Shown here: piece by piece, positions 1 through 64,000 of the stretch
How positions within the stretch are numbered: position 1 is the stretch's first letter
How the letters are laid out: every line of letters starts with the position of its first letter
Source: Pseudoxanthomonas sp. GM95
GTDB taxonomy: Bacteria > Pseudomonadota > Gammaproteobacteria > Xanthomonadales > Xanthomonadaceae
Reading direction: 5' to 3'
Assembly (NCBI RefSeq): GCF_900109775.1
Contig: NZ_FOAX01000001.1
Span: forward strand, 1,054,001-1,118,000
Length of the DNA: 64,000 nucleotides
Translations under genes and position numbers: made by a program
Notes under the pieces: model-generated
The model's database searches: none
Seen by the model: the letters and a program-made list of their open reading frames with translations, nothing else
Told to the model about the DNA's origin: nothing

Positions 1-357
1 CATCGCGCCGCGCAGGCGCTGCTGGGCGAGAACGATTTTTCCGCGTTCCGCACCGTGCACTGCCAGGCGCGGCATCCGATGCGCGAGCTGCAGTCGATCC
101 GCATCACCCGCCAGGGCGAGCAGGTCACCGTGGAAGTGCAGGCCAATGCGTTCCTGCACCACATGGTGCGCAACATCGTCGGCTCGCTGCTGATGGTGGG
201 ACGCGGCGAAAAGCCGGAAGCCTGGATCGCGCAGCTGCTCGCAGGCCGCGATCGCACCGTGGCCGGGCCAACCGCGTCGCCGCAGGGGCTGGTGTTCGTC
301 GGGCCGCTGTATCCGCCGGAATGGGGCCTGCCGGCCGAAGTGACCTTGCCCGGCTGA
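1..357 (+). CDS. truA: tRNA pseudouridine synthase A, C-terminal part (5' end outside window)
   Basis: TruA converts U38-U40 of tRNA anticodon stems to pseudouridine in the cytoplasm. The reading frame is open from base 1 and ends at the TGA before 358, so only about 118 C-terminal residues are present and the start lies outside the window. The family's C-terminal signature is visible: a FSAFR-type segment near the left edge, then [11 protein letters not shown], the conserved active-site-floor motif of TruA, and the closing [11 protein letters not shown]. The catalytic Asp region is upstream and not seen. Being followed by trpF is the gene order I know from Xanthomonas. Identity is secure; function is from the family. 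Confidence 0.93.
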
Positions 358-427
358 GCGCGGGCCTGCGTGCGGAAAGCGGTGTTGCAGGGGCGCGCCG
401 CGGCAGGCGCTTAGACTGGGCGCTTCG

Positions 428-1066
428 ATGTCGAGCAAGGCCGCCATGCATACCCGGATCAAATTCTGCGGCATGACCCGCCCCCAGGACGTACGCCTGG
501 CGGTGGAGCTGGGCGTGGACTACATCGGCCTGATCTTCGCGCGCAGCCCGCGCCAGCTCACCATCGAAGCGGCGCGCGACCTGCGCGCGCTCATTCCCGA
601 CACCATCGGCGCGGTCGCGCTGGTGATGGATCAACCGACCGACGAAATCGCTGCGATCGCCGCGCAGGTGCAGCCGGACCTGCTGCAGTTCCACGGCGGC
701 GAGGACGACGCGTTCTGCGCGGGCTTTGGTTTGCCGTTCCTCAAGGCACTGCCGATGGGCGGCGCGCTCAGTGCCGAGGCGGCGATGGCGGCATTCCCGT
801 CGGCCTGGGGCTTCGTGCTGGACAGTCATGTGCCGGGCGGGGCAGGCGGCAGCGGCAAGAGCTTCGACTGGGCGCGCTATCCGCGAGACGTGGCAAAGCC
901 CTGCATGCTGGCCGGCGGCCTGACTGCGGCGACCGTGGGCGCGGCGGTGACGGCCGCGCGCCCGTGGGGCGTGGATGTCTCCAGCGGCGTCGAGTCGGCG
1001 CCGGGGGAAAAGGACCACCACGCGATGCGCCAGTTCGTCGCGGCTGTGCGCGCCGCCGATGGCTGA
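428..1066 (+). CDS. trpF: Phosphoribosylanthranilate isomerase
   Basis: TrpF catalyses the Amadori isomerisation of N-(5-phosphoribosyl)anthranilate to CdRP, the third step of tryptophan synthesis. It is a cytosolic TIM barrel of about 212 residues, the usual length. The N-terminal strand carries the catalytic cysteine in RIKFCGMT. A conserved LLQFHG and the later LDSH and DVSSGVE (phosphate-binding end) are all in order. ATG at 428 gives an N-terminal extension like that of xanthomonad TrpF. ATG at 446 is an alternative with an AAGG five bases upstream. A TAGACT (412-417) could be a -10 element. The gene overlaps the next one by 8 bases, so they are probably co-transcribed. trpBA lie about 14 kb downstream rather than next to it. 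Confidence 0.95.
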   Translation: MSSKAAMHTRIKFCGMTRPQDVRLAVELGVDYIGLIFARSPRQLTIEAARDLRALIPDTIGAVALVMDQPTDEIAAIAAQVQPDLLQFHGGEDDAFCAGFGLPFLKALPMGGALSAEAAMAAFPSAWGFVLDSHVPGGAGGSGKSFDWARYPRDVAKPCMLAGGLTAATVGAAVTAARPWGVDVSSGVESAPGEKDHHAMRQFVAAVRAADG

Positions 1067-2096
1067 GCAGCTGCCGGTCATCGACCTGGCCGCGCTGGCG
1101 CCGGGTGCGCCGGGGCGCGAAATGGCCCTGATCGCCTTGCGCGAGGCGGCGCATCGTTATGGCTTCTTCCAGCTCACTGGCCACGGCGTGCCAGCAGCCT
1201 GCGATATCGCGCTTCGTGCACAAGCCGAAGCTTTGTTCGCACTGCCGGAGGACGAAAAGCGCGCCATCGCGATGCTGCACTCGCCGCAGTTCCGCGGCTA
1301 TACGCAGATGGGCGCCGAACTGACCCGCGGCCGCGCCGACTGGCGTGAACAGATCGACTTCGGCCGCGAGGAACCTGCGCGTCCACTTTCAAGAAAGGAC
1401 GCGCCCGCGCTGCGCCTGCACGGCCCCAACCAATGGCCGGCCGCGCTGCCGGGCTTTCGTCCCGCGGTGGAAGCGTGGCAGCAGGCGATGGAATATCTGC
1501 TTCTACGCGTGCTGCGGGCCTGCGTCGCCTCGCTCGGCCAGCCGCGCGAGGCCTTGCAGCCGCTGTACGGCGAACGTCCGTGGTGGACGATGAAGCTGAT
1601 TCGCTATCCCGCCCAGGCCAGCGAAGGCCAAGGCGTCGGCGCACACAAGGATGGCGAACTACTCTCGCTGATCGCGCAGGATGCGGTCGGCGGCCTGCAG
1701 GTCGAAGCCGCCGACGGCACCTGGATCGATGCCCAACCCACGCCAGGCTGCTACGTGGTCAACATCGGCGAGCAGCTGGAGCTGGCCTCCGACGGCTACT
1801 TCAAGGCGGCCGTGCATCGCGTGCGCAGCCCGGCCAGCGGCCAGGCGCGGCTGTCGGCAGCGTTCTTCCTCGGCGCGCGGCTGGACAGCCGCATTCCCGC
1901 GCTCACCTTGCCGCCGGCATTGGCGGCGCAGGCCCGCGGCTATACCCGCGATCCGGGCAATCCGCTGCTACACGATGTCGGCGCCAATACCTTGAAGGGC
2001 CGGCTGCGCTCGCATCCGGACGTGGCCCGCGTGCATCACGCCGATCTGCTCGATGGCGCATCGTCGATGCCGTCACGGACTGCCACGCCGCGTTGA
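1059..2096 (+). CDS. Isopenicillin-N-synthase-like 2-oxoglutarate/Fe(II) dioxygenase
   Basis: This 345-residue protein belongs to the non-haem iron dioxygenases that couple 2-oxoglutarate decarboxylation to substrate oxidation. The N-terminal DIOX_N part is visible (PVIDLAAL, then RYGFFQLTGHGVP). The iron ligands are the HKD of GVGAHKD (HxD) and the later His of AAVHRV. The RLS that follows fits the RxS 2-oxoglutarate-binding pair. The open frame begins earlier, but ATG 1059 matches the family N-terminus and overlaps the trpF stop by 8 bases. The substrate cannot be told from sequence. A second, different member of the family is encoded at 20083. Confidence 0.85.
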   Translation: MAEQLPVIDLAALAPGAPGREMALIALREAAHRYGFFQLTGHGVPAACDIALRAQAEALFALPEDEKRAIAMLHSPQFRGYTQMGAELTRGRADWREQIDFGREEPARPLSRKDAPALRLHGPNQWPAALPGFRPAVEAWQQAMEYLLLRVLRACVASLGQPREALQPLYGERPWWTMKLIRYPAQASEGQGVGAHKDGELLSLIAQDAVGGLQVEAADGTWIDAQPTPGCYVVNIGEQLELASDGYFKAAVHRVRSPASGQARLSAAFFLGARLDSRIPALTLPPALAAQARGYTRDPGNPLLHDVGANTLKGRLRSHPDVARVHHADLLDGASSMPSRTATPR

Positions 2097-2148
2097 TCGC
2101 TTTCGCGCGACACTGCGCAGGTGTCGCCCCTACACGGAGTTCCGACGC

Positions 2149-3900
2149 ATGTCGCTGATGCGTGTCTACCTACGCGTGCTGCAGTTGCTGGCGCCCGAGA
2201 AGCGGCTTGCGCTGACCCTGGTGCTGGCCAACCTGGTGCTGTCCGGCGTGGCCTTCCTGGAGCCGGTGCTGTTCGGCAAGGTGATCGATGCGCTGGCCGC
2301 GCAGGGCAAGGGCGGCAGCGCCTGGCATTACATCGGCCTGTGGACCTGCGTGGGCTTCGGCGGGATCGTGGCCAGCGTGTTCGTTTCCTTGTTCGCCGAT
2401 CGGTTGGCGCACCGACGCCGGCTGGCGGTGGTGGCGCAGTTCTTCGAACACGCGGTCGGCCTGCCGCTGTCCTATCACGGCCAGCACCACACCGGCCGGC
2501 TGCTGCGGATCATGCACACCGGCAGCAACAACCTGTTTGGCCTGTGGCTTGGATTCTTCCGCGACCACCTGACCACGCTGCTGTCGATCCTGCTGGTGAT
2601 CCCGTGGGCGATGTCCATCAACTGGAAGCTCGGCCTGCTGATGGTCGGGCTGATGGCGACCTTCGCCATCTTCAATGCCATCGCGATGCGCCGCACCCAC
2701 GCCGCGCAGCGACAGGTGGAGCAGCTGCACAGCGCGATTTCCGAGCGGGCGGGCGATGTGTTCGGCAACGTGCCGGTGGTGCAGGTCTACACGCGCCTGC
2801 AGGCGGAAGTTGAGGCGATCCGCGACATGGCCCGGCGCGTGCTGGATGCGCAGTACCCGGTCCTGCGCGGCTGGGCCTGGCTGTCGGTGGCCAACCGCGC
2901 GGCCTCGACGCTGACCATCGTGGCGATCTTCGCGCTGGGCGCGCAGCTCAACGCCAATGGCGAGGTGACGGTCGGCGGGATCGTCACTTTCGTCAATTTC
3001 GCGCTGTTGCAGATCGGCCGGCTGGAGGCCTTTGCCGGATTCATCTCCGGGCTGTTTTTCCAGACCCCGTCGCTGGCGGATTTCTTCGCCGTGCTCGATA
3101 CCGAAGCCACCGTCAAGGAAGACCCCAAGGCGCCGTCATTGCCCGCCGCGATCCGCGGCGAAGTGCGCTTCGACGGCGTGTCCTTCGGCTACGACGCCTC
3201 GCACCCGGCGCTGCGGCAGCTGGATTTCGTCGCCGCGGCCGGCAGCACGGTGGCGCTGGTCGGGCCGACCGGCGCGGGAAAATCGACCGCGCTGAGCCTG
3301 CTATATCGCGCCTACGACCCGGATCGCGGCCGCGTCACCATCGACGGCATCGATATCCGCAGCGTCAACCTCACTTCGCTGCGCCAGCACATCGCGGTGG
3401 TGTTCCAGGACCCGGGCCTGCTGTACCGCTCGGTGGCCGACAACCTGCGCGTGGGCAAGCCCGACGCCAGCGAAATCGAGATGGAGGAGGCCGCGCGCGC
3501 GGCCGAGGCGCATCACTTCGTGGTGGTCAAGCCGGAAGGCTATTCGACGCTGGTGGCCGAACGCGGCACCTCGCTCTCCGGCGGCGAGCGCCAGCGCCTG
3601 TCGATCGCCCGGGCGATGCTGAAGGACGCCCCGATCCTGATCCTGGACGAAGCCACCAGCGCACTGGACAACGCCACCGAGGCGCGCATCCAGCGCGCCC
3701 TCAACCGGCTCACCCAGGGCCGCACCACCTTCGTCATCGCCCATCGCCTGAGCACGGTGCGCAACGCCGACCTGATCCTGGTCATGCAGGACGGGCAGGT
3801 GGTCGAGCAGGGCCGCTTCGACGATCTGGTGGCCCAGGGCGGCCTGTTCGCGCGGCTGGCGGCGGGCGGCGAGTTCGTGGCCGACGCGGAAGAGGGCTGA
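2149..3900 (+). CDS. ndvA: Glucan ABC exporter, fused permease/ATPase (NdvA/ChvA-like)
   Basis: A half-transporter of 583 residues, close to the 585 or so of Rhizobium NdvA, which moves cyclic beta-1,2-glucan to the periplasm. The first 310 residues are the six-helix exporter domain. The ATPase domain has Walker A GPTGAGKST at about 372-380, signature LSGGE at 476-480, and Walker B ILILD followed by catalytic Glu at about 496-501, ending with the H-loop AHRLS. It should work as a homodimer in the inner membrane. I chose ATG 2149, 52 bases after the preceding gene; the frame is open upstream but is not exporter-like. No glucan synthase (ndvB) is in the window, so the substrate is inferred from similarity only. 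The generic multidrug/lipid exporter family is the alternative. Confidence 0.8.
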   Translation: MSLMRVYLRVLQLLAPEKRLALTLVLANLVLSGVAFLEPVLFGKVIDALAAQGKGGSAWHYIGLWTCVGFGGIVASVFVSLFADRLAHRRRLAVVAQFFEHAVGLPLSYHGQHHTGRLLRIMHTGSNNLFGLWLGFFRDHLTTLLSILLVIPWAMSINWKLGLLMVGLMATFAIFNAIAMRRTHAAQRQVEQLHSAISERAGDVFGNVPVVQVYTRLQAEVEAIRDMARRVLDAQYPVLRGWAWLSVANRAASTLTIVAIFALGAQLNANGEVTVGGIVTFVNFALLQIGRLEAFAGFISGLFFQTPSLADFFAVLDTEATVKEDPKAPSLPAAIRGEVRFDGVSFGYDASHPALRQLDFVAAAGSTVALVGPTGAGKSTALSLLYRAYDPDRGRVTIDGIDIRSVNLTSLRQHIAVVFQDPGLLYRSVADNLRVGKPDASEIEMEEAARAAEAHHFVVVKPEGYSTLVAERGTSLSGGERQRLSIARAMLKDAPILILDEATSALDNATEARIQRALNRLTQGRTTFVIAHRLSTVRNADLILVMQDGQVVEQGRFDDLVAQGGLFARLAAGGEFVADAEEG

Positions 3901-4127
3901 GGGCCGCGCCGGGGATCGCCGCAGGGCGGTTTCCGGCCAAACACTGGGGCAAGACCGGAATGTCAGGCGCGAAAGCGTGCGCCTCGCGGCTTCCCACGCG
4001 GCGCCACAAGCTGGAATAATCGGGCAAACGTGTCGCGCCATGGAGGCGCACCGGCGCAAGCCGTAGGGGAAGGCACGAGGAACTGTGCAAGGGCCACGGC
4101 CAGCGCAGGCAAGGAGAGCCGTAAGGA

Positions 4128-4802
4128 ATGCTGGAGTTTCTGTCCGTCGCGTTGCACTGGCCCACGCTGCCGTACAGCATCGTGCTGGGCTTTTCCGTGG
4201 CGTACTGGCTGCTGGCCGCCACGGGCATCGTCGATGCCGATGGCCTGCACGGCGGCGACGGCTTCCACCACGGCGAGCTGCATCACGGCGGCGATGCGCA
4301 TGGCATCTCGGGCATGTTCGCCCGGCTGGGCCTGGGCGGCGCGCCGGTGATGCTGGTGGTGGCGCTGGTGGCCTTCTTCGGCTGGACCGTCACGTATTTC
4401 GGGCATCTCCTCTTTTTGCAGAACGTCGCCGCGCCGGTGCGCTGGGGCTTGGGCAGCGTGCTGGCCGCCGTGGCGCTGGTGCCGGGCGTGATCGTCAGCG
4501 CGGTGGTGCTGCGGCCGATCCGCCGCCTGCTGCTGAAACTGCGCCCGGTCGAACAGGCCTCGATTCTGGGCCGCGCCGGCGTGATCGCCTCGCCGCATGC
4601 CGATACCACTACCGGGCGCGCCACCGTCGACGATGGCGGCGCCGGCCTGATCCTGCAGGTGCGCACCGCGCCCGGCACCACGCTCATTCGCGGCGACCGT
4701 GTCCTGCTGGTCGATTACGACGCCGCGCTCAACCTTTACCACGTCATCCGCGAACAGGAAGCGCTGCTGCCCGCCGCGCCAGGTCCGCGTCTTTTGCCCT
4801 AA
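4128..4802 (+). CDS. yqiJ: YqiJ-like membrane protein with C-terminal OB/NfeD-type domain
   Basis: This 224-residue inner-membrane protein resembles E. coli YqiJ, the usual partner of flotillin YqiK. Three hydrophobic helices are visible at about residues 14-34, 70-95 and 105-127. A soluble C-terminal domain (about 140-224) contains LGRAGVI and GDRVLLVDYD, the small beta-barrel style of NfeD/YqiJ proteins. A short His/Gly-rich loop lies between helices 1 and 2. AAGGAG at 4110-4115 precedes the ATG, and the flotillin gene starts 13 bases after the stop, so the two are almost certainly one transcription unit. NfeD-like proteins are thought to stabilise or localise flotillins; the exact role is unknown. 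Confidence 0.85.
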   Translation: MLEFLSVALHWPTLPYSIVLGFSVAYWLLAATGIVDADGLHGGDGFHHGELHHGGDAHGISGMFARLGLGGAPVMLVVALVAFFGWTVTYFGHLLFLQNVAAPVRWGLGSVLAAVALVPGVIVSAVVLRPIRRLLLKLRPVEQASILGRAGVIASPHADTTTGRATVDDGGAGLILQVRTAPGTTLIRGDRVLLVDYDAALNLYHVIREQEALLPAAPGPRLLP

Positions 4803-4815
4803 GGAGAAGTGCCCG

Positions 4816-6825
4816 ATGAGTTTCGCCACCCTTGCGCCGTTCGTGATTGGAGTCGGCATCCTGCTGGTGCTGATGCTGGGCGTGGCCGGCCTGTTCAAGG
4901 CTTTCTATCGCAAGGTCGACCAGGGCGTGGCCCTGATCGTCAACGACATGAGCGCCACGCCGAAGGTGCACTTCACCGGTGCGTTGATCATCCCGGTGCT
5001 GTACCGCGCCGAGCAGATGCAGATCAGCCTGATCACCCTGCAGGTGGACCGCCGCGGCAAGGAGGGCCTGATCTGCAAGGACAACATGCGCGCTGACATC
5101 GCCGTGGCGTTCTACCTGCGCGTCAACGAAACCCAGGCCGACGTGCTGCGTGTGGCCAAGGCCATCGGTGCCGACCGCGCCTCAGACAAGGATGCGGTGG
5201 ACGAGCTGTTCAACGCCAAATTCTCCGAAGCGCTCAAGACCGTCGGCAAGAAGTTCGACTTCACCGAGCTGTTCGAGAAGCGCCAGGAATTCCGCGACGA
5301 GATCGTGTCGGTGATCGGCAATGACCTCAACGGCTATGCGCTGGAAGACGTGGCGATCGATTACCTGGAGCAGACGCCCAAGTCGGTGCTTGATCCGTAC
5401 AACATCCTGGACGCCGAGGGCATCCGCAAGATCACCCAGCTCACCGCCGCCCAGAACGTGGTGACCAACGAGCTGGAGCAGAACGCCAAGCTGGCCATCA
5501 CCAAGAAGAACGTCGAGGCGCGCGAGGCGCTGCTGGCGCTGGAACGCCAGCAGGCCGAGGCCGAGGCCCGCCAGAAGCGCGAGGTGGAAACCATCCGTGC
5601 CCGCGAGGAGGCCGAAACCCTCAAGGTGCAGGAAGAGCAGCGCCAGCTGGCCGAGAACGCGCGCATCGAGGCACAGGAGCTGATCGACATCCGCGAGCAG
5701 AACCGCCTGCGCGAGGTCGAGGTCGCCGAGCAGAACCGCCAGCGCGCCGTGGCCATCGAAGCCGAGCGCGTGGCGCGCGCCAAGGCGCTGGAGCAGGTCA
5801 CCACCGATCGCGAGGTCCAGTTGCAGGGTGTGGAGCGCGACAAGGTGGTGGAGAACGGCAAGATGGACGTGGCCAACATCACCCGCGAACGCATCGCCAT
5901 CGACAAGACCGTGGCCCAGGAAGAGGAGCGCATCAAGGAAGTGCGCGAGGTCTCCGAGGCCGACCGCCAGAAGCAGATCACCATCCTCGATGCCGAGGCC
6001 AAGGCGCAGGAAGCGATGGTCCGCCAGGTCAAGGATGCGCAGGCGCGCGAGACCTCGGCCAAGCACCGCGCGGTCGAACTGACCACGCTGGCCCAGGCCG
6101 AGTTCGAGGCTGCCGGCCGCCAGGCCGAGGCCAAGAAAGTGTTGGCCGAAGGCATCCGCGCGGAAAAGGCCGCGCCCGGCCTGGCCGACGCGCAGGTCAA
6201 GGAAGCGTCCGCGCTGGCGATCGAAAAGGTCGGCGTGGCCGAAGCCCGCGTGATCGAGGCCAAGGCCGACGCCAGCCTCAAGCAGGGCAGCAACGACGCC
6301 CGTGTGCTGGCCGAGACCCTGCAGGCCAAGGCCCAGGGCGAGGAACAGATGGGCAAGGCCAAGGCCAGCGCCGCCGAGTCGATCGGCCTGGCCGAGGCGA
6401 CGGTGGTGGAGAAGAAGCTGTTCGCCGAGGCGCAGGGCCTGACCCAGAAGTTCGAGGCGATCGGCTCGCTCAGCGACACCGCGCGCGGCCACGAGGAGTT
6501 CCGCATGATGCTGGACACCAACCTGACCCAGGCGCTGGCCTCGATCGAAGCGGGCAAGGAAGTGTCCAAGGAAAACGCCGAGGTCATCGCCACCGCGCTG
6601 CGCAACGCCGACATCGACCTGGTCGGCGGCGACGGCGGCATGTTCGACAACCTGATCAAGGCCGTGTCGCTGGGCAAGTCGATCGAAGGCCTGGCCGACA
6701 AGAGCCCGATCGTGCAGGACCTGATGCAGCGCTACCTGGGCGTGAACCGCAGCGAGCCCAGGGCGCGTCAGCTCACCGATGGCAGCACCAACGGCGCGGG
6801 CCTGCCGGCGACCGGCGAGGTCTGA
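4816..6825 (+). CDS. yqiK: Flotillin family protein (YqiK-like)
   Basis: Flotillins scaffold membrane microdomains and affect the assembly of membrane complexes. The protein is 669 residues: one N-terminal transmembrane helix (about 5-29), an SPFH/Band-7 domain (about 35-210, including VDQGVALIVND and the DLNGYALEDVAIDYLEQT stretch), then a very long Ala/Glu/Arg-rich coiled coil (about 215-560), and a short C-terminal region. AAGGAGA at 4801-4807 is a strong ribosome binding site for ATG 4816; the earlier in-frame start lies inside yqiJ and was discarded. It sits second in the five-gene operon ending with telA, which suggests it anchors the ATPase/TelA partners at the membrane (inference). 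Confidence 0.9.
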   Translation: MSFATLAPFVIGVGILLVLMLGVAGLFKAFYRKVDQGVALIVNDMSATPKVHFTGALIIPVLYRAEQMQISLITLQVDRRGKEGLICKDNMRADIAVAFYLRVNETQADVLRVAKAIGADRASDKDAVDELFNAKFSEALKTVGKKFDFTELFEKRQEFRDEIVSVIGNDLNGYALEDVAIDYLEQTPKSVLDPYNILDAEGIRKITQLTAAQNVVTNELEQNAKLAITKKNVEAREALLALERQQAEAEARQKREVETIRAREEAETLKVQEEQRQLAENARIEAQELIDIREQNRLREVEVAEQNRQRAVAIEAERVARAKALEQVTTDREVQLQGVERDKVVENGKMDVANITRERIAIDKTVAQEEERIKEVREVSEADRQKQITILDAEAKAQEAMVRQVKDAQARETSAKHRAVELTTLAQAEFEAAGRQAEAKKVLAEGIRAEKAAPGLADAQVKEASALAIEKVGVAEARVIEAKADASLKQGSNDARVLAETLQAKAQGEEQMGKAKASAAESIGLAEATVVEKKLFAEAQGLTQKFEAIGSLSDTARGHEEFRMMLDTNLTQALASIEAGKEVSKENAEVIATALRNADIDLVGGDGGMFDNLIKAVSLGKSIEGLADKSPIVQDLMQRYLGVNRSEPRARQLTDGSTNGAGLPATGEV

Positions 6826-6927
6826 GCCTGTCCAAGGCTGCGCGCTGAGTTGCCCGCGGCCTGATTGCCCGCCGTCCCGCGCTTGGCTGGGGCGGCGGTT
6901 CCGCCCGCCGGAAGGAAGTGCCGCACG

Positions 6928-9900
6928 ATGTCCGATTCCGTAACCCATTCCGATCCCGCGCCCGAAGCCGGCGCCCAGGGCCAGGTCGACCAGGCCGTGG
7001 CCCGCGGTGGCGCCTATGAGGTGCTGCGCCGGCGCCTGACCGAACAGGGCGAACGCCTGCGCAGCGTGGTCGATGGCCTCAACCGCCAGCGCCTGGCCGA
7101 ATTCGGCGACAGCCGGCTTGAAGTCACCGGCCGATTCCGGATCCGCACCGAGAACAACTGCGTCGGCCGCGACGTGGTCCAGGTCGGCGCGGACATGCTG
7201 CTGTTCGGCTACAACGTCTTCATCGGGCTCAAGACCCAGACCCGGATCGAGGACGTGTTCGGCCTGTACCGGCTGGTGCAGGGCGGCGAGGGCTACGACG
7301 TGGTGCCGCTGGAGCTGAAGGACAGCTTCCTGGGGCAATCGGGCTTCGTCCACGACTTCACCGAGCTCTACGCCTATTACAAGCACGCGCGCCTGCTGCA
7401 GCTGATCGTGGTTGGCGGCAAGCTGCTGGCAGCCTTCCAGATCGGCGAGCGCAGCACCGACGTGCGCGTGTTCCGCTGGTCGATCGATGCGGCGGGCGCA
7501 CTGACCTACCTGGATGCACGCGGCGAGCGCGATATCGCGCTGCCGCCGCCGTTCGATTTCGAATGGACCCGCGCCACGCGCGAGATGGCCGTCAGCGGCC
7601 GTCATTCGCATCTCAACATCCTCGATACGCTGTTCGTCGAGACCATCGGCGGCGACCTGACGATCAAGGTCGAGAACAATACCGAGACCGGCAAGGGCAT
7701 CTACAGCGAGCCGGTGGAGGACAGCACCCAGTCGCTGGACGACGCGCAGTTCGATTTCGCCAAGGTCGGCACGCTGATCCTGCTCAAGGTGCTGCCGTAT
7801 CGCGAGAGCACCTGGCGCGGGCTGATCTACAACACGCTCACCGGCCACATCGTGCGTAACGATGCAATCGTGCAGGCCTGCGTCCAGCTGCCCGAAGACC
7901 ACGGCATCATTTTCCCCGGCGGCTATTACCTGCAGGGCGGCGAGCATAAGGCCTTCGATGCCGGCATGGCGGGGATGCAGTTCAAGCGCGCGATCCGATC
8001 GCCTAACGGCGAGGACGTGCTCTACATCTTCTACGAGCGCGAAGGCGGCAAGTCGGCGCTGTTCGTCTACAACACCATCCAGCGGGCGCTGCAGAACCCG
8101 GTGTTCGGCCACGGCTACGCGTTGCTGCAGGACGGGCGCATGGTGCTGTTCCATGCTGAAGGCAACGAGCCGACCCGCATCCATCCGATGCAGGTCTGGC
8201 AGACCCCGTTCACCAGCGATGAGTTCGCCGCCAACCGGCCGGCCAGCGACAGCTTCATGGGCCGGATCGGCAACGCCGAACTGGTGCGCGGCATCTCCAA
8301 CCTGCTGGGCCTGAGCCGCGAGATCGAGGGCGATGATGTCTCGGTGCAGCGTTATCAGCGTTTGGTCGGCGATGCGCGACGGCTGTTCGATGCGCACCAC
8401 TGGCTGGACGATGCGCACTGCGATGGCGCGGCTACGCTGCTGCGCGAGATCACCGCCACCGGTGAGTCGGTGTTGGACGAATACGAGAAGGTCCAGGCCA
8501 TCCGCCAGCAGTCCGACCAGGCGATGGTCGAGGCGACCGCCGCGCACAAGGCGCTGCTGAACCGGCTGCAGCCGGAGAACTGGACGCAGGTGCAGGCCTT
8601 CGTCGAAGCGCTCAACGCAATCAGCGCGCAGCGCGGGCAGCTGCTGACGATCCGCGACTATCGCTACATCGACACCGCGGCCATCGATGCGATGGCGCAG
8701 GCATTGCAGCTGGCGCATGAGCGCGTCGGCGCGGCCACCGGCGTGTTTCTGGCTGGCGACACCGCGCTGGCGCCGTTCAACGCGCGCCTGGACGAACTCG
8801 ACGCGGGCGTCAAAGCGGCGACCAGTGCACGCCAGCTGGCCGAACAGCTACAGGCCATGCAGGCGATGTCGGCCGACCTGGACATGCTGTCCGAGCTGAT
8901 GGCCGGCCTGAAGGTCGACGACGCCACCCAGCGCACGCGCGTGGTCGAGGCAATTTCCGGCATCTACGCACGCCTGAACCAGGCACGGGCGCGCGCCGAA
9001 CAGCAGCGCAAGTCGCTGGGCTCGGCCGAAGCGGTCGCGCAGTTCGGCGCGCAGTTCGCGTTGTTCAGCCAGGCCATTACCAGTGCGCTATCGCTGGCGA
9101 CCGATCCGGAGCGCGCCGACGAGCAGCTCTCGCGCCTGATGGTGCAGCTGGAAGAACTGGAGAGCCAGTTCGGCGAACACGAGCAGTTCCTGGGCGACAT
9201 CCTGGCCAAGCGCGAGGAACTGGTCGAAGCCTTCGAAACCCACAAGCAGGCGCTGCTCGACGACCGCCAGCGCAAGGCGCAGTCGGTGCTGGATGCGGCC
9301 AACCGTATCCTCGACGGCCTGGGCCGGCGTACCGAGCGCTTCACCTCGCCTGACGAACTCAACGCGTTCTTCGCCGGCGACCCACTGATCCTCAAGCTGC
9401 GCGAACTGGCCGAGCGCCTGCGCGGCTACCGTGACAGCGTCAAGGCCGACGACATCGAGGCGCGGCTCAAGGGCACGCGCGACCAGGCCGTGCGTGCGCT
9501 GCGCGATCGCAGTGATCTGTTCGAAGCCGACGGCAACGTGGTCAAGCTGGGGCCGCGGCATCGCTTCAGCGTCAACACCCAGCCGCTGGACCTGACCATC
9601 CTGCCGCGTGGCGATACGCTCGCCCTGCACCTGACCGGCACCGATTTCCTCGAACCCATCCACGATGCCGAGCTGGCCGAACTGCAGCCGTACTGGCAGG
9701 TTGCGCTGGATTCGGAATCGCCGGTGCTGTATCGCGGCGAATACCTGGCCGGGTGCATCCTGCAGTCGGCCATCCGCGGCGGAGATGGGCTGGACCTGGC
9801 CTCGCTGCAGCACCAGGCCGCCGAGCCCGAGGCGCTGGCCAAGGTGGTGCGCGACTTCGCCGCGCCGCGTTATCGCGAAGGCTACGAGCGCGGCATCCAT

Positions 9901-12264
9901 GACCACGATGCCGCCGCAATCCTGCGGGCATTCCTGCCGCTGCATCGCGCCGCCGGTGCGCTGACCCACCCACCGCAGGCGCGCGCGCTGGCGCTGCTGT
10001 TCTGGGCGCAGCACCAGCAGCGCCAGGACGCGATGCAATGGCCCGCGCGCCAGGCCGGTGCCGATGCGATCCTGCGCCTGTTCGGCTCTCGCGAAGGCGT
10101 GGAAGCCTTGCAGGCCGAGATGGCCGCAGCGCTGGTGATGTTCGTCGAAGGCGAGTGCCTGCCGATTCCCACGTCACAGGCCGTTGCAGCGGCCGCGTAC
10201 CTGGCCGAGGAACTGGGTCAGCCCGAACCGGTATTCGTGTTCAGCCGCTATGGTCGCGCGCTGGTCGATGGCCTGCACCAGCGCCTGGACGCCGCCGGCC
10301 TGCGCGAGGGATTCGAGAAGGCGCTGGACCACCCGGCCAGCAGCATCACCGCACGCTGGGAATTGGCGATCCAATGGCTGCACGGGCTGTGCCGCGATCC
10401 GCAGTTCGCTCCACAAGCCGGCTACGTGGCCGAAGCCGCGGCAATGCTGCTCACCGCACGCGCCCTGCGCGGACGCAACAGCGATGTCGCGCTGATGGGC
10501 ACGGTGGAAGGCTTGCTGGGCGAACACCCGCGCATCGTGCAGGGCCGGCTGGTGCTGGCGGTGGATGATTTCCTGGCGCGCATGGCCGAGCACACCGGGC
10601 AGTTCGTGGTGGGCTTCCAGCGTTACCAGGCGGTGCGCCAGAAGATCATCGCGCGCGAACGCGAGGGCCTGCGGCTGTCCGAGTTCAAGGCGCGGCCGCT
10701 GTCCTCGTTCGTGCGCAACAAGCTGATCAACGAGGTGTACCTGTCCATCATCGGCGACAACCTCGCTAAGCAGATGGGCACGGTCGGCGAGAACAAGCGC
10801 AGCGACCTGATGGGCCTGCTGATGATGATCTCGCCGCCCGGCTACGGGAAAACCACGCTGATGGAATACGTGGCCAGTCGCCTGGGCCTGGTCTTCATGA
10901 AGATCAATGGTCCGGCGCTGGGCCACGAGGTGCGCTCGCTCGACCCGACGCAGGCGCCGGACGCCACCTCGCGCCAGGAGCTGGAGAAGCTCAACCTGGC
11001 GCTGGAAATGGGCAACAACACGATGCTGTATGTCGACGACATCCAGCACACCCATCCGGAGTTCCTGCAGAAGTTCATCTCGCTGTGCGACGGCACGCGC
11101 CGCATCGAAGGCGTCTGGAAGGGCCGCACCCGCACCTACGACATGCGTGGCAAGAAGTTCTGCGTGGTCATGGCCGGCAACCCGTATACAGAATCCGGCG
11201 AGCTGTTCAAGATCCCGGACATGCTGGCCAACCGCGCCGACATCTACAACCTGGGCGACGTGCTGGGCGGCATGGAAGACGCCTTCACCCTGAGCTACAT
11301 CGAGAACAGCCTGACCTCCAACCCGGTGCTGGCGCCACTGGCCACGCGTGACATGGCTGACCTGTACCTGCTGGTGGATCGTGCGCGCGGCAAGGAGGTT
11401 TCCACCAACGCGCTCAGCCATGCCTACAGCGGCGCGGAAACCAACGAGATCGTCGCGACGCTGCAGCGCCTGCTGCAGGTGCGTGACGTGGTCTACCGCG
11501 TCAACCAGCAGTACATCGCCAGCGCTGCGCAGGACGATCGCTACCGCACCGAGCCGCCGTTCCGCCTGCAGGGCAGCTATCGCAACATGAACAAGCTGGC
11601 CGAGAAGGTCTCGCCGGTGATGAACGCCGCCGAGCTGCAGCAGCTGATCTCCGATCACTATCTCGGCGAAGCACAGCTGCTCACCACCGGCGCGGAAGAA
11701 AACCTGCTCAAGCTGGCCGAACTGCGTGGCGTGCTGGACGAAACCCAGGCCGCGCGCTGGGCGCAGATCAAGCGCGATTTCCTGCGCAACAAAGCGATGG
11801 GCGCCGACGACGCCGATGTCGGCGGGCGCGTGGTGGCGCAACTCGCGGACATTGCCGGCGGACTGCAGGCGTTGCAGGTCGCGCCCAGCGAAGCTGCGCC
11901 AGCCGCGCCCGAGGTGCCGTGGCAACACATCGTCACGCTGCTTCAGCAGCTGGCGAGCACACGCGAGGCCGCGCCCAAGGTCGATCCGCTGCAGGGTGTT
12001 CCCGAAGCGCTGCGCGCGGCGATTGAGCCGCTGTTGGAAGCGGTGCGCCAGTCGCAACAAGGTCAGGCGCAAGCCAATGCCGCGTTGGCGGGGCTGGCTG
12101 AGCTTGCCCGTGAACGCACCGCCGCCGCTCCGGTGCCGGCACAGCGCACGCGTCGCGCGCGGACCCCGCAGGAGAAGCGCCTGGACGAAGCCCTGTTGCG
12201 CCATTTCTACGGCGAGTCGGCGTTGCGCGAGGACGCGGCGGGCGAGGGCGCAGCGCCGCCGTGA
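6928..12264 (+). CDS. Very large AAA-family ATPase, annotated in relatives as DNA repair ATPase
   Basis: A 1778-residue soluble protein, no signal peptide or membrane helix seen. The first 550 residues or so form a beta-rich region that I cannot assign from motifs. Residues about 550-850 are coiled-coil-rich. The C-terminal third holds an AAA+ module: Walker A GYGKTT at about 1305-1310 and Walker B MLYVDD at about 1366-1371, followed by CVVMAGNPY (sensor 1 position). The tail is basic (QRTRRARTPQEKR). ATG 6928 is preceded by GGAAG at 6911-6915. From memory, relatives are called DNA repair ATPase, but nothing in the sequence proves a DNA role. The gene lies 102 bases after the flotillin gene and overlaps the next gene by GTGA, so it is an operon member. 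Confidence 0.75.
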   Translation: MSDSVTHSDPAPEAGAQGQVDQAVARGGAYEVLRRRLTEQGERLRSVVDGLNRQRLAEFGDSRLEVTGRFRIRTENNCVGRDVVQVGADMLLFGYNVFIGLKTQTRIEDVFGLYRLVQGGEGYDVVPLELKDSFLGQSGFVHDFTELYAYYKHARLLQLIVVGGKLLAAFQIGERSTDVRVFRWSIDAAGALTYLDARGERDIALPPPFDFEWTRATREMAVSGRHSHLNILDTLFVETIGGDLTIKVENNTETGKGIYSEPVEDSTQSLDDAQFDFAKVGTLILLKVLPYRESTWRGLIYNTLTGHIVRNDAIVQACVQLPEDHGIIFPGGYYLQGGEHKAFDAGMAGMQFKRAIRSPNGEDVLYIFYEREGGKSALFVYNTIQRALQNPVFGHGYALLQDGRMVLFHAEGNEPTRIHPMQVWQTPFTSDEFAANRPASDSFMGRIGNAELVRGISNLLGLSREIEGDDVSVQRYQRLVGDARRLFDAHHWLDDAHCDGAATLLREITATGESVLDEYEKVQAIRQQSDQAMVEATAAHKALLNRLQPENWTQVQAFVEALNAISAQRGQLLTIRDYRYIDTAAIDAMAQALQLAHERVGAATGVFLAGDTALAPFNARLDELDAGVKAATSARQLAEQLQAMQAMSADLDMLSELMAGLKVDDATQRTRVVEAISGIYARLNQARARAEQQRKSLGSAEAVAQFGAQFALFSQAITSALSLATDPERADEQLSRLMVQLEELESQFGEHEQFLGDILAKREELVEAFETHKQALLDDRQRKAQSVLDAANRILDGLGRRTERFTSPDELNAFFAGDPLILKLRELAERLRGYRDSVKADDIEARLKGTRDQAVRALRDRSDLFEADGNVVKLGPRHRFSVNTQPLDLTILPRGDTLALHLTGTDFLEPIHDAELAELQPYWQVALDSESPVLYRGEYLAGCILQSAIRGGDGLDLASLQHQAAEPEALAKVVRDFAAPRYREGYERGIHDHDAAAILRAFLPLHRAAGALTHPPQARALALLFWAQHQQRQDAMQWPARQAGADAILRLFGSREGVEALQAEMAAALVMFVEGECLPIPTSQAVAAAAYLAEELGQPEPVFVFSRYGRALVDGLHQRLDAAGLREGFEKALDHPASSITARWELAIQWLHGLCRDPQFAPQAGYVAEAAAMLLTARALRGRNSDVALMGTVEGLLGEHPRIVQGRLVLAVDDFLARMAEHTGQFVVGFQRYQAVRQKIIAREREGLRLSEFKARPLSSFVRNKLINEVYLSIIGDNLAKQMGTVGENKRSDLMGLLMMISPPGYGKTTLMEYVASRLGLVFMKINGPALGHEVRSLDPTQAPDATSRQELEKLNLALEMGNNTMLYVDDIQHTHPEFLQKFISLCDGTRRIEGVWKGRTRTYDMRGKKFCVVMAGNPYTESGELFKIPDMLANRADIYNLGDVLGGMEDAFTLSYIENSLTSNPVLAPLATRDMADLYLLVDRARGKEVSTNALSHAYSGAETNEIVATLQRLLQVRDVVYRVNQQYIASAAQDDRYRTEPPFRLQGSYRNMNKLAEKVSPVMNAAELQQLISDHYLGEAQLLTTGAEENLLKLAELRGVLDETQAARWAQIKRDFLRNKAMGADDADVGGRVVAQLADIAGGLQALQVAPSEAAPAAPEVPWQHIVTLLQQLASTREAAPKVDPLQGVPEALRAAIEPLLEAVRQSQQGQAQANAALAGLAELARERTAAAPVPAQRTRRARTPQEKRLDEALLRHFYGESALREDAAGEGAAPP

Positions 12265-12980
12265 TCGCGCCCGTGCCTGTCTTCCCGTTGCCGGATCCGT
12301 CGTTGGATCGCAGCGACCTGCTGGCCGCGACGCGCTACGGCGAGATGCTGCTGAGCGCCATCGAGGCCCAGTCGCAGGCCGGACTGGCGAGTGATCCGGC
12401 GATGGCCGCGCTGGTCGCGCAGATGCAGCAGATCCGGCTTGCGCTGCAGGCGCGCGACCCGGCCGCGATCCGGCGCGACAGCGGCTGGTGGGGACGTTTG
12501 TTGGGGCGTGATGTCGAAGCGCAGCTGCAGGCCGAGCAGCTGTCCGCGCAACTGGGCGTGCTGCTGTCGCGCGCCGATATGCTGGCTGCGACGCTGCGTG
12601 CTGCGCTGGTGACTATCGCCGCACAGCGCTCATCGCGACAGACGGCAGGCGAGGCGATCGATCGCTGGATCGAACTCGGCCAGCAGCAGCTGGGCTTGGA
12701 CGACAGTGCCTGGGATCAGGCCTTGTCGCGCCGGCTGGATCACCTGCGCCGACTGGCCGTGCTGCAGCACACGCAGCACGCGCAGGTGGTGTTGCTGCAG
12801 GGGCAGGTGCACGAACTGCTGGAGCGCTACCAGCGCATCCGCGATGTGCTGCTGCCGGCGTGGCAACAGCAGGCGACCGTCCAGGCCGCCGCGCAGGTGC
12901 CGACGCAGTTGCGCGAGATGCAGCGCGCCCAGGACGACATCACCGCTGAAGTGACGGCCATGCAGGCTAGACTTCGATGA
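12261..12980 (+). CDS. Short TelA-like helical protein
   Basis: A 239-residue, almost wholly helical protein without signal peptide or membrane segment. It starts with GTG 12261, overlapping the stop of the AAA gene by four bases. By eye it resembles a shortened TelA. The GWWGRLLGRDVEAQ stretch matches the FG.LL..... entry to the TelA helical core. RYQRIRDVLLPAW near the C-terminus lines up with FNAVRDITIPSW of the TelA encoded just downstream. It may therefore be a divergent TelA paralogue that pairs with the full-length one (inference). No catalytic motif is visible. Confidence 0.6.
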   Translation: MIAPVPVFPLPDPSLDRSDLLAATRYGEMLLSAIEAQSQAGLASDPAMAALVAQMQQIRLALQARDPAAIRRDSGWWGRLLGRDVEAQLQAEQLSAQLGVLLSRADMLAATLRAALVTIAAQRSSRQTAGEAIDRWIELGQQQLGLDDSAWDQALSRRLDHLRRLAVLQHTQHAQVVLLQGQVHELLERYQRIRDVLLPAWQQQATVQAAAQVPTQLREMQRAQDDITAEVTAMQARLR

Positions 12981-13032
12981 ATGCGCGCGGCCTGCCGGCC
13001 GTGGAGACCGCAATGGATCAAGGAGCTGGAAC

Positions 13033-14133
13033 ATGACGCAGGATTCGCCCATTCCCTCGCCGCTGCCGGTGCCCGTTGCGCCGAGCCTGGATCCGGCGCT
13101 GCTCACGGCGCTGGGCCTGACCGCCGCCGACCAGGGCCGCATCGACGAGATTACCCGCGGTCTGGACGACATCACGCCGGGCAACCTGCATGTGTTCGGG
13201 CGCGAAGCGGCAGGCAAGACCGCGGCGTTCTCCAGCCAGTTGCTCGATCAGGTGCGCAACCGCGACCTGGACGCGTCCGGCGACAAGCTCGGCGAAGTCG
13301 TGCGCATCGCGCGCTCGCTCAAGCTGGAAGGCCTGAACGAGCGTTCCAAGGTGCCGGTGATCGGCGGTCTGATCGACCGGATGCGCGCGTCCAAGGGCGA
13401 GCTGGTACAGAAGTTCAGCGACACCAACCAACAGATCGAACAGCTCATGCGCGATGTCGGCGTGCAGCAGGCGACCATGTCCCAGCGTGTGGGTGAGTTC
13501 GATCGCATGCACCAGATCGTGCTCGACGAACGCCACAGCCTCGGCCTGCATGTGGCTGCCGGCAAGCAGCGCCTGGCCACGCTGGCGCAGGAGCAGCAGG
13601 CGCTACTTGGTCTGGAGGATCCGGCTTCGCGCACGCGGCGCAACGAGCTGGACAACGCCATCCGCCTGCTCGACAAGCGCGTGGGCGACCTGACGGTCAT
13701 GCAGCACGCGGCCGATCAGTCGCTGCCGATGATCCGCATGATCCAGGCCAATGCGATCCAGCTGATCGAGAAGTTCAACGCGGTGCGCGACATCACCATT
13801 CCGTCGTGGAAGCGCCAGTTCGCGATCCAGCTTTCGCTGAGCGAGCAGAAGCACGCGGTCGAGCTGTCCAACGCGATCGACGATGCCACCAACGAGATCA
13901 TGCGGCGCAACGCCGACCTGATGCGCCAGACCTCGGTTGAGACCGCCAAGGCCAACCAGCGCGCGGTGATCGACGTGGCCACGCTGCGCCATGTACACGA
14001 GCAGCTGATCGCCACGGTGGAAGAAGTCCGCACGATCCATCGCGAAGGCATGCAGCAGCGCCAGCAGGCCGAGGTGGAGCTGGCCAAATTGCGCGAAGAC
14101 GTGCAGCAGCACTTGGCTGCGCCGACCCTCTGA
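13033..14133 (+). CDS. telA: Toxic anion resistance protein TelA
   Basis: This 366-residue cytosolic helical protein matches the TelA/KlaA family, linked to tellurite and other anion or envelope stress tolerance by an unresolved mechanism. The family hallmarks are seen: FGREAAGKTAAFS near residue 60, a long helical core with MRDVGVQQATMSQRV, and the most conserved segment MIQANAIQLIEKFNAVRDITIPSWKRQ written here in two parts (MIQANAIQLIEKF, then NAVRDITIPSWKRQ) at about 236-262. AAGGAGCTGG (13020-13029) precedes ATG 13033. It closes the yqiJ-flotillin-AAA-TelA-like operon. No ter genes (terB, terC, terD) are nearby, so this is a TelA system linked to flotillin rather than a classic ter cluster. 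Confidence 0.88.
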   Translation: MTQDSPIPSPLPVPVAPSLDPALLTALGLTAADQGRIDEITRGLDDITPGNLHVFGREAAGKTAAFSSQLLDQVRNRDLDASGDKLGEVVRIARSLKLEGLNERSKVPVIGGLIDRMRASKGELVQKFSDTNQQIEQLMRDVGVQQATMSQRVGEFDRMHQIVLDERHSLGLHVAAGKQRLATLAQEQQALLGLEDPASRTRRNELDNAIRLLDKRVGDLTVMQHAADQSLPMIRMIQANAIQLIEKFNAVRDITIPSWKRQFAIQLSLSEQKHAVELSNAIDDATNEIMRRNADLMRQTSVETAKANQRAVIDVATLRHVHEQLIATVEEVRTIHREGMQQRQQAEVELAKLREDVQQHLAAPTL

Positions 14134-14146
14134 CCGGTCGCGTGAG

Positions 14147-15040
14147 TTAGGGTGTGTGCGCGGCGAGTTCGGCCTGGATCCAGCTGGCGAGCGCTTTCAG
14201 GCGCGGATCCGGTGCGCGACGTGGACTGCACAGTGTCCAGCGGCCGCTGGTACGGGTGAAGCCCCACGGCGCCAGCAGGCGGCCGCTGGCCAGGTCTTCG
14301 CTGACCAGCTGGCGTGGGGCGATGGCCACGCCCAGGCCGGAGGCGGCGGCTTCCAGCAGGTAGTACAGGTGCGGAAACAGTTCGCCGTAATGCAGGTCGT
14401 CGGCCGCAAGCGCATGTTGATGGGCCCATTGCGGCCAGGCCTGCGGGCGCGAGGCGGTGTGCAGCAGGCGTTCGTGCGAGAGCGCCTGCGCCGGTTGTCC
14501 CTGCAGGGCGGGCAGGCCGGGATAGCGCGGGCTGACCACCGGGCCGATTTCCTCATCGCCCAGCGCAATGACCTGCCAGTCCGCGGGCCACGGCGCCTGG
14601 CCCAGCAGCAGCATCGCGTCCACGCCGGGCTGCAGCTCCGGCGATTCCTGCGCGGAAAAATGCAGGCGCACGCCGGGCAGGGCCTGGCCCATGCGCTCCA
14701 GGCGCGGGATCACCCAGCGGGCCAGCACGCTGGCCGAGCAGCCCAGCACCAGCGCGTCGCTGGGGCCGCTTCGGCGCAGGCCCTCCCAGGCCTGCTGGAG
14801 CTGGGTGAAGGCCGCGCCGGTCGCATCGCGCAGGCGCACGCCGGCGGCGGTCAGGACCAGGCCACGGCCGGCGCGTTCGAACAGCGGCTGGCCCAGCGCC
14901 TCTTCCAGCGCCCGGATCTGGCGGCTGACCGCGCCGTGGGTGACGTGCAGTTCCTGGCCCGCCTGGGTCACGCTTTCCAGCCGGGCAGCGGCCTCGAACG
15001 CCCGCAGGGCGCCGAGTGGGGGCAGGTTGGCACGGGCCAT
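14147..15040 (-). CDS. trpI: LysR-family regulator, probable TrpI activator of trpBA
   Basis: A 297-residue LysR-type regulator: N-terminal helix-turn-helix (residues about 6-65, LGALRAFEAAARLESVT then VTHGAVSRQIRALEE), followed by the periplasmic-binding-protein-like effector domain. It is transcribed away from trpB with a 96-bp gap, the arrangement of trpI-trpBA in pseudomonads, where TrpI with indoleglycerol phosphate activates trpBA. The context is the main basis for the name; GcvA-type regulators have the same LGALRAFEAAARL start, so it could respond to something else. The gene converges on telA with 13 bp between stops. Confidence 0.75.
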   Translation of the reverse strand: MARANLPPLGALRAFEAAARLESVTQAGQELHVTHGAVSRQIRALEEALGQPLFERAGRGLVLTAAGVRLRDATGAAFTQLQQAWEGLRRSGPSDALVLGCSASVLARWVIPRLERMGQALPGVRLHFSAQESPELQPGVDAMLLLGQAPWPADWQVIALGDEEIGPVVSPRYPGLPALQGQPAQALSHERLLHTASRPQAWPQWAHQHALAADDLHYGELFPHLYYLLEAAASGLGVAIAPRQLVSEDLASGRLLAPWGFTRTSGRWTLCSPRRAPDPRLKALASWIQAELAAHTP

Positions 15041-15041
15041 C

Positions 15042-15107
15042 TGTGAGATTTCCTGACGGGTTGTGGCGATCTTATCGCTATTGGACGCCCGCTGGCTGGG
15101 CTAGCAT
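15042..15107 (+). promoter_or_regulatory. trpI-trpB divergent control region
   Basis: Two possible regulator sites and a promoter lie in the gap. TGTGAG-N5-CTGACG (15042-15058) is the half-site arrangement I recall for TrpI site I in Pseudomonas. GCGAT-CTT-ATCGC (15066-15078) is a perfect inverted repeat. Next come TTGGAC (15081-15086) and TAGCAT (15102-15107), 15 bp apart, as a weak -35/-10 pair reading toward trpB; the short spacing would fit an activator-dependent promoter. All assignments are by eye. Confidence 0.4.
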
Positions 15108-15136
15108 GGGCGCCTGTCCAACGACTGCGTACCGTC

Positions 15137-16354
<1,218 letters not shown>

Positions 16355-16431
16355 ATCCTTCCGCGCCGGGCTGGTGCACGCCGCGCTGCCCGGCGCTGGA
16401 TTTGCCACATTGACCTTGCAGGAGCCCTCAG

Positions 16432-16827
16432 ATGGCTGAAGACACCCAGACCACGCAGACCCCGCCCAACATCGATGCGCCGATGGACCCGGCGTTCTTC
16501 GAGGTGGTCAACAAGTTCGTGCAGATGGCCAACCGCCAGGGCGGCATCCACGGCCTGAAGCGCACCAGCTTTGCCGCGTTGTACGGCGTGGCCCGCTACA
16601 ACGCGCACACGTACATCAGCGTCGAGCCGGACATCCCGGGCTCGCGCGCAGGCTTCCTCGACTACATGACCGCGCTCTATCGCCGGATGCTCAACGAGCA
16701 CCTGGACGCGCTCGGCGCCGAGCGCGGCATGAACGTGGGTGAATCCGAACTGGCTGCCGACTACGCCGCCATCGACAAGCGTCGCGCCGAAGCCGCCGCG
16801 GCCGCACTGGAAGACAAGCCCGAATGA
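16432..16827 (+). CDS. DUF3144-like small protein between trpB and trpA
   Basis: A 131-residue cytosolic protein of unknown function. The core (about residues 22-100) has the FFEVVNKFVQMAN start and FAALYGVARYNAH middle that I associate with DUF3144, with an acidic Ala-rich tail. Its ATG follows GCAGGAG (16420-16426), and its stop overlaps the trpA start by four bases (ATGA), so translation of trpA is probably coupled to it. This position inside trpBA is also what I recall from Xanthomonas. No enzymatic motif is visible; a role in tryptophan synthesis is only a guess from position. Confidence 0.75.
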   Translation: MAEDTQTTQTPPNIDAPMDPAFFEVVNKFVQMANRQGGIHGLKRTSFAALYGVARYNAHTYISVEPDIPGSRAGFLDYMTALYRRMLNEHLDALGAERGMNVGESELAADYAAIDKRRAEAAAAALEDKPE

Positions 16828-17636
16828 ACCGTTTCGACACGACGTTTGCCGCGCTCAAGGCACAGGGGCGCAAGGCGCTGGTTCCGTTTGTCACCGCGGG
16901 CGATCCCTCGCTGGCGGCCACCGTGCCGGTCATGCATGCGCTGGTCGCGGCCGGCGCCGATGTGATCGAGCTGGGCGTGCCGTTCTCCGATCCGATGGCC
17001 GATGGCCCGACCATCCAGCGCAGCTCCGAGCTGGCGCTGGGCCGCGGCGCCGGGTTGCGCTTCGTGCTGGAGGTGGTTGCCGCGTTCCGCCAGACCGACG
17101 CGACCACGCCGGTGGTGCTGATGGGCTACCTGAATCCGGTCGAGATCCACGGCGCCCAGCGCTTCGCCCGCGAAGCGGCCGATGCCGGCGTCGATGGCGC
17201 GCTGCTGGTCGACCTGCCGCCGGAAGAGGCCGACGAGACCCGCGAAATCTTCAACCGCCACGGCCTGCAACTGATCGCGCTGGCCGCGCCGACCACCACG
17301 CCCGAACGCGCCGCGCTGCTCTGCGAGCAGGCACAGGGCTATCTGTATTACGTCAGCTTCGCGGGCGTTACCGGCGCTTCGGACCGGCTCGATACTCAGG
17401 CCGCCGGTGAGCGCCTGCGCGCCCTGCGGGCCCAGTCGAAAGTGCCGGTGGTGGCCGGTTTCGGCATCAAGGACGCCGCCAGCGCCGCGGCCATGGCGCC
17501 GGACGCCGATGGCGTGGTGGTGGGCAGCGCGCTGGTCAAGGCGATCAGCGAGGCCGCCAGCCCGCAGCAGGCGGCTGAACTGGCCGGGAACTTCCTGCGG
17601 CCGCTGCGGGAGGCGCTGGATCAGGGGCTGCGCTAA
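16824..17636 (+). CDS. trpA: Tryptophan synthase alpha chain
   Basis: TrpA cleaves indole-3-glycerol phosphate to indole and glyceraldehyde 3-phosphate and passes indole to TrpB through a tunnel. Length 270 is usual. The catalytic Glu (ELGVPFSDPMADGP, first Glu) and catalytic Asp (VDLPPEE) are both present, as is the phosphate-binding GFGIKDA. It overlaps the preceding DUF gene by ATGA. accD follows after 57 bp, an arrangement found across proteobacteria. Confidence 0.97.
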   Translation: MNRFDTTFAALKAQGRKALVPFVTAGDPSLAATVPVMHALVAAGADVIELGVPFSDPMADGPTIQRSSELALGRGAGLRFVLEVVAAFRQTDATTPVVLMGYLNPVEIHGAQRFAREAADAGVDGALLVDLPPEEADETREIFNRHGLQLIALAAPTTTPERAALLCEQAQGYLYYVSFAGVTGASDRLDTQAAGERLRALRAQSKVPVVAGFGIKDAASAAAMAPDADGVVVGSALVKAISEAASPQQAAELAGNFLRPLREALDQGLR

Positions 17637-17693
17637 ACTGCCGCGCTTGCATCCCGCGCCGCGTGGCGCGCTGAACCAGGTTTACAAACACGC

Positions 17694-18584
17694 ATGAGCT
17701 GGCTGAGCAAACTGATGCCCGCGGGCATCCGCACCGACGCGGCAACCCGCAAACCCAAGCGCAGCGTCCCCGAAGGCCTGTGGGAAAAGTGCGACAACTG
17801 CGGCGCGGTGCTGTACCGGCCCGAGCTGGAAGAAAACCTGGAGGTCTGCCCCAAGTGCGACCACCACATGGCCATCCGCGCCCGCGCGCGCCTGGCCGCA
17901 CTGTTCGATCCGGGTTCCACCAAGGAGCTCGGCGCGGCGCTCGGCCCGACCGACGTGCTCAAGTTCCGTGACCAGAAGCGCTACGCCGACCGCATCAAGG
18001 CCGCGCAGAAGTCCACCGGCGAGCGCGATGCGCTGATCACGCTGCAGGGCAAGGTCAAGGACCGCAACCTGGTCGCCAGCGCCTTCGACTTCGCCTACAT
18101 GGGCGGCTCGATGGGCTCTGTGGTGGGCGAGCGTTTTGCCCTGGGCGCCGAGAAGGCGCTGGAGCTGGGCTGCCCGTTCGTGTGCTTCTCCGCCTCGGGC
18201 GGCGCGCGCATGCAGGAAAGCCTGTTCTCGCTGCTGCAGATGGCCAAGACCTCCGCGGCGCTGGGTCGCCTGCGTGCGGCCGGCCTGCCGTACATCTCGG
18301 TGCTCACGCACCCGACCACCGGTGGCGTGTCGGCCTCGTTCGCGATGCTGGGCGACATCAACATCGGCGAGCCCAAGGCGCTGATCGGCTTCGCCGGCCC
18401 GCGTGTGATCGAGCAGACCGTGCGCGAAACGCTGCCCGAAGGCTTCCAGCGTTCGGAATTCCTGCTCGACCACGGCGCCATCGACCAGATCTGCGACCGT
18501 CGCGAGCTGCGCGATCGCCTGGCCGACCTGTGCGCGCTGATGCTCAAGCAGCCCAAGCCGGCCAGCGACGCCGAGGCCGCCTGA
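17694..18584 (+). CDS. accD: Acetyl-CoA carboxylase carboxyltransferase subunit beta
   Basis: AccD, with AccA, transfers the carboxyl group from carboxybiotin to acetyl-CoA, making malonyl-CoA for fatty acid synthesis. The 296-residue protein has the N-terminal four-cysteine zinc ribbon (CDNC...CPKC, residues about 33-55), which also gives DNA/RNA binding in the E. coli enzyme, then the crotonase-like carboxyltransferase fold with [10 protein letters not shown] and [11 protein letters not shown]. Its stop codon overlaps the glmM start by one base (TGATG), implying coupled translation. Confidence 0.97.
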
Positions 18585-19951
18585 TGGCGTCGGCCAGCCG
18601 GAAGTATTTCGGCACCGACGGCATCCGCGGGCGGGTCGGGCAGGGCCCGATTTCCGCTGATTTCATGCTGCGCCTGGGCAATGCCTACGGCCATGCGCTG
18701 GCCGCGCGCGTACGCCGCGCCGGCGCCGGCAAGCCGGTGGTAATCATCGGCAAGGACACGCGCATCTCGAACTACATGTTCGAGGCCGCGCTCGAAGCTG
18801 GCCTGGTCGCTGCCGGCGTGGACGTGCAGCTGATGGGGCCGATGCCCACGCCGGCGGTTTCGCACCTGACCCGCGCGCTGCGCGCTTCGGGCGGCATCGT
18901 GATCTCGGCCTCGCACAACCCGCACCATGACAACGGCATCAAGTTCTTCTCCGCCGAAGGCGAGAAGCTCGACGACGACACCGAACTGGCGATCGAGGCC
19001 GCGTTGGAGCAGCCGTTCCGCACCGTGGCTTCCGAAGACCTGGGCAAGGCCGTGCGCACGCGCGATGCGGTCGGCCGCTACGTGGAAAGCTGCAAGAACT
19101 CGGTGCCGCGCGAGTTCGACCTGACCGGCATGAAGATCGTGGTGGATTGCGCCAATGGCGCGACCTACCAGGTGGCGCCGATCGTGCTGCGCGAACTCGG
19201 CGCGCGCGTGGAGGTCATCGGCGACACGCCCAATGGCCTGAACATCAACGACGGGGTGGGTTCGACCCATCCGCAGGCGCTGTCCAAGCGCGTGGTGCTG
19301 TCCGGCGCCGATCTGGGCATCGCCTTCGATGGCGACGGTGATCGCGTGCTGTTCGTCGATGGCCACGGTGACGTCATCGATGGCGACGGCCTGCTGTACG
19401 TGCTGGCCAGCGACTGGAAAAAGACCGGCCGACTGCATGGCGCGATGGTCGGCACGCTGATGACCAACTACGGCCTTGAAAAGGCGCTGGGCGAGCAGGG
19501 CATCGACTTCATCCGCGCCAAGGTGGGTGATCGCTACGTCCATCAGGCATTGGTCGATGGCCATGGCGTGCTCGGCGGCGAAGCTTCCGGCCACATCCTC
19601 TGCCTGGACCGGGCCAACACCGGCGACGGCATCGTGAGTGCCTTGCAGGTGCTGGAAGTGTTGCGTCGCACCGGCCAGCGCCTGGACCAGGCCCTGAAGG
19701 GCCTGGTGATGCTGCCGCAGCAGACCGTCAACGTGCGCCTTGAAGGTGTGTCCGCCAAGGACGTGGTCGATGCGCCCGCGGTCAAGTCCGCGCTGGCGCA
19801 GGCGCAGCAGTCCATCGCCGGGCGCGGTCGCGCGTTCCTTCGGCCGTCGGGCACCGAGCCGGTGGTCCGCGTCACGGTGGAAGCCGACGACGATGCGCTG
19901 ATGCACGCCACGCTCGATGCGCTGGCCGGCGCGGTCCGTGCCGCGGCGTGA
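18584..19951 (+). CDS. glmM: Phosphoglucosamine mutase
   Basis: GlmM interconverts glucosamine 6-phosphate and glucosamine 1-phosphate on the way to UDP-GlcNAc for peptidoglycan and LPS. It is 455 residues, typical. The active serine is in [11 protein letters not shown] (about residue 107), the magnesium loop is DGDGDR (about 249-254), and the C-terminal phosphate loop is [14 protein letters not shown] 18584 overlaps the accD stop; the longer open frame upstream lies over accD and is not coding. Confidence 0.97.
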
Positions 19952-20027
19952 GAAAGTCCTGATCGCCCTGGGCGTGATCGTCGCCAAGGCGCTCACGTGC
20001 TGGGGCTTGTACCTGCTGCTGCGCTAG
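19917..20027 (+). CDS. Possible small single-helix membrane protein overlapping glmM
   Basis: A 36-residue frame starts inside the end of glmM (ATG 19917, or GTG 19938 giving 29 residues) and ends at TAG 20025-20027. It has a basic N-terminus (RSVPRREK), one hydrophobic stretch [11 protein letters not shown]...LYLLL and a terminal Arg, the pattern of a small inner-membrane protein with N-in topology. No convincing ribosome binding site is seen; it would depend on coupling to glmM. It may be chance. Confidence 0.3.
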
Positions 20028-20082
20028 CTGCAGGCAAGGGCGATAAACTAGGAGGCCACGTTCGCCTCTACCGGTTGTCCCC

Positions 20083-21033
20083 ATGAGCGCCATTCCCACC
20101 CTCGACATCGCCCGTTTCATCACGCCGACCAGCGACGCCGATCGCGCCGCGTTCGTGGCCGAACTGGGTGCGGCCTACCGCAAGTGGGGCTTTGCCGGTA
20201 TTCGCAACCACGGCATTCCGCAGGCGCAGATCGATGCGGCCTACGAGGTGTTCAAGAATTTCTTCGCGCTGCCCGACGAGGCCAAGATGAAGTACCGCTT
20301 GCCCGGCAGCGGCGGCGCGCGCGGCTACACCGCCTTCGGTGTGGAAACGGCCAAGGACTCCAAGCATTTCGACCTGAAGGAGTTCTGGCACATCGGCCGC
20401 GAGATCCCGGCCGATTCCAAGTACACCGACGTCATGGCGCCCAACCTGTGGCCGGACGAGGTGCCCAACTTCCACGAGCACGGCTACGGCCTGTACCAGC
20501 AGCTCGATGCGCTGGGTGGCCACGTGTTGGCCGCGCTGGCGCTGCACATCGACCTGCCGGAAGACTATTTCGTCGACAAGACCGACTCGGGCAACTCGAT
20601 CCTGCGTCCGATCCACTATCCGCCGATCACCAGCGACGACATCCCCAACGTGCGCGCGGGTGCGCATGAAGACATCAACCTGATCACGCTGCTGGTCGGT
20701 GCCAGCGCCGCCGGGCTTGAAGTGAAGTCGCGCGAGGGCAAGTGGGTGCCGTTCACCAGCGACGCCGACACCATCGTGGTCAACATCGGCGACATGCTGC
20801 AGCGCCTGACCAACCACGTGTATCCCTCCACCACGCATCGGGTGACCAATCCGCCGGGCGAGGAGGCGCGCAAGCCGCGCTATTCGGTGCCGTTCTTCCT
20901 GCATCCGAACCCGGATTTCCTGATCGACGTGCTGCCGTCCACGGTCACCGCCGACAACCCCAGTCGCTATCCAGAAGCCATCACCGCGCAGGGCTACCTG
21001 GAACAGCGCCTGCGCGAGATCAAGCTGAAGTAA
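20083..21033 (+). CDS. Isopenicillin-N-synthase-like 2-oxoglutarate/Fe(II) oxygenase
   Basis: A 316-residue member of the same broad family as the 1059 gene but with a different sub-type: DIARF start, GFAGIRNHGIP, GARGYTAFG. Iron ligands are HED in AGAHEDINL (HxD) and the His of STTHRV; the arginine of PRYSVPFF provides the RxS 2-oxoglutarate contact. The stop is followed within 22 bp by the end of a convergent SDR gene. A TAAACT just before 20050 could be its -10. Many genomes annotate relatives loosely as ethylene-forming enzyme or gibberellin oxidase-like; the substrate is not predictable here. Confidence 0.85.
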   Translation: MSAIPTLDIARFITPTSDADRAAFVAELGAAYRKWGFAGIRNHGIPQAQIDAAYEVFKNFFALPDEAKMKYRLPGSGGARGYTAFGVETAKDSKHFDLKEFWHIGREIPADSKYTDVMAPNLWPDEVPNFHEHGYGLYQQLDALGGHVLAALALHIDLPEDYFVDKTDSGNSILRPIHYPPITSDDIPNVRAGAHEDINLITLLVGASAAGLEVKSREGKWVPFTSDADTIVVNIGDMLQRLTNHVYPSTTHRVTNPPGEEARKPRYSVPFFLHPNPDFLIDVLPSTVTADNPSRYPEAITAQGYLEQRLREIKLK

Positions 21034-21055
21034 ACCGGATTGCGCGACAGGCTGT

Positions 21056-21862
21056 TCAAGCCTGCGCGCGCACCTTGCGCGAACTGCGGCCCATTAGGCG
21101 CAGCAGCCATGACGCCGGTAGGTGCCGCACCACGCGGTACAGCAGCCGATAGCGCCAGCCGGGAATCACCAGCACCTGGCCACGCGCGACGCCTTCGATG
21201 CCCTCGCGCACGACGTCTTCGGCCGTCAGCCAGGCCCACTTGGGCAGCTTGGACATCTGCTCGCGTGTGCCGGTCACGTCGTGGAACTCGGACCAGGTGA
21301 AGCCCGGGCAGAGCGCGCAGACGTGCAGGCCGCGGTCGGCGTATTCCAGCGACAGCGACTCGCTCATCGCCAACAGCCAGGCCTTGGCCGGCGCGTAGAG
21401 CGTCTGACCGTCCGCCCCTGGGACCAGCGCCGCAAAAGAGGCGACGTTGATGATGTGTCCAGAATCGCTATCAAGCAGGTCCGGCAACAGGCGCCAGGTG
21501 AGTTCACTCAATGAGGTCACCATCAGCTGGATGAAGCGCGCATGCACGCTCCATTCGCGAGTGCGGTATCGACCAGGCACGCCGTAGCCGGCGTTGTTGA
21601 CCAACACCCGAACTTTGAGCCCGCGGCGCTGGATTTCAGCGGTGATACGTGCGGCGGCGGTCGGATCTTCCAGGTCGTCGGCAATCACCTGCACATCGAC
21701 TTGCGAGGCCAGTTCGGCAGCCAGGGTTTCAAGGCGCTGCGCACGCCGTGCCGTGAGGATCAGCGGCACGCCGAGGGCGGCGTACTGGCGCGCGAATTCT
21801 GCACCGATGCCGCTGGAAGCCCCTGTGATCAGGGCGTAGCCTCGTGACGATAAAGCGTGCAT
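21056..21862 (-). CDS. Short-chain dehydrogenase/reductase (SDR)
   Basis: A 268-residue classical SDR with NAD(P) binding. The nucleotide motif is TGASSGIG (about residues 13-20), a basic residue pair in TARRAQR after strand 2 suggests NADPH, NNAG is conserved, and the catalytic Ser, Tyr and Lys appear in NVASFAA and YAPAK. The C-terminal 40 residues carry a hydrophobic/basic tail (RYRLLYRVVRHLPASWLLRL) that may touch the membrane. I chose ATG at 21862; an open frame continues upstream but overlaps the divergent cupredoxin gene. Substrate unknown. Confidence 0.88.
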   Translation of the reverse strand: MHALSSRGYALITGASSGIGAEFARQYAALGVPLILTARRAQRLETLAAELASQVDVQVIADDLEDPTAAARITAEIQRRGLKVRVLVNNAGYGVPGRYRTREWSVHARFIQLMVTSLSELTWRLLPDLLDSDSGHIINVASFAALVPGADGQTLYAPAKAWLLAMSESLSLEYADRGLHVCALCPGFTWSEFHDVTGTREQMSKLPKWAWLTAEDVVREGIEGVARGQVLVIPGWRYRLLYRVVRHLPASWLLRLMGRSSRKVRAQA

Positions 21863-21959
21863 GGTGGGATCCAGGGATTCGGTAACAGAGCAAAGTGTGC
21901 ACGAGCGCGCGCCGGGCATCCCGGCAACCTGCTTCAATCCCTGCGGAGGGGGCGTCGAT

Positions 21960-22640
21960 ATGCGGAGACTCAGGGTTGCGGCACCTGCGACCACGCTGCT
22001 GTTGGGAGCCTGGCTCCTGTGCAGCCATGCACAGGCCGCAACGGTACGTATCACCGTCAATGCCTCCGGTGCGGGACTTTCTGATGCGGTGGTCAGCCTG
22101 CAGCCCGCGCAGGGGCGCGCCGCACCCGCTGGCACGACCGCGGCGATGGACCAGCGCGATTCGCAGTTCGTCCCGGCGGTGCTGGTGGTGCAGACCGGTA
22201 CGGTGGTGACCTTTCCCAACAGCGATCACATCCGCCACCAGGTGTATTCGTTCTCGCCGGCCAAGCGCTTCGAGCTGCCGCTGTATGCGGGCACCACGGC
22301 CAAACCGGTGCGTTTCGACCAGCCTGGCGTGGTGGTGCTTGGCTGCAACATCCATGACTGGATGCTCGGTCACATCGTGGTGCTCGACACCCCGTTCTTC
22401 GCCACGACTGGCGCACAGGGCACGGTGACGCTGGAGGTGCCGCCCGGTCAGTACACGCTGCATGCCTGGCACGCGCGCCTGCAGAACACTGCCTTCGCGC
22501 AGCAGGTCACGGTCACCGCACAGGGCCTGAACCAGGCCATCACCCTCGGCGTGGCACCGGCCAAGCCCGATGCGCCGGTCAGCGACAGGGTCCGCGCGTT
22601 GCAGGAGAAATTCCGCAGGATTCCCGCGGAGTCACCATGA
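21960..22640 (+). CDS. Periplasmic cupredoxin-like protein (methylamine utilisation type)
   Basis: A 226-residue exported protein: signal peptide of about 27 residues (RRLRVAAPATTLLLGAWLL ending HAQA). A plastocyanin-like fold follows with NSDHIRHQV, whose His is a probable first copper ligand, and GCNIHDWMLGHI, giving Cys, His and Met in the second ligand loop. A beta-sandwich carboxypeptidase-regulatory-like segment and a charged tail follow. Relatives are annotated as methylamine utilisation protein, but no methylamine dehydrogenase genes are near. GGAGGGGG (21945-21952) precedes ATG 21960. The stop overlaps the GGDEF-EAL start by ATGA, so the two are tightly co-expressed. Confidence 0.82.
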   Translation: MRRLRVAAPATTLLLGAWLLCSHAQAATVRITVNASGAGLSDAVVSLQPAQGRAAPAGTTAAMDQRDSQFVPAVLVVQTGTVVTFPNSDHIRHQVYSFSPAKRFELPLYAGTTAKPVRFDQPGVVVLGCNIHDWMLGHIVVLDTPFFATTGAQGTVTLEVPPGQYTLHAWHARLQNTAFAQQVTVTAQGLNQAITLGVAPAKPDAPVSDRVRALQEKFRRIPAESP

Positions 22641-25012
22641 ACCTGCGCGGCTTCCGCTTCCGTATTGTCTTGCTGATGATCGCCGTGGTGCTGGTGGCGC
22701 AGCTCACTACGTTTGCGGTCGTCCAGTTCGCCACGGCGCGCGCAGTGACCAGCGATCTGCAGGGTGATATCGAGCTCGGGCAGCGCGTCTGGAGCCGGAT
22801 GAATCGGCGTTACGGCCTACAGTTGCTGGAGAACACACGTGTGTTGGCCAGCGACTTCGGTTTCAAGGCCGCGGCCACCAGTGGTGATTCAGCCACCATG
22901 GAGTCAGCGCTGCTCAATCACGGCCAGCGCGTCTCGGCGAGCGTGGCGATCCTGTTGGCACCGGACGGCCATTGGCTCGCCGGGACGCTCCCGCTGCCGC
23001 AACAGCAGCAGGACAGCGTGATCGGTCCGCTGCTGGCCCGGGCTCGACGCGATGGGTCGGCGCTGGACGTGGTCGTCCTGCAGGGACGTCTGTACCGCAT
23101 CGCGATGGCGCCGGTGCAGGCGCCTGAGATCGTCGGCTGGGTCGTGATCGGCGAACGCATGGGCAATCCGCTGGCCAACGATTTCCGGAGCCTGACCGGG
23201 CTGGGCATCGCCTTCGTCAGGGAGAGCGACAGACCTGTGATCTATGGCAGCAGCCTGGACGTGCCAACCCAGGTGCTTAGCGCAGCCTTGCCGCGCGTGC
23301 TGTCCGAGCAACGCGGCACCGAGCCGATGAAACTGAGCGATACGGAATATCTGTCCAATGGCGAGGTGCTGCTCGATGGCAGCGCGCACCCTGAGCTGCG
23401 AGCGGTGGTATTCGGTTCGCTGGACCAGGCACTGGAACCTTTCGTGCTGCTCAAACAGCAGATCCTGGTGCTGTCTGCGCTAGCCGGATTGGCGGCGGTC
23501 GCGGTGGCGGCGCTGCTGGCGCGTACGGTCAGCCGGCCTGTCGAGCAATTGGTCGTGGCGGCGCGGCGCATGCAGGCGGGCGATTACACCCAAGGGCCGC
23601 AGATCAGCGCCGGCGGCGAGATCGGCGAGTTGGCCGAAAGCTTCGGTCGCATGCAGCAGGAGATTGGCGCGCGCGAAGGACGGTTGTTGCACCAGGCCTT
23701 TCATGATGCGCTGACCGGCCTGCCCAATCGTGCCAGTGCGCGGCGCTGGGTGGTCGAGGCGTTGGCCAAGCCGATGCCCGCAGGGTGCTATGGCGTGTTG
23801 ATGCTGCTCAACCTGGATCGGTTCAAGGAAATCAATTCGGCGGCTGGCTATGAATTCGCTGACACCGTGCTGGTGGAAATCGGGCGCCGCCTGAGTGCCA
23901 GTGCAGGCGAGGGCAACTATGTCGCGCGCATGGGCGGTGACGAGTTCATGGTGGTCTTCAGCGAGGTCGAGCGCGAAACCGGGCTGGCGTTGGCCCAGCA
24001 GCTCTTGAACCAGCTGCGCCAGCCGGTCGAGCTGCCGGCCGCTGCGATCAACATCGATGCCGGGATCGGGTTGGCGGTGTTCCCGGACGATGGGACCGAT
24101 CCCATCACCCTGATCCGGCGCGCCGACATTGCGTTGCAGGAAGCAAAGGGCGGACACGCGGGTGTCTCGGCGTATCAGGCCGGTCGCGATGAACAGCACC
24201 AGCGCAAGCTGCGGTTGATGGGCGACCTGCGCACCGCCGCCTCGCGCGGCGAGTTCTACCTGCGCTTCCAGCCAAAGGTGTCGCTGTCCACCAACACGGT
24301 CGAGCACGTGGAAGCGCTGCTGCGCTGGCAGCATTCCAAGCTCGGGCAGATTTTTCCCGACGAATTCATTGCCCTGGCCGAGCACTCCGGCGCGATCCAC
24401 GAAGTCACCCGTTACGTGCTCGACGAAGCGCTGGCCTGCAACGCCCGCTGGCGCAGCCTGGGGCTTGACCTGGGTATCGCGATCAACTTGTCGGTGCTCA
24501 ACCTGATGGATGCGCAGCTACCCGATTCGGTCGAGCGCAGCCTTCAGCGTCACGGCGTGCCGCCGCACCGGGTGATCCTGGAAGTGACCGAAAGCGCGGT
24601 GATGGGCGATGTCGAATATGCGATCCGCATGCTGCAGCAACTGCGCGACTGCGGCGTGCGCCTGTCGATCGATGATTTCGGTACTGGCTATTCGTCGCTG
24701 GCCCAGCTCAAGCGCATGCCGGTGGACGAGCTGAAAATCGACAAGAGCTTCGTCATGCAGCTGGCCGAAGGCAGCGACGACGAGGTCATCGTCCGCAGCA
24801 CCATCGAGCTGGGGCACAACATGGGTCTGTCGGTGATCGCCGAGGGCGTGGAAAGCGAGTCCATTGTCGCGCTACTGCGCCAGTACCATTGCGACATGGC
24901 GCAGGGCTATCACTACGCCAAGCCATTGCTGGAAGCCGAATTGCTGGCGTGGTGCGACGGCCGCCAGTGCCGGATGATGCCGGGCCACGTGTTGCACGAG
25001 GCACGCCCATGA
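22637..25012 (+). CDS. Membrane GGDEF-EAL cyclic di-GMP enzyme
   Basis: This 791-residue protein makes and/or degrades cyclic di-GMP. An N-terminal helix (about 8-30), a periplasmic sensor region of about 240 residues and a second helix (about 275-300) are followed by a HAMP-like linker (SRPVEQLVVAARRMQAGD). The GGDEF site is intact at 433-437 but lacks an RxxD inhibitory site just upstream. The EAL site is intact (EALLRW at 559) with DDFGTGYSS at 679-687, so the phosphodiesterase should be active. It overlaps its neighbours on both sides by ATGA, so it probably responds to a signal handled by the cupredoxin or haemoglobin encoded with it (inference). Confidence 0.92.
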   Translation: MNLRGFRFRIVLLMIAVVLVAQLTTFAVVQFATARAVTSDLQGDIELGQRVWSRMNRRYGLQLLENTRVLASDFGFKAAATSGDSATMESALLNHGQRVSASVAILLAPDGHWLAGTLPLPQQQQDSVIGPLLARARRDGSALDVVVLQGRLYRIAMAPVQAPEIVGWVVIGERMGNPLANDFRSLTGLGIAFVRESDRPVIYGSSLDVPTQVLSAALPRVLSEQRGTEPMKLSDTEYLSNGEVLLDGSAHPELRAVVFGSLDQALEPFVLLKQQILVLSALAGLAAVAVAALLARTVSRPVEQLVVAARRMQAGDYTQGPQISAGGEIGELAESFGRMQQEIGAREGRLLHQAFHDALTGLPNRASARRWVVEALAKPMPAGCYGVLMLLNLDRFKEINSAAGYEFADTVLVEIGRRLSASAGEGNYVARMGGDEFMVVFSEVERETGLALAQQLLNQLRQPVELPAAAINIDAGIGLAVFPDDGTDPITLIRRADIALQEAKGGHAGVSAYQAGRDEQHQRKLRLMGDLRTAASRGEFYLRFQPKVSLSTNTVEHVEALLRWQHSKLGQIFPDEFIALAEHSGAIHEVTRYVLDEALACNARWRSLGLDLGIAINLSVLNLMDAQLPDSVERSLQRHGVPPHRVILEVTESAVMGDVEYAIRMLQQLRDCGVRLSIDDFGTGYSSLAQLKRMPVDELKIDKSFVMQLAEGSDDEVIVRSTIELGHNMGLSVIAEGVESESIVALLRQYHCDMAQGYHYAKPLLEAELLAWCDGRQCRMMPGHVLHEARP

Positions 25013-25872
25013 AGCGGGTCCGGATGTTGGGCTTTGCGTCGTTGCTGGCGTGCGCACCGCTGGTGGCGCAGGCCGGCGAAGGGCGTCTGCTCGCCACCGG
25101 CGGCGTTTCGACGATCGAAGGCAGCGGCGGCGGCGGCATCGTGCCGTGGGCCACGTTGAGTGGCTACGGCACCCGCGACGAAAACGGCATCGTGGCCTTC
25201 GCCACGCACGTGGATTCGGGTGACTACCGGTTGGATGTGCAGGGCGCGGCCTTCACGGTGCGCGACCGGGTCGAGTTCTCGGTCGCGCGGCAACGCTTCG
25301 ATCTGGGCACGCTGCAGGATCGGCTGGGTCTGCCGTGGAATGCGCTGGGCCAGGACATCTTCGGAATCAAGGTGCGGGTCGCCGGCGATCTGGTCTACAC
25401 GCGCATGCCGCAGATCAGCGTCGGGGTGCAGCGCAAGCGCCTGCGCGACGGCACGCTGCCAACCGCGCTGGGCGCGCATGCCGATACCGGCACCGATGTC
25501 TACCTGAGCGCGACGACGCTGCTGCTGGATGCGGCCGGTGGCTACCAGCTGCTGCTCAACGGCACGCTGCGCTCGACCAAGGCCAACCAGGGCGGATTGC
25601 TGGGTTTCGGGGGCGATCGCAAGGCAGGGCGCAGCGTGGTGTTCGAAGGCTCCGCGGCGGTCTTGCTGGATCCGGCGCTGGCCATCGGCGTGGAATACCG
25701 GCAGAAGCCGGACAATCTGGGCTTCGCCCACGAGGATGACTGGCGTGATGTGTTCGTGGCCTGGTTTCCCAGCAAGCACGTCTCACTGACGGTGGCCTGG
25801 GCCGACCTGGGCAGCATCGCAACGCTGAAAGACCAGCGCGGGCCATATGCCTCGCTGCAGGTGGCCTTCTAG
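25009..25872 (+). CDS. DUF3034-like outer-membrane-type beta protein
   Basis: A 287-residue exported protein with a clear signal peptide (MKRVRMLGFASLLACAPLVAQA). The mature part begins GEGRLLATGGVSTIEGSGGGGIVPW and alternates polar and hydrophobic residues throughout, ending in a Phe (SLQVAF), as outer-membrane beta-barrels do. I recognise it as DUF3034-like. It starts at ATG 25009, overlapping the GGDEF-EAL stop, and precedes the haemoglobin lipoprotein by 4 bp. Function unknown; a barrel or porin-like role is inferred from pattern only. Confidence 0.75.
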   Translation: MKRVRMLGFASLLACAPLVAQAGEGRLLATGGVSTIEGSGGGGIVPWATLSGYGTRDENGIVAFATHVDSGDYRLDVQGAAFTVRDRVEFSVARQRFDLGTLQDRLGLPWNALGQDIFGIKVRVAGDLVYTRMPQISVGVQRKRLRDGTLPTALGAHADTGTDVYLSATTLLLDAAGGYQLLLNGTLRSTKANQGGLLGFGGDRKAGRSVVFEGSAAVLLDPALAIGVEYRQKPDNLGFAHEDDWRDVFVAWFPSKHVSLTVAWADLGSIATLKDQRGPYASLQVAF

Positions 25873-25876
25873 GACC

Positions 25877-26311
25877 ATGCCCATGTCACTGCCTCGACAC
25901 GTACTGCTTTGTTGCGCACTGCTGCTGGCCGGCTGCGCCAGCACGGCGCGTCCAGCGCCGACCCTGTACGAGGAGCTGGGCGGCCAGGCCGGGCTGGAAG
26001 CGCTGGTCGAAACACTGCTCTCGCATGTGGCCGACGATCCGCGGATCAACCAGATGTTCGCGCGGGTGAACATCGTCATGCTCAACCAGCATTTGAACGA
26101 AAAGCTGTGCCAGGTCAGCGACGGGCCCTGCGACTACCAGGGCAAGGCGATGGGGCCGGCGCATGCGCACCTGCCGATCGGGCAGGGGGAGTTCAATGCG
26201 CTGGTGGAAGACCTGATGTGGGCGATGGACCAGCAGAAGATCCCCCGCACCACCCAGAACCGCCTGATCAAGCGGCTGGCGCCGATGCAGGGCGAAATCG
26301 TCAACCAGTGA
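25877..26311 (+). CDS. Lipoprotein group 1 truncated haemoglobin
   Basis: A 144-residue protein with a lipobox signal (LLLAGC, Cys at about 20), so it should be a periplasm-facing lipoprotein, unusual for a globin. The globin part follows: LYEELGGQAGLEALVETLL, then DPRINQMF and AHAHLPIGQGEFNALV carrying the expected proximal (F8) His. By eye the B10 Tyr of group 1 globins is replaced by Leu, and a CQVSDGPC insertion adds two cysteines. Last gene of the four-gene operon starting at 21960. It may sense or transfer a diatomic gas for the operon's cyclic di-GMP enzyme (inference). Confidence 0.8.
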   Translation: MPMSLPRHVLLCCALLLAGCASTARPAPTLYEELGGQAGLEALVETLLSHVADDPRINQMFARVNIVMLNQHLNEKLCQVSDGPCDYQGKAMGPAHAHLPIGQGEFNALVEDLMWAMDQQKIPRTTQNRLIKRLAPMQGEIVNQ

Positions 26312-26359
26312 CGACAGACCCCGCGGTATGCTGTTGGTCTTATCCAAACAGGAGTCCTC

Positions 26360-27112
26360 ATGCGCCGTAGGATCGTCGCCGGTAACTGGAAGCTGCATGG
26401 CAGCCGTGATTTCGCCACCCAGCTTGTAGCCGAGCTGGCCGAAGGCCTGCCGCTGCAGGATGTCGAGCTGGTGGTGCTGCCACCGCTGCCTTACCTGGGT
26501 GATCTGATCGAGGATTTCGAGGGGCAGGCCATTGGTTTTGGCGCGCAGGACGTCAGTGCCAACGAAAAGGGCGCCTACACAGGTGAGGTTTCGGCCGCGA
26601 TGTTGGTCGATGTTGGCGCCACCTACGGCCTGGTTGGCCATTCCGAGCGCCGCCAGTACCACCACGAGAACAGCGAGCTGGTCGCGCGCAAGTTCGTCGC
26701 CGCCCGCAACGCCGGCCTGGTCCCGGTGCTGTGCGTGGGTGAAACCCTGGACCAGCGCGAAGCGGGGCAGACCGAAGCGGTGATCGCCGCGCAGCTGGAA
26801 CCAGTGCTGGCGCTGGCCGGCGTGGCGGCGTTCGATGGCGCGATCGTCGCCTACGAGCCGGTCTGGGCGATCGGCACCGGCCGCACGGCCTCGCCGCAGC
26901 AGGCCCAGGAGGTCCACGCCTTCATCCGTGGCGTCGTGGCGCGCCACGATGCTAGAATCGCCGATTCGCTGCCGCTGCTGTACGGCGGTAGCGTCAAGCC
27001 CGACAACGCCGCGGAACTGTTCGCGCAGTCTGATGTCGATGGAGGGCTGGTCGGAGGCGCCTCGCTGGTGGCCGCCGACTTCCTGGCCATCGCCCGTGCG
27101 GCGGCCGGCTGA
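26360..27112 (+). CDS. tpiA: Triosephosphate isomerase
   Basis: TpiA interconverts dihydroxyacetone phosphate and glyceraldehyde 3-phosphate in glycolysis and gluconeogenesis. The 250-residue TIM barrel has the N-terminal GNWKLHG (active-site Asn and Lys), catalytic His in GHSERR, catalytic Glu in YEPVWAIGTG, and the phosphate loop YGGSVKPDN. CAGGAG at 26350-26355 precedes ATG 26360. It is followed by an intrinsic terminator and then secG. Confidence 0.97.
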   Translation: MRRRIVAGNWKLHGSRDFATQLVAELAEGLPLQDVELVVLPPLPYLGDLIEDFEGQAIGFGAQDVSANEKGAYTGEVSAAMLVDVGATYGLVGHSERRQYHHENSELVARKFVAARNAGLVPVLCVGETLDQREAGQTEAVIAAQLEPVLALAGVAAFDGAIVAYEPVWAIGTGRTASPQQAQEVHAFIRGVVARHDARIADSLPLLYGGSVKPDNAAELFAQSDVDGGLVGGASLVAADFLAIARAAAG

Positions 27113-27128
27113 CCCAATGAATTGATCG

Positions 27129-27157
27129 ACCCCGCCGGCCTGGCCTGCGGGGTTTTT
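27129..27157 (+). terminator. Intrinsic terminator after tpiA
   Basis: CCCCGC (27130-27135) and GCGGGG (27147-27152) form a GC stem followed directly by five T. It sits between tpiA and secG and probably only partly separates them. Confidence 0.65.
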
Positions 27158-27174
27158 GACCGAGAAACCGATCC

Positions 27175-27618
27175 ATGTCGATGTTGATGCTGATCCTCAA
27201 TGTGGTCTACGTGCTGGTGGCAGTGGCCATCATCGGGCTGGTGCTGATGCAGCGCGGCTCGGGTGCGCAGGCTGGCTCCGGCTTTGGTGCCGGTGCGTCG
27301 GGCACCGTGTTCGGCTCGCGTGGCGCGTCCAACTTCCTGTCCAAGAGCACCAAGTGGCTGGCGGTGGCGTTTTTCGCCATCAGCCTGTTCATGGCCTGGA
27401 ACGCATCGCGCACCGCCCACACCGGCGCCGTGCAGCAGGATCTGGGCCTGATGTCCGAGCAGCCCGCTGCCGCGGCACCCGCGCCGGCACCGGGCGAGCT
27501 GGCCCCGTCGGCTGCCGCGCCGCAGGCACCGGCGACCACCGCACCGGCCGCTTCGGCCCCGGCCACGAGCACGCCGGTTGAAGAAGCACCGAAACAGGCT
27601 CCCGCACAGGGCCAGTGA
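27175..27618 (+). CDS. secG: Preprotein translocase subunit SecG
   Basis: SecG is the small accessory subunit of the SecYEG channel, helping SecA-driven export across the inner membrane. The 147-residue protein has two transmembrane helices (about 4-24 and 58-75) separated by the conserved MQRGSGAQAGSGFG loop. Unlike the short E. coli SecG, it has a Pro/Ala-rich C-terminal tail of about 60 residues (cytoplasmic or periplasmic, no known role), common in long SecG proteins of related bacteria. tpiA-secG-tRNA-Leu-nuo is a standard order. Confidence 0.95.
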   Translation: MSMLMLILNVVYVLVAVAIIGLVLMQRGSGAQAGSGFGAGASGTVFGSRGASNFLSKSTKWLAVAFFAISLFMAWNASRTAHTGAVQQDLGLMSEQPAAAAPAPAPGELAPSAAAPQAPATTAPAASAPATSTPVEEAPKQAPAQGQ

Positions 27619-27664
27619 CGCGTACAATGCCGGCCCGGCTTCGGCTGGGGTTGGCGAAAGATTT

Positions 27665-27749
27665 GCCCAGGTGGCGGAATTGGTAGACGCACTACCTTGA
27701 GGTGGTAGCGGCGAAAGTCGTAGGGGTTCGAGTCCCCTCTTGGGCACCA
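27665..27749 (+). tRNA. tRNA-Leu (GAG)
   Basis: An 85-base class II tRNA with encoded CCA. Acceptor arms GCCCAGG and the 3' complement pair, the anticodon stem CTACC/GGTAG encloses TTGAGGT, giving anticodon GAG at 27699-27701, and the long variable arm is present before the GGGGTTCGAGTCCCC T arm. A TACAAT at 27623-27628 is a possible -10. Confidence 0.97.
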
Positions 27750-27766
27750 ACTTAGCAGTACACGAC

Positions 27767-27788
27767 AAAGGGCCTTGATGGCCCTTTT
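27767..27788 (+). terminator. Intrinsic terminator after tRNA-Leu
   Basis: AAAGGGCC (27767-27774) pairs with GGCCCTTT (27780-27787) around a TTGAT loop, with a T run overlapping the 3' arm. It ends the secG/tRNA-Leu transcript. Confidence 0.7.
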
Positions 27789-27820
27789 GCGTTACTGGCG
27801 CCCGCTGTTTTGCGCACCCA

Positions 27821-27841
27821 GCCCGCTCAGCGGGCTTTTTT
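27821..27841 (+). terminator. Second intrinsic terminator before nuo
   Basis: GCCCGC-TCA-GCGGGC hairpin (27821-27835) followed by TTTTTT. It lies about 33 bp after the first terminator and insulates the nuo operon from upstream transcription. Confidence 0.75.
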
Positions 27842-28153
27842 GTCGGCGGGCCTCGGTCGAAACGCTTTGCTGGTGACGAGAGTCCCTCAAATCGTTTACT
27901 CATGAGTTCAGTGAACGCTACAATTGACGGGTTCGCAGCAGTGTCCGGTACGAATCAACGGAAGGAGGCTGCTGCGAAGCGCCCGGCTTAGCCGGACCGG
28001 AATACGGAAGTCGCGGGTTGCGTCTTCCAAGCGCCAGGCCCGCCTCGCAGGTGGACCCGCAAGCCCGGACCCGAATGCGACCTTCGCACAGGCTGCCGCA
28101 ATGCAGCAGTAGACTGTGCAGCAGGTTGCCGGAACCCAAAAAGAGAATCGCGC
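27842..28153 (+). promoter_or_regulatory. nuo operon upstream region with candidate promoter
   Basis: No protein gene is supported in these 312 bp. TTTACT (27895-27900) and TACAAT (27919-27924), 18 bp apart, are the best sigma-70-like pair. ACTCATGAGT (27898-27907) is a perfect palindrome overlapping the -35 box and could be an operator. The implied untranslated leader is about 220 bases. AAGAGAA (28141-28147) is the likely nuoA ribosome site. Weak assignments apart from the palindrome itself. Confidence 0.4.
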
Positions 28154-28510
28154 GTGCTGGCCAATTACCTGCCGAACCTGCTCTTCCTGATCGTCGCCAC
28201 CGGTATCGGCATCTCGCTGATGGTCATCGGTCGACTGATCGGCCCCCGGCGCCCCGACGCCGAGAAGCTCTCCCCCTACGAATGCGGCTTCGAGGCATTC
28301 GAGGACGCGCGCATGAAGTTCGACGTGCGCTACTACCTGATCGCCATCCAGTTCATCGTCTTCGACCTGGAAATCATCTTCATCGTGCCGTGGACCCAGG
28401 TGTTCATGGACATCGGTGCGCGCTCCCTGGTCACGATGGGCCTGTTCGTGGGCATGTTGTTCCTGGGCTTCATTTACGTCTGGAAGAAGGGAGCGCTCGA
28501 ATGGGAGTGA
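28154..28510 (+). CDS. nuoA: NADH-quinone oxidoreductase subunit A
   Basis: NuoA is a small membrane-arm subunit of respiratory complex I near the quinone site. The 118-residue protein starts with GTG 28154, has three transmembrane helices, and the conserved loop between helices 1 and 2 with YECGFE (the Cys whose exposure marks the deactive state in mitochondria). It opens a 14-gene operon and overlaps nuoB by 10 bases. Confidence 0.95.
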
Positions 28511-29055
28511 TCCAAACCATCGATAAGCTGATGACCAACCCCCTGCCGGAAGGACGGGTGGATGACATCCTGCGTCCCGAAGGTGAAAACCCGCTGCTGG
28601 AAAAGGGCTACGTCACCACAAGCGTCGATGCGCTGATGAACTGGGCCCGCACCGGTTCGATGTGGCCGATGACCTTCGGCCTGGCCTGTTGCGCGGTTGA
28701 GATGATGCACGCTGGCGCCGCGCGCCTGGACCTGGATCGTTACGGCGTGGTGTTCCGCCCGTCGCCGCGCCAGTCCGACGTGATGATCGTGGCCGGCACC
28801 CTGGTCAACAAGATGGCCCCGGCGCTGCGCAAGGTCTACGACCAGATGCCCGAGCCCAAGTGGGTCATCTCGATGGGTAGCTGCGCCAACGGCGGCGGCT
28901 ATTACCACTATTCCTACTCGGTGGTGCGCGGCTGCGATCGCATCGTGCCGGTGGACATCTACGTGCCGGGCTGCCCGCCGACGGCCGAAGCGCTGGTCTA
29001 CGGCATCCTGCAGCTGCAGAAGAAGATCTGGCGCACCCAGACCATCGCCCGCTGA
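28501..29055 (+). CDS. nuoB: NADH-quinone oxidoreductase subunit B
   Basis: NuoB carries the N2 4Fe-4S cluster, the last electron carrier before quinone. The 184-residue protein shows the adjacent cysteines of LACCAVEM (about residues 59-62), the further ligands in MGSCANGG and [13 protein letters not shown] 28501 overlaps the end of nuoA; the long upstream open frame is not coding. Confidence 0.97.
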
Positions 29056-29085
29056 ACCCCTTTACCTAGAGCACGCAAAGCCCCC

Positions 29086-29829
29086 ATGGCAGAGCAAGCC
29101 GTCTACACCGAAGAGTTGCGATCGCGTTTTCCCGACGCACTCGTTTCCGTGTCGCCCTCGGGCGAGACTTCCATCGAGGTGCCGCACGCCCAGTGGCACG
29201 AGCTGTGCCTGGCGCTGCGCGACAGCTTCGGCTTCGAACAGCTGTCGGACCTGTGCGGCGTCGATTACCTGGGCTATGGCAGCGACGAGTGGGATACCTC
29301 GGACGTGTCCTCGCAGGGGTTCTCGCGTGGCGTCGAAGGCAAGGCCGTCGGCCGTTTCGCCTGGGGTGAAGCCCCGACGGGCGAGGGCGCCGATCACGCC
29401 GAAGCGCTGCCGATGCCGACCAATCGCTACGCGGCCGTCGCGCACCTGATTTCCTACCAGCACAACCGTCGCGTGCGCGTGCGTTGCTACGCCCCAAACG
29501 ACGACGTGCCGGTGGTGGCCTCGGTCACCGATATCTGGCCGGGCGCCAACTGGTTCGAGCGCGAGGCGTTCGACCTGTTCGGCATCGTGTTCGCCGGGCA
29601 TCCGGACCTGCGCCGCATCCTGACCGACTACGGCTTCGTCGGTCATCCGTTCCGCAAGGATTTCCCGCTGATCGGCAATGTCGAAGTGCGTTACGACGAA
29701 GAGCGCAAGCGCGTGGTCTACGAGCCGGTGACCTCGGTCGAGCCGCGCGTGGGCGTGCCGCGCGTGATCCGCGAGGACGCCCGCTACCAGACCGCCGCCG
29801 GTGAAACCGCAGCGCGGGAGTCCAAGTAA
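29086..29829 (+). CDS. nuoC: NADH-quinone oxidoreductase subunit C
   Basis: NuoC is a hydrophilic Q-module subunit of complex I, separate here rather than fused to NuoD as in E. coli. The 247-residue protein contains the family signature [10 protein letters not shown] then HPDLRRIL and GHPFRKDFP (about residues 155-195). An insertion of about 35 residues with GSDEWDTSD and [10 protein letters not shown] interrupts the N-terminal half. It ends in TAATG with nuoD (one-base overlap). Confidence 0.95.
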
Positions 29830-31139
29830 TGAGCGCACAGATCAAGCAGTCGCATGAGGCATTCGCCAGCAACGAGGGTGAGCGCAAGCAGGAAATCCGC
29901 AACTACACGATGAACTTCGGCCCGCAGCATCCGGCCGCGCACGGCGTGTTGCGCCTGATCCTGGAGATGGATGGCGAAACCATCGTCCGCGCCGATCCGC
30001 ACATCGGCCTGCTGCACCGGGGGACCGAGAAGCTGGCTGAGTCCAAGCCGTTCAACCAGTCGATCGGCTACATGGATCGCCTGGATTACGTGTCGATGAT
30101 GTGCAACGAGCACGCCTACGTGAAGGCGATCGAAACCCTGATGGGGATCGAGGCACCGGAGCGCGCGCAGTACATCCGCACGATGTTCGACGAGATCACC
30201 CGCATCCTGAATCACCTGATGTGGCTGGGCTCCAATGCGCTCGATCTTGGCGCGATGGCGGTGATGCTGTACGCCTTCCGCGAGCGCGAAGAGCTGATGG
30301 ACTGCTACGAAGCGGTCAGCGGCGCACGCATGCATGCCACGTACTACCGTCCGGGTGGCGTCTATCGCGACCTGCCGTCGACGATGCCCAAGTACAAGGA
30401 ATCGCCCTGGCACAAGGGCGCCAAGCTCAAGCAGTTCAACGCGGCGCGCGAAGGCTCGCTACTGGACTTCCTTGAGGACTTCACCAAGACCTTCCCGAGC
30501 CGCGTCGACGAGTACGAAACCCTGCTCACCGACAACCGCATCTGGAAGCAGCGCACCGTCGGCATCGGCGTGATCACGCCCGAACAGGCGCGCGCCTGGG
30601 GCATGACCGGCGTGATGCTGCGTGGCTCCAACATCGAGTGGGACCTGCGCAAGAAGCAGCCCTACGCCAAGTACGACGCGGTGGATTTCGACATCCCCGT
30701 CGGCGTCAACGGCGACTGCTACGACCGATACCTGGTGCGCGTGGCCGAGATGCGCGAGTCCAACCGCATCATCGCCCAGTGCGTGAAGTGGCTGAAGGCC
30801 AACCCGGGCCCGGTGATGGTCGAGAACTTCAAGGTCGCGCCGCCCAAGCGCGAGGCGATGAAGGACGACATGGAAGCGCTGATCCATCACTTCAAGCTGT
30901 TCTCGGAAGGCTATTGCGTGCCGGCCGGCGAGACCTACACCGCCGTCGAAGCGCCCAAGGGCGAGTTCGGCTGCTACCTGGTGTCCGACGGCGCCAACAA
31001 GCCGTTCCGCGTGCATTTGCGCGCGCCGGGTTTCGTCCATCTTTCTTCGATGGACGCGATCGTGGTCGGGCACATGCTGCCGGATGTGGTGGCAATGATC
31101 GGTACTTACGATTTGGTTTTTGGTGAGGTGGACCGATGA
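29829..31139 (+). CDS. nuoD: NADH-quinone oxidoreductase subunit D
   Basis: NuoD forms most of the quinone-binding cavity. At 436 residues it has the expected [14 protein letters not shown] motif (His of the quinone site), HRGTEKL, and the SYMDRLDYV region. It is the 49-kDa-subunit homologue of hydrogenase large subunits but lacks the metal cysteines, as all NuoD do. It overlaps nuoC by one base and nuoE by ATGA. Confidence 0.97.
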
Positions 31140-31663
31140 AGGCCACGGGTAATTTCGAGAACGCGCGCCAGGTCGACCCGCAGGTCATCCTCAGCGAGAA
31201 GACGCGCGCCCACATCGATCATTGGCTGGCCAAGTTCCCGCCGGATCGCAAGCGTTCGGCCGTGCTGCAGGGCCTGCACGCCGCACAGGAACAGAACGGT
31301 GGCTGGCTCAACGACGAGCTGATTGCCGGCGTGGCCAAGTACCTGGACATCCCGCCGGTGTGGGCCTACGAGGTCGCCAGCTTCTACTCGATGTTCGAGC
31401 TGGAAAAAGTCGGTCGCCACAACGTCGCCTTCTGCACCAACATCAGCTGCTGGCTCAACGGCGGCGAAGAACTGGCGCAGCACGCCGAGCGCAAGCTCGG
31501 TTGCAAGCGCGGCCAGTCCAGCGCCGACGGCCGCATCTTCCTCAAGCGCGAGGAAGAGTGCCTGGCCGCGTGCTCGGCCGCGCCAATGATGGTGATCAAC
31601 GGGCATTACCACGAAAACCTCACGCCCGAGAAAGTCGACGCACTGCTGGACGGGCTGGAGTAA
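31136..31663 (+). CDS. nuoE: NADH-quinone oxidoreductase subunit E
   Basis: NuoE holds the N1a 2Fe-2S cluster next to the FMN site. The 175-residue thioredoxin-like protein has the four cluster cysteines in CTNISC (about 98-103) and CLAAC (about 142-146). It overlaps nuoD by four bases and precedes nuoF by 4 bp. Confidence 0.96.
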
Positions 31664-31667
31664 GCGC

Positions 31668-33002
31668 ATGGCACATTCGCACGCACCGAAGGGCCCGGTC
31701 GGACCGGCACCGCTGCCGCATCAGGTGGTCTACACCACGCTGCACTACGACACGCCGTGGTCCTACGAAAGCTACCTCAAGACCGGTGGCTACGCGGCCC
31801 TGCGCAAGATCCTCGAAGAGAAGATCTCGCCGGCCGACGTCATCGAGATGGTCAAGGCCTCCAACCTGCGCGGCCGCGGCGGCGCGGGCTTCCCGACCGG
31901 CCTGAAGTGGTCCTTCATGCCCAAGGGCGACATGCAGAAGTACATCCTCTGCAACTCGGACGAGTCCGAGCCGGGCACCTGTAAGGACCGCGACATCCTG
32001 CGCTACAACCCGCATTCGGTCGTGGAAGGCATGGCGATCGCCTGCTACGCCACCGGCTCGACCGTGGGCTACAACTACCTGCGCGGCGAGTTCCACCACG
32101 AGCCGTTCGAAAACTTCGAACAAGCCCTGGCCGACGCCTACGCCAATGGCTGGCTGGGCAAGGACATCCTCGGCAGCGGGATCGACATCGACATCTATGG
32201 CGCGCTGGGCGCCGGCGCCTACATCTGCGGCGAAGAAACCGCACTGATGGAATCGCTGGAAGGCAAGAAGGGCCAGCCGCGCTACAAGCCGCCGTTCCCC
32301 GCGAACTTCGGCCTGTACGGCAAGCCGACCACGATCAACAACACCGAGACCTATGCCTCGGTGCCGGCGATCATCCGCAACGGTCCGGAATGGTTCTTGG
32401 GCCTGAGCAAGACCAAGAACGGCGGACCGAAGATCTTCTCGGTCTCCGGTTGCGTGGCCAAGGGCGGCAACTTCGAAGTGCCGCTGGGCACCACCTTCGA
32501 CGAACTGCTGGAAATGGCCGGCGGCCTCAAGCCGGGCCGCACGCTCAAGGCCGCGGTGCCGGGCGGCGTGTCGATGCCCGTGCTGAAGGCCGACCAGCTG
32601 GCCGGCCTGCAGATGGACTACGACACCCTGCGTGCCCTGGGCACCGGCTTGGGTTCGGGCGCCATCGTCGTGCTGGACGACAGCGTCTGCTGCGTGCGCT
32701 TTGCGTGCCGCATCTCGCAGTTCTTCCACAAGGAATCCTGCGGTCAGTGCACGCCGTGTCGCGAAGGCACCGGCTGGATGCACCGCGTGCTGGAGCGCAT
32801 CGTCGCCGGCAAGGGCACGATGGAAGACCTGCACCAGTTGAAGGCCGTGGCCGGCCAGATCGAAGGCCACACCATCTGCGCGTTCGGTGAAGCGGCGGCA
32901 TGGCCCATCCAGGGCTTCCTGCGCCAGTTCTGGGACGAGTTCGAGTACTACATCGTCAACGGTCGTTCGATCGTCGACGGCCCGCTGGAGGCTGCGGCAT
33001 GA
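31668..33002 (+). CDS. nuoF: NADH-quinone oxidoreductase subunit F
   Basis: NuoF binds NADH and FMN and the N3 4Fe-4S cluster, the entry point of electrons. The 444-residue protein has the NADH loop [11 protein letters not shown], the FMN segment with [13 protein letters not shown], and the cluster motif [12 protein letters not shown] with a fourth Cys in HTICAFG. Stop overlaps nuoG by ATGA. Confidence 0.97.
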
Positions 33003-35245
33003 GTGCCCAACCGGTCGATCCCAACGTCCCACCGGATCACGTCACCATCGAGATCGACGGCCGCGTCCTGTACGCGCCGAAGGGTTCGATGATCATCCAG
33101 GCCGCCGACAAGGCCGGCATCCCGATCCCTCGTTTCTGCTACCACGACAAGCTGTCCATCGCGGCCAACTGCCGCATGTGCCTGGTCGATACGGAAATCG
33201 GCGGCCGCGGTGCGCCCAAGCCGTCGCCGGCCTGCGCCACGCCCGTGGGCGAAGGCCTGAAGGTGTTCACGCGCAACGAAAAGGCGCTGAAGTTCCAGCG
33301 CAGCGTCATGGAATTCCTGCTGATCAACCATCCGCTGGACTGCCCGATCTGCGATCAGGGCGGCGAGTGCGAACTGCAGGATGTGTCGCTGGGCTATGGC
33401 CGCTCGGTCAGCCGCTTCAACGAGCGCAAGCGCACCGTGCCGGACGAGGACATCGGGCCGCTGGTTGCCACCGAGATGACCCGCTGCATCCAGTGCACGC
33501 GCTGCGTGCGCTTCACCGCGGAAGTGGCGGGCACCTACGAACTCGGCGGCATGTACCGCGGCGAGAATTTGCAGATCGGCACCTATGACGGCAAGCCGCT
33601 GACCACTGAGCTCTCGGGCAATGTGGTCGACGTGTGCCCGGTCGGCGCGCTGACCAACAAGGTGTTCCAGTTCAAGGCGCGCCCGTGGGAGCTGCAGGCA
33701 CGCGAATCGCTGGGCTACCACGATGCGATGGGGTCGAACCTGTTCGTGCATGTGCGTCGCGGCGAAGTGCTGCGCACCGTGCCGCGCGACAACGAGGCGG
33801 TCAACGAATGCTGGCTGTCCGATCGCGATCGTTATTCGCACCAGGGCCTGTACGCCGAAGACCGTGCGGTCAAGCCGCTGCAGAAGGTCAACGGTGAGTG
33901 GAAGGAAGTGAGCTGGGCCGAAGGTCTGGCCGCCGCCGCTGAAATCCTCAAGAGCCACCAGGGCGATGACCTGGGCGTGCTGGTCCATCCGGCGACCTCG
34001 AACGAGGAGGGCGGCCTGCTGGCCAAGCTCGCTTCGGGCCTGGGCACCGGCAACCTCGACCATCGCATCCTGTCCAACGACCTGTCTGATGCCGCCGTGG
34101 CGCAGCCGTTCGCGCTGCCGCTGGCCGACATCGAAAAGGCCGGCGCGATCGTGGTGTTCGGCAGCAACGTGCGCCACGAGCTGCCGCTGCTGCACCAGCG
34201 CATCCGCAAGGCCAACCGCAACGGCGCCAAGGTGCATGTGGTCAATCCGGTGGATTTCGATTTCACATTCGCCACGACCGGCAAGCACATCGTGCCGCCG
34301 TCGCAGCTGGCTGACGCACTGGGCAAGACCGAGCTTCGCGACGCGGTGAAGGGCGCCAGCTCGGCGGTGATCATCGTCGGTGCCATCGCCGAGAACCACC
34401 CGCAAGCCGCCGCGCTGCGCAAGGCTGCTGCAGATTTCGCAGAAGCCACCGGCGCCGCGCTTTGCCGCATCCCGCAGGGCGCCAACGCCGTGGGCCTGGC
34501 CCGCGCCGGCGTGCTGCCGACGGGCAGCGACGCGGTCGACATGGTGAGCAAGCCGCGCGGTGCCTACGTGATCTACGGCATCGAGCCGGGCCTGGATTTC
34601 GCGCATGGCTTTGCCACGCAGAAGGCGCTGACCGCCGCCAAGGTCGTGGCGTTCAGCCACTTCGCCTGTGCGTCCACGCGGCGCATGGCCGATGTGATCC
34701 TGCCGATCGGCGCACTGCCGGAAATCGACGCGACCCTGACCAACCTCGACAGCCGCAACCAGCGTGCCCAGGCCGGCAGCAAGCTGCCGGGCGAAGCGCG
34801 CGAAGGCTGGAAGGTGCTGCGTGCCCTCGGTGGCGCGCTGAACCTGCCGGGCTTCGAGTTCACCGACCTGGCCGGCGCGCGCGCCAGCCTGGCCGGCGCC
34901 GCTGCTGTGACGCCGAAGGCCTCGGCGGCCCCGTCGCTGGCAGGCGAGGGCTTCGAAGTCGTCGCCACCGCGGCCATCTACCGCACCGATGGATTCGTCC
35001 GTCGCGCCGCGGCGCTGCAGTCGCATCCGCTCAACACCGCGCCGTCGGTCAGTCTGCATCCGACCGATGCGCAGGCCGCGGGCCTAGCGGACGGGCAGGT
35101 GGCCAAGGTGCAGGCCGGCGACGGAACCGCCACCTTGCCGGTGGTGATCAATGACCGTGTCGCACCGGGTTCGGTGTGGATCGAGTCGGGCCATGGCGCC
35201 ACCGCGCCCATCGGCGCCGGCCGTGTGAAGGTGGTGGCTGCATGA
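32999..35245 (+). CDS. nuoG: NADH-quinone oxidoreductase subunit G
   Basis: NuoG is the large iron-sulfur subunit (748 residues here). Order: N-terminal 2Fe-2S ferredoxin domain ([17 protein letters not shown]), the His-Cys3 4Fe-4S site in [14 protein letters not shown], the [10 protein letters not shown]...CPVGAL 4Fe-4S site, then a molybdopterin-oxidoreductase-like domain without metal cofactor. The C-terminal part is Ala-rich and less conserved. ATG 32999 overlaps nuoF by four bases. Confidence 0.96.
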
Positions 35246-36336
35246 ACGAGTTGTTGATCGATGGCGTCAGTCCGCTGCGCGACTGGCTGCTGGGTCTGGG
35301 CGCCATCGGCATGATCATCTGGATCGTGCTGAAGATCCTGGTGATCACCATGCCGGTGATCATTTCGGTGTCGTTCTACGTGGTGTGGGAGCGCAAGCTG
35401 ATCGGCTGGATGCACGTGCGCCACGGGCCGATGTACGTCGGCATGGGCATCTTCCAGGCCTTCGCCGACGTCTTCAAACTGCTGTTCAAGGAAATCCTGC
35501 AGCCGGCCAACGCGCAGAAGTCGATCTTCGTGATCGCCCCGCTGATCGGCCTGGCGCCGGCGTTCGCGGCCTGGGCGGTGGTGCCGTTCGACGCGCAGAT
35601 CGTGCTGTCCAATGCCAATGCCGGCCTGCTGTACCTGCTGGCGATGACCTCACTGGGCGTGTACGGCATCATCCTGGCCGGCTGGGCGTCCAACTCCAAG
35701 TACGCGTTCCTGGGCGCGCTGCGTTCGGCCGCGCAGGTGGTCAGCTACGAAATCGCGATGGGCTTTGCCCTGGTCGGCGTAATGATCGCCGCGGGCAGCC
35801 TCAACCTGTCGGCGATCGTGCAGGCCCAGACCGGCGATGCCGGCCTGTTCGAGTGGTACTGGCTGCCGCTGTTCCCGTTGTTCATCGTGTACTGGGTGTC
35901 CGGCGTCGCCGAGACCAACCGCGCGCCGTTCGACGTGGTGGAAGGCGAATCGGAAATCGTCGCCGGCCACATGGTCGAATATTCCGGCGGTGCGTTCGCG
36001 CTGTTCTTCCTGGCCGAATACGCCAACATGATCCTGGTCAGCTTCCTGGTCTCGATCTTCTTCCTCGGCGGCTGGCTGAGCCCGTGGCCGCAGGCCTGGG
36101 GCAACCCGGACATCTCGCCGTGGGTCAACTGGATCTGGGCCGGCGGCTGGCCGTGGCTGTTTGCCAAGGCGTTCTTCTTCGCCAGTGCCTTCATCTGGTT
36201 CCGTGCCAGCTTCCCGCGCTACCGCTATGACCAGATCATGCGGCTGGGCTGGAAGGTCTTCATTCCCCTGACCATCGTCTGGATCGCAGTCACCGCGCTG
36301 ATGGTCTTCTACGGCGTCATCCAGCGAGGCGCCTGA
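35242..36336 (+). CDS. nuoH: NADH-quinone oxidoreductase subunit H
   Basis: NuoH links the membrane arm to the peripheral arm and completes the quinone channel. The 364-residue protein has about eight transmembrane helices and the conserved cytoplasmic loops [14 protein letters not shown] and [15 protein letters not shown], the most conserved parts of the family. ATG 35242 overlaps the nuoG stop. Confidence 0.97.
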
Positions 36337-36341
36337 CACTC

Positions 36342-36830
36342 ATGAACAAGATCACGCATTACTTCAAGAGCCTGCTGCTGCTTGAGCTGCTGCAGGGCTT
36401 GTGGCTGACGTTCAAGTACACGTTCAAGCCCAAGTACACGATGATGTACCCGATGGAGAAGTTCCCGCAGTCGCCGCGTTTCCGCGGCCTGCATGCGCTT
36501 CGCCGCTATCCCAACGGGGAAGAGCGCTGCATCGCCTGCAAGCTGTGCGAAGCGGTCTGCCCGGCGTTGGCGATCACCATCGATTCGACCAAGCGCGAGG
36601 ACGGCACCCGCCGCACCACGCGTTACGACATCGACCTGTTCAAGTGCATCTACTGCGGCTTCTGCGAAGAAAGCTGTCCGGTGGACTCCATCGTGGAAAC
36701 CCACGTGCTGGAGTACCACTTCGAAAACCGTGGCGAGAACATCGTCACCAAGCCGCAGCTGCTGGCCATTGGCGACCGACTCGAGTCGGAAATCGCCGAG
36801 CGCCGTGCCGCCGACGCCGCATTCCGCTGA
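36342..36830 (+). CDS. nuoI: NADH-quinone oxidoreductase subunit I
   Basis: NuoI carries the N6a and N6b 4Fe-4S clusters that pass electrons to NuoB. The 162-residue ferredoxin-like protein has both Cys motifs, [12 protein letters not shown] (about 64-75) and [12 protein letters not shown] (about 103-114), after an amphipathic N-terminal helix that lies on the membrane. Confidence 0.97.
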
Positions 36831-36837
36831 GGACGAG

Positions 36838-37494
36838 ATGGACTGGGTACTGATCAGCTTCTACATCTTCGCCGCCGTCGCCGCATTGTCCGGCGCCGCG
36901 GTGATCAGCGTGCGCAACCCCGTGCACGCGGTCCTCTTCCTCATCCTGACTTTCTTCAGCGTGGCCTGCACCTGGCTGCTGGTGGGCGCCGAGTTCCTGG
37001 GCGTGGCCCTGATCCTGGTGTACGTCGGCGCGGTGATGGTGCTGTTCCTGTTCGTGGTCATGATGCTGGACATCGACGTGGCCAACCTGCGCCAGGGCTG
37101 GGTGAAGTTCCTGCCCGTGGGCATCCTGGTGGCGGTGGTCATGCTGGTCCAGATGCTGGTGCTGATCGGGATCAAGGCCAAGATCGGCGCGGTGCTGCCG
37201 GACAACGCGGCCTCGGCCGCGGCCGAGACCTCCAACATCACCTGGTTGGCGCGCTCGCTGTTCACCGAGTTCCTGCTGCCGTTCGAGTTCGCCGCCGTGA
37301 TCCTGACCGTGGCGGTCATCGCCGCAGTGATGCTGACCCTGCGCAAGCGCGAAGGCGTCAAGTCGCAGAACCCATCCGAGCAGACCCGGGTCAAGGCCGC
37401 CGACCGCTTCCGCATGGTGCGCATGGACGCGGTGCGCCCGGTGGTGCCCGCGCCCGAAGCGCCGGCTGAAGATTCGCAGGAGGCCAAGCCATGA
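36838..37494 (+). CDS. nuoJ: NADH-quinone oxidoreductase subunit J
   Basis: NuoJ is a five-helix membrane-arm subunit; its third helix contains the [18 protein letters not shown] stretch with the pi-bulge involved in coupling. The 218-residue protein ends with a polar, Pro/Ala-rich tail of about 50 residues. ATG 36838 was chosen over the upstream open frame, which overlaps nuoI. The stop overlaps nuoK (ATGA). Confidence 0.95.
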
Positions 37495-37796
37495 TCACCC
37501 TCGGACACCTGCTGGCGCTGGGCGCGGTGCTGTTCTGCATCTCGCTGGCCGGCATCTTCCTCAACCGCAAGAACGTGATCATCCTGCTGATGTCGATCGA
37601 GCTGATGCTGCTCTCGGTCAACATCAACTTCGTGGCGTTCTCGCGCCAGTTGGGCGATACCGCCGGGCAGATCTTCGTGTTCTTCATCCTCACCGTGGCC
37701 GCGGCCGAGGCCGCGATCGGCCTGGCGATCCTGGTCGCGCTGTTCCGCAGCCGGCGCACGATCAACGTCGCCGAAGTCGACTCCCTCAAGGGCTGA
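37491..37796 (+). CDS. nuoK: NADH-quinone oxidoreductase subunit K
   Basis: NuoK (101 residues, three helices) is the MrpC-like proton-channel neighbour subunit. The two conserved membrane glutamates appear in [10 protein letters not shown] and [10 protein letters not shown]. Followed by nuoL after 7 bp. Confidence 0.97.
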
Positions 37797-37803
37797 TGTA
37801 CTG

Positions 37804-39972
37804 ATGATGGGCGAAATCCTCCTCTCCAAGTCCGTGCTGGTCGCCGTGGTCCTGGCGCCATTGCTGGGCAGCATCATCGCCGGCTTCTTCGGGCGACAGA
37901 TCGGCCGTGCCGGTGCGCACACCATCACCATCCTGGGCGTGGCGGTCAGCTGCGCGCTGTCGTGCTGGACGCTGTACCAGCTGGTGTGGGGCGGCGCTGC
38001 GCCGTTCAACCAGAACCTGTACACGCTGTTCGACATCGGCAATTTCAGCGGGCACGTCGGCTTCATGGTCGACCGTCTGACCGCGATGATGATGGTCGTG
38101 GTGACCTTCGTGTCGCTGCTGGTCCACGTCTACACGATCGGCTACATGGCTGATGACGACGGCTACCAGCGCTTCTTCAGCTACATCTCGCTGTTCACCT
38201 TCAGCATGCTGATGCTGGTGATGAGCAACAACTTCCTGCAGCTGTTCTTCGGCTGGGAAGCGGTGGGCCTGGTGTCCTACCTGCTGATCGGGTTCTGGTT
38301 CAAGCGCCCGACCGCGGTGTTCGCCAACATGAAGGCGTTTCTGGTCAACCGCGTCGGCGACTTCGGCTTCCTGCTGGGCATCGCCGCGGTGCTGCTGTGG
38401 TTCCGCACGCTGGACTACAGCACCGTGTTCGCCAGCGCGCCGATGCTCAAGAACATGTCGCTGACCCTGATCGACGGGCATCCGTGGCAGGTGGCGACGG
38501 TGATCTGCATCTGTCTGTTCATCGGTGCGATGGGCAAGTCGGCCCAGGTGCCGCTGCACGTGTGGCTGCCCGACTCGATGGAAGGCCCGACCCCGATCTC
38601 GGCGCTGATCCACGCCGCGACGATGGTCACCGCCGGCATCTTCATGGTGGCGCGCATGTCGCCACTGTTCGAGCTGTCGCAGACCGCGCTGGACTTCGTG
38701 TTGTTCATCGGCGCGACCACGGCGTTCTTCACCGGCCTGATCGGCATCATCCAGAACGACATCAAGCGCGTGGTTGCGTACTCCACGCTGTCGCAGCTGG
38801 GCTACATGACCGTGGCGCTGGGCGTGTCGGCGTATAGCGCCGGCGTGTTCCACCTGATGACGCACGCCTTCTTCAAGGCGCTCCTGTTCCTGGGCGCCGG
38901 TTCGGTGATCATCGGCATGCACCACGAGCAGGACATGCGCAAGATGGGCGGCCTGCGCAAGTACATGCCGATCACCTACATCACGATGGTCATCGGCACG
39001 CTGGCGCTGGTCGGCACGCCGTTCTTCTCGGGCTTTTATTCGAAGGACACCATCATCGAGGCGGCGCAGCACCATGCCCACGTCTCGCACAGCTGGGTCG
39101 CCACCTACGGCTACTGGTCGGTGCTGGGCGGCGTGCTGATCACCAGCTTCTACAGCTTCCGCCTGCTGTTCCTGACATTCCACGGCGCCGAGCGCTTCCG
39201 CGACGTGGCGCATGACGATCATGGCCACGGCCATGACGCGCATGGTCATAACGCACACTCAGAAGCGCACGGCCACGATGGCCACGCGCATGACGATCAC
39301 GGCCACCACGACGATCATGGTCACGGCCATGGCCCGCACGTGCCGCACGAATCGCCATGGGTGGTGACGCTGCCGCTGATCCTGCTGTCGATCCCGTCGA
39401 TCCTGATCGGTTTCTTCACCATCGGGCCGATGATGTTTGGCACCAGCTGGTCCGGCCACCATGCCGAAGCCAGCATCCCGGGCCAGGCGGTGAGCTTCTT
39501 CACCGGCGTGATCGACTTCGCCGATCCGGCGCGCGACACCATCGGTGCGCTGGCCGAAGAGTTCCATGGCCCGGTGGCGTTCGCGCTGCACGGCATGATG
39601 GCGCCGCCGTTCTTCCTGACCCTGGCTGGCTTCGCCCTGGCTGTGGTGCTGTACCTGGTGCTGTCGCCGGAGTGGCCGGCCAAGCTGCGCCAGCGCTTCT
39701 CGGTGCTGGTCAAGGTCCTGGACGCCAAGTACGGCATGGACATCCTGTGGATCGACGGCTTCGCCGGTGGCGGCGTCGAGCTCGGCAAAATTTCCCGCTG
39801 GATCGATACCCGCATCATCGATGGGTTGTTCGTCAACGGCAGTGCCCGCGTGGTCGATCTGGCCTCGCAACTGCTGCGCCGCACCCAATCCGGTCTCCTT
39901 TACCACTACGCCTTCGCCATGATCCTCGGCCTGATCGCACTGCTGGCCGCAGTCATGACGTACTGGCGCTGA
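37804..39972 (+). CDS. nuoL: NADH-quinone oxidoreductase subunit L with His-rich insertion
   Basis: NuoL is the distal antiporter-like proton-pumping subunit with the long lateral helix that ties the membrane arm together. At 722 residues it is longer than the roughly 613 of E. coli NuoL. The pump core is conserved (FFGWEAVGLVSYLLIGFW with the key Glu, then GKSAQVPLHVWLPDSMEGPTP in two parts: GKSAQVPLHVW and LPDSMEGPTP). The oddity is residues about 470-515, where 19 of 46 residues are His, mixed with Gly and Asp. This lies between predicted membrane helices, in a loop. Confidence 0.96.
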   Translation: MMGEILLSKSVLVAVVLAPLLGSIIAGFFGRQIGRAGAHTITILGVAVSCALSCWTLYQLVWGGAAPFNQNLYTLFDIGNFSGHVGFMVDRLTAMMMVVVTFVSLLVHVYTIGYMADDDGYQRFFSYISLFTFSMLMLVMSNNFLQLFFGWEAVGLVSYLLIGFWFKRPTAVFANMKAFLVNRVGDFGFLLGIAAVLLWFRTLDYSTVFASAPMLKNMSLTLIDGHPWQVATVICICLFIGAMGKSAQVPLHVWLPDSMEGPTPISALIHAATMVTAGIFMVARMSPLFELSQTALDFVLFIGATTAFFTGLIGIIQNDIKRVVAYSTLSQLGYMTVALGVSAYSAGVFHLMTHAFFKALLFLGAGSVIIGMHHEQDMRKMGGLRKYMPITYITMVIGTLALVGTPFFSGFYSKDTIIEAAQHHAHVSHSWVATYGYWSVLGGVLITSFYSFRLLFLTFHGAERFRDVAHDDHGHGHDAHGHNAHSEAHGHDGHAHDDHGHHDDHGHGHGPHVPHESPWVVTLPLILLSIPSILIGFFTIGPMMFGTSWSGHHAEASIPGQAVSFFTGVIDFADPARDTIGALAEEFHGPVAFALHGMMAPPFFLTLAGFALAVVLYLVLSPEWPAKLRQRFSVLVKVLDAKYGMDILWIDGFAGGGVELGKISRWIDTRIIDGLFVNGSARVVDLASQLLRRTQSGLLYHYAFAMILGLIALLAAVMTYWR

Positions 39973-39991
39973 TCTGTACGGATACGAACAC

Positions 39992-41512
39992 GTGTCGAAC
40001 CTGCTGAGCATTCTGATCTGGCTGCCGATTCTCGGCGGCGCCCTGGCCCTGGCACTGGGAACCGGCCGCGCGCAAGCTGCGCGCTGGTTGGCCCTGGGCG
40101 TGGCGCTGCTGACCTTCCTGGCCAGCCTGCCGCTGCTGACCCATTTGAACTGGGCCAGTGGCGAACTCCAGTTCGTCGAGAAGCACGCCTGGGTCCCGGC
40201 GTTCGACATCTGGTACGCGCTGGGTGCAGACGGCATCTCCGTCGCCCTGATCGTGCTGACCACGCTGACCACGGTGCTGGCGCTGATTGGCGCTTGGGCG
40301 GCGATCGACAAGCGCGTCAACCAGTACGTGGCGGCCTTCCTGATGCTGGAAGGCATGATGATCGGCGTGTTCAGCGCGACCGACGCGATCCTGTTCTACG
40401 TGTTCTTCGAAGCGATGTTGATCCCGATGTTCCTGATCATCGGCATCTGGGGCGGTCCGCGCCGCATCTACGCGTCGGTAAAGTTCTTCCTGTACACCTT
40501 CCTCGGCTCGGTGCTGATGCTGGTCGGGTTGATCTACCTGTACATCAAGGGCGGCCAGCTGGGCCACGCGAGCTTCCAGTTCGCCGACCTGTACATCCTG
40601 CCGCTGACGGCGAAGGAACAAACCTGGCTGTTCTTCGCGTTCCTGATCGCCTTCGCGGTCAAGGTGCCGATGTTCCCGGTCCACACCTGGCTGCCCGACG
40701 CGCACGTGGAAGCGCCGACCGCCGGCTCGGTGATCCTGGCCGCGATCATGCTGAAGATCGGTGGCTACGGCTTCCTGCGCTTCTCGCTGCCGATCACGCC
40801 GGACGCCGCCCACGAGTGGGGCCAGCTGGTGATCGTCCTGTCGCTGATCGGCATCGTGTATGTCGGCCTGGTGGCGCTGGTGCAGGAGGACATGAAGAAG
40901 CTGATCGCCTATTCGTCGGTCTCGCACATGGGCTTCGTCACCCTGGGCACCTTCATCGCCGCCGGCCTGATGCGCGACTACGACAACGCCGATGCGGCCC
41001 GCCTGGGCCTGCAGGGTGCGGTCGTGCAGATGATCTCGCACGGCTTCATTTCAGGTGCGATGTTCTCGCTGGTCGGCGTGGTCTACGACCGAATGCACAC
41101 GCGCATGATCAAGGATTACGGCGGCGTGGCGAACGTGATGCCGTGGTTCGCGGTGTTCTTCGTGTTCTTCGGCATGGCCAACTCGGGCCTGCCGGGCACC
41201 AGCGGCTTCGTCGGCGAATTCATGGTGATCCTGGCCAGCTTCCAGAAGCATCCGTACATCGCGTTCGTGGCCGCCCTGACCCTGGTCATCGGCGCCGGCT
41301 ACACGTTGTGGCTGGTCAAGCGCGTGTTGTACGGGGAAGTGGCCAACAGCCACGTCGCCGAACTGAAAGATATCAATTGGCGCGAAGCCCTGGTGCTTGG
41401 CGTGTTCGCTGCAGGCACGTTGGCGCTGGGTGTGTATCCCAAGTTCCTGACGGACCTGCTTGAGCCGTCGATCGCGAACCTGGCGATGCAGCTCGCCACC
41501 AGCAAGCTGTAA
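39992..41512 (+). CDS. nuoM: NADH-quinone oxidoreductase subunit M
   Basis: NuoM is the middle antiporter-like proton-pumping subunit (506 residues, about 14 helices). The start is GTG 39992. The key membrane Glu is in FFEAMLIPM, and the channel Lys region is in VKVPMFPVHTWLPDAHVEAP, here given as VKVPMFPVHTW and LPDAHVEAP. Followed by nuoN after 14 bp. Confidence 0.96.
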   Translation: MSNLLSILIWLPILGGALALALGTGRAQAARWLALGVALLTFLASLPLLTHLNWASGELQFVEKHAWVPAFDIWYALGADGISVALIVLTTLTTVLALIGAWAAIDKRVNQYVAAFLMLEGMMIGVFSATDAILFYVFFEAMLIPMFLIIGIWGGPRRIYASVKFFLYTFLGSVLMLVGLIYLYIKGGQLGHASFQFADLYILPLTAKEQTWLFFAFLIAFAVKVPMFPVHTWLPDAHVEAPTAGSVILAAIMLKIGGYGFLRFSLPITPDAAHEWGQLVIVLSLIGIVYVGLVALVQEDMKKLIAYSSVSHMGFVTLGTFIAAGLMRDYDNADAARLGLQGAVVQMISHGFISGAMFSLVGVVYDRMHTRMIKDYGGVANVMPWFAVFFVFFGMANSGLPGTSGFVGEFMVILASFQKHPYIAFVAALTLVIGAGYTLWLVKRVLYGEVANSHVAELKDINWREALVLGVFAAGTLALGVYPKFLTDLLEPSIANLAMQLATSKL

Positions 41513-41526
41513 GGACCTAGAACGTC

Positions 41527-42981
41527 ATGGCCGCCTCGATGCTTCCTTCCGCCCCCGTCACCGACCTGCTGCCGATCATCCCGGAGCTGGTGCTGGTGGT
41601 CGGTGCCTTCGCCCTGTTGATCCTGGATGTGTTCCTGGATGCCAGCCGCCGCGCCGTTACCCATGTCCTGACCCTGGCCGTGCTGGCCTTGGCCTTCGTG
41701 TTGCTGGTCACCCACGTGGGCGGGCAGGGCACGGTGTTCAATGGCATGTTCGTGCGCGACAACCTGGCCGACGTGGTCAAGGCCGCGATCGTGCTGGTGT
41801 CTGGCCTGTCGCTGATCTATGGCTGGCCATACCTGCGCGAGCGCAACCTGTATCCGGGCGAGCTGCCGGTGCTGGTGCTGTTCGCCACCGCCGGCATGAT
41901 GATGCTGTCCTCGGCCGGCAGCCTGGTCATGGTCTACCTGGGCCTGGAGCTGCTGTCGCTGTGTTCGTACGCGATGGTCGGCATGAACCGCGACAACGGC
42001 CTGTCGTCCGAAGCGGCGATGAAGTACATCGTGCTCGGTTCGATCGCCTCGGGCCTGCTGCTGTACGGCATGTCGCTGGTCTACGGTGCCACCGGCTCGC
42101 TGGAGCTGTCGCAGATCAACGCGGCGATCGCCGGCATCACCGATCGCCCGATGCTGCTGACCGGCATGGTGTTCATGGTCTGCGGCATCGCGTTCAAGCT
42201 CGGTGCCGCGCCGTTCCACATGTGGCTTCCCGACGTGTACCAGGGCGCGCCAACGCCGATCACGCTGTTCATCAGCTCCGGTCCAAAGCTGGCTGCGTTC
42301 GCCATGGCCTATCGCGTGCTGGAGCAGGGCATCGGCCCGACTTCGCCACAGTGGCACCTGCTGCTGGCCGGCTTGGCCGCGCTGTCGCTGGTCATCGGTA
42401 ATGTCGTGGCCATCGCGCAGAGCAACCTCAAGCGCATGCTGGCGTATTCAACGGTCTCGCACGTGGGCTTCCTGCTGCTTGGCCTGGCTGGCGGCGGTCC
42501 GGAAGGTTATGCGGCTGCGCTGTTCTACGGCATCGCCTATGCGCTGATGTCGGCCGCGTCGTTCGGCGCGATCCTGGTGCTGTCGCGCAATGGCTTCGAG
42601 TCCGACACGATCGACGACTTCAAGGGCCTGAGTGCACGCAGCCCGTGGATGGCCGGCATGGTGTTGTGCGTGATGGCCTCGCTGGCCGGCGTGCCGCCGT
42701 TCCTGGGCTTCTGGGCCAAGCTGGTCGTGCTGCGTGCGGCCTTGAATGGCGACCTGATGTGGCTGGCGCTGGTCGGCGTGATCTGCGCGGTGATCGGTGC
42801 GTTCTACTACCTGCGCGTGATCAAGGTGATGTATTTCGACGAACCCGTCGGTGCGTTGCCGGCGCCGCGTGCGGGCAAGGTCGTGCCGTTCGTGTTCGGC
42901 GTCAATGCGCTGGGCTTGCTGGTGCTGGGTTTGGCGTGGAATCCGCTGATGACCTGGTGCAAGGCAGCGTTCGGTCTTTGA
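41527..42981 (+). CDS. nuoN: NADH-quinone oxidoreductase subunit N
   Basis: NuoN is the proximal antiporter-like subunit (484 residues). It has the LGLELLSLCSYAM segment with the membrane Glu, FKLGAAPFHMWLPDVY with the channel Lys, and the YSTVSHVGF loop. It completes the 14-gene operon; no accessory genes interrupt it, and a tRNA promoter follows. Confidence 0.96.
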   Translation: MAASMLPSAPVTDLLPIIPELVLVVGAFALLILDVFLDASRRAVTHVLTLAVLALAFVLLVTHVGGQGTVFNGMFVRDNLADVVKAAIVLVSGLSLIYGWPYLRERNLYPGELPVLVLFATAGMMMLSSAGSLVMVYLGLELLSLCSYAMVGMNRDNGLSSEAAMKYIVLGSIASGLLLYGMSLVYGATGSLELSQINAAIAGITDRPMLLTGMVFMVCGIAFKLGAAPFHMWLPDVYQGAPTPITLFISSGPKLAAFAMAYRVLEQGIGPTSPQWHLLLAGLAALSLVIGNVVAIAQSNLKRMLAYSTVSHVGFLLLGLAGGGPEGYAAALFYGIAYALMSAASFGAILVLSRNGFESDTIDDFKGLSARSPWMAGMVLCVMASLAGVPPFLGFWAKLVVLRAALNGDLMWLALVGVICAVIGAFYYLRVIKVMYFDEPVGALPAPRAGKVVPFVFGVNALGLLVLGLAWNPLMTWCKAAFGL

Positions 42982-43010
42982 TTAATTCAGTACCTGGAGT
43001 GTTACAGGGC

Positions 43011-43039
43011 TTGCTTCATTTCCCGTAATTCTTCATAAT
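43011..43039 (+). promoter_or_regulatory. Promoter of the initiator tRNA genes
   Basis: TTGCTT (43011-43016) and CATAAT (43034-43039) are 17 bp apart, with transcription expected near 43046, five bases before the tRNA. The GC-rich stretch after the -10 box fits stringent control of stable RNA. Confidence 0.5.
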
Positions 43040-43050
43040 TCCGCTCCTGA

Positions 43051-43127
43051 TGCGGGGTGGAGCAGTCTGGCAGCTCGTCGGGCTCATAACCCGAAGGTCG
43101 CAGGTTCAAATCCTGCCCCCGCTACCA
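43051..43127 (+). tRNA. Initiator tRNA-fMet (CAT), copy 1
   Basis: 77 bases with encoded CCA; anticodon CAT at 43085-43087. Initiator marks are present: three G-C pairs in the anticodon stem (GGG/CCC), an A11-T24 pair in the D stem, and no Watson-Crick pair at 1-72 (here T and T, where E. coli has C and A). Confidence 0.95.
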
Positions 43128-43171
43128 AGAAATCTACGTTTGAGATGACGTAGTCGCATCAGATCTTCTGC

Positions 43172-43248
43172 TGCGGGGTGGAGCAGTCTGGCAGCTCGTC
43201 GGGCTCATAACCCGAAGGTCGCAGGTTCAAATCCTGCCCCCGCTACCA
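43172..43248 (+). tRNA. Initiator tRNA-fMet (CAT), copy 2
   Basis: Identical over all 77 bases to the copy 121 bp upstream; anticodon CAT at 43206-43208. The 44 bp between them are different, so the duplication is confined to the gene, kept identical perhaps by gene conversion. Probably co-transcribed with copy 1. Confidence 0.95.
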
Positions 43249-43287
43249 TGTAAAGCTGCATCGGCAACGAGGCAGTGGTAGTCAACG

Positions 43288-43320
43288 AAACGGCGGTCCC
43301 GGCAACGGGCTCGCCGTTTT
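43288..43320 (+). terminator. Intrinsic terminator after tRNA-fMet genes
   Basis: AAACGGCG (43288-43295) pairs with CGCCGTTT (43312-43319), with an inner CCCG/CGGG pairing around GCAA, then more T. It ends the tRNA transcript and, read on the other strand, could also end the LysR transcript. Confidence 0.7.
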
Positions 43321-43346
43321 CGTTTGTGCGTGTCGCTGAGCGACGA

Positions 43347-44255
43347 TCAGCTGCGTGCTGGCGTTGCGCGCGTGGGTGCGGAAAACGTGCTGCGCATGAA
43401 CTCGGTAAACGCGCGCACGGCCAGCGATGGTTGCCGATGGCTGGGATACACGGTGTGGATGCCGGCCGGTGGCGGTCGGAAGTCATCGAGCACGGTCACC
43501 AGTCGCCCGTCAGCCAGCGCATCGCCGACGATGAAGGTCGGCAACTGGGTGATGCCCAATCCAGCGCAGGCCGCATCGCGCACGACCTCGCCGTTGTTGG
43601 CGCACAAGCGTCCGTTGATCGCGACCAGCTTCGGCTTGCCCTGCGCGGTGAAGCTCCATTCGACATGGCGCCGATGGCCGTAGGGCAGGCAGTCGTGCTG
43701 CGGCAGCTCGTCGGGTTTGGTCGGCGCGCCACGTCGCGCCAGATAGTCCGGGCTGCAGCAGGTCACCAGCTCCATGTGCGAGACGCGCACGCCGACCAGG
43801 CTGGAGTCGGGCAGTACGCCGATGCGCACGCCGGCATCGAAGCCCTCGGCGACCAGGTCGACCGTGCGGTCGTTGAGTTCAAGCTCCAGCGCGACCTCCG
43901 GATAGGCCGCCAGGAAGCGTGGGATCACCGGACTCAGGTGCATGGTGCCGAAGGTCATCGGCGCACTGATCCGCAGGCGGCCGCGCGGCATCGCGTTCTG
44001 GCGGGCGATGGCCTGCTCGATGCCGTCCACTTCCTGGACCACGCGCGCGGCCTGCTCGTAATAGGTCTGGCCCAGTGCGGTGGTGCGCAGGGTGCGCGTG
44101 GTGCGGATCAGTAGTTGCACGCCCAGCCGCGCCTCCAGGGCCATCAGTCGCTTGCTGACGAACTGCTTGGACAGGCCCAGCTTGTCCGCGGCCTGGGTGA
44201 AGCTGCCGGAGTCCACGGTCTGGACGAACAGGCGCATGTCCTCAAGCTGATGCAT
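43347..44255 (-). CDS. LysR-family transcriptional regulator
   Basis: A 302-residue LysR-type regulator of the large DhcR/YafC/PA0477-like group. N-terminal helix-turn-helix (about 2-60) with SGSFTQAADKLGLSKQFVSKR in two parts (SGSFTQAADKLG and LSKQFVSKR), then the effector domain. I chose ATG 44255 because MHQLEDMRLFVQTVDSGSF is the family's usual start; ATGs at 44261 and 44309 are alternatives. It diverges from the pirin gene with 136 bp between starts, so pirin is its likely target (inference). Confidence 0.88.
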   Translation of the reverse strand: MHQLEDMRLFVQTVDSGSFTQAADKLGLSKQFVSKRLMALEARLGVQLLIRTTRTLRTTALGQTYYEQAARVVQEVDGIEQAIARQNAMPRGRLRISAPMTFGTMHLSPVIPRFLAAYPEVALELELNDRTVDLVAEGFDAGVRIGVLPDSSLVGVRVSHMELVTCCSPDYLARRGAPTKPDELPQHDCLPYGHRRHVEWSFTAQGKPKLVAINGRLCANNGEVVRDAACAGLGITQLPTFIVGDALADGRLVTVLDDFRPPPAGIHTVYPSHRQPSLAVRAFTEFMRSTFSAPTRATPARS

Positions 44256-44332
44256 TGTCATTCCAATGGCGACTATGTTTCGCATCGTAGAGGATTTATC
44301 GACTTCCATGCCGACAGTAATGTGTGCGCCAG

Positions 44333-44350
44333 GGTGATCGACCGGTCACC
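44333..44350 (+). promoter_or_regulatory. Inverted repeat between LysR gene and pirin
   Basis: GGTGA-N8-TCACC with a central GACCGGTC palindrome (44340-44347). Placed 42 bp before the pirin start, it is a possible operator for the divergent LysR regulator. It has no T-N11-A core exactly centred, so confidence is low. Confidence 0.3.
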
Positions 44351-44391
44351 GCCACTCACCGGGGCCTCCCGGCATCGCAAGGAGAACGCAC

Positions 44392-45114
44392 ATGTTCGAT
44401 ATCACCCAGGCCAACACGCGCGGCGTCGCCAACCACGGCTGGCTCAAGTCCCGCCACACGTTCTCGTTCGGCAGCTATTTCAACCCGAACCAGATCGGCT
44501 TCTCCGACCTGCGCGTGATCAACGACGACCGCGTTGATGCCGGCGAAGGCTTCGGCACCCATCCGCACCGTGACATGGAGATCTTCTCCTACGTGCTGGA
44601 AGGCCAGCTGGCGCATAAGGATTCGATGGGCACCGGTTCGGTGATCCGCCCGGGCGACGTGCAGATGATGAGCGCCGGCAGCGGCGTGTCGCACAGCGAG
44701 TTCAACGGCTCGCAGGACGAGTCGGTGCACTTCCTGCAGATCTGGATCGTGCCCAGCGAGCGCAACGCGCCGCCGCGCTACCAGCAGCATCATTTCACCG
44801 AAGCGGACAAGCGCGGCCAGCTGCGCCTGATCATTTCGCCCGATGGCGCGGCCGAATCGCTGCAGGTGCGCCAGGACGTGCGGGTCTACGCAGGCCTGTT
44901 CGACGGCGATGAGGCCGCGACGTTCGACCTGCCGGCCGATCGCTACGCGTATGTGCACATCGCCCGTGGCGAAGTGGAGCTCAACGGCAAGCGGCTGCGT
45001 GAAGGTGACGGCGTGCGGGTGCGCGAGGCGCAGGCGCTGACCTTCGCCAACGGCCAGGACAGCGAGGTGCTCCTGTTCGACCTGCGCCCGTTCGAGCTGC
45101 CGGGCATGCAGTGA
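44392..45114 (+). CDS. Pirin family protein
   Basis: A 240-residue bicupin of the pirin family. Some bacterial pirins are quercetin 2,3-dioxygenases, others bind partners such as pyruvate dehydrogenase. The N-terminal cupin carries the metal set: His, His in THPHRDME, then His in SHSEFN, plus Glu. LKSRHTFSFGSYF at the N-terminus is typical. AAGGAG (44379-44384) precedes ATG 44392. Activity cannot be told from sequence; the paired LysR gene suggests it is induced. Confidence 0.9.
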   Translation: MFDITQANTRGVANHGWLKSRHTFSFGSYFNPNQIGFSDLRVINDDRVDAGEGFGTHPHRDMEIFSYVLEGQLAHKDSMGTGSVIRPGDVQMMSAGSGVSHSEFNGSQDESVHFLQIWIVPSERNAPPRYQQHHFTEADKRGQLRLIISPDGAAESLQVRQDVRVYAGLFDGDEAATFDLPADRYAYVHIARGEVELNGKRLREGDGVRVREAQALTFANGQDSEVLLFDLRPFELPGMQ

Positions 45115-45314
45115 CGCGCGCGGGCATTCGAATCGCGCTGCACGCGGGGTCGCCGGTCAGCCGGCGGCCCCGCGTGGCGGTTTGAAATCGGGCGTTGCCG
45201 TCCCCATTGATCAAGGCAGGCGAGGGCGGCTGTTTGGGAAAGTTCGCGCACTCGCGTCGGCGCTTCGGCAGGATTTCTGAACGTTGCTTGGTTGCGTGGG
45301 CGGGCCTGCATCTC
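45115..45314. other. Intergenic region after pirin, no gene seen
   Basis: First part of a 442-bp gap between pirin and rimP. No supported protein frame. TTGCGT (45292-45297) is the -35 of the promoter described next. Confidence 0.4.
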
Positions 45315-45320
45315 TATGAT
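45292..45320 (+). promoter_or_regulatory. Promoter of the RNA/rimP leader
   Basis: TTGCGT (45292-45297), 17-bp spacer, TATGAT (45315-45320). The -10 matches the consensus at five of six bases; the -35 at three. Transcription should start near 45325-45327. Confidence 0.5.
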
Positions 45321-45324
45321 GCCC

Positions 45325-45519
45325 CGCTGCGGTGCAGGCAACGCGTGCGGTCCCGACGGGACAAGCCCCGGCTCCTGCCTTCGCAACCAACGTTTCAGGT
45401 TGTTGCTGGACGCTTCGAACCCCGAAGATTCCGCTGACCAGAAGCCTGGGCTCGCAGAAGCGCCACCTTGGCAGCCTCTGCATCCAGCGTCATCGGACAA
45501 GGGCCCTCTGGGCCCTTTT
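45325..45519 (+). ncRNA. Candidate structured small RNA (6S-like rod) or rimP-operon leader
   Basis: About 195 bases framed by a promoter and an intrinsic terminator, with no protein frame. Its ends pair: CGCTG (45325-45329) with CAGCG (45485-45489), then TGCAG with CTGCA. Moving inward, CGC and TGCG pair with CGCA and GCG, and AGCCC then GGCT pair with GGGCT and AGCC. An apical hairpin of GCAACCAAC with GTTGTTGC closes it. Small local hairpins (GTCCC/GGGAC, CTTCG/CGAAG) sit in the strands. The long rod with closed ends recalls 6S RNA, but I do not recognise the sequence. It could instead be an attenuator for the rimP-nusA operon. Confidence 0.45.
45499..45519 (+). terminator. Intrinsic terminator upstream of rimP
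   Basis: AAGGGCCC-TCT-GGGCCCTT with a T run, 38 bp before the rimP GTG. It ends the candidate RNA, or acts as an attenuator through which rimP-nusA transcription must read. Confidence 0.75.
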
Positions 45520-45556
45520 CCGTTTCTGAAGCAAATACAGGACGAGCACCCGCCAC

Positions 45557-46117
45557 GTGAGCGACAAGGCAACCGAGATCGCAGCGCTGCTGCAGCCCAC
45601 CATCCAGGCCCTGGGCCTGGAACTGTTGGGCATCGAATATTTGCCGGCGTCGGGCAACGCGACCCTGCGCCTGTACATCGACGTCATCGAGGCCGAGCGC
45701 GAAACCCGCGTGGTCAACATCGAGGACTGCGAAGCCGTGAGCCGCGAGGTCTCGGCCCAGCTGGATGTCGAAGACCCGATTAGCGACAACTACACGCTAG
45801 AAGTCTCCTCGCCCGGCGTGGATCGCCCGCTGTTCAGTGCCGACCAGTTCGCCCGCTTCATCGGCGAGGAAGCCAAGGTCGTGCTGAAGCTGCCGCAGGA
45901 CGGACGTCGTCGCGTGCAGGGCCGGATCGTTTCGGTCGAAGCCGATCGCATCACCATTGCGTTCGACAAGCAGGAGATGACCTTTTCGGCCGACAACCTG
46001 GACAAGGCCAGGCTGATGCCCGACTGGGTCGCGCTGGGCATGGCGCCCCAGCCGAAAAAGAACATTGGCGCCGGCAAGCCCAAGAAAAAGCCTGCCCCGC
46101 CCAAGAAACTTCACTGA
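45557..46117 (+). CDS. rimP: Ribosome maturation factor RimP
   Basis: RimP binds the 30S precursor and helps the S12 region assemble. The 186-residue protein starts with GTG 45557. The N-terminal domain has GIEYL and [18 protein letters not shown], followed by [12 protein letters not shown], the family signature, and the C-terminal SH3-like barrel. A basic Lys/Pro-rich tail ([12 protein letters not shown]) is extra. First protein gene of the transcription/translation operon with nusA and infB. Confidence 0.95.
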
Positions 46118-46166
46118 TATCAACCCAACCCAACGACGGCCCACACGGCCGCGCGCGGAGTGAAAG

Positions 46167-47678
46167 ATGAGTAAGGAACTGTTGCTGGTGGTGGACGCGG
46201 TCGCCAATGAAAAAGGCGTCCCGCGCGAAGTGATCTTCGACGCCATCGAGGCCGCGTTGGCCTCTGCCGCCAAGAAGCGTTATCCCGAGCAGGATGTGCT
46301 GGCGCGCGTGACCATCGACCACAAGGATGGCACCTACCTGACCTACCGCCGCTGGGAAGTGGTGGCCGACGACGTGGTCATGGAATCGCCGGATCGCCAG
46401 ATCCGCCTGATGGACGCGGTCGACGAAGTCGAAGGCGCCGAAGTCGGCGAGTACATCGAAGAGCAGATCGAAAACCCCGATTTCGGCCGCATCGCCGCCC
46501 AGGCCGCCAAGCAGGTCATCGTCCAGCGCGTGCGCGAAGCCGAGCGTGCCCAGGTCGTGGATGCGTGGAAGGATCGCGTGGGCGAGCTGGTCACCGGCAT
46601 CGTCAAGCGCGCCGAGCGCGGCAACATCTACGTGGACCTGGGCGGTAACGCCGAGGCGTTCATCTCCAAGGACAAGGGCATCCCGCGCGACGTGCTGCGC
46701 GCCGGCGACCGCGTCCGTGGTTACCTGTTTGACGTGCGTTCCGAGCCGCGTGGCCCGCAGCTGTTCATCAGCCGCGCCGCGCCGGAATTCATGATGGAGC
46801 TGTTCAAGCTGGAAGTGCCGGAAGTGGGCCAGGGCCTGGTCGAGATCAAGGCCTGCGCGCGCGACCCGGGCGACCGCGCCAAGATCGCCGTGCTGGCCCA
46901 TGACACCCGCACCGATCCGATCGGCGCGTGCATCGGCATGCGCGGTTCGCGCGTGCAGGCGGTGAGCAACGAGCTCAACGGCGAGCGCGTGGACATCGTC
47001 CTGTGGAACGACAACCCCGCCAACTTCGTGATCAACGCGATGGCGCCGGCTGAAGTCCAGTCGATCATCGTCGACGAAGATCGCCACTCGATGGACCTGG
47101 CCGTGGCCGAAGACCGCCTGGCCCAGGCGATCGGCAAGGGCGGCCAGAACGTGCGCCTGGCCAGCCGCCTGACCGGTTGGCAGCTGAACGTGATGACCCA
47201 GGACCAGGTCTCGGCCAAGTCCGAAGCCGAGCAGTCCGTTGCCCGCCAGTTGTTCATCGACAAGCTGGAAGTGGACGAGGAAATCGCCGCCATCCTGGTG
47301 TCCGAAGGCTTCAACACCGTCGAGGAAATCGCCTACGTCCCCGTGGGCGAGCTGCTGGCGGTGGAAGGCTTCGACGAAGACATCGTCGAAGAACTGCGTG
47401 CCCGTGCCCGCGACGCGCTGCTCAACGCGGCCCTGGCCGAGGAAGAGAGCGCGGCCGGCGACGGCCCGTCCGACGACCTGCTGGCCCTGGCCGGCATGGA
47501 CGAGGCCACCGCGCACCTGCTGGCCTCGCACGGCGTCAAGACCAGCGAGGACCTGTCCGACCTGGCCGCTGACGAAGTGGCCGAGTTCGGTATCGAAGGA
47601 CTGGACGAAGAACGTGCCGCCGCTTTGATCCTGGCCGCACGTGCCGAGGAGATCGCCCGACTGGAGCGCGGCGAATGA
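46167..47678 (+). CDS. nusA: Transcription termination/antitermination factor NusA
   Basis: NusA binds RNA polymerase and nascent RNA, affecting pausing, termination and antitermination. The 503-residue protein has the N-terminal RNAP-binding domain (1-130), S1 domain (about 135-200), two KH domains (GMRGSRVQAV and AIGKGGQNVRLA loops), and two C-terminal helical repeats as in E. coli. AGTGAAAG before ATG 46167 is a modest ribosome site. In E. coli it represses its own operon, and the leader upstream of rimP may serve that here (inference). Confidence 0.97.
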   Translation: MSKELLLVVDAVANEKGVPREVIFDAIEAALASAAKKRYPEQDVLARVTIDHKDGTYLTYRRWEVVADDVVMESPDRQIRLMDAVDEVEGAEVGEYIEEQIENPDFGRIAAQAAKQVIVQRVREAERAQVVDAWKDRVGELVTGIVKRAERGNIYVDLGGNAEAFISKDKGIPRDVLRAGDRVRGYLFDVRSEPRGPQLFISRAAPEFMMELFKLEVPEVGQGLVEIKACARDPGDRAKIAVLAHDTRTDPIGACIGMRGSRVQAVSNELNGERVDIVLWNDNPANFVINAMAPAEVQSIIVDEDRHSMDLAVAEDRLAQAIGKGGQNVRLASRLTGWQLNVMTQDQVSAKSEAEQSVARQLFIDKLEVDEEIAAILVSEGFNTVEEIAYVPVGELLAVEGFDEDIVEELRARARDALLNAALAEEESAAGDGPSDDLLALAGMDEATAHLLASHGVKTSEDLSDLAADEVAEFGIEGLDEERAAALILAARAEEIARLERGE

Positions 47679-47773
47679 GCCAGCCATGACCATCGCCCTG
47701 ATGGCGTCAGGGCTTAGAATTCGCGTTTCCTTTGCTCTGGGCGAAGGAGCGCCAACCAGATCATAGGATCCGA

Positions 47774-50479
<2,706 letters not shown>

Positions 50480-50495
50480 CGGCGCCAGGGCGTAG

Positions 50496-50524
50496 CGGCG
50501 ACGTTTCCGTGAGGAGCGTCGCCG
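50496..50524 (+). other. Stem-loop between infB and rbfA
   Basis: CGGCGACG (50496-50503) pairs perfectly with CGTCGCCG (50517-50524) over a 13-base loop. No T run follows, so it is not a standard terminator; it may protect or process the mRNA. Confidence 0.4.
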
Positions 50525-50557
50525 TCCCGCCCGCGTCGTTGCCGCATGCTTGAAGTC

Positions 50558-50932
50558 ATGGCAACCAAATCCTTCCATCGCAGCGACCGCGTCTCGGCCC
50601 AGCTCCGCCGCGAACTGGGCACGATCGTGCACGAGACCGTGCGCGAGCACGGCCTGCCGTCGGTCAGCGTGTCCGACGTCGAAGTCACCCGCGACCTGGC
50701 CCACGCCAAGGTCTTCGTCACCGCCCTGATGCCCGAGCGCTCGCGCGAGGCAGTCAAGGCGCTCAAGGAACTGGCCCCGCAGATCCGCTACGCCCTCGGC
50801 CGTGCGGTGAAGATGCGCCACGTGCCCGAACTGCATTTCCATTACGACGACTCGGTCGACAAGGGCGAGCGCATCGAAACCCTGCTGCGCGAAAACCCGC
50901 TGCCGCCGCTTCCCGAGTCCGAACAAGACTGA
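50558..50932 (+). CDS. rbfA: Ribosome-binding factor A
   Basis: RbfA is a 30S assembly and cold-shock factor with a KH-like fold. It is 124 residues from ATG 50558, which gives [13 protein letters not shown], the start I recall for Xanthomonas RbfA; an upstream ATG (50546) adds four residues. The core [31 protein letters not shown] is conserved (given here as RRELGTIV and [12 protein letters not shown]). The stop overlaps truB by one base. Confidence 0.95.
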
Positions 50933-51972
50933 TGGTGCCCACCGATTCCGCCGCGACCCCGGACGCCGACGGTGCCGGACGTGGCGGTTCGGCGCCTGCC
51001 GGCCGCAACGGCCGGCCGCAACGCCCGCGCACCAAGTTCTGTCGTGTCGACGGCATCCTGCTGCTGGACAAGCCCACCGGCATGAGCTCCAACCAGGCGC
51101 TGCAGCGTGTGCGGCACCTGTTCCGGGCGGAGAAGGGCGGCCACACCGGCGCGCTCGATCCGCTGGCCACCGGCCTGCTGCCGATCTGCTTCGGCGAGGC
51201 GACCAAGATCGCCGGCAACCTGCTCGGCGCCAGCAAGGCCTACGACACCGTGGCCCACTTGGGCCAGGTCACCGATACCGACGATGCCGAAGGCCAGGTG
51301 CTGCGGGAGCGGCCGGTCGAGGCGTATCCGATTGATCGGATCGACGCCGCGCTGCGTCCGCTGATCGGTCGCATCCAGCAGCGCCCGCCGATCTATTCGG
51401 CGCTCAAGCGGGGCGGCGAGCCGCTGTACGCCAAGGCCCGCCGCGGCGAAGTGGTGGAGATCGAGGAACGCGAGGTCTTCGTGCGCACTTTTGAACTCCA
51501 GGCCGCCGACGACCTGCTCGACGCCGGCCTGCCGTTGCTGCGCCTGCACGTGGAATGTGGCTCGGGCACCTACGTGCGCAGCCTGGTCCGCGACCTGGGC
51601 GAAGCACTGGGCTGCGGCGCGCATGTGGCCCAGCTGCGCCGGCTGTGGGTGGATCCGTTCCGCGAGCCGCGGATGTGGACCATCGAGCAGCTCGAAGCCC
51701 TGGCGCAGCGCGACCCACAGGCGCTGCAGGCCTGCCTGCTGCCGATCGAGGCCGGCATGGTCGGCTTGCCGCGGATCGACCTGACGGCCGAGGGCGCGGC
51801 GCGTTTCAGCCAGGGCCAGCGCCTGCCGGGCGTGCCCGGGCCGGCCGGGCTGGTGGCGGTGTTCACCGAGGCCGGGACCGTGATCGGCCTGGCCCAACTG
51901 TCCAAAGAAGGCGTGCTTTCTCCCCAGCGGCTGTTCAACTGGCCGACCAACGGCGAGCCGGCGGCCGACTGA
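50932..51972 (+). CDS. truB: tRNA pseudouridine(55) synthase TruB
   Basis: TruB makes pseudouridine 55 in the T arm of tRNAs and also acts as a tRNA chaperone. The 346-residue protein has an extra polar N-terminus of about 35 residues, then DKPTGMSSN and the catalytic Asp in [11 protein letters not shown], then the PUA-like C-terminus. ATG 50932 overlaps the rbfA stop (TGATG). The order rbfA-truB-rpsO-pnp is standard. Confidence 0.96.
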
Positions 51973-51975
51973 AAC

Positions 51976-52017
51976 TTGTGCCGCAAGGTGCCGGCGCCTA
52001 CAATGCGCCGGCCTTTT
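51976..52017 (+). promoter_or_regulatory. rpsO promoter region overlapping a perfect inverted repeat
   Basis: TTGTGC (51976-51981), 17 bp, TACAAT (51999-52004) form a promoter reading to rpsO. The -10 lies in the loop of GCCGGCGC/GCGCCGGC (51990-51997 with 52005-52012), followed by CTTTT, so the same segment may act as a weak terminator for truB readthrough. Confidence 0.45.
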
Positions 52018-52129
52018 CAGGCACCTGGCCCACGAGGCCCTTTCCTCAATCGCAAGCGGCGGACCAGGCGGTGCGCGCGGTGGACAGTCCGCGTTCCTGC
52101 AGGTCCCGCATCACAACAAGAGAAGACAC

Positions 52130-52390
52130 ATGTCCATCGACACCCAGAAGATCATCGAAGAGAACAAGCGCGGCGCCAACGACACCGGCTCCCCGGAAGT
52201 CCAGGTCGCCCTGCTGACCGCCCGCATCGAGCAGCTCTCCGGCCACTTCAAGACCCACAAGAAGGATCACCACAGCCGTCGCGGCCTGCTGCAGCTGGTC
52301 AACCAGCGCCGTAGCCTGCTCGACTACCTGCATGGCAAAGACGCCCCGCGTTACAAGGCCCTGATCGAAAAGCTGGGTCTGCGTCGCTAA
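52130..52390 (+). CDS. rpsO: 30S ribosomal protein S15
   Basis: S15 binds 16S rRNA helices 20-22 early in 30S assembly and, in E. coli, represses its own translation through a 5' pseudoknot. The 86-residue protein has the conserved [13 protein letters not shown] and [20 protein letters not shown] (split [12 protein letters not shown] and [10 protein letters not shown]). AAGAGAAG (52119-52126) precedes ATG 52130. Confidence 0.97.
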
Positions 52391-52402
52391 AACCAGACAA
52401 CA

Positions 52403-52440
52403 AACCGCGGCGCAGAAATGCGCCGCGGTTCATTTTTTTC
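52403..52440 (+). terminator. Intrinsic terminator between rpsO and pnp
   Basis: Twelve-base-pair stem AACCGCGGCGCA/TGCGCCGCGGTT (52403-52430) with GAAA loop, then seven T (52433-52439). This rpsO terminator is also where RNase E separates rpsO and pnp in E. coli. Confidence 0.85.
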
Positions 52441-52546
52441 CAGGCATCGGAAAAATCGCACTGCAACACGGCCGCATACGCCGGCCACCCGCGCGCGACA
52501 GGGGTCGCAACCGGGTCACCCAGTTCGAGACACTTAGGAAACCCAC

Positions 52547-54655
<2,109 letters not shown>

Positions 54656-54680
54656 TCGGACCGCGCACCATCGCTTCAAC

Positions 54681-54714
54681 AGAAAAGGCGGGCCATTGGC
54701 CCGCCTTTTCTGCT
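54681..54714. terminator. Intrinsic terminator after pnp (possibly bidirectional)
   Basis: AGAAAAGGCGGGCC (54681-54694) pairs with GGCCCGCCTTTTCT (54698-54711) over an ATT loop. The A and T runs at both ends let it work on both strands, ending pnp and the convergent DUF1501 gene. Confidence 0.8.
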
Positions 54715-54761
54715 TTCTGGATCTCCGCAACAGCAGCTTCGCGTCGCAAGAGGCTTGTGGT

Positions 54762-56252
54762 TTACAGGCCACGCCTGATCAGAGTTCGGTCGATGCGCCC
54801 GCGGAGCCTGCTGGTTGGAGGCGCTTCGCCATCTTGCATTGCTGTTCTTGCGGTCGGCGTCCTGGAAGCGGGTGCTGAAACTACAGGCGACATCTGGCTG
54901 GCCTGATCAGGCACGACCGAGGCGGTGAGCTTGGGTGTGATGTCGGTGCCTTGGACAATGCCCAGCGCCGCGTATCCGGTGTAGCCAGGGAATACCGCGC
55001 TGAGGTTGGGATTGCCCATGCGCCGGATCAGGATGTCCGACATCACACGCCGGTAGTCAGTGGTGGCAGGAACATCGCCGTAGGTCGGCGACAACGCGAC
55101 CGGGTCCAGCCCCGGCCAGGTGCCATAAAACCTGCGTCCATTGACCGCGCCACCCAGTACAAGCAACGGATTCCCGTAGCCATGGTCGGTTCCGCCGCTG
55201 GCGTTGGCACGCACGCGCCGGCCGAATTCGGACTGCACCACGACCGTCACCCGGCCCATGTTGCCGGTGGCATTGAGATCGGCGAAGAACGCAGACAGCG
55301 CGGTTGAGAGCTCTGCGATCTTGTTCTGGTAGTAGTGGTAGCCGCTGCCGGCTGTGCCCTGACCGTCGTGGGTATCCCAGCCGCCCAGGTCCAGTGTGGC
55401 GTAGCGCAGGCCCAGGTTGAAGCGGATCGACTGCGCGACCGTCCATAGCTGGTTGGCGAAGGTGCCGGTCGGCCAGGTGCCGGGCAATGCGACGAACGGC
55501 TGGGCATTGATCAGGGCCAGCGAGGCATTGGCACTGGCGCCATCGCGTTCCAGGCCAGTGCGGCCGGCCCAGAGTTTTTCCAGGACTTGGTTATGTCCTT
55601 GGAAGCCGCTGGGCGCGCCACTGCGGACGGTCTGCCATTGATAGGCGCCGGCGTTGATCGAGAAATCGCCTGGACTGGCCATGACCATCGCCTCCGGGCT
55701 GCCGAGCAAGCCAGAGGGCTGCGTGCTGGCCACGCCGAGCAGCGGGACGCTTGCGCTGACCGCCTGGCTGTTCCAGGCGCGGGTCATCCAGCCGGTGCCT
55801 GCGTACTTTCCTGGCGATCCCGAGTCGATATAGCGCTGCGCATCGAAATGACTGCGCGTCACCGTAGTCGGCATGCCGCAGGCATGCACGATCGCCAGGT
55901 TGCCGTTGGTCCACAGATCGCGCAGCCCGGTGGCCGAAGGGTGCAAGCCAAATCCCGTGGCCGAACCATTGGAGAGCGTGAGCGGCAGCGCCGCGTAGTC
56001 GCCGCTGGCCTTGATCTGAAGGTTAGGCCGGGCATCTTCGTAATGAGTGCGGTCAACGCCACTCACCGGCACGACCAGGTTCAGGCCATCCATGGCGCCG
56101 CGCAGGAAGACCTGGACCACCGTGTCATAACTGTTGGCCGCGGCTAGCGCGTTGCTGGAGAAAAGCAGGCCCGCGCCGCAACTGCTGACAACCGTGGCAC
56201 CGGCCGCGGCGCTCTTGATGAACTCACGCCGGTTGAGTTTGAAGTGGGTCAT
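54762..56252 (-). CDS. DUF1501 family protein with Tat signal
   Basis: A 496-residue exported protein. Its N-terminus NRREFIKSAAAGATVV has the twin-arginine pattern, so it should be folded before export by Tat. The family is sulfatase/alkaline-phosphatase-like; FLRGAMDGLNLVVP near residue 50, DLGGWDTHDGQ and SEFGRRV then GTDHGYGN are the typical segments. A C-terminal tail of about 70 residues after the family core is poorly conserved and rich in Pro/Arg. It is 10 bp downstream of the DUF1800 gene, its usual partner. Function unknown. Confidence 0.85.
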   Translation of the reverse strand: MTHFKLNRREFIKSAAAGATVVSSCGAGLLFSSNALAAANSYDTVVQVFLRGAMDGLNLVVPVSGVDRTHYEDARPNLQIKASGDYAALPLTLSNGSATGFGLHPSATGLRDLWTNGNLAIVHACGMPTTVTRSHFDAQRYIDSGSPGKYAGTGWMTRAWNSQAVSASVPLLGVASTQPSGLLGSPEAMVMASPGDFSINAGAYQWQTVRSGAPSGFQGHNQVLEKLWAGRTGLERDGASANASLALINAQPFVALPGTWPTGTFANQLWTVAQSIRFNLGLRYATLDLGGWDTHDGQGTAGSGYHYYQNKIAELSTALSAFFADLNATGNMGRVTVVVQSEFGRRVRANASGGTDHGYGNPLLVLGGAVNGRRFYGTWPGLDPVALSPTYGDVPATTDYRRVMSDILIRRMGNPNLSAVFPGYTGYAALGIVQGTDITPKLTASVVPDQASQMSPVVSAPASRTPTARTAMQDGEAPPTSRLRGRIDRTLIRRGL

Positions 56253-56262
56253 GGGCGTGAAC

Positions 56263-58107
56263 TCAGCGAGTAAAGAATTCGGGGGAAAGAACGAGCAGCG
56301 ACACCATGCTGCGCAGCCGCTGCTGGTTGTAGTGCTTCTTCAGGTCGTTGGCCGACCAGGTGTCGTTGTCGGCTATCACATCGCTGGCAGCATTGCCGTT
56401 CTGTGCCATGAAGTTCACCAGCGCCTGTTTGCGTTCGGCCGCGGGGGCGTAGCCGAGTACCCGCGTAGACCAGTAATCGACCAGATTGTTGGCGGTCCAG
56501 TTGGCCACTTTGCTGCGACTCTCGGCCAGGATCGCCGCGAGTGGCGTGGTGCCGTCGCTGGTTTCGGTCAGCCAGTTGACCAGCTTCCAGGTCATGGCGA
56601 ACGAGTTGGAGCCGGTCCAGCTGACCGAGACATCCGGATACCCGTTGGGCGATGGCCAGTTATAGGGCGTGTGGCCGGTATAGCCGAAGCGCCACATGAA
56701 CTCGTCGCTCTTTGCGTTGTCCAGCCGCAGGGTCCAGTCGCTGCCCAGGACACGCATGGCCGCGACGGTGGCTTCAAACGGGCGCCGCACCTTTTGCCCC
56801 CACGCGTTGAACATCGGCGTCGAGTTGAGGATGTGACGGAGCACCAGCTCGATCTGGTTGGCGGCGCGCCAGTTGTCGCGGAAGACCCTGGCCGCGCTAT
56901 CGATCAGTGACTGGGGCGGCGTGTCGTTGATGAGGCGGCGAATGATCTTCTTGCAGATGAACTTGGCAACGCGCGGATGGCTGGCCAAGCGGTCCATCAC
57001 ATCGCGTCCGTCCTTGAGGTCCGGCTGCTCTGGATAGAGCATCACGCCCAGCAGGAATTTGGGCCCGGCATCATGCCAGGCCTGGCGATAGACGAACGTG
57101 CCGTCATTGTCGTTGGGATACTGCCAGTGGCCATTCTTGATGGTCCAGCCGGTGAAAGCCGCGGCGGTTTCGTACACGTCGATGTCGGTGTAGCCGATCG
57201 GATAGCTGGGGTCCTCAGGGCAGGGCGGGACCTGGAAGGGATCCATGAAGCCCAGGTAGTTTTCGGCGCCGAAGGTATGCAGTTCCAGCAGTTCGCGGGC
57301 AAAGTTCTCGTTGGGTCCGGAGCGGGAGTTATCGATGTTGTCCAGGAAATACATCATCGCCGGGCTCCTGGCGACCGACTCCAGCATCGTGCGGAAACTG
57401 CCGAATGCGTTGGCGCGAATCACCTCGCGATCGTAATGCGCGAAGATCGGGGCGATGCTGTACTCGGTGCCCTGCGTGTTGAAGTGGGCATGCCAGAAAT
57501 TGACCATCACCTCGAACAGCTGGCGGCGCGAGTAGGTGGCGCGCACGAACGACGCCCGCTGCACTTCCCAGCCTGGCCGCATGCGCGTGCTGTATTCCGG
57601 ATCGCCCAGGGCGTGGTCAGCCCACAGTTGCGGTAGCGACTTGCTCAAAGTGCTGTAGCCGGCTGCGTTGAGCCGGTTGGTGACCGCGCTGTCGTCAATG
57701 GCCGTGTAATCGAGCTGCCAATCCACCCAGTTCGCCAGGCGGGCGCTGTCGCTGGTCCCGAGTGCATTGAACTCGGCGATCGTGGTCGTGGTGGCGCCGT
57801 AGCTCAGGTTGTCCAGCATGCGAACGGCAAACGGCGCGCGCGCCATGGTCAACAGCGCCGGTGTGGACTGATTTGCGGTGACGTGTCCGGTGTTCGCCGT
57901 CTCTTCCTTCGCAGGCGGCAACGTAGAAGTGGCGAACTGCGCGTGATACAGCTTGCGCTGGCGGGCCCGGACCTGCGCTTGCAGCGACAGGTTCGTGCCA
58001 GGGCGACCGACGCGCTGGGCCAGAGGTTCGGACACGGCCTGGGCGGGAGCGGAGCGCACGGCGGCGCGAACCCGCTCCCCTGGCACGCGGTCTACGCGTC
58101 GCGCCAT
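56263..58107 (-). CDS. DUF1800 family protein
   Basis: A 614-residue protein with the DUF1800 features: LLDNLSYGAT-like N-terminal region, NFWHAHFNT, ENFARELLELHTFG (seen as NFARELLELHTFG), and LASHPRVAKFICKKIIRRLI later. ATG 58107 has GGAG about 11 bases upstream; an upstream ATG at 58197 adds 30 residues without a signal peptide. No signal sequence is visible in either version, though its DUF1501 partner has a Tat signal. Such pairs occur next to each other in many genomes; their role is unknown. A TATACT on the minus strand (58147-58152) fits a -10 box with a short leader. Confidence 0.85.
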   Translation of the reverse strand: MARRVDRVPGERVRAAVRSAPAQAVSEPLAQRVGRPGTNLSLQAQVRARQRKLYHAQFATSTLPPAKEETANTGHVTANQSTPALLTMARAPFAVRMLDNLSYGATTTTIAEFNALGTSDSARLANWVDWQLDYTAIDDSAVTNRLNAAGYSTLSKSLPQLWADHALGDPEYSTRMRPGWEVQRASFVRATYSRRQLFEVMVNFWHAHFNTQGTEYSIAPIFAHYDREVIRANAFGSFRTMLESVARSPAMMYFLDNIDNSRSGPNENFARELLELHTFGAENYLGFMDPFQVPPCPEDPSYPIGYTDIDVYETAAAFTGWTIKNGHWQYPNDNDGTFVYRQAWHDAGPKFLLGVMLYPEQPDLKDGRDVMDRLASHPRVAKFICKKIIRRLINDTPPQSLIDSAARVFRDNWRAANQIELVLRHILNSTPMFNAWGQKVRRPFEATVAAMRVLGSDWTLRLDNAKSDEFMWRFGYTGHTPYNWPSPNGYPDVSVSWTGSNSFAMTWKLVNWLTETSDGTTPLAAILAESRSKVANWTANNLVDYWSTRVLGYAPAAERKQALVNFMAQNGNAASDVIADNDTWSANDLKKHYNQQRLRSMVSLLVLSPEFFTR

Positions 58108-58146
58108 GGGTGGTTCTCCAAACGAAGTGATCCCCTGTTGGCGGCG

Positions 58147-58198
58147 AGTATAGGCAGTTATTGCCGTTTGTTTGCGATGCATGTCACGTCGCGACATG
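58147..58198 (-). promoter_or_regulatory. Candidate promoter and inverted repeat for the DUF1800-DUF1501 genes
   Basis: On the minus strand TATACT (58147-58152) is a good -10, giving a leader of about 33 bases. CATGTC-N7-GACATG (58180-58198) is a perfect inverted repeat just upstream and could be an operator. No good -35 hexamer is visible, which would fit an activated promoter. Confidence 0.35.
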
Positions 58199-58352
58199 AA
58201 TCATGTGGGTCGGTTTTCGTTGCCAGATCAATAACTAAGGAGCGTCGATGAGGTGGCTCGGCTGGAACCGTCAGCGCTCGCCTGCCTGCGGTGAGTCCCC
58301 GATTGGCCGCAGCCTTCTACAATCGCCGGCCCTGTCCCACGAACCGTCTGCC

Positions 58353-58841
58353 ATGCCCTACACCCCCATCGTCGCCACGCTCGGTTACGTGCTGTCCCCG
58401 GACGGGAAGCAGGTGCTGATGATCCATCGCAATGCGCGGCCCAACGACATCCACCTGGGCAAGTACAACGGGCTGGGCGGCAAGATGGAGCCGGACGAGG
58501 ACGTGCTGGCGTGCATGACGCGCGAGATCCGCGAGGAGGCCGGGATCGAGTGCGATGCGTTGCACATGCGCGGCACGATCAGCTGGCCGGGCTTCGGCAA
58601 GCAGGGCGAGGATTGGCTGGCGTTCGTGTTCGTCATCACCGCCTGGAGCGGCACGCCGCTGACCGAGAACCCGGAAGGCACCCTGGAATGGGTCGACGTG
58701 GACAAGCTGCTGGAGCTGCCATTGTGGGAGGGCGACAAGCACTTCCTGCCGCTGGTGTTCGATGAAGATCCGCGCGGCTTCCACGGGGTGATGCCGTACA
58801 AGGATGGCCGCATGGTGTCGTGGAACGTCTCCCGGGCCTGA
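58353..58841 (+). CDS. NUDIX hydrolase, 8-oxo-dGTP diphosphatase-like
   Basis: A 162-residue cytosolic NUDIX enzyme. The full box is present: GGKMEPDEDVLACMTREIRE (about 40-59) followed by EAGIE, with the metal-binding glutamates in REIREE. TPIVATLGYVLSPDGKQVLM at the start is like MutT-type YtkD/8-oxo-dGTPases. ATG 58353 was chosen; the open frame upstream is not NUDIX-like. The likely role is cleaning oxidised nucleotides (family knowledge). Confidence 0.88.
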   Translation: MPYTPIVATLGYVLSPDGKQVLMIHRNARPNDIHLGKYNGLGGKMEPDEDVLACMTREIREEAGIECDALHMRGTISWPGFGKQGEDWLAFVFVITAWSGTPLTENPEGTLEWVDVDKLLELPLWEGDKHFLPLVFDEDPRGFHGVMPYKDGRMVSWNVSRA

Positions 58842-59290
58842 GCAGGACTGGGATGCAGTTCATCCACAGAACGTGTGGATGACTGCTGGGGCAATCGTGT
58901 GGATAACTCGCGCGCGCCCTTTGTTCATGCGCCTTGCCGCCAGGATGGCGAAAAAATGACCAGTTCGGGTCAGTGTATCCACAGGGGGTGTGGATGACTT
59001 CCGGACAAAGATGTGGATAACCGCAGGAGCGCGTTGCAGGGCAGGCGTGTCAAGCGGATTGGCGGAAAAATGACCAGGCGAAGTTGAAGGAATTTCGCAA
59101 CCGTCGTGGAACATGCGAGGCCAGCAGCCGCGCAATGTCCGGCGCATGACCGTCATCCATTGTTCGCCCGGTTGTCATCGGGGCAAGCGGCGATGTTGCA
59201 ATGCCAGATCCCAACGATGCGATCGTCTTGATCGCCACGCGACACGCGGGTTGGCACGCTGTCGTCCATTCCACGTCACCGGCCAGGCCC
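58842..59290. other. Intergenic region with DnaA-box-like tandem repeat
   Basis: 449 bp without a supported gene. The left half holds the repeat described separately; the right half (59090-59290) shows nothing I can name. Confidence 0.5.
58860..59088. repeat. Tandem repeat of about 115 bp with six DnaA-box-like sites
   Basis: Six sites match TTATCCACA at eight or nine of nine bases: 58860-58868, 58874-58882, 58898-58906, 58975-58983, 58989-58997 and 59012-59020. The third and sixth are exact (as TGTGGATAA). The first two and fourth/fifth form inverted pairs with a 5-bp spacer. The three sites of unit 1 recur in unit 2 at offsets of 115, 115 and 114, and a trailing GGCG-A(n)-TGACCAG element also recurs (58947 and 59061), so the whole is a diverged direct repeat. 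Confidence 0.8.
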
Positions 59291-59911
59291 ATGAACCGAC
59301 AACGCCACTTTTCAATGCTGCGCGATTTCCAGCTGGCCGACTGGTTCACGCTGGGCAACGCCTTCTGCGGCAGCGGCGCGGTATTCGCCGCGCTGCATTA
59401 CATGCAGGAAGGCCGTCGCGGCGTGCTGCTGGCCGGCATGGCGCTGATCCCGCTGGCCTTTATCTTCGATGCGCTCGATGGCCGGGTGGCACGCTGGCGC
59501 AACTCGGCCTCCACGCTGGGGCGCGAACTGGACTCGCTGGCCGATGTGATCTCCTTCGGCGTGGCGCCGGCTGCACTGGCCTATGCCTGCGGCCTGCAGG
59601 GCGGCTGGGACTGGCTGGTGTTGAGCTACTTCGTCTGCTGCGGGGTCAGCCGCCTGGCGCGCTACAACGTCACCGCCGAGGCGCTGTCGGGCGACGAGGG
59701 CAAGGTGAAGTACTTCGAAGGCACGCCGATCCCGACCAGCCTGGTGCTGGTGGTGGTCCTGGCCATCGCTGCGGCCGGTGGGCACATCGGGCCGGCGATC
59801 TGGTGGGGGCAGTGGCAGCTGGGGCCGTGGCAGTTCCATCCGCTAGTGCTGCTGTACGCGCTGTCCGGCTCTTTGATGATCAGCAAGACACTGCATATCC
59901 CCAAGCCCTAG
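59291..59911 (+). CDS. pssA: CDP-diacylglycerol-serine O-phosphatidyltransferase-like protein
   Basis: A 206-residue integral membrane CDP-alcohol phosphatidyltransferase. The family motif is complete: DALDGRVARW, then G with D and D at the spaced positions (TLGRELDSLAD), about residues 60-85. Several membrane helices are seen. The KYFEGTPIPTSL loop is typical of PssA, which makes phosphatidylserine for phosphatidylethanolamine. ATG 59291 was chosen over ATG 59201 because the family starts here. Confidence 0.9.
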   Translation: MNRQRHFSMLRDFQLADWFTLGNAFCGSGAVFAALHYMQEGRRGVLLAGMALIPLAFIFDALDGRVARWRNSASTLGRELDSLADVISFGVAPAALAYACGLQGGWDWLVLSYFVCCGVSRLARYNVTAEALSGDEGKVKYFEGTPIPTSLVLVVVLAIAAAGGHIGPAIWWGQWQLGPWQFHPLVLLYALSGSLMISKTLHIPKP

Positions 59912-60082
59912 GGCGGGGCGGCGATGCCCCGGCGGGCCGCGTTTCCAACCCGATGGGATGTAGCTGCGCGCGCCCGGCGCCGCGTCATTGCTCGGGCGAG
60001 GACGGACGTCCACTTCCTCGCGCTTCCTTGCTCCGAGCACGCGCAGCCACATCGCGACCCGCCCGGGCATCGCCGCCACGCC

Positions 60083-60110
60083 CTGTCACCTCAGCCGGGA
60101 TTGCTATGAT
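60083..60110 (+). promoter_or_regulatory. phaEC promoter
   Basis: CTGTCA (60083-60088), 16-bp spacer and TATGAT (60105-60110) with TG one base before it (extended -10). Transcription near 60117 leaves a short leader to ATG 60135. Confidence 0.5.
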
Positions 60111-60134
60111 CGTGGCGAGCGTCGGGAGGCTGTG

Positions 60135-61349
60135 ATGGCGGGTGCGGAATCAGGGTGGGGCGAGGGTGCCGAGGCGATGGGCCGCCAGGTCTGGGAGGCC
60201 TGGGGCGAAGCGCTGCGCAAGGCGGCCACGGCGCCATTGGAAACCGCCGCGCCGGCGTGGCAGCAGGTGCCGGGTGGCTGGCCGGGTTGGACGCCGCCGC
60301 AGGGCGGTGGCCCGGGCGAGGTGATGGAGCGCTTCGACGGGCTGGCGCGGCACTGGTTTGGCCGCATGCAAAACGTCGCTTCGCAATTCGCCGACCGCGA
60401 CAACACGCCTGCCGATATCGCCACCGCCTGGCGCCAGGCCATGGGCGCCACCGAGGCCAAGCCGTATCCGGATCTGTTCGGCAGCCTGTTCGGCCAGGGC
60501 GCGACCGGGCTGGATGGCTTCAGCGAGCAATGGATGCCGTGGCTGGAGTCGCTGCGTGGCCCGCTGCAGGATTGGGCGCAGACCCCGGCGTTCGGTCCGG
60601 CGCGCGAACACCAGCAGCGCTGGAAGGCGCTTCTGCAGGCCCAGCAGGCACTGCGCGATGCCAATGAAAGCTACCAGCGCCTGCTGGAAGAAGCCTCGCG
60701 TCAGGCCTACGCCCTGTTTGAGGACAAGCTCGGGATCCGCGTTGGCGAAGGCGCGCCGCTGGACAGCGCCCGTGCGTTGTTCGACGAGTGGATCGACGCG
60801 GCCGAAGATGCCTACGCCAAGATGGCCTTGTCCGAGGAATTCCGCGAGGTCTACGGCGCGCTGGCCAATGCGCAGATGCGCATGCGCGCGGGTGTGCAGC
60901 GCGAGATCGAACAGCTCGGCGGCATGATCGGCCTGCCTAGTCGCACCGAAGTCGATGCCGCCCATCGCAAGATTGCCGAACTCGAACGCACGCTGCGCAA
61001 GCTGATGCGGGCCGCAGGCGCGGCCGCCTCCGTATCGTCTGCGCAAGCGTCGTCGTCTGCTTCCGCGCACAAGCCCGCAACCAAGCCGGCACAGGCGAGT
61101 GCCTCGAAAACCGCCGCGAAGAAGACCGCATCGAAAAAAGCCAGCGCAGCCACGAAGCCAGCCAAGTCCGAGCCTAAGAAGAAAGCCGCAACCGCCAAAG
61201 CTGCACCTGCTGCCTCAAAGGCGCGCAAGCCTAAGGTGTCGACTAAATCCGCAGTTGCGGGCAAGCCACTTCAAAAGGCGTCCAAGTCTTCTAAATCGAC
61301 CGTCGCCAAGCCCGCGACACGTCGCACCCAGGCCAAGCGCTCCGCATGA
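60135..61349 (+). CDS. phaE: Class III PHA synthase subunit PhaE with histone-like tail
   Basis: PhaE is the non-catalytic partner of PhaC in class III polyhydroxyalkanoate synthases. Residues 1 to about 293 are the PhaE part, with WKALLQAQQALRDANESYQ and EEFREVYGALANAQMR (split WKALLQAQQALRDAN and EEFREVYGALAN), mostly helical. The last 110 residues or so (about 294-404) are Lys/Ala/Ser/Pro-rich with repeated AAKK- and KPA-type motifs, like histone H1 and the tail of the phasin PhaF, which binds DNA. The stop overlaps phaC by ATGA. Confidence 0.88.
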   Translation: MAGAESGWGEGAEAMGRQVWEAWGEALRKAATAPLETAAPAWQQVPGGWPGWTPPQGGGPGEVMERFDGLARHWFGRMQNVASQFADRDNTPADIATAWRQAMGATEAKPYPDLFGSLFGQGATGLDGFSEQWMPWLESLRGPLQDWAQTPAFGPAREHQQRWKALLQAQQALRDANESYQRLLEEASRQAYALFEDKLGIRVGEGAPLDSARALFDEWIDAAEDAYAKMALSEEFREVYGALANAQMRMRAGVQREIEQLGGMIGLPSRTEVDAAHRKIAELERTLRKLMRAAGAAASVSSAQASSSASAHKPATKPAQASASKTAAKKTASKKASAATKPAKSEPKKKAATAKAAPAASKARKPKVSTKSAVAGKPLQKASKSSKSTVAKPATRRTQAKRSA

Positions 61350-62410
61350 CCAGTCCCTTCCGCGCCACTGCCGATGCCCTGGCTGCCGAGGCCGCCTCGC
61401 TGCAGCAGAAACTCGGTGCCGGCCTGCGCACGCTGCCCGGCGTGGGCGATGTGCATTACGGCGTGACGCCGCGCGAGGAAGTCTGGCGCGACGGCAAGGT
61501 GGTGCTGTATCGCTTCATCGGCGAGACCGCGCCCACGGCGACGGTGCCGCTGCTGATCACCTACGCGCTGGTCAACCGGCCGTACATGGTGGACCTGCAG
61601 GAAGACCGCTCGCTGGTGAAGGGCCTGCTGGCCCAGGGCCAGGATGTGTATCTGATCGACTGGGGCTACCCGGATCGCTCGGACCGCTTCCTGCTGCTGG
61701 ATGACTACATCAACCGCTTCATCGATGGCGCGATCGACCACCTGCGCCAGGCCAGCGGCGTTGAGGCGATCAATGTCCTTGGCATCTGCCAGGGCGGCGC
61801 GCTGTCGTTGTGTCATGCGGCGCTGCATCCGCACAAGCTGCGCAACCTGATCACCATGGTCACCCCGGTGGATTTCCACACACCGGACAACATGCTTTCC
61901 AACTGGGTGCGCGGGGTCGATATCGACCTGCTGGTTGACACGTTGGGCAACGTGCCGGCCGACCTGATGAACCTGAGTTACCTGATGCTCAAGCCGTTCC
62001 GGTTGAACGTGCAGAAGTACGTCGGCCTGCTCGACATCCTGGATGACAGCCGCGCGGTGCAGGATTTCCTGCGCATGGAGAAGTGGATCTTCGATTCGCC
62101 CGATCAGGTTGGCGAGGCGTTCCGCCAGTTCATCCAGCAGTTCTACCAGGGCAACGGCTTCATCGAAGGCGGCATCGTGATCGATGGCGAGACCATCGAC
62201 CTCAAGCAGCTGCAGATGCCGGTGCTGAACATCTACGCCGAGCAGGATCATCTGGTCCCGCCGGATGCGTCCAAGGCCCTGCGCGAACTGGTCGGCACGG
62301 ACGATTATTCGGAAGTGGGATTCCGCGGCGGCCATATCGGCATCTATGTCTCCAGCCGCGCCCAGCGCGAAGTGCCAAGCGCAATCGCCAGCTGGCTGGC
62401 GCAGCGCTGA
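61346..62410 (+). CDS. phaC: Class III PHA synthase catalytic subunit PhaC
   Basis: PhaC polymerises (R)-3-hydroxyacyl-CoA into storage polyester at granule surfaces. The 354-residue alpha/beta-hydrolase-like protein has the catalytic triad: Cys148 in GICQGG, Asp301 in EQDHLVPP, and His330 in GGHIGIY, matching the Cys149/Asp302/His331 of Allochromatium PhaC. Start ATG 61346 overlaps phaE. The short length and PhaE partner make it class III. Confidence 0.95.
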   Translation: MTSPFRATADALAAEAASLQQKLGAGLRTLPGVGDVHYGVTPREEVWRDGKVVLYRFIGETAPTATVPLLITYALVNRPYMVDLQEDRSLVKGLLAQGQDVYLIDWGYPDRSDRFLLLDDYINRFIDGAIDHLRQASGVEAINVLGICQGGALSLCHAALHPHKLRNLITMVTPVDFHTPDNMLSNWVRGVDIDLLVDTLGNVPADLMNLSYLMLKPFRLNVQKYVGLLDILDDSRAVQDFLRMEKWIFDSPDQVGEAFRQFIQQFYQGNGFIEGGIVIDGETIDLKQLQMPVLNIYAEQDHLVPPDASKALRELVGTDDYSEVGFRGGHIGIYVSSRAQREVPSAIASWLAQR

Positions 62411-62512
62411 GCGCATCACCAATACCTGTGGTCGCGATGTGATCCGCGTGTCGAGAGCCGCGCGCTTTGCAGCGCTAGACTGCCGTCAGTCCCGCCGTCC
62501 ACAGGCCTCGCC

Positions 62513-62719
62513 ATGAACACACCGCTTCCTTCGAGAACGCTCGCCCGTTCGCTCGACGACCGCATGATCGCCGGGGTGATGGGCGGCATCGCGCGGCGCT
62601 TCAGCTGGAATGCCACGTTGGTGCGCGTGATCTTCGTGGTGGTGTCGATCGCCTCGGTGGCTTTCCCCGGCATCCTCGTCTATCTGCTGCTGTGGCTGCT
62701 CATCCCCAACGAGGTGTGA
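62513..62719 (+). CDS. PspC domain protein
   Basis: A 68-residue protein that is just the PspC domain: LARSLDDRMIAGVMGGIA, RRFSWN, then one hydrophobic helix (VIFVVVSIASVAFPGILVYLLLWLLIP, seen as VIFVVVSIASVAFPG and ILVYLLLWLLIP). PspC is a membrane part of the phage-shock response, but no pspA or pspF is nearby, so it may act alone. The stop overlaps the next gene by GTGA. Confidence 0.85.
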   Translation: MNTPLPSRTLARSLDDRMIAGVMGGIARRFSWNATLVRVIFVVVSIASVAFPGILVYLLLWLLIPNEV

Positions 62720-63177
62720 GGCGCGTCTTGCCGCCGTGGCTGCTCAAGGCCCTGGTCGTCGCGGGCATCGTGTGGACCTTGCCCAACAGCGCGATCGGCG
62801 TGCTGCTGGGTCTGGCGGGAATGCTGCGTGGCGCGCAGGTCCACCTGAGCCGGCGCGAATACGCGCTGGTCTTCAGCTGCTGGCCGTGGGGGCCGGGTGG
62901 GGCGATCACCTTCGGCAACACCATCGTGCAGACCGGCGCGTCGCTGGACGTGTCGTGCCACACCTATGCGCACACGGCCGGGCGCTGTATCGAGCCGCCA
63001 GTGCGCCTGGGCGATCACGAGCGTGCGCATGTCTTCCAATACATGGTGCTGGGGCCGCTGTTCCTGCCGGCGTACCTGTTGTGCGGCGGCATCAGCGTGC
63101 GGAATCGATTCGAACGCGCGGCCGATCGCTATGCGCTGACCGGGCGCGCTTGGTGGCCGACGCGCATGTCGCGCTGA
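62716..63177 (+). CDS. Uncharacterised membrane protein with HExxH motif
   Basis: A 153-residue protein starting with GTG 62716 on the PspC stop (GTGA). Two hydrophobic N-terminal segments (WLLKALVVAGIVW and LLGLAGML) are followed by a beta-rich part and then HERAH (His101, Glu102, His105), an HExxH zinc-protease-like motif, a membrane helix (GPLFLPAYLL) and ERAADRY (about 133-139), resembling the ExxxD that follows the HExxH in M48 peptidases. I do not recognise the family. It may be a small membrane metalloprotease relative or a non-catalytic relic. Confidence 0.7.
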   Translation: MRRVLPPWLLKALVVAGIVWTLPNSAIGVLLGLAGMLRGAQVHLSRREYALVFSCWPWGPGGAITFGNTIVQTGASLDVSCHTYAHTAGRCIEPPVRLGDHERAHVFQYMVLGPLFLPAYLLCGGISVRNRFERAADRYALTGRAWWPTRMSR

Positions 63178-63187
63178 AGGCGCCTGG

Positions 63188-64000
63188 CTACATCCGGTCG
63201 AGCCGGTCGAACGAAAACAGCGCCTGCAGCGGATGCGGCTGCGCTTCGATCAGCGACCGGATCAGGCCCGCGCCCAGCATGCTGTAGGTGATGCCGTTGC
63301 CGCCGTAGGCCATGGCGAACAGCACGCGATCGCCATGCTGCGGATGCACGCCGAAGAACGGCAGGCCGTCGGCGGTTTCGGCAAAGGTGCCGGCCCAGGA
63401 AAACGCGGGCTCCAGCGGGATCTCGCCCAGCACCTTGCCGAACTTCTTGCGCAGGATCTCCGCCTTGCGCAGCACGCGCGCATCGCGGCGCGCCGGAATG
63501 TCGATGCTGTCGTCCTCGCCGCCGACCAGGATCCGGCCATCGCCGGTCGAACGGGCGTACAAATAGGGCCGCGCCGATTCCCAGATCAAGGTATTGCGCA
63601 GCGGGCCGAGCTGGTCATCGGTCAGCGTGTCGCTGATGAAGGCATAGCTGCTGCGGTTGCGCGCCACCCGCTTGTCCAGCCAGGTCTCGTTGGCGTAACC
63701 GGCCGCCATCACCAGGCGCGAGGCGGAGATGGCGTGACCGGTGTCGGTGTGCAGCAACACGCCGTGCGTGCCGGTCTCGATCTTCTCGATACGAGTGCGG
63801 TCGTGAATGGCCATGCCGCGGGCCTGCAGCCGCGCGAACAGCAGGTTGGCCATGCGATACGGATCCACGCGCGCCGCCTGATGGCTGAGGATCGCGGCCG
63901 GTGCGCGGATGCCGTAACGGATCAGCAGCGCGTCGGGCTCCAACCATTCGACCTCGAGGTCGTGGCGTAGGCGGAGTTCAAATTCGGCCTGCAGACTCGC
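63188..64000 (-). CDS. FAD-dependent oxidoreductase (DAO family), 5' end outside window
   Basis: The C-terminal 270 residues of an amine/amino-acid oxidase of the D-amino-acid-oxidase fold. The frame is open to base 64000, so the start and the N-terminal FAD dinucleotide motif lie outside. Visible are ARPYLYAR, GRILVGGEDD, AETADGLPFFG and the closing GGNGITYSMLGAGLI (FAD contact region). It resembles gamma-glutamylputrescine or glycine oxidase-like enzymes; the substrate is uncertain. It converges on the preceding gene. Confidence 0.85.
   Translation of the reverse strand, partial: ASLQAEFELRLRHDLEVEWLEPDALLIRYGIRAPAAILSHQAARVDPYRMANLLFARLQARGMAIHDRTRIEKIETGTHGVLLHTDTGHAISASRLVMAAGYANETWLDKRVARNRSSYAFISDTLTDDQLGPLRNTLIWESARPYLYARSTGDGRILVGGEDDSIDIPARRDARVLRKAEILRKKFGKVLGEIPLEPAFSWAGTFAETADGLPFFGVHPQHGDRVLFAMAYGGNGITYSMLGAGLIRSLIEAQPHPLQALFSFDRLDRM

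Follow-up and report, generated by a model that had tools for sequence, protein, structure and literature searches.

A conserved, tandemly duplicated DARS-like cluster of DnaA boxes in Pseudoxanthomonas sp. GM95

What is a dense, duplicated group of DnaA-box-like sites doing between a NUDIX hydrolase gene and a pssA-like gene, away from oriC? The group lies in a 64,000-nucleotide stretch of the Pseudoxanthomonas sp. GM95 genome (hereafter the window, from whose first letter all positions are counted), where a first-pass annotation had reported six sites matching TTATCCACA at eight or nine of nine positions within 161 bp, two of them exactly, in two diverged copies of a unit of about 115 bp, each with an inverted pair and a third site. 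That annotation had left four roles side by side: titration of DnaA as at datA, reactivation of DnaA as at DARS sites, a secondary origin, or regulation of the two flanking genes. Our analysis favours, as the probable explanation, a duplicated, Xanthomonadaceae-type DARS-like site that would regenerate ATP-DnaA.

Anatomy and conservation of the tandem units

We scanned the window for sites within one mismatch of TTATCCACA and recovered the described arrangement in full, with six sites spanning 161 bp: box I, box II and an exact strong box in each of two units (Table 1). The remaining two such sites of the window start at 26340 and 53187. A window total of eight is mildly unusual (shuffle mean 3.07; 2 of 100 shuffles reach eight), and the exceptional feature is the clustering of the sites rather than their window-wide count. 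Across the genome, TTATCCACA occurs at 225 sites with at most one mismatch, 10 of them exact. A reversed control pattern yields 269 sites at the same tolerance, so the DnaA box is not enriched genome-wide, and with so few sites per genome six in 161 bp are far beyond chance (Poisson expectation approximately 5e-11 per genome); the genome scan that the first-pass annotation had called for thus marks the density as exceptional. Four of the ten exact sites belong either to the window pair (two) or to an inverted pair at priA (two), described below.

The two units, each roughly 105 bp long, repeat with a period of 115 bp for boxes I and II and 114 bp for the strong box and the dyad, and their three repeated blocks are 79–94% identical, in line with the two diverged copies first described. 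New relative to that description are a 17-bp dyad in each unit and a degenerate box sitting between box II and the strong box. Rfam at gathering score had no match in the 52–64-kb part of the window.

Table 1. Features of the tandem locus and its flanking genes (window coordinates; offsets are start-to-start from box I of the same unit)
Feature	Position	Strand	Evidence
Unit 1 DnaA box I (TCATCCACA)	58860..58868	+	Identity 0.88 in six tandem loci, versus 0.52 and 0.42 in flanks
Unit 1 DnaA box II, inverted to box I, 14 bp start-to-start	58874..58882	-	Spacing as in E. coli DARS1 and DARS2
Unit 1 degenerate box at E. coli box III position (+26), 4/9	58886..58894	-	Sequence
Unit 1 strong box, exact TTATCCACA, +38	58898..58906	-	Identity 1.0 in six tandem loci
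Unit 1 dyad TGGCGAAAAAATGACCA, +86	58946..58962	.	One mismatch to Fis consensus GnnYAnnnnnTRnnC; identity 0.945 in six tandem loci
Unit 2 DnaA box I (GTATCCACA)	58975..58983	+	Box match; conserved among tandem loci
Unit 2 DnaA box II, 14 bp start-to-start from box I	58989..58997	-	Box match; conserved among tandem loci
Unit 2 degenerate box, 6/9, +25; 2 bp from box II, 3 bp from strong box	59000..59008	-	Sequence
Unit 2 strong box, exact TTATCCACA, +37	59012..59020	-	Sequence; conservation in tandem loci
Unit 2 dyad TGGCGGAAAAATGACCA, +85	59060..59076	.	Two mismatches to Fis consensus; identity 0.90 in six tandem loci
Element unit 1	58859..58964	+	Profile R1, 65.7 bits (unit belongs to the R1 training set)
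Element unit 2	58976..59078	+	Profile R1, 90.1 bits (unit belongs to the R1 training set)
NUDIX hydrolase gene, upstream; start codon assumed	58353..58841	+	PF00293
CDP-alcohol phosphatidyltransferase (pssA-like) ORF, downstream; probable start at 59291	59201..59911	+	PF01066

The locus is intergenic between the NUDIX and pssA-like genes, and searches named its neighbours as NUDIX, CDP-alcohol phosphatidyltransferase and PHA-synthase-subunit genes. Further upstream, two minus-strand genes at 54762–58197, which we take to be DUF1501-like and DUF1800-like, separate pnp from the NUDIX gene; as pnp lies close to NUDIX in three relatives (L010, L011 and L014), these two genes look inserted.

To describe the unit across relatives, we built a sequence-only profile, R1, from 50 units. 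These were BLAST loci filtered for a fixed box I–II spacing of 14 bp and a strong box at +36 to +40, so both spacings are partly selected by the filter, and the dyad and the degenerate box lie outside it. The strong box starts 37 bp after box I in 41 of these units and 38 bp after it in 9, and the dyad starts at 85 bp in 42 and at 86 bp in 8. At +25/26, 12 bp before the strong box, the degenerate box matches at a mean of 5.3 of nine positions versus 0.3–3.7 at the other tested offsets, and 48% of the units reach at least 6/9. Box II, the degenerate box and the strong box thus follow one another on the same strand in steps of 11–12 bp. E. coli DnaA is reported to favour box pairs 2 or 3 bp apart (PMC11317965), an arrangement that this series provides twice.

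Conservation among relatives, which the first-pass annotation had proposed as a check, follows this anatomy. In six tandem loci (five adjoining NUDIX and one, L013, adjoining pssA), identity is 85–100% in the boxes and 90–95% in the dyads, compared with 52% in the upstream flank (mostly the tail of the NUDIX gene in loci next to it) and 42% in the downstream flank; the linker is 48% identical in unit 1 and 86% in unit 2. The earlier suggestion of selection on the sites therefore holds for boxes and dyads against flanks. Its extension to the duplication itself lacks support, because several relatives carry a single unit at this locus (for example, L095, L098 and L110). Within the unit 2 linker (59021–59059), a TGTCAAG block without a known partner recurs in most of the 50 units.

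Gene contexts and chromosomal position

In the GM95 genome, R1 finds three units, namely the window pair and one beside tyrA (prephenate dehydrogenase), with the next match at E = 0.025; BLAST of the locus against the same genome returned only the self-match and is too insensitive for the tyrA copy. Matches at E ≤ 0.001 occur in 147 of 249 genomes (GM95 included), mostly 1–7 per genome, with the highest counts in G124 (13, the maximum) and G130 (12). A pattern scan of named genomes that ignored gene context gave at least 119 stretches, and among the 80 listed, 67 are Lysobacterales by title (Xanthomonas, Stenotrophomonas, Pseudoxanthomonas, Luteimonas, Luteibacter and unnamed members) and 13 are not. 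The element was placed in 117 of 121 examined loci, which are not independent of one another: 27 adjoin the tyrA cluster and 18 adjoin members of the NUDIX, pssA or phaE clusters, and the element is also found next to genes such as Dcp peptidase/CFA synthase, miaA and phoH.

Some arrangements differ in copy number or host. In one relative (L013; G004:C13:171267-173532), two tandem pairs are separated by about 2 kb, and in other genera short arrays pack 4–6 units into roughly 1 kb or less (L255, L256 and L257). The three-box pattern is also present in uncultured alphaproteobacterial or proteobacterial metagenome-assembled genomes (L099, L101 and L138), beside genes of one shared cluster, a member of which in L101 matches ankyrin-repeat families.

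This distribution bears on several of the alternatives. A dispersed REP-like or mobile repeat, with DnaA boxes arising by chance, would be in keeping with the 12–13 matches in G130 and G124 and with the short tandem arrays, yet it is disfavoured and highly unlikely: GM95 carries three units at two loci plus a weaker site at priA, the gene contexts are common to several genera, and conservation covers boxes and dyads to the exclusion of the unit 1 linker and the flanks. The many-copy dispersal that the first-pass annotation had named as counting against a replication role is therefore absent from the GM95 genome, although genomes with a match carry between 1 and 13. A DnaA-controlled regulatory region of the flanking NUDIX and pssA genes draws on the position of the element upstream of pssA and on reports that E. 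coli DnaA regulates several promoters (PMC11317965); the same element, however, sits beside unrelated genes (tyrA, Dcp peptidase/CFA synthase, miaA and others), and a scan of 58800–59350 for one promoter type found no sigma-70-like promoter, which leaves such control quite unlikely. Because the element recurs beside so many other genes, titration and a secondary origin are likewise less supported than when first listed.

The locus is also not oriC, as had been stated from the outset. It lies away from dnaA and dnaN, and dnaA is on another contig (G000:C6) of the nine-contig assembly. Around that dnaA, near-consensus boxes are few (G000:C6:617639-617682 and 619207-619227), one of them exact. 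Clustered DnaA boxes could in principle mark a secondary or cryptic replication origin, an extremely unlikely reading given that the neighbours are NUDIX, CDP-alcohol phosphatidyltransferase and PHA-synthase-subunit genes, that genomes carry more than one such locus, and that the GM95 dnaA region has no match to R1 or to two further models, R2 and R3, introduced below.

We next placed the element on closed chromosomes. With a cut of E ≤ 1e-8, set after the position table had been seen, all 39 strong loci in 16 closed genomes lie at 24–50% of the chromosome from dnaA. The cut drops two G230 loci just under it (3.3e-8 and 1.9e-7) at 18–19%, loci of G246, G142, G226 and G178 at 26–47%, ten weaker matches (3.9e-6 to 6.5e-3) at 3.5–12%, of which the six checked are all at priA, and one G010 match (5.6e-3) beside dnaA. 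The table, entered by hand, omits further tandem-array rows, the GM95 (G000) rows, whose dnaA is on another contig, G122, G073 and G195:1030692 (E = 0.0025, 1 kb from dnaA). Of the 39 strong loci, 31 are oriented with the replication fork and 8 against it, the latter being the tyrA locus in G017, the Dcp/CFA locus in four genomes, and loci in G074, G195 and G199. In six closed genomes of the genus, the distance between dnaA and the NUDIX-linked locus is 35–38% of the chromosome. The E. coli sites lie at 33% (DARS1) and 21% (DARS2), on an assumed oriC position, and their relative distances from oriC are reported to be conserved among strains (PMC4585315).

The terminus-half pattern is suggestive only, since loci shared through synteny are not independent of one another. 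A site tied to the terminus half, such as a late-replicating DnaA sink or a mark of fork direction, would account for the 39 of 39 positions and the 31 loci along the fork; set against that non-independence, the 8 loci against the fork and the two G230 loci at 18–19%, we regard it as very unlikely. Position also bears on datA-like titration or inactivation, in which strong boxes would soak up DnaA, or drive ATP hydrolysis with IHF, and so delay initiation. Dense high-affinity boxes suit this, two copies would double the capacity, and chromosomal boxes are reported to act as titrators in E. coli (PMC12371093). The same source describes E. coli boxes as accumulating towards oriC, however, which argues against simple titration at loci lying 24–50% from the origin in relatives. 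The element region has no good IHF consensus, and the inverted pair with a dyad at +85 is a DARS1-type feature. Overall, titration is an unlikely, although not negligible, account, and the DARS-like reading is the one that we pursue.

Relation to DARS1 and DARS2

The boxes of E. coli DARS1 begin at 0 (I), 14 (II) and 26 (III), and those of DARS2 do likewise; the spacing is described as the same at the two sites, with box I opposite in orientation to II and III (PMC5742627). Both window units have opposed boxes I and II at exactly this 14-bp spacing, and the locus is intergenic (NUDIX/pssA) and lies between oriC and the terminus, judging by its distance from dnaA in the six closed genomes of the genus. 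At +26 on the box II strand, where E. coli has box III, the units hold only a 4/9 or 6/9 match at +25/26, with the strong box at +37/38. Because this strong third box is displaced, the window element is a DARS-like variant that we set apart from DARS members proper.

A classical layout exists in the same genome. Just upstream of priA (G000:C8:280205), TTATCCACA is followed by its inverted partner at +14, by TGTGCATGG, a 6/9 match, at +26 and by TGGTGAAAAAAACGCCA at exactly +85. Boxes at 0/14/26 with a dyad at +85 are present at priA in all seven Lysobacterales loci checked (GM95 and six relatives). A dyad at about +85 defines what we call here the DARS1-like class; it lies at +86 and +85 in the window units and at exactly +85 in the tyrA and priA elements.

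We then asked whether loci chosen without reference to the dyad also carry it. A 131-bp bait containing E. coli DARS1, searched by BLAST in 369 genomes of the class, matched 30 places in 29 genomes, and priA flanks 10 of the 30, in other orders. All matches fall within bait positions 14–66, which cover the boxes plus no more than 13 bp, and the dyad register, which begins at about bait position 104, is outside every one of them. Of these places, 27 have DARS geometry, and in 22 of the 27 a Xanthomonad dyad matrix, searched between +78 and +92, scores best at +84 to +86 (combined P = 6e-14; P < 0.05 in 14 of 27), the exceptions being L272, L281, L287, L293 and L299. With one locus per genus, 19 of 24 have the dyad at +84 to +86, a count reached by none of 300 column-shuffled matrices (maximum 18, mean 4.7). 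When palindromes are scored without a matrix, the peak is likewise at +85 (3.04 versus a mean of 1.76, s.d. 0.35). Across per-genus offset windows, 78–92 gives a combined P of 5e-11; of the five others, 63–77 gives P = 0.0018 and 123–137 gives P = 0.03. An exact match to the Fis consensus given in PMC8682772 (GnnYAnnnnnTRnnC) lies at +84 to +86 in 15 of the 27 loci; 5 others have one mismatch there and 7 have two to four, and control windows in the 15 exact loci match exactly in at most 1.3% of cases. In E. coli DARS1 itself, TGGCG starts at +85 and the dyad score is weak (P = 0.096). A dyad at the DARS1-like distance in loci picked without it ties the window element to DARS1.

A third model, R3, built from E. 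coli DARS1 and 14 DARS1-picked loci that we chose from the 27, points the same way in part. It matches the priA site (3.4e-8), E. coli DARS2, which is outside the model (1.4e-4), the tyrA element (7.8e-4) and, more weakly, unit 1 (0.008), but unit 2 reaches only E = 0.45 over part of the model, and these weak scores count against the link; the two units are its only matches in the 64-kb window. R3 also gives no match at E ≤ 1 for two elements of the family from other genera (L261 and L269). In the R3 alignment of the tyrA element, 12 nt are inserted between boxes II and III and 12 nt removed from the linker, so that the dyad keeps its distance. R1 matches neither E. coli DARS locus (E ≤ 10, and again at E ≤ 1), and the link to DARS therefore does not rest on R1. 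The R2 model matches 343 of 369 class genomes, and many outside the class as well (234/299 in all), in part by matching the boxes alone, and R1 matches had supplied 5 of its 20 rows; we rejected R2 counts as a gauge of DARS spread and use R3 and the dyad tests in their place.

As for partner proteins of the kind present at DARS2, no IHF consensus at up to one mismatch occurs in the window element region, and the ten Fis-like matches at up to one mismatch in that region are within the shuffle range (mean 7.2, maximum 16). The dyads stand one and two mismatches from the Fis consensus in the window and three at priA. A Fis homologue is present in 18 of 18 genomes tested (48% identity to the E. 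coli protein in GM95), so the dyad could have a Fis-type partner; the sequence would equally allow another dimeric protein.

Taken together, these comparisons suggest that an ancestral, priA-linked element of DARS1 type may have given rise to a derivative with an extra box register, which would then have reached a few loci and been duplicated here; the direction of these steps is our inference. More tentatively, DARS1-type sites could form one old gammaproteobacterial family with a Fis-type dyad at +85 and a frequent home at priA, which in Xanthomonadaceae might have gained a fourth high-affinity box, placed a further 12-bp register along, and spread, singly or in tandem, to several terminus-half loci for multi-station recharging of DnaA.

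Predicted function and comparison with known systems

In E. coli, ADP-DnaA bound head to head is reported to lose its ADP with the aid of further DnaA, and with IHF and Fis also at DARS2 (PMC5742627, PMC4245941 and PMC8682772). By analogy, DnaA, probably ADP-bound, would occupy boxes I and II head to head and then extend along one strand to the weak box at +25/26 and the strong box at +37/38, in 11–12-bp steps like that between E. coli boxes II and III. The Fis-like dyad at +85 would hold a DNA-bending dimer at a fixed helical phase. Such an assembly could free ADP from DnaA as DARS1 and DARS2 do in E. coli, allowing ATP-DnaA to build up before the next initiation, and the second unit may add capacity or cooperativity. 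The conserved element is real, and as a tandem, four-box DARS-like variant it is more than a lone cluster of boxes; of the roles first listed for it, DARS-like reactivation gained most from the 14-bp pair and the dyad distance.

Published statements place DARS-like sequences in many proteobacteria (PMC10380432) and, with reference to Fujimitsu et al. 2009, in several Gammaproteobacteria (PMC4451416); in the literature surveyed, DARS has been studied in E. coli. Within the partial coverage of work on DARS and DnaA boxes in Xanthomonas, Pseudoxanthomonas, Pseudomonas and Vibrio cholerae and on priA, we found no description of the element, the +85 dyad or the priA location, and an earlier description is possible; the Fis-type dyad would be a part of DARS1-type sites that the DARS literature surveyed does not note. 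If our reading is correct, it would extend known control of the cell cycle by DnaA beyond E. coli, and an expanded, differently spaced DARS in Xanthomonas, Stenotrophomonas and Pseudoxanthomonas would help to explain how other Gammaproteobacteria organize their DnaA cycle. With one box shifted by a register and the +85 dyad left in place, such a site would offer a probe of which spacings matter for ADP release, and the predicted Fis-type site of DARS1-type elements is directly testable.

Among known systems, datA shares with the window element a cluster of DnaA boxes outside oriC. It differs in its IHF site, of which no good counterpart was found at the element, and in lying near oriC in E. 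coli (PMC10380432), whereas the strong loci of relatives are far from dnaA; the comparison covers IHF site and position. DARS2 (rppH-mutH) has the same box I–II spacing, and Fis sites are reported as part of it (PMC4245941 and PMC8682772). Unlike the window element, which has no clear IHF consensus, DARS2 extends over 455 bp with IHF and several Fis sites. DARS2 also lies near rppH (L039; E. coli 2968500-2972500), which we take to be a NUDIX-family gene, as the window element lies near a NUDIX gene, probably by coincidence.

The closest likeness is to DARS1 and its relatives. E. coli DARS1 (bioD-uvrB), reported to work in vitro without further factors and to measure 101 bp (PMC5742627), shares with the window units opposed boxes I and II at 14 bp, a weak box in the +26 register, TGGCG at +85 in DARS1 where the units have their dyad, a total length of about 100 bp, and an intergenic position in the outer part of a chromosome arm. 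What sets the window units apart is an additional strong box at +37/38, a more complete dyad at +85/86, their duplication in tandem and another gene context. DARS1-like elements of other Gammaproteobacteria likewise pair boxes I and II at 14 bp and mostly hold a dyad at +84 to +86. They differ in having box III at +26, whereas the strong box of the window element stands one register further along.
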